This document shows, piece after piece, positions 1 to 34,611 of a stretch of 34,611 nt of DNA. The notes below the pieces were generated by a model. The model ran no database searches. It was not told where the DNA came from and worked only from the letters and a program-made list of their open reading frames with translations. The position numbers were made by a program, and so were the translations under genes. Source of the DNA: an uncultured Lachnospiraceae bacterium (GTDB lineage: Bacteria > Bacillota > Clostridia > Lachnospirales > Lachnospiraceae); the NCBI GenBank assembly GCA_947166195.1, contig CAMVDF010000004.1:1-34611 (forward strand). Reading direction: 5' to 3'. Position 1 is the stretch's first letter. Each line of letters opens with the position of its first letter.

Positions 1-85
1 GCATTTACAACCGGATTTTGTCAATTTCATTTTGTCATTTGTTTAGACTACGGAGGAATAATAATCGGGGAAATATATACAGAAG

Positions 86-112
86 GAGACAACAGAACCG
101 TCCCCGTGACAC
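86..112. repeat. Solitary or degenerate arm related to the GGGGACGGTTCT palindromic repeat family
   Basis: gagacaacagaaccgtccccgtgacac contains the AGAACCGTCCCC arm seen in the complete copies elsewhere; no matching second arm is present. Confidence 0.5.
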
Positions 113-129
113 TGTATTTTTCAACGCAA

Positions 130-157
130 ACACCCCCGGGATCGCTCCCGGGGGTGT
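130..157 (-). terminator. Strong GC hairpin downstream of the large surface-protein gene, probable intrinsic terminator
   Basis: acacccccggga-tcgc-tcccgggggtgt is a 12-bp perfect stem about 50 nt past the stop codon at 208. On the minus strand it is followed by a weak T-rich tract (TTGCGTTGAAAAAT). Confidence 0.6.
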
Positions 158-207
158 GGGTATTGCTATAGTTTTCGTCCGTCTATGATGCTTGTTTCCG
201 ATCCCGA

Positions 208-3200
208 TTATTTGTTCAGGATCAGGTTCTGGTTGGTCTGAGGTACGATCTTGAACTTAACCTTGACAGTTCCACCATAAGGATATGCCTGATTTGCAGA
301 AATGCCTTTCGTTGCGTTCTTCTTAATCGTGATAGTTGCTGTTGCTGTACCAACCTCTACATTCTTGTCGTACTTGACAACAAAGTTGCTTGATTCACTT
401 ATTCCAGCAGGGAAGTTGTAGGTCTGTCCGCCATAAGTGATGCTTGTTACCTTAGGCTCAACACTCTTTCCGGTATAAGTATAACCCTTCTTTGATGCAT
501 CATATCCGGATCCGCTTCCCTGTGAAAGCGTTGCCTTAACCTTTGACTTTGCACCGAAGGTGTTGAAGTAACCAGCATCAAGTGTAGCTCCACCTGTTGC
601 ATGATCCTTGTCTATGAAGCTGAAGCTTCCCTTTGTGGGTGCTGTGGCATTGATGTGTATACCTTCACCGCTTACAGTCTTTCCAACAGTCCATGCAAAA
701 TCAGTCTTGTTCTTAAGCTTTGTCACCTTCTTACCATCAACCGTCACCTGATAAAGATTTACCACAGGCTTCGGGCTCTTGTTACCCTTCGGCTCTACTG
801 CATCGGTTATATCTGCAACTACTGCTCCGGGCTCACCAAGAGCATCTGCATTGTACATACCAATAGTCTCAACCTTCTTGTCTACGATAGTATACGGTAC
901 GGTAATAGATCCGGTGAACCTTGCCTTTGCATATGCGTTATTGTTGGGTTTAATAACAGCCTTCGCAGTTCCTGTCTTTTTATTGTTCTTGAATGTGACA
1001 TCAAATAACGTATCATAAATCTGGAAGCGAGCAGTTTGTCCGGCTTTAACACCCCACATCGATTTGATAATCTTGTTATCAGAAATGCGATACTCACCGC
1101 CTCCCGCATGTGTATTGTCACCCTTTGCCATTATTTCAAAGTTTGCAGGCGTACCGCCAATATTGGCCTCAACCTCCTTGTTATTGACAATGGTGATCAA
1201 TGATGCCGCCTTCTTCAGGTTAACCTTGCTGTAATTGTAGGTCAGTTTGATCCATCCGTTATTTCCGTCCTCAGTATAGAACCTTCCTGAAGGCTGAATA
1301 TATATATTATGTCCATCAAGATCAGCATTGTTTGCTACGGGCAGGACACTGTACAGTCCTTTCTTTACAAAGGTTGCCTTAGGGGTTGTTCCTTCGTCAT
1401 AATAACCATCAACCCAATCAGCACCGTCTGTATTATAATTATCTACTGCGTCATCCTCATCGCCTGCTTTTGTTACATAAGCCGTATCTGCCAGAGGTAT
1501 CTTGCTGTTCTCATCAGTCTTGAACTTGTTGGGTTTTTTGAGTTCAACCTTTGCTGCAACGGGTTCACCAGTAAATTCCATCTTGACGATCTTGAAGTCT
1601 GATGCTTTAATCTTGGTTCCCTTGACAGTGATCTGAATGGTTTTTGAGCCTACTATTGAGTTCGTATCAAGGAGCTTACCGTTGGAAGTATAAGTAACCC
1701 TGTACACTCCGGCATCTTTAAACTTATATGTTTCATCATTTCCAACATTAACCCAGCTGTCCTTTCCAACCTTCTTGTCTATATTTGATACATAGATACC
1801 GGGCTTAACATTTGCAAGACCATCTGCATTTGAAAGAATTTCTATAGCAGCCTTCTTTTTCTTATCCTTTGCTGTCACATTGAAGTCTGCAACAGTAAGA
1901 GGTGTTGAAGCCCAAGGCTTGGTCTTTGCAAATTTGAAGGTCTGCTTGTCAAGAAGATAGGTGGTCTTGACTTCAAAGTAACTCTCATCAGTTCCTGAGT
2001 AGTTGTTCGTATATTTCACGACTGCAACATATTCACCGGCTGCGATTTTCTTGAAGTTTGTTACAAGATCCCTCTTAACTTCGACTCCTGCATCGTTACG
2101 AGTAACTTTGTAGATCTCTTTCACGAAATCCTTGGTATACGCACCCTTCTTGTCATTGTATTTGCCTTCTTTGAGGATATATTTCTTATCTTTATCTTTC
2201 TGATAATTTGTCCATATCCAATCATAAGGCTTGGGTGTCACCTTGAGAGTCTTGTTAGGTGCATAAAAATCAGAAACATTCGGTATGTCAGCAAAATCAA
2301 CCTCATCAGGAAGAATATCAAAGTATACGGTTGCTTTCAGACTCTTGTAGTTGCCCTTACCCTTTACTACTACCTGCGGTCTCTTCTTTTCAGTAAAGAG
2401 CTGTCTGAAGGTAGCATCTTCACCATTCTTGCCGCTGTCTGCACTGTCTCCGCTGACTGAAGGATTGTAAGCGACCGATGCATTCTTGTTATTCTTGTAG
2501 GTAGCAGTATAATCCGTACCTTCTACAAGATATTTTCTCCATTCATCGACTGATCCATCCGCAGTATTGTCTACAACCAGATAGAAGTCATTGGTCTTGA
2601 TCATATTCTTGTAATCATCATACTGAGGATCACCCTCGCTCATGTAGCTGTTGTCCGTACCGTTATTCTTGAACTCCTTCTTGTCATAGATCACAAGAGG
2701 ACCAAGATCACCTTTCTTGTTTGCCTTTTCATCATGAAGGAATACGTGGTTTGTTCCATCATATGTCACAGGTGTCAGTGACTCGACCATAACCGCCGCA
2801 TCATCACCGATCTTTGAAGCAACTGCTGTTACTATCGCATATACTACATAATCGTTGGGCTTGACCCATACGTAGCCTTCAGCAGGTATATCACCGGTAT
2901 CATTATTTTCAAGATTCTGATAACGCCATTTTGTTATCCTATTGACGTCTCCAAGGACACCTGCATCCTTCCCGTCTGCACTTCCCCAACTTACTGTCTT
3001 GTAATCGGTAGGCTTGATCTTCATTGCAACGCCGCTGTCGATCTCATCCTCATCGACCACATTACTTGATACCCATTTCTTTCCGTTATACTCAAGTATG
3101 TACTTCACATAGTATCTTGCGAGAACCTCGTAATTTACAGTATTATCGCTGATCTGATAATTCTCAACGAAGTCACTTGAAAGCGCATAGTTCTTATACG

Positions 3201-6200
3201 ATGCAGTATAGGCTCCCGGGATGCTCATTTTTACAAGCGAAAGGTCAAGCGATACATCCGGTCCAGCTGACATATCAAAAAGTGTAGTTCCAGCGATCTG
3301 CTTAGGTGTAAGCTGGTAATCATTTCCGGGATCAAAGACCGTACCCGTGATCTTGCTTGCACTTACCGCACTCTTGGGCTTAGCTGCATTTCTGTACTCT
3401 TCAACCCACGTTACTGTCCCGTCACCCTTCTCGTCATAAGAAAGATTGATGGGTCTCTTTTTGATCTTGACCTCAATCGCATTTGATGATGCTTTTGCCG
3501 TACCGATAGGAGCGTCAATTATGTAAGCATATACTGACTGTCCCGCGCTGACAGTCTTCATTTTTTCTTCAGTGATTGCTGTTGCAGCAGCAACATTTGA
3601 TGAAGGAGCTTCAAGGACCTTCACATATTTGCGGAAATCGTCAGCAAATCTATCTGTAACATCTGTTCCGCCAAGTGAAAATACCGGAACCACGCTGTCT
3701 TTGACTGCATTTACGCTTGCTCCGTAGAATACTCCCTTTGATGTACCGGTCACAGTAAGTCCGTCCTTTGCAACAACGACCAGTTCCGTCTCTGTCTTGT
3801 AGTTAGTATTTGCAGTATCCTTCATGCTGGTGAAGTACCTTGTGCTTCCATCATCAGCAAGTGCGCCCTGACTTACAGTTACCTTGTAGGTGCCAACCTT
3901 AAGGGTAGCAAGATCCTCAGTCTTTCCGTTGTAAAGGAACTGAACTCCTGTCAATGTGTCATCCACAGGTGCACCAGTGATCTGGTTTGTTGCTTTAAGT
4001 GTAGGAGGTGTGATGTTGCCCGATATAGCAGGGCTTTCGACTTTCGCCTCATACTTTACTGGAGCCTTGATAACATTAAATGATACGTGGTTAGACTCGC
4101 CTACAGGCATATCGTCATATTTTGTACCAACATTCTCATGCGCAGTATTACTGAACTGTGCGGACACAGCATATTTTCCGGGAGTGAGGTTGTATAGATT
4201 TTTTGTTGTAACTTCACTTGTCCAGTCAAAATGATCCGTAATCCAAGGATAAACATGCAGTATCAAACTACCGACCTTATAACCATCTTCCTTCACATAC
4301 AAAACATTATCTTTGTAATTATCGTTTTCCACAACCTGCAGATTCTTCTTGGGATAGTTAAAGGTCCAGCTAAAGAAGCTGCTGTTGAGAACCTTTTCAC
4401 TCTGAGCCTTAAAGAAGGCGAGCTGTTCTTTTGCAGTAAGCTGATCCACATCACCTGCATAGTTGGGTGATATTGACTTGCCCGGTGCAAGGTTGATAGA
4501 GATCGAGGTCTTTCCAAGAGTGGTAAACTGGCCGATCACAGCCGCATCCGAGTGAAGTCCGAAATCATCAGCATCATTGTTTGCTTTCTTCCTTCCATAC
4601 AGATAGTATGTCTTGCCGGAGGAGGCATAACCTCCGTTTGCAACAGCTCTTACAGGATTTGAGGTTCCAATCTCCCAACCGGTCCACGATTCTATCTGAG
4701 CCTTTGTGGCTGTATTGTTTGTAGAAAGAATGAACTCATAGCTGGAGGCCAGCTTCTTCTGTGCATCAGAACCATTCTTAATATAGATTCCGTCCGTACG
4801 CTCCATACCTTCATATATTCCGGCAGGGAATGCGTTCGTAAATCTTCCGGGGACATCCACAAAATAGAACGCTATAGGTGTTGTATTATTTGCAAGAAGT
4901 GTGCGCCCACTGCCTATCTTGACTGAAACATTATGTATGGCGCTTTCACTGATCACCATCTTATTAACGGTTCCCGATATAAACTCAGATTCGTTTTCGC
5001 TGAGGATAGCCTTAGCGCTGCCACTATTAAGGTCAATAAATTCACCAGTCACATTAAGAATGTAGGAATTTTTGCTTTCGTTTGATGCGGTTACGGAAAG
5101 AACCTTGAGCTCTGTTCCGCCAACTGTCGAAGGTTCATCCTCACCCTTGACGAAGAGCTTATATTTATTTGTTGTGATGCTCCCGCCGCTTATAAGGCAA
5201 ACAACACCTTTACCATCTGCCACATCCTCACCTGCACCAATCTTGATACCGGCTGCAAACGAATCAAATTCTGTATTTAAAGGACCGTTAAAGAGAACCG
5301 TACCGGAACCTGTTACAGAGACATTTGTTCCATTATTTACAGAACTGTCAACATCGAGAGTAGCGCCTGCTGCAACATTAATCGAAACAGGATTTATAGC
5401 AGAATCTTTACGTACCTCTACCTCTCCCTGGATTTTAACAGTATAAATTCCATCTGAATCCGCTTCGTAAGAGACGCTTCCACCTTCTTTTGCTACAAAT
5501 TTGAGACCGCTTACTGTCAGAACTCCGTCAATATTGTCGGAAACTGTTGCCCTAACAGTAACAGATGCAGGAGATGTCTTTACCCAATCAGATGAGAACT
5601 GATGAGCTGCTTTGTTCTCACTTACTCTTACCCATGCATAATACTCTCCATTTCCCTGATGAGGCAGTACCTTAGAGACACCATTTGCCTTCCCAATCTT
5701 ATCACCTGAGACAGCGTCTCTTCCAGGCTTTGTCCGATCGCCTTTCTTTATGATGTACTGGAGATCATTTAATTCTTCACCCGTAACCTCATTTGTTAAC
5801 TTAAGTGTTCCATTCTCACTTACAAATACCACACGTTCAGGCGGATCATATTTTTCACTATGAGTAAATGCATTTGAAGTGTAAAGCTTGGAATCCTTCA
5901 TTGCATAATAGCCAGCTGCGCTTGCATTTCCACCATCGTAACTTGCAGGATCCATATTACTATCATACAATGTTGCACTTGCAAATCCGTCCGCAACCCT
6001 GTTTTCTGCTTTGATATTGTCAGCAACAAATAAATCAGCTGCTGTAGCGTTTGTCTTGTTGATTATGGTAAGTGTTGTACCCTTCCTAAGACTATCTTCG
6101 TCATTGGGAGTCGCTTCTACACCATCCCCTACGAATGCATAATTATTTGCAAACAAGTAAACGCCATATTTATTATTGTTTCCAATTACAATAGTATTAC

Positions 6201-6663
6201 TCTTCCCGTCATTTGCAGTCGAGGAAATATAAAGACCGTGTTGAAGCACTTCAAGCGTATTTGTATTTGCACTATACCTGTATTCGCTTGTATCAGCAAC
6301 TGTTCCATTCCCATACACAACTTTTATACCTGCAGGAAGAGTATCACCTGCTCCAGCCGGATCCTCGGACTCGCCCCCAGCCGAACCCTCGGCATCCTGA
6401 GCGGGTGTTTCGTCTGCAGGTGCAGGCTGCTCTGCTACGGGAGTTTCATCCGCAGGTGCTGCAGGCTCCTCTGCTGCAGGTGTTGTTTCATCCGCAGGTG
6501 CAGGCTCTTCTGCTGCAGGTGTCTCTGCAGGCTGCTCTGCTGCGGGCTGCTCGACTGCTGCCGGATCGGCAACTTCGTCAGCGAATGCGGTGATATTCAT
6601 TGAGAATACCATTGCAAGCGCGAGAACCACTGACAGGATCTTTTTCCATTGTCTTTTTCTCAT
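208..6663 (-). CDS. Very large secreted/cell-surface protein with signal peptide, Pro/Ala/Glu-rich linker and Ig-like/MBG-like repeats
   Basis: Start at the MRKRQWKKILSVVLALAMVFSMNITAFADE signal peptide with an AGAAAGGACAAAGAAAA upstream region; PAAEQPAETPAAEEPAPADET low-complexity linker; repeated YxG...P.V...Y..N..VGTATVTI..KG-type modules. The ORF track extends the frame upstream to 6933. Confidence 0.85.
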   Translation of the reverse strand: MRKRQWKKILSVVLALAMVFSMNITAFADEVADPAAVEQPAAEQPAETPAAEEPAPADETTPAAEEPAAPADETPVAEQPAPADETPAQDAEGSAGGESEDPAGAGDTLPAGIKVVYGNGTVADTSEYRYSANTNTLEVLQHGLYISSTANDGKSNTIVIGNNNKYGVYLFANNYAFVGDGVEATPNDEDSLRKGTTLTIINKTNATAADLFVADNIKAENRVADGFASATLYDSNMDPASYDGGNASAAGYYAMKDSKLYTSNAFTHSEKYDPPERVVFVSENGTLKLTNEVTGEELNDLQYIIKKGDRTKPGRDAVSGDKIGKANGVSKVLPHQGNGEYYAWVRVSENKAAHQFSSDWVKTSPASVTVRATVSDNIDGVLTVSGLKFVAKEGGSVSYEADSDGIYTVKIQGEVEVRKDSAINPVSINVAAGATLDVDSSVNNGTNVSVTGSGTVLFNGPLNTEFDSFAAGIKIGAGEDVADGKGVVCLISGGSITTNKYKLFVKGEDEPSTVGGTELKVLSVTASNESKNSYILNVTGEFIDLNSGSAKAILSENESEFISGTVNKMVISESAIHNVSVKIGSGRTLLANNTTPIAFYFVDVPGRFTNAFPAGIYEGMERTDGIYIKNGSDAQKKLASSYEFILSTNNTATKAQIESWTGWEIGTSNPVRAVANGGYASSGKTYYLYGRKKANNDADDFGLHSDAAVIGQFTTLGKTSISINLAPGKSISPNYAGDVDQLTAKEQLAFFKAQSEKVLNSSFFSWTFNYPKKNLQVVENDNYKDNVLYVKEDGYKVGSLILHVYPWITDHFDWTSEVTTKNLYNLTPGKYAVSAQFSNTAHENVGTKYDDMPVGESNHVSFNVIKAPVKYEAKVESPAISGNITPPTLKATNQITGAPVDDTLTGVQFLYNGKTEDLATLKVGTYKVTVSQGALADDGSTRYFTSMKDTANTNYKTETELVVVAKDGLTVTGTSKGVFYGASVNAVKDSVVPVFSLGGTDVTDRFADDFRKYVKVLEAPSSNVAAATAITEEKMKTVSAGQSVYAYIIDAPIGTAKASSNAIEVKIKKRPINLSYDEKGDGTVTWVEEYRNAAKPKSAVSASKITGTVFDPGNDYQLTPKQIAGTTLFDMSAGPDVSLDLSLVKMSIPGAYTASYKNYALSSDFVENYQISDNTVNYEVLARYYVKYILEYNGKKWVSSNVVDEDEIDSGVAMKIKPTDYKTVSWGSADGKDAGVLGDVNRITKWRYQNLENNDTGDIPAEGYVWVKPNDYVVYAIVTAVASKIGDDAAVMVESLTPVTYDGTNHVFLHDEKANKKGDLGPLVIYDKKEFKNNGTDNSYMSEGDPQYDDYKNMIKTNDFYLVVDNTADGSVDEWRKYLVEGTDYTATYKNNKNASVAYNPSVSGDSADSGKNGEDATFRQLFTEKKRPQVVVKGKGNYKSLKATVYFDILPDEVDFADIPNVSDFYAPNKTLKVTPKPYDWIWTNYQKDKDKKYILKEGKYNDKKGAYTKDFVKEIYKVTRNDAGVEVKRDLVTNFKKIAAGEYVAVVKYTNNYSGTDESYFEVKTTYLLDKQTFKFAKTKPWASTPLTVADFNVTAKDKKKKAAIEILSNADGLANVKPGIYVSNIDKKVGKDSWVNVGNDETYKFKDAGVYRVTYTSNGKLLDTNSIVGSKTIQITVKGTKIKASDFKIVKMEFTGEPVAAKVELKKPNKFKTDENSKIPLADTAYVTKAGDEDDAVDNYNTDGADWVDGYYDEGTTPKATFVKKGLYSVLPVANNADLDGHNIYIQPSGRFYTEDGNNGWIKLTYNYSKVNLKKAASLITIVNNKEVEANIGGTPANFEIMAKGDNTHAGGGEYRISDNKIIKSMWGVKAGQTARFQIYDTLFDVTFKNNKKTGTAKAVIKPNNNAYAKARFTGSITVPYTIVDKKVETIGMYNADALGEPGAVVADITDAVEPKGNKSPKPVVNLYQVTVDGKKVTKLKNKTDFAWTVGKTVSGEGIHINATAPTKGSFSFIDKDHATGGATLDAGYFNTFGAKSKVKATLSQGSGSGYDASKKGYTYTGKSVEPKVTSITYGGQTYNFPAGISESSNFVVKYDKNVEVGTATATITIKKNATKGISANQAYPYGGTVKVKFKIVPQTNQNLILNK

Positions 6664-7027
6664 TTTTCTTTGTCCTTTCTGAAAAATTTGTTTGTTTTTT
6701 GAATGCGCTTCCCTCTTTTGTGTCCGCGACTTACGATCTCGTACATCGAAAGACGTTTTCACTGTGCCTGTAACTTCGGATCTCGTACATCTGAAATTAC
6801 CAAAACGGATCGGGTCTCCCCTTTTCATAACCCCTCCCGGCCTTGTGATGGATCGTGGGTCCGAACCGGAAGGCTCTCCCTTTGAAGAGGTCCGGACAGG
6901 CGGCTCACACTTCCGCCTGTCCGGGGCACACATTCCCCGGATGATATGTGAAATGATAGGGAATCCTCTTCTCTTTGTCCGTCAGCGTAAAAATGAATAC
7001 GCAAACAGACAGAGTTTCACACACTCT
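6664..7027 (-). promoter_or_regulatory. Long putative 5' leader of the surface-protein gene, with a strong hairpin and a tandem repeat
   Basis: Candidate promoter at 7034-7062; 12-bp perfect hairpin at 6892-6924; two copies of GATGTACGAGATCnnAAGT on the minus strand at roughly 6740 and 6785. Confidence 0.45.
6892..6924. other. Perfect 12-bp stem, 9-nt loop hairpin within the leader
   Basis: ccggacaggcgg-ctcacactt-ccgcctgtccgg. Confidence 0.7.
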
Positions 7028-7033
7028 TTCCAT

Positions 7034-7062
7034 ACGATAACCCCCGTGTGTTTAAAAGTCAA
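7034..7062 (-). promoter_or_regulatory. SigA-like promoter for the surface-protein gene
   Basis: Minus strand: TTGACT - 17 nt (TTTAAACACACGGGGGT) - TATCGT. Confidence 0.55.
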
Positions 7063-7152
7063 GCATTTGTTATTTTTAAATGCTTTGCTTTTATTATAGG
7101 GGTTATACATCTATTCGGTTAGAGGATGGGAAATTTCGGGGTCGAAAAATAA

Positions 7153-7206
7153 CAGGGCGACAGTTCTCTGTTTCGTGAAATACCAAAACAGAGAACCGTC
7201 CCCCTG
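7153..7206. repeat. Palindromic repeat family copy
   Basis: cagggcgacagttctctgtttcgtgaaataccaaaacagagaaccgtccccctg, near-perfect inverted repeat. Confidence 0.9.
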
Positions 7207-7232
7207 TGCTAAGATGTCCCCTTAAAGCTTCT

Positions 7233-7982
7233 TCAGATGTTGAAGTAGGATTTCATGACTTTGTCAAAGATGACAGGCTGGTCGAGGAAGGAAAAGTGGC
7301 CTGCGCCTTCAATGCGCACCAGGCCCGAGCCCTCAATACGGCTCTCCATGTACTCACCGTCGCTTAGGGGAGTAGCGGTGTCCGCGGTGCCCCAGATGAG
7401 CAGGGTCTCGGCCTTGATGCCCGGGATGAGATCTGTCAGGTCTTCGTTTATGGCCTTCACCATGGTGGCACGCATGAGAGGCGTGGCATTCCTGTAGTCG
7501 GCCGAACCATGGGTCTTTTTGTATTCTTCCAGCTGTTTTTCTGACATGAACCTTTTTGCGACCTTGAAGGCTTTTTGTTTCAGGGCTGCTTTTCCGGTCA
7601 CCTTGTGCCTGATGCCCGCAGAATCAACGAGGACTAGTTTTTCCACCTCAAAGGGCAGATTTTCCCTGTTCATGAGCTTGATGATGATGCGTCCGCCAAA
7701 AGAATGACCGATGATCGACAGCTTCTCTATTCCAAGGGTTTTGATGAAGTCTGAGACAAATACAACATACTCGTCAACTCCCCAGGGTTCGGGTGGTTCG
7801 GGGGTGCCGCCTGTAAAACCGGGGAGATCGAGAAGGATCACGCGGTATTTTTCGCAAATGCTTTCTGCCACAGGTCTGTAGAGTTCTTTTTTTGCGCTCC
7901 AGCCGGGAAGCACCAGTACATATGGGCCGGCTTCACCGAAGGATTCGTATGAGGTTTCGATGTTGTTTATGTTTATTTTCAT
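7233..7982 (-). CDS. Alpha/beta hydrolase fold protein
   Basis: VLPGWSAKKE, IIGHSFGGRI nucleophile elbow (GHSFGG), LLIWGTADTATP and GAGHFSFLDQP near the C-terminus (catalytic His). Confidence 0.85.
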   Translation of the reverse strand: MKININNIETSYESFGEAGPYVLVLPGWSAKKELYRPVAESICEKYRVILLDLPGFTGGTPEPPEPWGVDEYVVFVSDFIKTLGIEKLSIIGHSFGGRIIIKLMNRENLPFEVEKLVLVDSAGIRHKVTGKAALKQKAFKVAKRFMSEKQLEEYKKTHGSADYRNATPLMRATMVKAINEDLTDLIPGIKAETLLIWGTADTATPLSDGEYMESRIEGSGLVRIEGAGHFSFLDQPVIFDKVMKSYFNI

Positions 7983-7995
7983 CTTTATTCAGTCC

Positions 7996-8045
7996 GGGGG
8001 ACGGTTCTCTGTTTCGTGAAGTGCCAAAACAGAGAACCGTCCCCC
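7996..8045. repeat. Palindromic repeat family copy
   Basis: gggggacggttctctgtttcgtgaagtgccaaaacagagaaccgtccccc. Confidence 0.95.
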
Positions 8046-8057
8046 TCATCTCCTGTC

Positions 8058-9257
8058 TTATTTCTTCACTCCCGAGAAGGAGGCTTTGTCGAGAAGGTTG
8101 GTTTCAAAGGAGAAGTTGACACGGCGTTCGTTTCTGGCACGCTTCAGGGCCAGGTCTATGAGCCTGTCGAGGAGGTCTTTGTATGACAAACCGTCGGCTT
8201 CCCAGAGGTAAAACGAAAGGGAGCCCGGTATGGTATTGATCTCGTTGAGGAAAAGCTCCTTTGAGTCCTCATCGAGAATGAAATCAAAGCGGACTACTCC
8301 GCTGCAGTCGAGAACCCTGAATGCCTTGACGGACAGTTCCTGTATCTTTTTTGATAGCTCCTCCGGGATATCAGCAGGGATCTTTCTCTGAAGTGATGCC
8401 ATGCCCTTTGAGCCTGAGGCTGCCGCACCGGTCTTGTTCTTGCTTCCCTTGCCGCCGCTGAGGTATTTGTCCTCGTAGCTTAAAATCTCATCTGTGTGAA
8501 AGGGTTCCTCGCAGGGCGAGGCCTTTGCATCCTCTGAATCACCAAGCACGGAACAGTTTATCTCCCTCAGGTTTTTCACGGCTCTTTCTATGAGGATGGA
8601 ATTTGTGAAAAGGAAGGCATTGTCCACGGCCCTAACCAGACCCGTCCTGTCGTCTGCCACCATGATGCCGACAGAGGATCCGGAGTTTACGGGCTTGACT
8701 ATGACGGGATAGCCTATCCCTTCCTCTGTCTTTTTTGCAAGGCTGTCCATATCCCTGTAGTCTGCCAGGGAGAAACGAAGACATCTCAGAACAGGGATGC
8801 CGTTGTACTCAAAGGCTGTCTTTTGCAGATATTTGTCCATGCCCACCGCTGCCGGGGTCACATCACAGCCGACAAAGGGGATGCCTACAGTCTTGAGATA
8901 CCCCATGAGGGTACCGTCTTCCACATTTGTGCCATGGACTACGGGAAAGGCTATGTCGACCTCGATCTTTGTCTTTGTTCCAAATCTCTTTCCGGGATAG
9001 TTCACGAGATAGAATCTCTTTTTCTCATTTATGAGAACCACCCTCTCCGAGGCGGAAATGAGGGACGGGATCTGCCTGTAGGCCTCGATATCTCCGGTTT
9101 TTTCACCGTAGTAAAATTCATTTTCTTTTGTCATGTATACGGGGTAGATCTCGTATCTGTCTTTGTCCATGTTGGCCATGGCCTGGAGGGCCGAGATGAC
9201 GGATACTTCGTGTTCTACTGATCTGCCTCCGAATATGAGGGCTATTCTTATTTTCAT
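8058..9257 (-). CDS. ddl: D-alanine--D-alanine ligase
   Basis: MKIRIALIFGGRSVEHEVSVISA N-terminus, VHGTNVEDGTLMGYLKTVGIPFVG, YPVIVKPVNSGSSVGI, and VVRFDFILDEDSKELFLNEINTIPG ATP-grasp motifs; omega-loop-like YEDKY; GGGAGA RBS. Confidence 0.92.
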   Translation of the reverse strand: MKIRIALIFGGRSVEHEVSVISALQAMANMDKDRYEIYPVYMTKENEFYYGEKTGDIEAYRQIPSLISASERVVLINEKKRFYLVNYPGKRFGTKTKIEVDIAFPVVHGTNVEDGTLMGYLKTVGIPFVGCDVTPAAVGMDKYLQKTAFEYNGIPVLRCLRFSLADYRDMDSLAKKTEEGIGYPVIVKPVNSGSSVGIMVADDRTGLVRAVDNAFLFTNSILIERAVKNLREINCSVLGDSEDAKASPCEEPFHTDEILSYEDKYLSGGKGSKNKTGAAASGSKGMASLQRKIPADIPEELSKKIQELSVKAFRVLDCSGVVRFDFILDEDSKELFLNEINTIPGSLSFYLWEADGLSYKDLLDRLIDLALKRARNERRVNFSFETNLLDKASFSGVKK

Positions 9258-9292
9258 ATATTCTCCCTTGTCTTTTCTTTCTTGTCTCGTCC

Positions 9293-9344
9293 GGGGGACA
9301 GTTCTACTGTATCGTGAGCTACCAATACAGTAGAACCGTCCCCC
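9293..9344. repeat. Palindromic repeat family copy, ACTGTAT inner-stem variant
   Basis: gggggacagttctactgtatcgtgagctaccaatacagtagaaccgtccccc. Confidence 0.95.
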
Positions 9345-9367
9345 TGGTTTCTTTTCTATCCTTGTCC

Positions 9368-9417
9368 GGGGGACAGTTCTCTGTTTCGTGAAATTCCAAA
9401 ACAGAGAACCGTCCCCC
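9368..9417. repeat. Palindromic repeat family copy, CTGTTT inner-stem variant
   Basis: gggggacagttctctgtttcgtgaaattccaaaacagagaaccgtccccc. Confidence 0.95.
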
Positions 9418-9441
9418 TAGTCTTTCCTTCTTGTCCGGTCC

Positions 9442-9493
9442 GGGGGACAGTTCTACTGTATCGTGAGGTACCAATACAGTAGAACCGTCCCCC
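9442..9493. repeat. Palindromic repeat family copy, ACTGTAT inner-stem variant
   Basis: gggggacagttctactgtatcgtgaggtaccaatacagtagaaccgtccccc. Confidence 0.95.
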
Positions 9494-9527
9494 TGGTTTC
9501 TTTTCTGTCCTTGTCCGGAAAACACCT

Positions 9528-10985
9528 TTATGACATGTTATCCGGCAGGTCGTTTTCGATGAGCAGAACCTTGTGCTGCTCGCCGGGTATGGAATATACG
9601 CGGGTGAGGGCGTCGTTGAAGCTGTCCTCTATGAAAAGCTTCTTTTCGTCGAAGCCTTCTTCCCTGATACCTTTTGCTATGGGTTCGGTGTGCTTCTTTC
9701 CGACAAGCAGGATGTAATCCGCGCTCACCGCTGCCTGCCGTCCGAATGCTTCGTTCAGCTCATCTTCCTTTTCGCCAAGCTCCACCATGCCCGGCGTGAT
9801 GAGGATCTTGACCGCATCCTCAAACATGGACAGGGTGTCGAGTGCCGCCTTTGCGCCGGCGGGGTTTGAATTGTAGGCATCATCTATGATGGTGATGCCG
9901 TTCTTTTCGGTCATGTTGAGCCTGTGTTTCACGGGCTGCAGGGTTCTCACCGGAAGCTTCAGTTTTTCAAGGCTTATGCCGAGAGTATTTGCCACGGCGA
10001 TGGCTCCCACCACATTTACCACATTGTGGGATCCGATAAGCTTTGTGGCAAAGCGGACGCTTTCACCCTCCGGTGATGTCACCGTAAATTCCGTTCCGTT
10101 TACGGAGGTCACTATATCGGATGCGTTGTATTTTCCGTTGCCGATGGTGGAGTAGGTGATGGCCGCGGCGTTTTTATTATGCTCCTGAATAAATTCGTTG
10201 TCATAGTTCAAAAAGAGCTTTCCGTCCTCCGGCAGGGCATCCGCCAGTTCGAACTTTGTTTTTGTGATGTTCTCCTGGGTTTTGAAAGACTCCAGATGCT
10301 GCGCTCCGATGGAGGTGATGATGCCGTGACGGGGGTGTACTATGTCACAGAGCTCTTTGATGTCGCCCACGTTTCTGGCTCCCATCTCGCACAGGAAGAT
10401 CTTGTGGGTGGGACGCAGGTGCTCATTGATGGTCTTGACCACTCCCATGGGCGTATTGTAGCTTTCCGGCGTCGCCAGCACCTCGAACTCCGAAGAAAGG
10501 AGGGTTTCAAGATAGAACTTGACGCTGGTTTTTCCATAGGAGCCCGTGATCCCTATGATAATAAGATCGTCCATCTTTGACAGGGTTCCCATTGCCTTTT
10601 TGATAAAGCCCCTCGCTATGGACTTTTCCACCGGTGAATTGATGATATTTGATATCACAGGCAGGAAGGGCCCGAGGATGAAGGTATAGACAAGTACAAA
10701 GACAAAAAGCGTGACATTGTTCCCGAAAAATCTGTTCAGGATGCAGCAGATCGAAAAGATCAGGACAGTAGTCACAAAGAGACGGATGACCCTGGGTGTG
10801 TATACCAGGGGCTTTTTGGAGGGTTTCATATCAAAGGGTCCCGTATAGCACCGGGCCGTGTTTGTGCCGATCCATTTCAGGTGGACCCTGTTCTTGTAGC
10901 CGTTTTGCTGGAACATATGGATCCCGAAGCGGATCATCAGATATGCGTATATGGTGATGACAAGGGATATGATCAAAAGCGGCAT
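9528..10985 (-). CDS. Membrane-anchored Mur ligase family protein (MurF-like)
   Basis: Central and C-terminal Mur ligase motifs GITGSYGKTS, DDAYNSNPAG, ITPGMVELG and ENDLPDN; the N-terminus carries hydrophobic segments (LLIISLVITIYAYLMI; VIRLFVTTVLIFSICCIL; VTLFVFVLVYTFILGPFL) where the canonical MurF N-terminal domain would be. Confidence 0.8.
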   Translation of the reverse strand: MPLLIISLVITIYAYLMIRFGIHMFQQNGYKNRVHLKWIGTNTARCYTGPFDMKPSKKPLVYTPRVIRLFVTTVLIFSICCILNRFFGNNVTLFVFVLVYTFILGPFLPVISNIINSPVEKSIARGFIKKAMGTLSKMDDLIIIGITGSYGKTSVKFYLETLLSSEFEVLATPESYNTPMGVVKTINEHLRPTHKIFLCEMGARNVGDIKELCDIVHPRHGIITSIGAQHLESFKTQENITKTKFELADALPEDGKLFLNYDNEFIQEHNKNAAAITYSTIGNGKYNASDIVTSVNGTEFTVTSPEGESVRFATKLIGSHNVVNVVGAIAVANTLGISLEKLKLPVRTLQPVKHRLNMTEKNGITIIDDAYNSNPAGAKAALDTLSMFEDAVKILITPGMVELGEKEDELNEAFGRQAAVSADYILLVGKKHTEPIAKGIREEGFDEKKLFIEDSFNDALTRVYSIPGEQHKVLLIENDLPDNMS

Positions 10986-12130
10986 ATAAACTCCTCTATC
11001 CTTGAAAGTGCCTCCTTGAGATTGTCGATGGAGTAGGCGTAGGATATTCGCAGGAAGCCCTCGCCGCAGTCTCCGAAGGCTGTCCCCGGGACCACCGCAA
11101 CCTTTTTTGCTTCAAGGAGTTTGATGGCAAATTCATCCGAGGTCATGCCAAAGCGTTTGATACTGGGAAATACATAAAAGGCTCCGTAGGGTTCAAAACA
11201 GTCAAGTCCCATCCTCCTGAACTCGTGCATGAGGAAGCGCCTGCGCTCGTTGTAGGCATTTCTCATCTCCTCCACATCCCTCTCGCCGTGCTTCAATGCT
11301 TCGATCGCGGCATACTGGCTTGTGGTCGGAGCACACATGATGCAGTATTGATGAAGCTTTGTCATCTGGGAAATGATGTTTTCCGGACCGCAGGCATAAC
11401 CAAGCCTCCAGCCTGTCATGGCAAAGGCCTTTGAAAAGCCGTTGATGAGGATGGTCCTCTCTCTCATCCCGGGCAGGGATGCTATCGAGGTATGGCTTCC
11501 CTTGTAGGTCAGTTCCGAATATATCTCATCACTTAAAACATAGATGTCGTGCTCTTTTATTATGGGAGCGATCTTTTCCAGATCCTCTCTTTCCATGATG
11601 GCGCCCGTGGGATTGTTGGGGAAGGGCAGGATCAGTACCTTTGTCCTGTCGCTTATGGCACCCAGGAGCTTTTCCGGAGTGAGCCTGAACTCATCCTTTT
11701 CCTCAAGCTCAACTATAACGGGCTTTCCTCCCGCCAGTATGGCGCAGGGTTCGTAGGATACATAGCTTGGCTGAGGTATGATGACCTCATCCCCGGGATT
11801 GATGAGAGCGCGCAGTCCCATATCTATGGCTTCGCTTCCGCCGACCGTGATCAGCACCTCTTCCTTTGGCGCATAGGTAACATTTGTAGATCTTGCTATG
11901 TACTTTGATACCTCGCGGCGAAGCTCCAGCAGTCCGGAGTTTGAGGTATAGAAAGTCCTCCCCTTTTCAAGCGAATAGATGCCCTCATCTCTGATATGCC
12001 AGGGCGTGTCAAAATCCGGCTCGCCGACTCCCAAAGATATGGCATCCTTCATCTCGGAGACTATATCAAAAAACTTCCTGATGCCCGAAGGCTTCATGTT
12101 GCGGACAACTGAGGCTATGGGATCTTTCAT
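10973..12130 (-). CDS. PLP-dependent class I/II aminotransferase
   Basis: ISLGVGEPDFDTP, FPNNPTGAIM, LSDEIYSELTY, and NGFSKAFAMTGWRLGY (PLP lysine). Confidence 0.9.
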   Translation of the reverse strand: MKDPIASVVRNMKPSGIRKFFDIVSEMKDAISLGVGEPDFDTPWHIRDEGIYSLEKGRTFYTSNSGLLELRREVSKYIARSTNVTYAPKEEVLITVGGSEAIDMGLRALINPGDEVIIPQPSYVSYEPCAILAGGKPVIVELEEKDEFRLTPEKLLGAISDRTKVLILPFPNNPTGAIMEREDLEKIAPIIKEHDIYVLSDEIYSELTYKGSHTSIASLPGMRERTILINGFSKAFAMTGWRLGYACGPENIISQMTKLHQYCIMCAPTTSQYAAIEALKHGERDVEEMRNAYNERRRFLMHEFRRMGLDCFEPYGAFYVFPSIKRFGMTSDEFAIKLLEAKKVAVVPGTAFGDCGEGFLRISYAYSIDNLKEALSRIEEFICRF

Positions 12131-12630
12131 GGCGTGATCAGCATCCTTTCATCCTCGTATTTCTTTGCCAGTATGGTTCCGTTCACCTTGTACTTTCTCA
12201 TGATGAAATGGGTGGCACAGCTGAGGACCGATTCCAGAGCCGACAGCTTTTCGGAAACGAACCTCGAAACTTCCTTGAGGGTCTGTCCCTCCATGATGAC
12301 CATGAGGTCAAAGCCTCCTGATATGAGATATACCGAATCGACCTCGGCAAATTTGTAGATCCTCTCCGCTATGACATCAAAGCCCTGTCCCCTCTGGGGC
12401 GTGACCCTGACCTCTATGAGGGCTGTGACCTTCTGTTCATCTGTCTTGTCCCAGTCGATGAGGGTGTGATATCCGCAGATGATGCCTTCCTTTTCCATGT
12501 CGGACATCTCATTTGCCACGTCCGTCTCGTCCACACCGAGCCTGATGGCCAGATCTCCCAGATCCACTCTTCCGTCGTGCTCGATGGCCTTTAATATCCT
12601 CTGTCTCAATTCATTTATCTCGTTTTGCAT
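12127..12630 (-). CDS. Lrp/AsnC family transcriptional regulator
   Basis: N-terminal winged HTH (ILKAIEHDGRVDLGDLAIRLGVDETDVANEMSDMEKEGIICGY) plus a RAM-like domain (VTALIEVRVTP...FAEVDSVYLISGGFDLMVIMEG). Confidence 0.88.
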   Translation of the reverse strand: MQNEINELRQRILKAIEHDGRVDLGDLAIRLGVDETDVANEMSDMEKEGIICGYHTLIDWDKTDEQKVTALIEVRVTPQRGQGFDVIAERIYKFAEVDSVYLISGGFDLMVIMEGQTLKEVSRFVSEKLSALESVLSCATHFIMRKYKVNGTILAKKYEDERMLITP

Positions 12631-13165
12631 TATATGTCTCCCTTTGCTTTTTTTCGGCTTCTATCCGCGAAGCCGGAGTGAGAAATCTCCGTTCGCTTCC
12701 TTTGATGAGCAGTCTGTCTTTGTCTTTTGTTTCGTATCCGATGATGGCTGCGGATATGTCACTTTCATGCAGCTTCTGTATAATAAAATCCGCCCTTTCA
12801 CCGTCTGCAGTAAACAGGAGGCACCCGGTACTGTCATCCTCATAGGGATTGATATCGAGATAGTCCGCTATCTCTATGGTCTCCTGGAGCATCAAAAGGG
12901 CTGTGGTATCTATCCGCATGCCGCAGGACATTTTTTCCCCAAATTCCCAAAGGGCTGCAAATATCCCTTCTTTTCCTGCCTGTACGAAATCTCCCGTCCC
13001 TCTGCTTTCAAGGATCTTTTTTGTATTCTCTGCCGCCTTTTCCGGTTCATATGGAGGAATGCTGTCCAGGAAATTCCGTGAAAAACGTTTCAGCAGCCTG
13101 TCATATTCTTTTTCAAGAAGGGTTCGTGTCCCGGCAAGTCCGGCAAACCCCGTCATTATTATCAT
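12611..13165 (-). CDS. Stand-alone AIR-synthase C-terminal-domain-like protein
   Basis: DDSTGCLLFTADGERADFIIQKLHESDISAAIIGYETKDKDRLLIKGSERRFLTPASRIE resembles the C-terminal domain of the AIR synthase/HypE fold. There is no N-terminal ATP-binding half. Confidence 0.55.
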   Translation of the reverse strand: MIIMTGFAGLAGTRTLLEKEYDRLLKRFSRNFLDSIPPYEPEKAAENTKKILESRGTGDFVQAGKEGIFAALWEFGEKMSCGMRIDTTALLMLQETIEIADYLDINPYEDDSTGCLLFTADGERADFIIQKLHESDISAAIIGYETKDKDRLLIKGSERRFLTPASRIEAEKKQRETYNAKRDK

Positions 13166-14820
13166 TGAGCCTGTCCGTCGCTCTGCTCGGCAGTATTTTC
13201 GGGCGCCACCTCGGCATCCTGGGGTGCTGCCGCCTGCTGTCCGGCAAGAGCCGAGGCTCCTCCGTCGATGGCGACCGATGCCGCCACGGCCTTGCAGTAA
13301 GCTATGGACTGGGTCGCAATGGCCGCGCTGATGGCCGACTGGGTCACGGGATTGGAGGTTGCGGTTCCCATGGTGAGTGTTGCAGGTACCGCGTTGTATT
13401 TTGAGGAATTGATCTTGATCCTGTCTTTTTCCTCTCCGTTTACCTTTACTATCTTCCAGAATTCGGATCTGTAGCCTACATGGGCCGACTGTCCCTTGGC
13501 GTAGCCTGCAGGCTGTGAGGAGTCCGCTATGACCTTTTCTCCGACAGGCTCCGTGGTTTCCAGATCCACGCTCTCAAAGGAAAGCTTGCGGTCCGGGTCT
13601 CTCGTCTCCACTCCGTAGATGGTGAAGGTGATGGTCTTTTCCGGGCTGGTCGAGCCTTCGATATATATGGGATATTCCAGGTTGTTCGTAAATTTGAAGT
13701 CCTTGCCGCCGCTTTCGGCTATGGCCGCGTCGGCGGAGTGGTCCACATAGTTTACGACCATGGAATGGTTGTGTCTTTCATCTATCTGCAGCTCTGCCCG
13801 AAGCGCCGCCTGATACAGGGTTGTGCTCACCTGACAGATACCGCCTCCGAAGCTTTCCACCACAACTCCGTTAAGGTACGAGCCTGCAAGGGCATAGCCG
13901 TTTGCTTCCGTGAAGGGTGTGATGCATTCAAGCACGGACAGCTGTTCTCCCGGAAAAACCGTCCTGCCGTTCACGAGGCGACAGCCGTTTGAAACATTTG
14001 TCACCCTGTCCTTTCCGGAGGAAGTGAATTTTGTGGTAAAGGTTCCGAGAACATCCTTCACCTTTGCCAGCTTTTCGGGATCTCCCTTGGGATAGTCCAT
14101 ATCTACCTTCATCTCAAGGCTTGCAGGTGATCCGTTAAAGGAGGTTGCCATGAAATCCTCCACTATCTTTGCCGATTCGCCTACATTGACCGTCCTGCCG
14201 TTCTGTCCGCCCACTACCGTGAAGACTCCGTCCTCACGCTTCAGGGTTGCGTCCTCTGCAGGTGTGTCAAACACAGCGCACTGTGTTTCGATCACACGCC
14301 TGACGGAGGCATCATCTGCCTTGTACGCAAGAGGAAATACCTTGTTTGTCCGCTTCAGGTCTGAGATGTCCTTGAAACGCTTGATGATATTGCCCTGCTT
14401 GCAAAGACCCATCGCTTCATCTATGATCTCTTTGTTCGTCCATGCCAGTCCCAGCTCATGCGCCGTGACCGGTACGGAGTTCTCTCCGACCCGCAGATCT
14501 ATGTTTGTCTGTCCCAGTCCTTTGACATACTGCTCGACAGCCGACTGTGCCTCGGCTGCGGTCATCCCTGACAGTTCTATGGGACCTGCATACACTCCGG
14601 CTTTGATTGTATCAGTTGCGGAATATACTTTTTTTGATTCTACTCCCGAAACCCCGCTGTCTTCGCTTTCAGCCTCACTTGAGGTATCTGACGGAGTCCT
14701 GCCGTGGGCTCCCGCTCCCAGTCCGTCAAGTACAGACACACCGCCTTCACCTGCAAAAGCGCTGACCGTCATGCCTGACAGCAAAGCCAGGCTCAGGATA
14801 ATACATAAAAACTTCTTCAT
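13162..14820 (-). CDS. VanW family protein with signal peptide
   Basis: Signal peptide MKKFLCIILSLALLSGMTVSAFAG; VanW-type core NGRTVFPGEQLSVLECITPFTEANGYALAGSYLNGVVVESFGGGICQVSTTLYQAALRAELQIDERHNHSMVVNYV. Confidence 0.88.
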   Translation of the reverse strand: MKKFLCIILSLALLSGMTVSAFAGEGGVSVLDGLGAGAHGRTPSDTSSEAESEDSGVSGVESKKVYSATDTIKAGVYAGPIELSGMTAAEAQSAVEQYVKGLGQTNIDLRVGENSVPVTAHELGLAWTNKEIIDEAMGLCKQGNIIKRFKDISDLKRTNKVFPLAYKADDASVRRVIETQCAVFDTPAEDATLKREDGVFTVVGGQNGRTVNVGESAKIVEDFMATSFNGSPASLEMKVDMDYPKGDPEKLAKVKDVLGTFTTKFTSSGKDRVTNVSNGCRLVNGRTVFPGEQLSVLECITPFTEANGYALAGSYLNGVVVESFGGGICQVSTTLYQAALRAELQIDERHNHSMVVNYVDHSADAAIAESGGKDFKFTNNLEYPIYIEGSTSPEKTITFTIYGVETRDPDRKLSFESVDLETTEPVGEKVIADSSQPAGYAKGQSAHVGYRSEFWKIVKVNGEEKDRIKINSSKYNAVPATLTMGTATSNPVTQSAISAAIATQSIAYCKAVAASVAIDGGASALAGQQAAAPQDAEVAPENTAEQSDGQAQ

Positions 14821-14857
14821 TTCGATCCTCTTTATGTTATATTATTAGGAGATATCA

Positions 14858-14971
14858 TCACGGGACGTAAAAGAGATTTACGCACACAGGTATAATAAGG
14901 GCCAGTACCAGGATCGCAATTATTATCCCGGTAAAGACCTTCCTGTTTTTGCCCTGGAACCATTTGAACAT
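14858..14971 (-). CDS. Putative 37-aa single-pass membrane protein (not in the supplied ORF track)
   Basis: MFKWFQGKNRKVFTGIIIAILVLALIIPVCVNLFYVP*, preceded by AGGAGG with 10 nt spacing (AGGAGGTTATGAAAAA-ATG). Confidence 0.5.
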   Translation of the reverse strand: MFKWFQGKNRKVFTGIIIAILVLALIIPVCVNLFYVP

Positions 14972-15000
14972 TTTTTCATAACCTCCTGAAAGGAAAAACA

Positions 15001-15630
15001 ATGGACCGTTTTCCCCCTGTTTTTATTATAATAGTAGTTGTCGCTCTCTTTTTCAAGGTGTTTATGAGCCGTTCAATGAAAAAATACGATCCAAACGCCG
15101 AGTTTCTGGCACTTGAGAAAAAGGCTGACAGCACACCGAAAAAGAATATCGATGATCTCCCGTATATAAATGTAAGCCGCCGGGAACTCCCCCTGGATGT
15201 CCCCACTGAAAATGAGGAAACAAAGGAGCATCAGTATAATATATGCTCCCTGGAGGGAAAAAAAATCCTGAATTTCACGGGTGTGTCAAATACCGAGCTG
15301 AAGCTCACCTACGGTGCACCGAATATCTATTTCCTGCAGTCCTGTGATATGAACTATACGAGACTGGTACAGAATGTTTCAAGACTTGCCGAGGATTACC
15401 TGAAGGAAGGCCATGAAGCCGAAGCCAGGCAGCTTTTGGAATATGGTATCGGCATAGGAAGCGATGTCAAAAAGAACTATACCCTTCTGGCGGATATCTA
15501 CCAAAAGGAAGGTGAAAACGAAAAAATATCCGGGCTGAAGGAAACAGCCCGGAATATAAAATCTCTGTCAAAGGACGGGATATTGAAGGCTCTGGACAGT
15601 TACTCTGCACCGCGGGAGCCTGCATCCTGA
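15001..15630 (+). CDS. Hypothetical protein with N-terminal TM helix and TPR-like C-terminal helices
   Basis: FPPVFIIIVVVALFFKVF TM segment; helical C-terminus (RLAEDYLKEGHEAEARQLLEYGIGIGSDVKKNYTLLADIYQKEG). Only plausible plus-strand protein gene in the window. Confidence 0.7.
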   Translation: MDRFPPVFIIIVVVALFFKVFMSRSMKKYDPNAEFLALEKKADSTPKKNIDDLPYINVSRRELPLDVPTENEETKEHQYNICSLEGKKILNFTGVSNTELKLTYGAPNIYFLQSCDMNYTRLVQNVSRLAEDYLKEGHEAEARQLLEYGIGIGSDVKKNYTLLADIYQKEGENEKISGLKETARNIKSLSKDGILKALDSYSAPREPAS

Positions 15631-15639
15631 AATACCATA

Positions 15640-16146
15640 TCAGAACCTGTTGATCGTATCTTCGCTGTCATCCGTTGTCTTGTCTATATCTCTGATCACG
15701 ACATGATAGCTGTATTTGTCATTTACCGCTATCTTTACGCGGCTTCCCACCTTTTTCCCCATGATGGCTTTTCCGATGGGTGATTCGTTTGAGATCATGT
15801 TCTTGATGGAATTTCCCCTGATGGATGTGACAATCTTGAAGGTCTGCTCCTCATCATCCTCCTCAAAATACACGGTGACAGTATTGTTCAGCCCCACCTC
15901 GTCTTTTTTTGATTTATCCGAAATGATCTCCGCGGTCCTCAGCAGTCCCTCCAGATAGTTGATGCGGCTTTCATTCTCATTCTTTGCCTTTTTTGCGGCA
16001 TAGTATTCGAAATTTTCACTGAGATCTCCCTGTGCTCTGGCTTCCTGGACCTCTTTGATGAGCTGTTTTCTGACATTCAGCTTTCTGTCCTCTATCTCTG
16101 CCTTTATCTTTTCAACGTCATTTTTTGTAAGCTTTTCTCTGGCCAT
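15640..16146 (-). CDS. greA: GreA/GreB family transcription elongation factor
   Basis: MAREKLTKNDVEKIKAEIEDRKLNVRKQLIKEVQEARAQGDLSENFEYYAAKKAKNENESRINYLEGLL; C-terminal domain with NESPIGKAIMGKKVG; start refined to 16146 with a GGAGGATTC RBS. Confidence 0.9.
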   Translation of the reverse strand: MAREKLTKNDVEKIKAEIEDRKLNVRKQLIKEVQEARAQGDLSENFEYYAAKKAKNENESRINYLEGLLRTAEIISDKSKKDEVGLNNTVTVYFEEDDEEQTFKIVTSIRGNSIKNMISNESPIGKAIMGKKVGSRVKIAVNDKYSYHVVIRDIDKTTDDSEDTINRF

Positions 16147-16170
16147 GAATCCTCCTAAACCAAAAAAATA

Positions 16171-16194
16171 AAGCGGGCTCATAAGAGCCCGCTT
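16171..16194 (-). terminator. Intrinsic terminator of the ABC ATPase gene
   Basis: AAGCGGGCTC-TTAT-GAGCCCGCTT on the minus strand, followed by TATTTTTTT. Confidence 0.85.
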
Positions 16195-16208
16195 GAAAAC
16201 ATCCTGTC

Positions 16209-17324
16209 TTAGTTTGTGATCGTGAGTGATGTCTCTTTGTCAAAGATGTGGATCTTTTCAACATCTATCGCAAACTTGACTGTATCGCCGGGTCTTGCTG
16301 TGGTTCTGGGATCTACACGAGCGGTGATCGGGAACTCTTCCAGATCGAAATACAGGAAAACTTCCGCTCCGAGGAGCTCGTATACCTTGATCGTAGACTC
16401 AAATACTGCTTCCTGAGGAAGGGTATTGATGGTCATTTCCGAATCATAAACATTCTCGGGACGGATACCGAAGGTAACGGTTTTTCCGTCATAGCCGCCC
16501 TCAATGAGCTTCTTTGACTTTGCGGGAGGAAGCGGGATGTTGTGTCCTGCAACCTTGAGGTTTGCCTTATCGCCGTTTACCTCAACAACTGCATCGAGGA
16601 AGTTCATCTGCGGTGATCCCATGAAGCCTGCAACAAAGAGGTTGCCGGGTTTCTCATAGAGGTTCTGAGGGGTATCAACCTGCTGTACCACTCCGTCCTT
16701 CATAACAACGATCCTGGTACCCAGTGTCATAGCCTCTGTCTGGTCATGTGTAACATAGATGATGGTCGTTCCCAGCTTCTGGTGAAGCTTTGCGATCTCT
16801 ATTCTCATCTGAACACGAAGCTTTGCATCAAGGTTTGAAAGAGGCTCGTCCATGAGGAATACCTTGGGGTTACGCACGATCGCACGTCCCATCGCCACAC
16901 GCTGCCTCTGTCCACCGGAGAGAGCCTTCGGCTTCCTGTCAAGGAGTGCCGTGAGGTCGAGGATCTTTGCTGCTTCCTTGACCATTTTGTCGATCTCATC
17001 CTTCGGAACCTTGCGAAGCTTCAGACCGAAGGCCATGTTGTCATACACCGACATATGAGGATAAAGAGCGTAGTTCTGGAAGACCATCGCAATATCTCTG
17101 TCCTTGGGCTCGACATCATTTACTACCTTGTCGCCTATCTTGAGCTCTCCGGAAGAGATCTCCTCAAGACCTGCTATCATACGAAGTGTCGTGGATTTTC
17201 CGCATCCGGAAGGTCCTACGAAGATGATGAATTCCTTGTCCTGGATCTCAAGGTTGAAATCCTTTACGGCCTCAAATCCGTTGGGATAAACCTTGCATAC
17301 ATTTTTTAACGATAAACCTGCCAT
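16209..17324 (-). CDS. ugpC: Carbohydrate ABC transporter ATP-binding protein, UgpC/MsmK type
   Basis: Walker A GPSGCGKST, signature LSGGQRQRVAMGRA, Walker B VFLMDEPLSNLDAKLR, TOBE-like C-terminus; start refined to MAGLSLKNVCKVYPNGF with an AGGAGGAAAGT RBS. Confidence 0.93.
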   Translation of the reverse strand: MAGLSLKNVCKVYPNGFEAVKDFNLEIQDKEFIIFVGPSGCGKSTTLRMIAGLEEISSGELKIGDKVVNDVEPKDRDIAMVFQNYALYPHMSVYDNMAFGLKLRKVPKDEIDKMVKEAAKILDLTALLDRKPKALSGGQRQRVAMGRAIVRNPKVFLMDEPLSNLDAKLRVQMRIEIAKLHQKLGTTIIYVTHDQTEAMTLGTRIVVMKDGVVQQVDTPQNLYEKPGNLFVAGFMGSPQMNFLDAVVEVNGDKANLKVAGHNIPLPPAKSKKLIEGGYDGKTVTFGIRPENVYDSEMTINTLPQEAVFESTIKVYELLGAEVFLYFDLEEFPITARVDPRTTARPGDTVKFAIDVEKIHIFDKETSLTITN

Positions 17325-17444
17325 ACTTTCCTCCTGTTGATCTTTATCATTTGGTCCCAAAGCGGGACCTGACAGTAATACCTGCAAAAATCAGTATAGC
17401 AAAGCGGGATTTCTTTTTCCATATGACAAATAGACAAAATTAAA

Positions 17445-17478
17445 CCCGGATATTAGTCAACATTGACTATTATCCGGG
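17445..17478 (-). terminator. Terminator-like hairpin 3' of the GGDEF gene
   Basis: cccggatattagtcaa-ca-ttgactattatccggg, long stem with one mismatch; minus-strand downstream is TTTAATTTTGTC. Confidence 0.65.
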
Positions 17479-17489
17479 CCATGGTTTCA

Positions 17490-19898
17490 TCAGAATTCCG
17501 TGTAGCCGCTTCCGGGGGTTCCGTGGGGAAGATCATCATCCGGTATGTCCTCCGGTTCCGCCTTTGTTTCCTCCGGATTGATGTCTGCAGGGATCGTATC
17601 TGCAGGCTTCGTATCCTTTGGCTTTTCCTCCGGGATATCTGCCGCAGCGGGCTTTTCCGTTACAGGCTTTTCCGTTACAGGCTTTTCCGTTACAGGCTTA
17701 TCTTCTAAAAGTTTTTCTTCTGCGGGTTTCTCTTCTTCAGTTTTCTTTGCAGCTGTCTTTTTTGTCGTAGTCTTTTTTGCGGTTGTGGTCTTCTTTGCAG
17801 CTGTCGTTGTCTTCTTTGCCGCAGGCTTCTTTGCAGCTGCAGCACTCTTTTCCTCGGGCTTTGCTGCTTCTGTATCAGCAGGGGTCACAGCTGCTTCCGC
17901 TGTTTCTGCTGCTTCTGCCGGTTTCACCTCTTCGGTCTTCTTTGCTGTCGTCTTTTTCGTCGTGGTTGTCTTTTTTGCAGTCGTGGTTGAAGTCTTCTTT
18001 ACTGTCGTCTTTTTTGCGGTCGTTGTTTTCTTTGCCGCTGTCGTTGTTTTCTTTGCCGCAGGCTTCTTTGCAGCTGCTCCGCTCGTTTCCTCAGGCTTTA
18101 CAGCCTCTGTATCGATAGTGGTCACGGCTGTTCCGGCTGCTTCTGCCGGTTTCACCTCTTCGGTCTTTTTTGCTGTCGTCTTTTTCGTCGTGGTTGTCTT
18201 TTTTGCTGCCGTGGTTGAAGTCTTCTTTGCGGCAGTCGTGGAAGTCTTTCTTGCAGCAGGCTTCTTTGCGACCTCTTCTCTGTTTTCGGAAACTGCCGAC
18301 TCTGCCGGCTTTGTCTCCTCTGCCTTTACCTCGACAGCCTTTGCCTCGGCTGCAGCCTCATCTCTTCCGGAAGCCGGTATCTCTCCGGCACTGTTCACAA
18401 AGCTTCTGTCAAAGAAGGTGAGCCTGTTCTTGCCATGCCTCTTTGACTGGTAAACGGCCTGGTCAGCTGCCTTGTAGAGTGATTCAAAGCTGGTACCGTC
18501 CTTCGGATACATAGCTGCACCTATACTTGCGGTAGCCGAATACTTGACATATTCTCCGGCCTTGAAATTTTTGAAGAAATCGGCAACTCTTGCCGCCTCC
18601 CTGTCGCGGACCTCATCTGTCTTGATGTCCTTCAGGAACACCACAAACTCATCTCCTCCGATACGGCCAAAGATGTCTGTAGCCCTGAACTCAGTCGATA
18701 TCTTTTCACCCAGGGTCGCCAGGACTTCGTCACCAAATGCATGACCCATGGTGTCATTGATCTTTTTGAAATTGTCTATATCAAGCAGGAAGAACAGTCC
18801 CTGTTTGTCCTTGCCCTCTCCCTCGAGATAATCCTGGATGTATTTTTCCGTGGAGATTTTGTTGAGGAGGCCGGTGAGCAGATCTGTCTCCGCCTTGCCC
18901 TTCAGGACTTCGCTCTGCTTGTTGTACAAAAGCTTTGATATCACATTGACGCCTATGATGATCATAAAGAACAGCGCCATGGACAGGATGAGCCTGACGA
19001 TCAGGTTCTTCATGACTTTTCCGTATCTGTCAACCTGTCCGTTCACATACTGTCCAAGCACCAACTCACAGACATACCAATTGTTGAATTTCATGCTCCT
19101 GTATACGAGATATCTGTCCTCATTGTTTATCACACAGGAAACCACCCCGCTCCTGCCGTTTTCAAAATGCCTCTCCATCTTGACAACGGTTGTCTCCTCG
19201 CCGAGGGCCAATTTGGGATTGTCAATCACATTCTCATCCACTTCCAGGATCTTTTCTCCCGTGACATGTGCTATATGTCCGGTGGAATCGGTGATCAGAT
19301 ACTGGGTCCTGCCGCTGAATTTTGAAGAGGTGGGAAGAGTATCAAATGTATCGGTATTTACATACAGGATCACATATCCTTCAGGTCTTTCAGTTCCTAC
19401 GGGAGAAATGACCGGTATGAGGATGTCCTGTCCGTCCGCAAAAAAATCTCCGATGCCGGAACTTTCATATTCGGATATTGATTCAAAGAAGGGTTTGTCG
19501 GACACATCCACGGGATTTCCCTGGCTGTCAAAACCGGCTCCCTTTGTATCTACGACCGCTCCTCCGTATACAAGGACATTTGATACTGCATCACCCACAT
19601 ATTTCTGGGCAAAGTCCTTGCTGGCTACACCTCTCTGGAGACGCGCCGCCTCGGCAAGAGCATCGGCTGTGCTCTGCACCCCGCGCAGCTGAAGCCTGAA
19701 CTTGTCTCCAAGTTCCGTGGCATAGTTGCTCATCTCGTTATAAGTATCGGTAAGAGCGCTGCTGCGTATGTCTTTATTTGCACCGTTGAGGGAAACTATC
19801 ATGAATATGAGCAATGCAACGGCGGGTACTCCCCACTGAAGAATGCTCACGGATGTGGAATTGTTGTTATTGTCTTTCTTTTTGAAAAGATCCTTCAT
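17490..19898 (-). CDS. Membrane sensor diguanylate cyclase (Cache-like + GGDEF) with long histone-H1-like Lys/Thr/Ala-rich tail
   Basis: Two TM segments flanking a Cache-like region; DLLTGLLNK and GRIGGDEFVVF intact; C-terminal tail of about 300 aa with AAKKTTTTKKTTAKKTEEVKPAEAA repeats and a VTEKP triplet repeat. Confidence 0.9.
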   Translation of the reverse strand: MKDLFKKKDNNNNSTSVSILQWGVPAVALLIFMIVSLNGANKDIRSSALTDTYNEMSNYATELGDKFRLQLRGVQSTADALAEAARLQRGVASKDFAQKYVGDAVSNVLVYGGAVVDTKGAGFDSQGNPVDVSDKPFFESISEYESSGIGDFFADGQDILIPVISPVGTERPEGYVILYVNTDTFDTLPTSSKFSGRTQYLITDSTGHIAHVTGEKILEVDENVIDNPKLALGEETTVVKMERHFENGRSGVVSCVINNEDRYLVYRSMKFNNWYVCELVLGQYVNGQVDRYGKVMKNLIVRLILSMALFFMIIIGVNVISKLLYNKQSEVLKGKAETDLLTGLLNKISTEKYIQDYLEGEGKDKQGLFFLLDIDNFKKINDTMGHAFGDEVLATLGEKISTEFRATDIFGRIGGDEFVVFLKDIKTDEVRDREAARVADFFKNFKAGEYVKYSATASIGAAMYPKDGTSFESLYKAADQAVYQSKRHGKNRLTFFDRSFVNSAGEIPASGRDEAAAEAKAVEVKAEETKPAESAVSENREEVAKKPAARKTSTTAAKKTSTTAAKKTTTTKKTTAKKTEEVKPAEAAGTAVTTIDTEAVKPEETSGAAAKKPAAKKTTTAAKKTTTAKKTTVKKTSTTTAKKTTTTKKTTAKKTEEVKPAEAAETAEAAVTPADTEAAKPEEKSAAAAKKPAAKKTTTAAKKTTTAKKTTTKKTAAKKTEEEKPAEEKLLEDKPVTEKPVTEKPVTEKPAAADIPEEKPKDTKPADTIPADINPEETKAEPEDIPDDDLPHGTPGSGYTEF
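17700..18270 (-). repeat. Internal repeat region in the GGDEF tail, period about 228 bp (76 codons), with shorter KKT-type subrepeats
   Basis: tgctgtcgtctttttcgtcgtggttgtctttttt occurs at 17943 and 18171 with conserved flanks; TTTKKTTAKKTEEVKPAEAA repeated. Confidence 0.85.
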
Positions 19899-19903
19899 CT
19901 TTG

Positions 19904-20608
19904 CTATACCCTTGTTTCCTCTGTTTCGGTTTTTTCAGCTTTCCCGCCGTCCTCATCCTGCAGATCCTGTGCCGGAGCAAGTCTGTCAAAAATGACCACA
20001 AATATCCTTGAACACAGATATGCGCTCGCCGACACACCAAAACACAATATGACAGGTATGACCCAGAGGCCTTTTCCTGTGGCTATAACTGCGTAAGTAA
20101 GCGCAGGGAAAAGAGCATTTGTGACTATGAGTGCCACTGTTTTCGGAAAATTCACAATGCTCAACAAAAAAGCATTTTTTATCGTATTTACCGTAGTGTT
20201 GTCAAATCTTGCAAGTATCGGAAATACATATGTCGCAGTCATCACGAGCAGAAAAAACAGTATCCCCGTTACTACAAGTATTACATTTGAAAGAGGAACC
20301 TTTCCCGCAGATCCGGTTGCTATGATCCAGAAGTCTGCAACAAAGATAAACACCAACGCGGCCTCAAAGATCCAGATCAGGGTACTCTGCCTGAAATTCA
20401 TCCTGAAGGACCTGAAAAAACTCTTTGTCAGGTACCCTTCCTCGTTCCTGACCATCTTCAGTGTCACATAATAGCAGGCCGTGATCGCGGCACCTGCAGT
20501 GATGACTGGTATACAGCAGACGATCGTCAGGAGATTGATCCAGAATAAACTCGCTATCTTGTCCATGAAGCCGAAAAATCCGCCTTCACCGCTGAAAAAC
20601 TTTTTCAT
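19904..20608 (-). CDS. DUF624/YesL-like membrane protein
   Basis: MKKFFSGEGGFFGFMDKIASLFWINLLTIVCCIPVITAGAAITACYYVTLKMVRNEEGYLTKSFFRSFRMNFRQSTLIW; start refined from 20692 to 20608. Confidence 0.85.
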   Translation of the reverse strand: MKKFFSGEGGFFGFMDKIASLFWINLLTIVCCIPVITAGAAITACYYVTLKMVRNEEGYLTKSFFRSFRMNFRQSTLIWIFEAALVFIFVADFWIIATGSAGKVPLSNVILVVTGILFFLLVMTATYVFPILARFDNTTVNTIKNAFLLSIVNFPKTVALIVTNALFPALTYAVIATGKGLWVIPVILCFGVSASAYLCSRIFVVIFDRLAPAQDLQDEDGGKAEKTETEETRV

Positions 20609-20742
20609 CCTATTTAGCGACCGCCTTAGTAACTGAACATTATCGTTAGAGATTATACACCTATTATCAGCAATAAGCAACCAAAATGGCATTTGGCATA
20701 GTGCTGAAAAATCTTAAAATATTATTATTTAAAATTAATAAA

Positions 20743-20768
20743 GGCGCCTCATGCTTTGATGAAGCGCC
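20743..20768 (-). terminator. Terminator-like hairpin after the FliS-like gene
   Basis: Minus strand GGCGCTTCATCAAAGCATGAGGCGCCTTTATTAATTTT. Confidence 0.6.
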
Positions 20769-20777
20769 GGTGATCTT

Positions 20778-21233
20778 TCATCTCCTGACAGTGTTTATAT
20801 TGGTCTTTCCTCTGGCATTGTAGGTCAGGCCGTCATAGACCTCGTCTGCACCGCTCATCATGGGAGCGGAACTGTCGGTTTTTGCAACCTCTTCAAACGA
20901 GGATTTCAGCTTTTTCAGTATCTTTTCGGGTTCCTCGAGTCCTGAGATATCCAGGCTGTAGGAGACCTTCCGGATACACTCGAGCACATAATTGTATATC
21001 CTCATCAGATACAGGGAGAGAGCATAATCGAAATTGAGGACCGAGAGCAGCTGCTCAACACATCTGGAGGCATTCCGCAGCTGTGTACGGCATTCCCCGT
21101 CATTTCCCTCTTTTGCGGCATCTCTGGAATCCGAAAGATATCCAAGTGCGATCTCATAGGTTATAACTATTATACCTGTACGATTTGCGGATGTGATCCT
21201 TCTGGTGTATTCCTGTTTCATTTCAGGGGTCAT
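20778..21233 (-). CDS. fliS: FliS-like flagellar export chaperone
   Basis: All-helical FliS-size protein directly downstream of flagellin (TGIIVITYEIALGYLSDSRDAAKEGNDGECRTQLRNASRCVEQLLSVLNFDYALSLYLMRIYNYVLECIRKVS). Confidence 0.65.
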   Translation of the reverse strand: MTPEMKQEYTRRITSANRTGIIVITYEIALGYLSDSRDAAKEGNDGECRTQLRNASRCVEQLLSVLNFDYALSLYLMRIYNYVLECIRKVSYSLDISGLEEPEKILKKLKSSFEEVAKTDSSAPMMSGADEVYDGLTYNARGKTNINTVRR

Positions 21234-21288
21234 GTGAGATCCTCCTTTTCGATATTGTCTTCGTCTGCGACTCGTCTTCGTTAAGTGC

Positions 21289-22743
21289 TCATTGCAATAA
21301 CTGCAAAGCCTGCTGAGGGAATTCGTTTGCCTGGGCGAGCATCGCCATGCCTGCCTGAGTGAGAACCTGGAGATTGGTGTACTCCGTCATCTCTTCTGCC
21401 ATGTCTGTGTCGTGGATCCTCGAATAGGCAGTTGACACGGTCTCATTTGATGCATTTACAAAGGATATCGTGTTTTCGAGACGGTTGTCATATGCTCCAA
21501 GTTTTGAACGTGCGGAGCTGACGTATGCAAGGGCATCCTTGAGCTGGTCTATACCGAGGGTTGCTCCTCTCATGGTGCTCATGTCAAGATCCTCTATCCT
21601 GAGCTTTGACAGGCTCATTTCGGGTATCGAAAGTGCAAGCACCTCTCCTTCATCGGTCCCTACCTGAAGCCTCATTGCTCCTTTTCCGGTAATGTCTATC
21701 TCCATCGTGTGGGCAAAGACTGCCTCTCCGGTGTCGGGATCCTCTGTGATCTCAGCCGGAGTCGTATTCAGGAGCCTTTCCCTGTCGATCTCAAAAGTTA
21801 CCTCTGCTCCGTTTTTTGAGGTCACGGTAACATGATCGACTCCGTTCCATGTCCTGGTATTTATGGTGTATTGACCTGTCTCACCGAACAGATCGCTTGC
21901 CTTTTTTATTCCCACATCCGACCTGTCGACAGAGGAATTTGCTATGGAGTAATCGTACTTTGTCCTAAAATCAAAAGTCAGTTCCTTGTTTGGATCGATC
22001 GTCGAATACATTTTAACAGGTTTTCCCGCTGCCACTGCAGCATCAATGGTAGCCTTTGGGACGGTGAAGCTTTCAAAGATCGTTCTTCCGTCCGTTGTTT
22101 CGGAGGATACATCAAATAAATAGTCCGTTCCGGATAATGTGATATCGGATACCTTCGGAAAAGCGGTCTCAAATATATCATAAACGCTTCCTCCGATGCT
22201 GTAGCTGTCAAGTGAATAGCCTTTTTCATACGAAAAAACTATGTCGTAAACGCCGTTTGCTGTTTCATCGGCATAGTTCTCAACTCCTATGCCTACGACA
22301 TTTCTGCAGTATCCCTTATTCTCAAAATCCCCGTTCAAAAGATTCATGCTGTTGAACTCGGATGTTTCGCCGATGCGGGTGATCTCCTTCTTTAACTGGT
22401 CAACCTCTTCCTGGACCATGAGCCTGTCTGAAGATGACATGGTTCCGTTTGCCGCCTTGACGGCCAGCTCGCTCATCCTGGTGATCATGGACTGGATCTC
22501 GGATATGGCAGATTCCGCTGTCTCCACAACTGACATTCCGGTGGTCGCATTCGTCTTTACCTTGTCAAGTGCCTCCAGCTGCGCCCGCATCTTGCTTCCT
22601 ATAGCATAGTTTGCCGGATCATCGCCGGACCTGTTCAGCTTGAAACCGCTTGACAGACGCTCTGAAGCGTTCGAAAGCCGTCTCTCATTTTTCAGATACG
22701 CATTGTTTGTGGTATAAGCCGTGATATTACTGTTGATCTTCAT
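21289..22743 (-). CDS. Flagellin
   Basis: Conserved N-terminal D0/D1 (MKINSNITAYTTNNAYLKNERRLSNASERLSSGFKLNRSGDDPANYAIGSKMRAQ) and C-terminal D1/D0 (DTDMAEEMTEYTNLQVLTQAGMAMLAQANEFPQQALQLLQ), with a central variable insertion. Confidence 0.95.
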   Translation of the reverse strand: MKINSNITAYTTNNAYLKNERRLSNASERLSSGFKLNRSGDDPANYAIGSKMRAQLEALDKVKTNATTGMSVVETAESAISEIQSMITRMSELAVKAANGTMSSSDRLMVQEEVDQLKKEITRIGETSEFNSMNLLNGDFENKGYCRNVVGIGVENYADETANGVYDIVFSYEKGYSLDSYSIGGSVYDIFETAFPKVSDITLSGTDYLFDVSSETTDGRTIFESFTVPKATIDAAVAAGKPVKMYSTIDPNKELTFDFRTKYDYSIANSSVDRSDVGIKKASDLFGETGQYTINTRTWNGVDHVTVTSKNGAEVTFEIDRERLLNTTPAEITEDPDTGEAVFAHTMEIDITGKGAMRLQVGTDEGEVLALSIPEMSLSKLRIEDLDMSTMRGATLGIDQLKDALAYVSSARSKLGAYDNRLENTISFVNASNETVSTAYSRIHDTDMAEEMTEYTNLQVLTQAGMAMLAQANEFPQQALQLLQ

Positions 22744-25534
22744 AGATAAATCCTCCTATAAATGCCCTGGCTGTAAGGTACAGTTCACCTGTGTCTATCG
22801 CTTCGCCATCCGTGGCATTTACAGGCGGTTCAAAAGATGCCCTGTCCGCCCTGATCACTTCCATTGTGACCGTTCTTTCATTTATCGAGAGCGCCTGTAT
22901 CAGTCTGTCCTTATTATCATTTATATACGAAAGACCCGCATTTTTGCTGCAGGCCACCATTCCTTCGGTGGCTGTTTTTGTGAGCGTAAACGAGGCAGAT
23001 ACCCGTCCCAGACTTTCACTCTCAAATAGTATATCGACATTTCCGCGTTTTTCGCCATGCCTTATCTGAAGATTTATGGAAGTTAATTCTCCGTTTATCT
23101 CCACCGGGACCTGATAGTTTTCGGAATCAGCCAGAGTTTTCTGTATGGCTGTAACCCTGTGCTCGTTTTTCAATATCCTCAGATCCAGCTTTTCGCCCTC
23201 AAACGCCGCTATGATCTCTTCGTTTATCATCTCGTCGTAGGCTTCGGAAAAGGTTTCGGGGTCTCCCATCTTTTCGATCATCCTGTCGCGGCTTTCCCTG
23301 AGTCTTGATCCTCCCCGCTCTTTTTCGCCCGCGAAAAGCTTTTTCAAAAATCCGGCTCCGGAGCTCAAAAGCTCAGCTGCCGCATTTATATTATCGGCAG
23401 ATGTTTCTATATTGTTTCTGCGAAGGAGATGATATATCCTTTCCTCCTCCTTTGCGGCATCGGCAAATTTCTTTGCCTCCTCCTCGTAATAATCCCGGGA
23501 AAATGCCGTCTCTATCTGTGTATCGATCGCTCTGATCGTCTCATCATCCACCTTTTCGGCACCGCCGAATTCACTGTCTATCACATAGTCCATATGCCCG
23601 CGTCTGGTAGTCCGAAGGGAAGTCAGGAGATTTTTCATGGTCAGGGACGAGTCCCTGTTAATAAGAGCACCTATGGCTGCTCCGTCGCTTTTGACGATCT
23701 TGTCGACCAGTCTGTAGATCCCGATATATGAAGCTGCTTCATCCTCCGTGATCGCTCCTTTCTCACGGATCTTTACCAGATGTCTTGCAAAATCCTCCGC
23801 TCCGGATGCCTCCTCATCCTCGTAGGTACCGAGTTTCTGCAAAAGATCATCTATGTCCTGCTGCAGAGGATTGATGTTTTCCCTGATGAGCCTCAATGCG
23901 TTTTTCGGGGTCAGAAGCCTTATCAGATCATTTACCTTTCCGTCTGCCTCCCTGACCTTTTCCAGGTTTTCCTCATTTATCTCCATGCGTCCGTAGCCCA
24001 GGATCCTCACAGCTCTGCGGTTTTCATCGCTGATCTCCAGGCTGTTTTCCTTCATCATATCATCGATGTTTGCAAAGGCCTTTTTGATACTGTCACCGAG
24101 ATCGCTCCTCACCTGTGTCCCGACTGCCTCATAGGTCTCGTTTGCGCGCTCATATTTCTGTCTGAGAATGTTTCCCTCTCTTTGCAGCGATGAAAGCGTG
24201 AGAGTATCTCCCTCAGCAAAGCCCTCAAAAAATCTCGTATTATCATAACTGAAAAATGCCGTCTCGCTGATGAGGACTGCAGGAGCTGCTTCAATATCTC
24301 TTACAGCTGTGATCGTTTCATCGAGAAGATCAAATATGGCCTTCTCATTTTTTTTCAGAGCCTCAACCTCATTTTCCAGATTTTGTGTATCTATATAAAA
24401 ATCCGATCTCAAAAGCTTTCTGTTTGCTTCGGATGTCATGGCCAGCTCTGTTTCCCTGAGCATCCTTTCGGCCTTCACATTTCTGTATTCTCTGTAAAGA
24501 TACGCATCCTTCGGCCTTTTTCCCTCTGCGATGGCACGGGTCATCTCCCTGATGTCGGGATTCAGGTCTATGGCCTTGATGTCCTCAAACAAACGGATCG
24601 TATCCTTTGTGAGGGGAATCCCGCTTTCAACCAGGTGCTCCGCATCCTTCAGAGTCTCTTCATCCGCCTCAAATCCCGCATCCTCTATCACCTCTTTTAT
24701 CTGTCCGTTTATGGAGTCATCTCCGGTCTGAGCAATACCGTTTCCTGCCGCAGCAAGATAGGGCAGATCCCCGTCATAGAAATATCCGGCATGTCTTGCC
24801 GATCCCGTACTTCCCGTCGAATACTGTGCCTCATAGACATTTGCTATCGTGGGCTCAAGGCTGTTTTCAACCATATATCCTATGGATGCATCTGTCGGGG
24901 GCTTCAAAAGGGCTGCGATCTCAAAAGCTTCCCTGATATCCCTGATATTCTCATCCGTTGCCGGGAGATCTGCACCTTTCAGCTCCTTTGCGATCTCTTT
25001 TTCATCCAAAACAGCCGGCTTTATTTCTCTTTCACTGATCTCTTTTACATCCATGCCTGTCTTTGGGACGTCGGATGTTATCTTTGCTGCACGGGAAACG
25101 GAGCCGGTGATCTGCTCAACCTTTGCAGATGATACGGTATCCGTATAACCTGCAACATCCAATCCCGCCTCGGCAAGCTTTACCTTCATGCGGTCCAGGG
25201 AATTGACGGCGTCACCTGATGCCATCTGTCCGGGTGCATAGCCGTTTTCCACCATTTCCTTAAAATCTTTGCCGGACATGGTATTGGCCATGACCGCCAT
25301 GAAGTTCTTTTGTACCTTTTCATCATAGTTTTCAGCTTTTGAAAGCTCGTCCGCTGCCGTTCTGCGTTTTTTGCTGTAGGCATGGATATTGTCCAGGGCA
25401 TTCTTTCCAATCTCGGTGAAAACTCCGCCGGCCTGAACCTCTGATGCACTCAGATGATCCTGTCTGCCGGATCCCGAAACCCTGGGGATCATTTCTTCTT
25501 TTTTGATATCTGTCTGGGAAAAATCGATCTTCAT
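22727..25534 (-). CDS. Large flagellum-associated protein, FliK-like C-terminal region, probably DUF6240-like
   Basis: Translationally overlaps flagellin; repeated helical modules; C-terminal VPVEINGELTSINLQIRHGEKRGNVDILFESESLGRVSASFTL resembles a FliK C-domain-type segment. Family name is from memory. Confidence 0.6.
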   Translation of the reverse strand: MKIDFSQTDIKKEEMIPRVSGSGRQDHLSASEVQAGGVFTEIGKNALDNIHAYSKKRRTAADELSKAENYDEKVQKNFMAVMANTMSGKDFKEMVENGYAPGQMASGDAVNSLDRMKVKLAEAGLDVAGYTDTVSSAKVEQITGSVSRAAKITSDVPKTGMDVKEISEREIKPAVLDEKEIAKELKGADLPATDENIRDIREAFEIAALLKPPTDASIGYMVENSLEPTIANVYEAQYSTGSTGSARHAGYFYDGDLPYLAAAGNGIAQTGDDSINGQIKEVIEDAGFEADEETLKDAEHLVESGIPLTKDTIRLFEDIKAIDLNPDIREMTRAIAEGKRPKDAYLYREYRNVKAERMLRETELAMTSEANRKLLRSDFYIDTQNLENEVEALKKNEKAIFDLLDETITAVRDIEAAPAVLISETAFFSYDNTRFFEGFAEGDTLTLSSLQREGNILRQKYERANETYEAVGTQVRSDLGDSIKKAFANIDDMMKENSLEISDENRRAVRILGYGRMEINEENLEKVREADGKVNDLIRLLTPKNALRLIRENINPLQQDIDDLLQKLGTYEDEEASGAEDFARHLVKIREKGAITEDEAASYIGIYRLVDKIVKSDGAAIGALINRDSSLTMKNLLTSLRTTRRGHMDYVIDSEFGGAEKVDDETIRAIDTQIETAFSRDYYEEEAKKFADAAKEEERIYHLLRRNNIETSADNINAAAELLSSGAGFLKKLFAGEKERGGSRLRESRDRMIEKMGDPETFSEAYDEMINEEIIAAFEGEKLDLRILKNEHRVTAIQKTLADSENYQVPVEINGELTSINLQIRHGEKRGNVDILFESESLGRVSASFTLTKTATEGMVACSKNAGLSYINDNKDRLIQALSINERTVTMEVIRADRASFEPPVNATDGEAIDTGELYLTARAFIGGFIYEDQQ

Positions 25535-25685
25535 AACGCCTCCATGGAAGTGAGCAGAATGGATGTCCTGCTCCGGCGGCGTCCGTGCCGATACACTTTT
25601 TCATGAAATCCTTTTCACGAAATCACTGTCCTGATCTTCTTTTCACATGAAATTATGATCATGAAATTCCTTCGATGTATAGAGT

Positions 25686-25711
25686 ATATCGACTGATAAA
25701 TTAAATTTTTA
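25686..25711 (-). promoter_or_regulatory. SigD/sigma-28-like promoter of the flagellar operon
   Basis: Minus strand TAAA - 14 nt (AATTTAATTTATCA) - GTCGATAT; the B. subtilis SigD consensus is TAAA-N14-16-GCCGATAT. Confidence 0.7.
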
Positions 25712-25721
25712 AAGAGTATGA

Positions 25722-25908
25722 GGGCATCTTCATATATATTTTGTGAACAATAAGCCGTCAGTTCTTAGCGAATCCTAGGCTGATAAACCGTCGAGTACAC
25801 AACCTGCACGCTTTTTGTGCAGGTCTGTGGCGGAGACGGTTTTGTATATCAGACGACGGATGAGCTTAGAACTGGACGAGCCGTGAACAAAATACATATG
25901 AAGATGCC
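25722..25908 (-). ncRNA. Candidate structured ncRNA (rod-like, multi-stem, possible pseudoknot)
   Basis: 23-bp terminal stem GGGCAUCUUCAUAUGUAUUUUGU/ACAAAAUAUAUAUGAAGAUGCCC; inner stems CAGUUCU/AGAACUG, CUGAU/AUCAG, AAACCGUC/GACGGUUU, CACA-ACCUGCAC/GUGCAGGU-UGUG. The single non-Watson-Crick position in the terminal stem is a G-U wobble only when read on the minus strand. Confidence 0.65.
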
Positions 25909-25941
25909 CGTACCTTTGTCAATATTTTTATTACACTATGA

Positions 25942-27870
25942 TCAGAATTTCAGCACCACTGCTCCGAAGGGCGGCAGTGTGAATCCAACGGAATACGGCT
26001 GACTGTCCCAGGCGGTATCCTCCGCTTTCAAGACCGTTTCGATCTCGGTGCCCGTTCCGCCGTATTTCTTTTCATCACTGTTGAGCAGCAGCGTATACTT
26101 GCCCATCTTTGGAACTCCGACCCTGTAATCACTCCTCTTCATCGGGGTGAAGTTCACCACAAACACGAGACTGTCCTTTCCCGTGGAATTCATCCTGATG
26201 AACGAATACAGACTTTTTTCGGTATCATCGGCATTGATCCACTCAAAGCCGTCATTTGAATTGTCAAACTCCCACAGAGCACTGTATTTCCTGTAGAGCT
26301 TGAGCAGATCCGAAACAAAAAGCTTCATTCCCGCATGGAGAGGATCCTCGAGACAGTACCAGTCAAGTTCTCTCTCCTCGCTCCATTCTCTTTCCTGGGC
26401 AAACTCCTGTCCCATGAAAAGGAGTTTCTTGCCGCAGTGGCCGAACATGAAGGCATAGCCCGCTCTCAGATTTGCAAATTTGTCAACCTTGAATCCGGGC
26501 ATCTTCATCAGCATGGAACATTTCAGATGGACAACCTCATCATGGCTGAGCACCAGGATATAATTCTCCGAGGAATTATAACTCATGGCAAAGGTCATCT
26601 TGTAATGATTGTCCTTTCTGAAATAGGGATCCAGCTTCATATAATCACAGAAATCATGCATCCATCCCATATTCCATTTGAAGGAAAATCCCAGTCCGTC
26701 ATCTTCAGGCTTTCCGGTGACCTTTGGCCAGGCTGTTGACTCCTCGGCTATCATCACGGTTCCGGGGAAGGCACCCAGCACCTCGGAATTCAGATGCTTG
26801 AAAAATTCAATGGCCTCCAGGTTTTTATTACCCCCGTACTTGTTGGCCACCCACTGCCCGCTCTGCTTGCCGTAGTCAAGGTAGAGCATCGAAGCGACAG
26901 CATCAACACGAAGGCCGTCAATATGAAATTCCCTCATCCAGTAATTGGCGTTTGCTATGAGGAAATTCTTGACCTCATTCTTTCCATAATCAAAGATCTT
27001 TGTGCCCCAGTCGGGATGCTCTCCTTTTTTGGGGTCTGCATATTCGTAAAGCGGAGATCCGTCAAACATGGCCAGTCCGTGCGCATCTCTGGGGAAATGG
27101 GCGGGAACCCAGTCAAGGATCACTCCTATGCCGTTTTCATGGAATTTATTGATCATGTATCTGAAGTCATCGGGACATCCGTATCTGGAAGTCGGAGCAT
27201 AGTAGCCCGTGACCTGATAACCCCAGGATCCGTCAAAGGGATACTCGGACATACCCATGAGTTCAACATGGGTATAGGGCATCTCCTTGAGATATTCCAC
27301 TATCCTGTCGGTGAACTCACGATAGGAATAAAACCCGTCATTCTCCTTTGTGGGATGTCTCATCCAGGAACCGGGATGAACCTCATAAATGGCCATGGGC
27401 TGTTTGTTCATATCAAGCCCTTCCCTGCGTTTCATCCATTTTGAATCAGTCCACTTGAAGTGTGACAGGTCATATGTCCTCGAAGCCGTCCCGGGTCTCA
27501 CCTCCGCGTATGATGCATATGGATCTGCCTTGTAGAGGACACTGCCGTTTTCGGATACTATGTAATACTTGTAAAGGCTCCCCTCTCCGATCCCGGGAAC
27601 GAAACATGTCCATATCCCGATGTCCTCCATCCTCGTCATGGGATTTGCATCGGGTCTCCATTCGTTTATGTCTCCGACAAGGCTGACATACTTCGCATTC
27701 GGTGCCCATACCGCAAAGAAATATCCGTTCTCGCCGTTCTCACAGGAAGGATGAGCTCCAAGCTTTTTGTAGATCTCGTAATTCCTGCCGTTACCGAAAA
27801 GATAGGCATCCATCTGGCTGATCTCGATTTTCTGTATCACGGGTGTCTTTTCGTTTTTTGTCATCTTCAT
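25942..27870 (-). CDS. glgB: 1,4-alpha-glucan branching enzyme
   Basis: CBM48-like YFFAVWAPNAKYVSLVGDINEW; GH13 motifs VILDWVPAHFP, GLRVDAVASMLYLDY, IAEESTAWP, LSHDEVVHLK. Confidence 0.95.
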   Translation of the reverse strand: MKMTKNEKTPVIQKIEISQMDAYLFGNGRNYEIYKKLGAHPSCENGENGYFFAVWAPNAKYVSLVGDINEWRPDANPMTRMEDIGIWTCFVPGIGEGSLYKYYIVSENGSVLYKADPYASYAEVRPGTASRTYDLSHFKWTDSKWMKRREGLDMNKQPMAIYEVHPGSWMRHPTKENDGFYSYREFTDRIVEYLKEMPYTHVELMGMSEYPFDGSWGYQVTGYYAPTSRYGCPDDFRYMINKFHENGIGVILDWVPAHFPRDAHGLAMFDGSPLYEYADPKKGEHPDWGTKIFDYGKNEVKNFLIANANYWMREFHIDGLRVDAVASMLYLDYGKQSGQWVANKYGGNKNLEAIEFFKHLNSEVLGAFPGTVMIAEESTAWPKVTGKPEDDGLGFSFKWNMGWMHDFCDYMKLDPYFRKDNHYKMTFAMSYNSSENYILVLSHDEVVHLKCSMLMKMPGFKVDKFANLRAGYAFMFGHCGKKLLFMGQEFAQEREWSEERELDWYCLEDPLHAGMKLFVSDLLKLYRKYSALWEFDNSNDGFEWINADDTEKSLYSFIRMNSTGKDSLVFVVNFTPMKRSDYRVGVPKMGKYTLLLNSDEKKYGGTGTEIETVLKAEDTAWDSQPYSVGFTLPPFGAVVLKF

Positions 27871-30311
27871 CTCTTTTCAAAATCCTTTTCTCTGATAATG
27901 ATCAGATCATCTTCATTGTACCTTTTTGCAAAGAGCACATCCATGAGATGTGACATGTTCTTTTTGTTCACGTTTTTTATCGCTTCATCGACAATAGCCT
28001 CAACCTCGGCTGCTGTCACCTGATGATCCACTGTCTGCTTTTCATCGATCCTGCTGTAAAGAGCAAGTATGGCCATCTCATCTATCCGATACTCCTGGGC
28101 TCTTGCATAGTCTTTTGCATGCTGTACCAGATCATTGTTCGAAAATGTCGGTATCTCGATAGCCACGCTGAAGACTCTGTTGAAGCCCTCATCATCCCAG
28201 GGCAGGGTACGAAGCGCATTTTTTTCATCCTCAAGGATCACGAGGAGCGAAAGTCCCTCCGATGACAGGGTTTCCACAAGTTTTGCAGTGGTCTGTCTGG
28301 AAAGCCTGCCTGCCTTTTCCACTACGAGTACATTTCCGTCGAGAGCCTTCAGGGATCTTTCTATATCCTTTGTGTTAAACACATCCGCATCTATCTTTGC
28401 AACTTTGATCCCCATATAGGAGTTCTTCTGCTGCTGATCCCTTGCAAGAGACTGGGCCATGGCCATCCTGAGAGTTTCTTCATTTCCTGCGACAACCACA
28501 TTGCCTCTGCTGCCTGTCATGGAAACACGGGAAAGGGCTTTCAGCAGTCTGTCCTGCATCCCTCCCATGGAAATGAAGGGAGCAAATATCTGTCTCTCAT
28601 CATCGGTGAAATCCGTCTTTTCGACTATCTTTTCTTCCCTGACTTCCTTTTCCGGTTCAGACTTCTTTTCCGGTCTTCGGACGACTTCTTTTTCCGCCCT
28701 CTTTTCTTTTCTGTCAGGTCTTTCAGGTCTGGGAGGTCTCTCCGGCCTTTCTGTCCTTTCTGCTCTTTCAGGCTTTGGTGAGCCCTCATCCGCAGTTTTT
28801 CCGGCTCTTTCCGATTCGTTTCTCGTAACCTGCATGGGAGTCAGTGTCTCAAAACGGCGTTTGCTCTGCGCCCTGACTTCCTCCCACTGAGCAAGCACGG
28901 TGGCCAGATCCATCTGCCCGGTGATCTGCTTTTCGATCTGGGCAGGCTCATCGGGAACATTCATATTCATCTGACCGTCATAATCCTCTTTGAGCAGATT
29001 CCTGTACTGCTGAGGCATCCTGGGAAGGCTTTCGCCAAACTCGGTCTTTTTGATGACTGTCGGCTTCATGGTCTCCTCGGTGTGATACAGAGTCTCTGAC
29101 GATCTTTCCTGTCTGTAAACCGGAACGTCTCTGACTTCCGGAGCCCTTTCAAGATCCTCTACACCGGGCTTTGCATACGCATCATTTTCATTAAAGATCT
29201 CCGTCATTCCCACATCGGGTTCCGGTATGCTCTGCTCGGGCTGCGTCATTACCTCACCGGTCTTTTCCTCAAGTTCGTCTATATTGGCTTTGAGTTCTTC
29301 CTGAAGATTGATGGTGCTGTATTTGTCCACATTTATGGAAATCTCATCCGGTGCCTGGGCAGTTTCGGCTGTAACAGCAAGCTGTTCTTCAAGCTGTCTG
29401 TCCGGCATCCTGATGGTCGGTTCGTTTGAGGCATAGACATTTCTGACCTCTATGGACATCCCCTCGGAGCGGGGCTGATCCTGGATCACACCCTGCTGCA
29501 TTGCAGGGTCCGTGCTCTGCTGCATCGCAGGATCGTAAGACTGTGTGCCATACCCGTCCGCATAGGCATCGTTTCCTGCCTGATATCCGTCCGTTCCGTA
29601 ATACGGGTCATTTCCATACATACCCGCACCCTGTGTCTGACCGGCATAACCTGCGCCCGCCGGACCCTGTGACAGATCGGACTCCGAAATAAAGGACGCT
29701 TTCAGCTCCTTTGCCTTTTCCACATAGGGTCCCTTGAAGAACCAGAGTATTATCTCGTCACAGGCGTTGATGCACTTTTGTGACTGTCCTGTCTGATAAT
29801 AAAGAAATGCCAGTTCGTATGCCCATCTTTCGAGGAAATCTCCGAAATAATTCTTTTTGAACTCCTCCAGGGTCTCTATCATCTCGGAATAATCCGCGCC
29901 GGTGGCTTTCAGTATCTTGTAGTGAAGGATGTACTTTCCCGGATCATTGGGCGAAAGCCTCACAAACTCCTTCAGATACTTGATCGCATATGCATACTGG
30001 TCAAGCTTTATCGCTATCTCACACAGGTCGTAGACTATCTTTCTCTTGATCGGATCATCCGGATCCCTGTCATATGCGATGCCGAGAACATTAAACGCAT
30101 CGCCGTAGCGTCTGTTTATCTTGTATACTTCACTGACCATCCTGAGTGTACGTACACTCTTTTCCGTCCGCCAGTCTATGGTATCTGCTATCTCAAGTGC
30201 TTCGCCAAACTCCTCCCTGTCTGTCAGTGAAAGGATCTGATTGACGCGCACCTTTCTCTCATACTTATCCAAAACTTCCTCCATGGTGCAGTTCCTGCAC
30301 CATATTTTCAT
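27867..30311 (-). CDS. TPR-repeat protein with charged linker and C-terminal degenerate AAA+-like domain
   Basis: N-terminal TPR-like helices; RPERAERTERPERPPRPERPDRKEKRAEKE linker; C-terminal GNVVVAGNEETLRMAMAQSLA and GNVLVVEKAGRLS at Walker A and B-like positions. Confidence 0.7.
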   Translation of the reverse strand: MKIWCRNCTMEEVLDKYERKVRVNQILSLTDREEFGEALEIADTIDWRTEKSVRTLRMVSEVYKINRRYGDAFNVLGIAYDRDPDDPIKRKIVYDLCEIAIKLDQYAYAIKYLKEFVRLSPNDPGKYILHYKILKATGADYSEMIETLEEFKKNYFGDFLERWAYELAFLYYQTGQSQKCINACDEIILWFFKGPYVEKAKELKASFISESDLSQGPAGAGYAGQTQGAGMYGNDPYYGTDGYQAGNDAYADGYGTQSYDPAMQQSTDPAMQQGVIQDQPRSEGMSIEVRNVYASNEPTIRMPDRQLEEQLAVTAETAQAPDEISINVDKYSTINLQEELKANIDELEEKTGEVMTQPEQSIPEPDVGMTEIFNENDAYAKPGVEDLERAPEVRDVPVYRQERSSETLYHTEETMKPTVIKKTEFGESLPRMPQQYRNLLKEDYDGQMNMNVPDEPAQIEKQITGQMDLATVLAQWEEVRAQSKRRFETLTPMQVTRNESERAGKTADEGSPKPERAERTERPERPPRPERPDRKEKRAEKEVVRRPEKKSEPEKEVREEKIVEKTDFTDDERQIFAPFISMGGMQDRLLKALSRVSMTGSRGNVVVAGNEETLRMAMAQSLARDQQQKNSYMGIKVAKIDADVFNTKDIERSLKALDGNVLVVEKAGRLSRQTTAKLVETLSSEGLSLLVILEDEKNALRTLPWDDEGFNRVFSVAIEIPTFSNNDLVQHAKDYARAQEYRIDEMAILALYSRIDEKQTVDHQVTAAEVEAIVDEAIKNVNKKNMSHLMDVLFAKRYNEDDLIIIREKDFEKR

Positions 30312-30337
30312 ATATATTTAAGCACACTTACTTGATT

Positions 30338-31231
30338 TTAGTCATACTTTTTTAGTGTAGCATAGGCGAATTCTTCTGTCAAAATATCTGCAAGCCGTGC
30401 AAACTCCGAAAGAGTCAGTTCCTCACCTCTCACCGAAGGCTTTTTTCCCAGTTTTTCTATGGCTACTTCTATCTGTTCTTTTGAAAGATCAAGCCCTGCG
30501 TAGTTTTTCAGACCGTTTACCAGAGTCTTTCTCCTTTGATTAAAGGAACCCCTGATGAGCCTGAAAAGGAGCTTCTCTTCCTTTGCCGTGACCGGCTTTT
30601 CCCTGTATATCTCAAGCTTCAGAACAACAGAGCCCACATTCGGTCTCGGGATGAAACAGGACGGTCCCACCTGCAGGGCCACAACCGGCTCTGAATAGTA
30701 CTGAACCGCCAGAGAAAGAGATCCGTAATCTTTTGTTGAAGGTCCGGCTTTGATGCGGTCGGCTACTTCCTTTTGTATCATCACCGTCACGCATTCAAAA
30801 GGATATCCCGACTCAAGGATATACATCAGCACCGGGGTGGTAATGTAATAGGGAAGATTTGCCACAACCTTCACGCTGCCGTATCTGTCTCCTTCCTCCA
30901 GGAGTTCTTTCAGGTCACACTTTAATATGTCTCCGTTTATCAGCGTCAGGTTATCATACCCGGAAAGAGTTTCCTCAAGTACGGGGATCAGCTTTCTGTC
31001 TATCTCGACCGCTATCACTTTCCCTGCCTTTTCGCACAGGATCTGGGTGAGGGCTCCAAGCCCCGGGCCTATCTCAAGTACCAGGTCTTCTTTTCCGATC
31101 TGCGATATCTGTGCTATTTTTTCGAGGATGTTCTGATCGATCAGAAAATTCTGTCCGTATTTTTTTTGCGCCCTTATCCCGAATTTTTCAAGTACCGCGC
31201 CTGTAGCGGACGGATTTCCCAGATTTGCCAT
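30338..31231 (-). CDS. rsmA: 16S rRNA (adenine(1518)-N6/adenine(1519)-N6)-dimethyltransferase
   Basis: KYGQNFLIDQNILEKI, VLEIGPGLGALTQIL, VVANLPYYITTPVLM, FIPRPNVGSVVL. Confidence 0.95.
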   Translation of the reverse strand: MANLGNPSATGAVLEKFGIRAQKKYGQNFLIDQNILEKIAQISQIGKEDLVLEIGPGLGALTQILCEKAGKVIAVEIDRKLIPVLEETLSGYDNLTLINGDILKCDLKELLEEGDRYGSVKVVANLPYYITTPVLMYILESGYPFECVTVMIQKEVADRIKAGPSTKDYGSLSLAVQYYSEPVVALQVGPSCFIPRPNVGSVVLKLEIYREKPVTAKEEKLLFRLIRGSFNQRRKTLVNGLKNYAGLDLSKEQIEVAIEKLGKKPSVRGEELTLSEFARLADILTEEFAYATLKKYD

Positions 31232-31233
31232 TT

Positions 31234-32022
31234 CTATCGTATCCCGTACAAAAGCTTTGCATTTTCAAGGGTTACACGACACACCTCTTCAAAGGAAATG
31301 CCCTTTATCCCCGCTATCTCCCCTGCAATATATTTCAGGTTGGCGGAGGTGTTTCTCTCCCCGCGAAACGGCACAGGTGCCAGGTAAGGGCTATCCGTTT
31401 CAAGCACTATCTTTTCAAGAGGTATCTCCTCCACCACGCTTTTCAGTTTCTTTCCGTTTTTGAAGGTGACGACCCCACCGACCCCTATGACAAAACCAAG
31501 GTCCGTATATTTCCGGGCCTCCTCGGGAGCATAAGAAAAACAGTGCACGATACCGTTCCTCCTGTCCGTGCAGCTGTCATATTCATCCTTTAATACCCTG
31601 TATGTGTCCATTGCAGCCTCCCTGCTGTGGACCACTATCGGCAGGTCAAGTTCTTTTGAAAGAGCGATCTGCCTTCTGAACCATTTTTCCTGAAGGTCTT
31701 TTTCGGGATATCCCTCCTGAAGATCAAAACCTGCTTCTCCTATCGCCCTTATCTTTTTGTTTGAAAGGACCCGCTCTTTTATTATGGAGATATCATCCTC
31801 ACAAAGCTCCTCCACAGCCTCGGGATGAATTCCCAAAGCACCATAGATATAATCGTACTTTTTTGAAAGCTCATCCGTACTCCTGACAGAATCCATGTCC
31901 GCGGCTATATTTACCACGTACCGGATGCCGGCTTCGGGAAGTGTTTTTTTCAGAACTTCCTCTCTGTCTGTATCAAAGCGTGCATCATCATAATGCGCAT
32001 GTGTTTCAAATATTTCTGTCAT
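31234..32022 (-). CDS. tatD: TatD family hydrolase (DNase)
   Basis: ETHAHYDDARFD, GALGIHPEAVEE, AIGEAGFDLQ, PIVVHSREA, VLETDSPYLAPVPFRGERNTS; start refined to 32022. Confidence 0.92.
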   Translation of the reverse strand: MTEIFETHAHYDDARFDTDREEVLKKTLPEAGIRYVVNIAADMDSVRSTDELSKKYDYIYGALGIHPEAVEELCEDDISIIKERVLSNKKIRAIGEAGFDLQEGYPEKDLQEKWFRRQIALSKELDLPIVVHSREAAMDTYRVLKDEYDSCTDRRNGIVHCFSYAPEEARKYTDLGFVIGVGGVVTFKNGKKLKSVVEEIPLEKIVLETDSPYLAPVPFRGERNTSANLKYIAGEIAGIKGISFEEVCRVTLENAKLLYGIR

Positions 32023-33175
32023 TTTTTTCCGCAAGGCGCGCAGCCCTCTTTGCCGCCTTTCTCTTTTCAAGTTTTTTCAGGATCCAGTCCTCGTAGATGA
32101 AATCGCAGATCGCCGCAAGAGGTATGGCCAAAAGGATACCCATGAATCCGAAGATCTTTCCAAAGAGGATGATCGCTATCAATATCCACAGAGATGACAC
32201 CCCCAGAGATGTTCCAAAAAGCTTGGGCTTCAAAATATAGCCGTCAACCGTTTGTATGATCACGGTAAATATCAGGAAAAGCAGGGCATCCCACGGATTT
32301 GCAAAAAGAAGGATGAAGGATCCTATGAGTGCTCCCACTATGGGTCCGAATGTGGGCGCGAGATTCGTAAGCCCCACCACCACCGAAACCAGGATCTTGT
32401 AATTCATCCCCGTCACTGTCATAAAAAGAAAATTTGCCGCTCCGACTATCAGCGAGTCAAGCAGTTCTCCTCCGACGTAGCTTAAAAGGATCTTGTTGCA
32501 TCTTTTCCAAAACAGGGCCGACTCCGCATATCTCCTGTCGGGTAATACGAGCCTCAAAAGATGCTTTCCTCCCTTTATCATCCTCTCCTTGTCCAAAAGA
32601 AGATAGATCGCGATGATAAAAGCAACGATCCCGTTGAAAACACCCTTTCCGATGTTCATGGAAGTATTTATGATGCTTCCCACATTTTTGGGGATATTCT
32701 GGGTCATAAATTTGATGATGTTATCACCGACATTTGTGAAGTTTGAAATGTCTATATTGAACTTTGCCGCGGTCTGCCTGAACTGGCCGAGCATCTTTAA
32801 GAGAGAGTTCGCATAGCTTCCAAAGTTGTTTGCAAAAAGAACTATGTTGCCGATGATCTGCGGTATAATGGCGACGAGAAGCAGTGTGAACAGGGCTATG
32901 ACCGCCAATGCCGTCAAAAAAACTCCCAATGACCTTTTGAGCTTGTCTGATCTGATCCCTGAAAAAATAGTCCTCTCAAAAAAAGCCAGGATCGGATTGA
33001 GCAGATACGCGATGATCACAGCTCCTATCACGGGTTTCAGATATCCTATGCCCACCTGAACATAACTGATCAGTATGGGGACATTCATCAGCAGAACAAA
33101 AAGCAATACTGCACTGCATGTCGCTATCGTATATGCCACCCACTTTTTTTCAAGCCAGCTTTTGTCAAATTTCAT
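32006..33175 (-). CDS. AI-2E family transporter
   Basis: Multiple TM helices; AYLLNPILAFFER, GGELLDSLIVGAANFLFMTVTGMNYKILVSVVVGLTNLAPTFGPIVGALIG, TVDGYILKPKLFG. Confidence 0.92.
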   Translation of the reverse strand: MKFDKSWLEKKWVAYTIATCSAVLLFVLLMNVPILISYVQVGIGYLKPVIGAVIIAYLLNPILAFFERTIFSGIRSDKLKRSLGVFLTALAVIALFTLLLVAIIPQIIGNIVLFANNFGSYANSLLKMLGQFRQTAAKFNIDISNFTNVGDNIIKFMTQNIPKNVGSIINTSMNIGKGVFNGIVAFIIAIYLLLDKERMIKGGKHLLRLVLPDRRYAESALFWKRCNKILLSYVGGELLDSLIVGAANFLFMTVTGMNYKILVSVVVGLTNLAPTFGPIVGALIGSFILLFANPWDALLFLIFTVIIQTVDGYILKPKLFGTSLGVSSLWILIAIILFGKIFGFMGILLAIPLAAICDFIYEDWILKKLEKRKAAKRAARLAEKNDRNI

Positions 33176-34326
33176 TGTTGTTTACCTGTTTTTCTGATTA
33201 ATGACACCGTTTTCATTTTACCTATTTCATATATTTTTATCAATACGAATTCCGCCGCCAGCACAAAAACCACGGTCATGAGATTGAATACGATATTCTT
33301 TGCCCTGGGGATATACTCAGTGATCCTGAATGACAGTACCTCCGCACAGTACAGGATATAGAAGTTGATGTGCGTGATCATCACAAAAAGAGAATTTCTC
33401 CCGTAAAATGCAACGGAGCGGGACAGGGGGACGGTCTGGGACAGGGGGACGGTTCTCTGTTTCGTGAGAAACCAAAACAGAGAACCGTCCCCCTGTCCCA
33501 AACCGTCCCCCTGTCCCGTAACATCAATCGCTGCGGAAATGAGTATCACTCCAAGACTTCCGATGAGTGCGTTAATAAAATACAGGACCGGCTTTCCGTA
33601 CACCCCGAAGTGCATGTCAACAGTTCCGTTAAAGCCATGGATCAGAACCAGTAAAACCAGAAGGAACACCCCCGCCGCTGCCGCCAATACCTTCCTTGAT
33701 CTCATTTTTTCGACGAGGATATACAAAAGATTTCCCGCAGATACCAGACAGGACGCCGGAAAGAACCTGACCATGGCGACGATGAAATGATCCCCCGTAT
33801 GTCCGAAAAGGAAACACATGATAAGTGATATTCCAAGCGTTACCAAAAATGTGATGACAGAAGCATATTTTTCCGCGATCTTTGATGCCGCCTTCATCAC
33901 AAAAAAGAAAAACATGTCTCCAAAAAAGGCCGTAGGCAGAAACCAGAGCACCGAATATCCGTAGAGCACCAGGCTGTCATAAATATTCTGCCTCAGGGTT
34001 CCGAAGGGATCTCCGTTTCCCGTGATGTAAAAATAGACAATGTCTATCACCGGGAAAAGAACAGAAAAAACGAGATAAGGCAGCATGATCCTTTTCAGTT
34101 TTTTTAATATGACCGTTTTTGCCGGTCTTCCAAATTCGTTTATGTGAGCCGAAAGCATACCGGACACCACAAAAAACAGCGGCATATGAAAGGATACTAT
34201 ATAGTTCCTGATGCCGAGATCCACATATTCTATATGCGCTATTACAACGAGGATGATGCCTATCCCCTTGGCTATGTCAAAATACCCCAGACGGGTGGTC
34301 TTTCCTGTATTATCTGCTGTTTCCAT
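33172..34326 (-). CDS. Acyltransferase 3-family membrane protein carrying an in-frame palindromic repeat
   Basis: YFDIAKGIGIILVVIAHIEY and IVSFHMPLFFVVSGML; the frame continues through GQGDGLGQGDGSLFWFLTKQRTVPLSQTVPLSRS and resumes at VAFYGRNSLFVMITHINFYILY. Confidence 0.88.
   Translation of the reverse strand: METADNTGKTTRLGYFDIAKGIGIILVVIAHIEYVDLGIRNYIVSFHMPLFFVVSGMLSAHINEFGRPAKTVILKKLKRIMLPYLVFSVLFPVIDIVYFYITGNGDPFGTLRQNIYDSLVLYGYSVLWFLPTAFFGDMFFFFVMKAASKIAEKYASVITFLVTLGISLIMCFLFGHTGDHFIVAMVRFFPASCLVSAGNLLYILVEKMRSRKVLAAAAGVFLLVLLVLIHGFNGTVDMHFGVYGKPVLYFINALIGSLGVILISAAIDVTGQGDGLGQGDGSLFWFLTKQRTVPLSQTVPLSRSVAFYGRNSLFVMITHINFYILYCAEVLSFRITEYIPRAKNIVFNLMTVVFVLAAEFVLIKIYEIGKMKTVSLIRKTGKQQ
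33420..33517. repeat. Nested, extended palindromic repeat inserted in the acyltransferase coding region
   Basis: gggacagggggacggtctgggacagggggacggttctctgttt-cgtgagaaacca-aaacagagaaccgtccccctgtcccaaaccgtccccctgtccc. Confidence 0.95.
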
Positions 34327-34390
34327 AATAAAAGATTATAGAATCTATGCCTGTGTGATGCAACCGATAGGGTAAACAAGATAAAAAAAA

Positions 34391-34407
34391 GACATCCACC
34401 GGATGTC
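34391..34407 (-). terminator. Intrinsic terminator 3' of tRNA-Pro
   Basis: Minus strand GACATCC-GGT-GGATGTC followed by TTTTTTTT. Confidence 0.85.
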
Positions 34408-34417
34408 CTTTTTACAG

Positions 34418-34491
34418 TCGAGGTGACAAGATTCGAACTTGCGGCCTCCACGTCCCGAACGTGGCGCTCTACCAAACTGAGCCACACCTCG
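34418..34491 (-). tRNA. tRNA-Pro (anticodon CGG)
   Basis: CGAGGTGTGGCTCAGTTTGGTAGAGCGCCACGTTCGGGACGTGGAGGCCGCAAGTTCGAATCTTGTCACCTCGA; anticodon loop TT-CGG-GA. Confidence 0.93.
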
Positions 34492-34517
34492 TAATTTAAT
34501 AAACCTTTTTGAAAGAA

Positions 34518-34552
34518 AAGCATCAACTCCGTCTTTTGCGGAACCGATGCTT
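34518..34552 (-). terminator. Terminator-like hairpin 3' of tRNA-Lys
   Basis: aagcatc-aac-tccg-tctttt-gcgga-acc-gatgctt; minus-strand downstream TTCTTTC. Confidence 0.6.
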
Positions 34553-34558
34553 CTTTAG

Positions 34559-34611
34559 TGCGCCTCCAGGGACTCGAACCCTGGACACCCTGATTAAGAG
34601 TCAGGTGCTCT
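34559..34611 (-). tRNA. tRNA-Lys (anticodon CTT), truncated by the window end
   Basis: Minus strand ...AGAGCACCTGACTCTTAATCAGGGTGTCCAGGGTTCGAGTCCCTGGAGGCGCA; anticodon loop CT-CTT-AA. Confidence 0.88.

Follow-up and report, generated by a model that had tools for sequence, protein, structure and literature searches.

The segment at positions 25722-25909 of the window, by which we mean the whole 34,611-nt stretch of Lachnospiraceae DNA that was analysed, is one copy of a large dispersed family of long hairpin-forming repeats of rumen Lachnospiraceae. The family is apparently undescribed so far, and a word-based search of the open-access literature for it returned nothing relevant. The best reading, to which we assign a probability of roughly 0.6, is a dispersed, non-autonomous hairpin DNA repeat that is read as folded DNA, and the element is probably recognised in that form and not as a stand-alone regulatory RNA.

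The element in the window

The element lies between a gene for a GlgB-like branching enzyme and a DUF6240 gene, beyond which comes flagellin. Its parts and its two neighbours are as follows.

25722-25909, either strand: whole hairpin repeat element, 188 bp, seen from the fold z-score and ~20 genome copies
25722-25744, no strand assigned: left arm of the outer stem, GGGCATCTTCATATATATTTTGT, copy-specific in sequence with complementarity to the right arm retained
25887-25909, no strand assigned: right arm of the outer stem, ACAAAATACATATGAAGATGCCC
25739-25893, minus: conserved core, covariance model R1 match of 169.7 bits
25764-25772, plus: left half of the internal-loop motif, CTTAGCGAA, near-invariant, with a T.T mismatch and tandem G.A
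25861-25869, plus: right half of the internal-loop motif, TGAGCTTAG, near-invariant
25759-25765, no strand assigned: left side of the CAGTTCT helix, with CCCGCT/AGCGGG instead in another species group
25868-25874, no strand assigned: right side of that helix, AGAACTG
25802-25824, no strand assigned: tip hairpin ACCTGCAC-GCTTTTT-GTGCAGGT, enlarged or replaced in other subfamilies
25942-27870, minus: GlgB-like branching enzyme gene, the element starting 32 nt past its stop codon
22727-25534, minus: DUF6240 gene, then flagellin, on the other side of the element

The rod-like fold described from the letters alone holds on either strand. The minus strand of 25722-25908 folds at -89.5 kcal/mol, against -39.5 +/- 3.9 for shuffled sequences (z -12.95, with 0 of 200 shuffles as low), and the plus strand at -89.0 kcal/mol (z -11.3); since no shuffle came near the energy of the segment, the structure is well past chance level. 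The computed fold includes the terminal stem as well as CAGUUCU/AGAACUG, CUGAU/AUCAG, AAACCGUC/GACGGUUU and the hairpin at the tip, and the element is one base longer than the 25722-25908 first given for it. The TTGACA at 25922-25917 that had been noted as a promoter candidate does exist on the minus strand, where a consensus promoter scan gives no site.

Copy number and host range

The genome of the window itself gave 23 matches to the segment, with self-matches and partial copies counted, and further copies were present in the close relatives G001, G013 and G029. Of 37 genomes from the genus, 19 gave hits to a covariance model built on 39 copies, with 1-31 copies each and at least 20 in the window's own genome. 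The genomes used are mostly incomplete MAGs whose contigs may end within elements (as at L026, L031, L032 and L040), so that these assemblies understate how many copies there are. Outside the genus, the model found members at lower scores in 7 other genera among 249 sampled family-wide, and an order-level sample added one weak case. Pattern matching across 85,462 species genomes placed the family almost entirely in MAGs and isolates of rumen Lachnospiraceae, including NK4A144 and MC2017, while no copy was found in phages and plasmids by distant blastn or in viral contigs by pattern search. The subfamilies are species-specific, and the copies measured have cores of 74, 100, 131-138, 171, 199-204 and 287 nt.

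Conserved architecture

The outer stem is mostly 20-39 bp long, with a sequence that varies from copy to copy and near-perfect pairing within each. The secondary structure posited in the earlier note proved to be conserved and covarying: RNAalifold gave 43 pairs, 19 of them with double-sided changes, and in one species group (the G006 group) the whole CAGTTCT/AGAACTG helix is swapped for a paired CCCGCT/AGCGGG. The least variable bases are those in or beside mismatches, namely C-U-A and A-A-G around an A.A mismatch, together with a UC.CU tandem mismatch, which on the plus strand correspond to a T.T mismatch and a tandem G.A. Most of these bases occur in at least 90 of 94 copies (the C opposite U in 81 of 94), and both sides of the internal-loop motif were recovered, allowing each side up to 2 mismatches, in 90 of 94. 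Conservation peaks at the internal mismatches and not at the ends of the element. A pseudoknot between CCGU and ACGG, which had been thought possible, is not conserved, ACGG being found in 39 of 39 copies and CCGU in 10 of 39.

Covariation is widely accepted as proof of a functional RNA. The earlier note proposed a stand-alone non-coding RNA and was reminded of classes such as raiA or 6S. Such an RNA is not supported: a search of 4227 Rfam families, at gathering scores and at E<=1, gave no match, to raiA, 6S or any other family, at the element or at 10 related loci, the segment belongs to a dispersed repeat, and its covariation comes without wobble of the kind seen in SRP RNA.

Pairing and the wobble counts

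Selection acting on an RNA hairpin leaves G-U pairs in place and few A-C. SRP RNA of the same genus has 124 G-U and 2 A-C in 816 cells of the alignment, whereas the well-paired columns of the element, counted over 58 non-redundant copies, have 12 G-U and 14 A-C in ~2,150 cells; the P value of about 4e-58 for this difference is uncorrected for relatedness and, the copies being mutually related, too small. Many pair columns of the element carry three or four Watson-Crick types. The picture was the same in alignment A2, which was fitted to the model, and in the MAFFT alignment A1, made from sequence alone, where variable pairs had 1 or 0 G-U in ~200 cells. Codirectional copies read in transcript sense contained 29 G-U and 30 A-C. 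Watson-Crick covariation almost without wobble, and without an excess of G-U in transcript sense, is what leads us to the view that the pairing appears to be maintained at the level of DNA. Two-way transcription at convergent genes could be an alternative source of selection against wobble.

The same counts bear on the strand. The minus strand had been favoured on account of a single G-U pair, a preference not supported across the copies, where this strand has fewer G-U (28) than A-C (55; p 0.004, optimistic for the same reason of relatedness). A G.T mismatch disturbs a DNA helix less than A.C does, so the plus strand of the window, the one with T.T and tandem G.A, is the more likely candidate for the folded form, as far as pair counts can tell. 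Since this family fails both the wobble count and the transcript-sense count despite its covariation, a screen for non-coding RNA that relies on covariation only would misfile it.

Placement relative to genes

The copies are intergenic and mostly lie 3' of a stop codon, the stem often beginning a few tens of bases beyond it, so that the gene-end hairpin sits where a transcription terminator would be. With neighbours classified from mechanical ORFs, 54 copies had two classified neighbours, 16 being convergent, 34 codirectional and 4 divergent. The scarcity of divergent sites has p 0.01 against a 20% share and p 0.08 against a 15% share, both shares being assumed only.

This placement also speaks for the main rival, namely that the element is a structured RNA of 3' untranslated regions (a stabiliser, a processing site or a terminator-like structure) that was duplicated and is kept by selection on the transcript. 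Copies 3' of genes with few between divergent ones, the abundant double-sided covariation and the ordinary terminator-like hairpins at element-free sites would all suit such an RNA, and the plus-strand transcript would hold tandem G.A, a common internal-loop motif of RNA. We nevertheless consider it unlikely, because wobble is nearly absent, G-U and A-C are balanced in transcript sense, and the orientation towards transcription is random: at codirectional sites the element runs with the genes in 15 cases and against them in 19 (p 0.61), with no preferred orientation. Nor is there a consistent U-tract after the stem across the copies, and a terminator scan was negative there.

Probable mobility and element ends

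The element is probably mobile, judging by sites that are filled in some genomes and vacant in others and by cores that are near-identical at separate places, and a putative enzyme would be responsible for this. The earlier note had named scattered copies with target-site duplications as a refutation of its RNA and the sign of a MITE; the copies are indeed scattered, and the duplications were not found, only 2 of 63 copies having one of at least 5 bp where 1.0 was expected. A conventional MITE, that is, an internally deleted derivative of a DNA transposon whose terminal inverted repeats have since diverged, would account for short, dispersed, multicopy, ORF-free elements with inverted-repeat ends and species-wise amplification. 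It would be harder to reconcile with the chance level of target duplications, with arms that differ among copies of one genome so that no conserved DNA terminus exists, and with the strongest conservation at the internal mismatches instead of the ends. No transposase was found within any copy examined and no parent transposon with matching ends among the loci examined, and we regard a MITE origin as quite improbable.

Candidates for larger, transposase-bearing copies were also discarded, since the lone 5' halves that were inspected seem to reflect truncation, chance similarity or the end of a contig. A Y1 transposase gave one match each in G000 and G013 and none in G012, G009, G026 and G031, which have 9-23 copies (the genomes being incomplete); its occurrence is patchy and does not track copy number, and it is a doubtful partner.

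Site dynamics and possible template switching

Orthologous sites differ in what they contain. At the convergent site L140, the element is present in G000 and G001, while G013, G029, G012 and G007 have short terminator-like hairpins of four sequences. The site of the window copy holds in G001 a core of another subfamily in reversed orientation within a homologous outer stem, and in G013 only a short hairpin, GGCATCTTCAC-loop-GTGAAGATGCC, with the same stem. L036 equals L046 minus its core, an internal deletion, and the apparently orthologous L034 and L044 differ in core length, at 287 and 131 nt respectively. Over 141 bp, the core of the element in the window is 99% identical to that of L019, with different outer stems. 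As a separate observation, the difference between L034 and L044 consists of ~150 nt of extra tip hairpins, one of them with a core-like CTAA..GCTAAG, as if a related unit were nested there.

The notion of an outer stem that is in every case the target's own terminator, captured on insertion, was dropped, because the short G013 hairpin has GGCATC, as does the common stem of the family. With GGCATC in both stems, an element inserted into the loop of a hairpin and an older copy that lost its interior look alike at the window site. Hairpins of the type GGCATC..GATGCC exceed a control pattern, an excess that is partly due to other repeats.

Template switching between the arms of inverted repeats homogenises the arms and inverts spacers (PMC8604942) and maintains hairpins (PMC8794818). 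It could therefore be the source of the matched arms and flipped cores, though not of the preserved mismatches. In its pure form this process yields the last rival, a neutral quasi-palindrome without function, whose arms are matched by template switching alone and which spreads by segmental duplication or gene conversion. Perfect, copy-specific arms and the inversion or exchange of the core at one orthologous site fit the known products of such switching (PMC8604942, PMC8794818). Switching would, however, mend internal mismatches, yet these are among the best-conserved bases across species and genera, which points to recognition of the folded motif; the 3'-end placement and the amplification would be left unexplained, and to have another core subfamily at the window site takes an exchange or a separate insertion on top of template switching. 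We hold this explanation to be very improbable.

Proposed mechanism and known systems

In the folded-DNA reading that we prefer, the element would be recognised as a folded single strand during replication, transfer or extrusion under supercoiling, and a putative cellular or mobile-element protein would read the mismatch motif and thereby spread the element. Template switching during replication would keep the arms matched and may invert the core, and the gene-end hairpin would take the position of the terminator, where it may decay to a simple hairpin. More tentatively, and with clear reservations, the family might form a new class of rod-shaped, folded single-stranded DNA site whose stems are free in sequence and whose mismatches are fixed. 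A putative enzyme acting in trans would mobilise it, new copies would settle 3' of genes, template switching would rebuild the arms, and the cores would be swapped or flipped at the site they occupy.

Several known systems share some of these traits. REP, BIME and REPIN sequences are likewise intergenic, multicopy and hairpin-forming, and occupy chiefly convergent or codirectional sites (PMC3733652, PMC3116915), as do 50 of the 54 classified copies here. They differ in size, REP units having 20-40 bp, whereas the core of the element measures 74-287 nt and its outer stem a further ~20-39 bp, in the tight link of REP to a Y1/RAYT gene, which is not apparent for the element in these incomplete genomes, and in pairing, since GT pairs are frequent in REP stems (PMC3733652) and wobble is almost absent from the element. 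The bcr repeats of Bacillus cereus (bcr1 and others), likened here by description and not by sequence, are dispersed, intergenic, in part structured and of mobile-element character, bcr1-bcr3 having been described as MITE-like (PMC3446304); their host belongs to another Firmicutes branch. Integron attC sites resemble the element in principle, with stems of free sequence, key unpaired bases and recognition as a folded single strand (PMC2727003), but the core of the element, in an alignment read by eye, has a conserved GTTCTAA instead of the GTTRRRY/RYYYAAC boxes, and the element has no linked cassettes. Intrinsic terminators share its position, often tens of bases past stop codons, and terminator-like hairpins occupy the orthologous empty sites; the element differs from them in its far greater length, its conserved internal loops and its lack of a consistent U-tract. 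If the folded-DNA reading is true, a structure-recognised repeat family would be added to Lachnospiraceae, providing natural material on template switching at inverted repeats and on the origin of terminators.

Neighbouring repeats and element forms

Other repeats occur close to the element. Several elements in G000 and G001 are flanked by inverted, abundant REP-like palindromes; one such palindrome, GGGACAGGGGACGTTTCTCTGTCCC, has ~100 matches in G001, often as inverted pairs that occur with or without the hairpin element between them, as in the flanks of L020, L023, L027, L033, L038, L039 and others. Tandem arrays of hairpin repeats with a period of 63 or 73 bp (GGCATCGG..CCGATGCC and similar), apparently unrelated to the element, occur in G013 at C4:21517-21772, C7:22406-22661, C7:42874-43036, C8:3882-3991 and C38:4207-4389, and tandem repeats of ~22 bp, TTCAAGGCGCTCCGTCGGATGC, stand immediately before the element at L217 (G012).

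Head-to-head pairs of elements ~80-130 nt apart were seen at L227 (G027:C5), L263 (G139:C17), G139:C24, G139:C8, G006:C7 and G028:C98, those of G139 joining two different subfamilies. A G139 pair was considered as a composite transposon and rejected, as an ORF of transposase size is absent between the elements. Finally, L269 in G100, a genome of another genus, contains seven minimal hairpins of ~59-60 nt; the one that was read consists of little beyond a CTTAGCGAA/GAGCTTAG core and is possibly the smallest form of the element.
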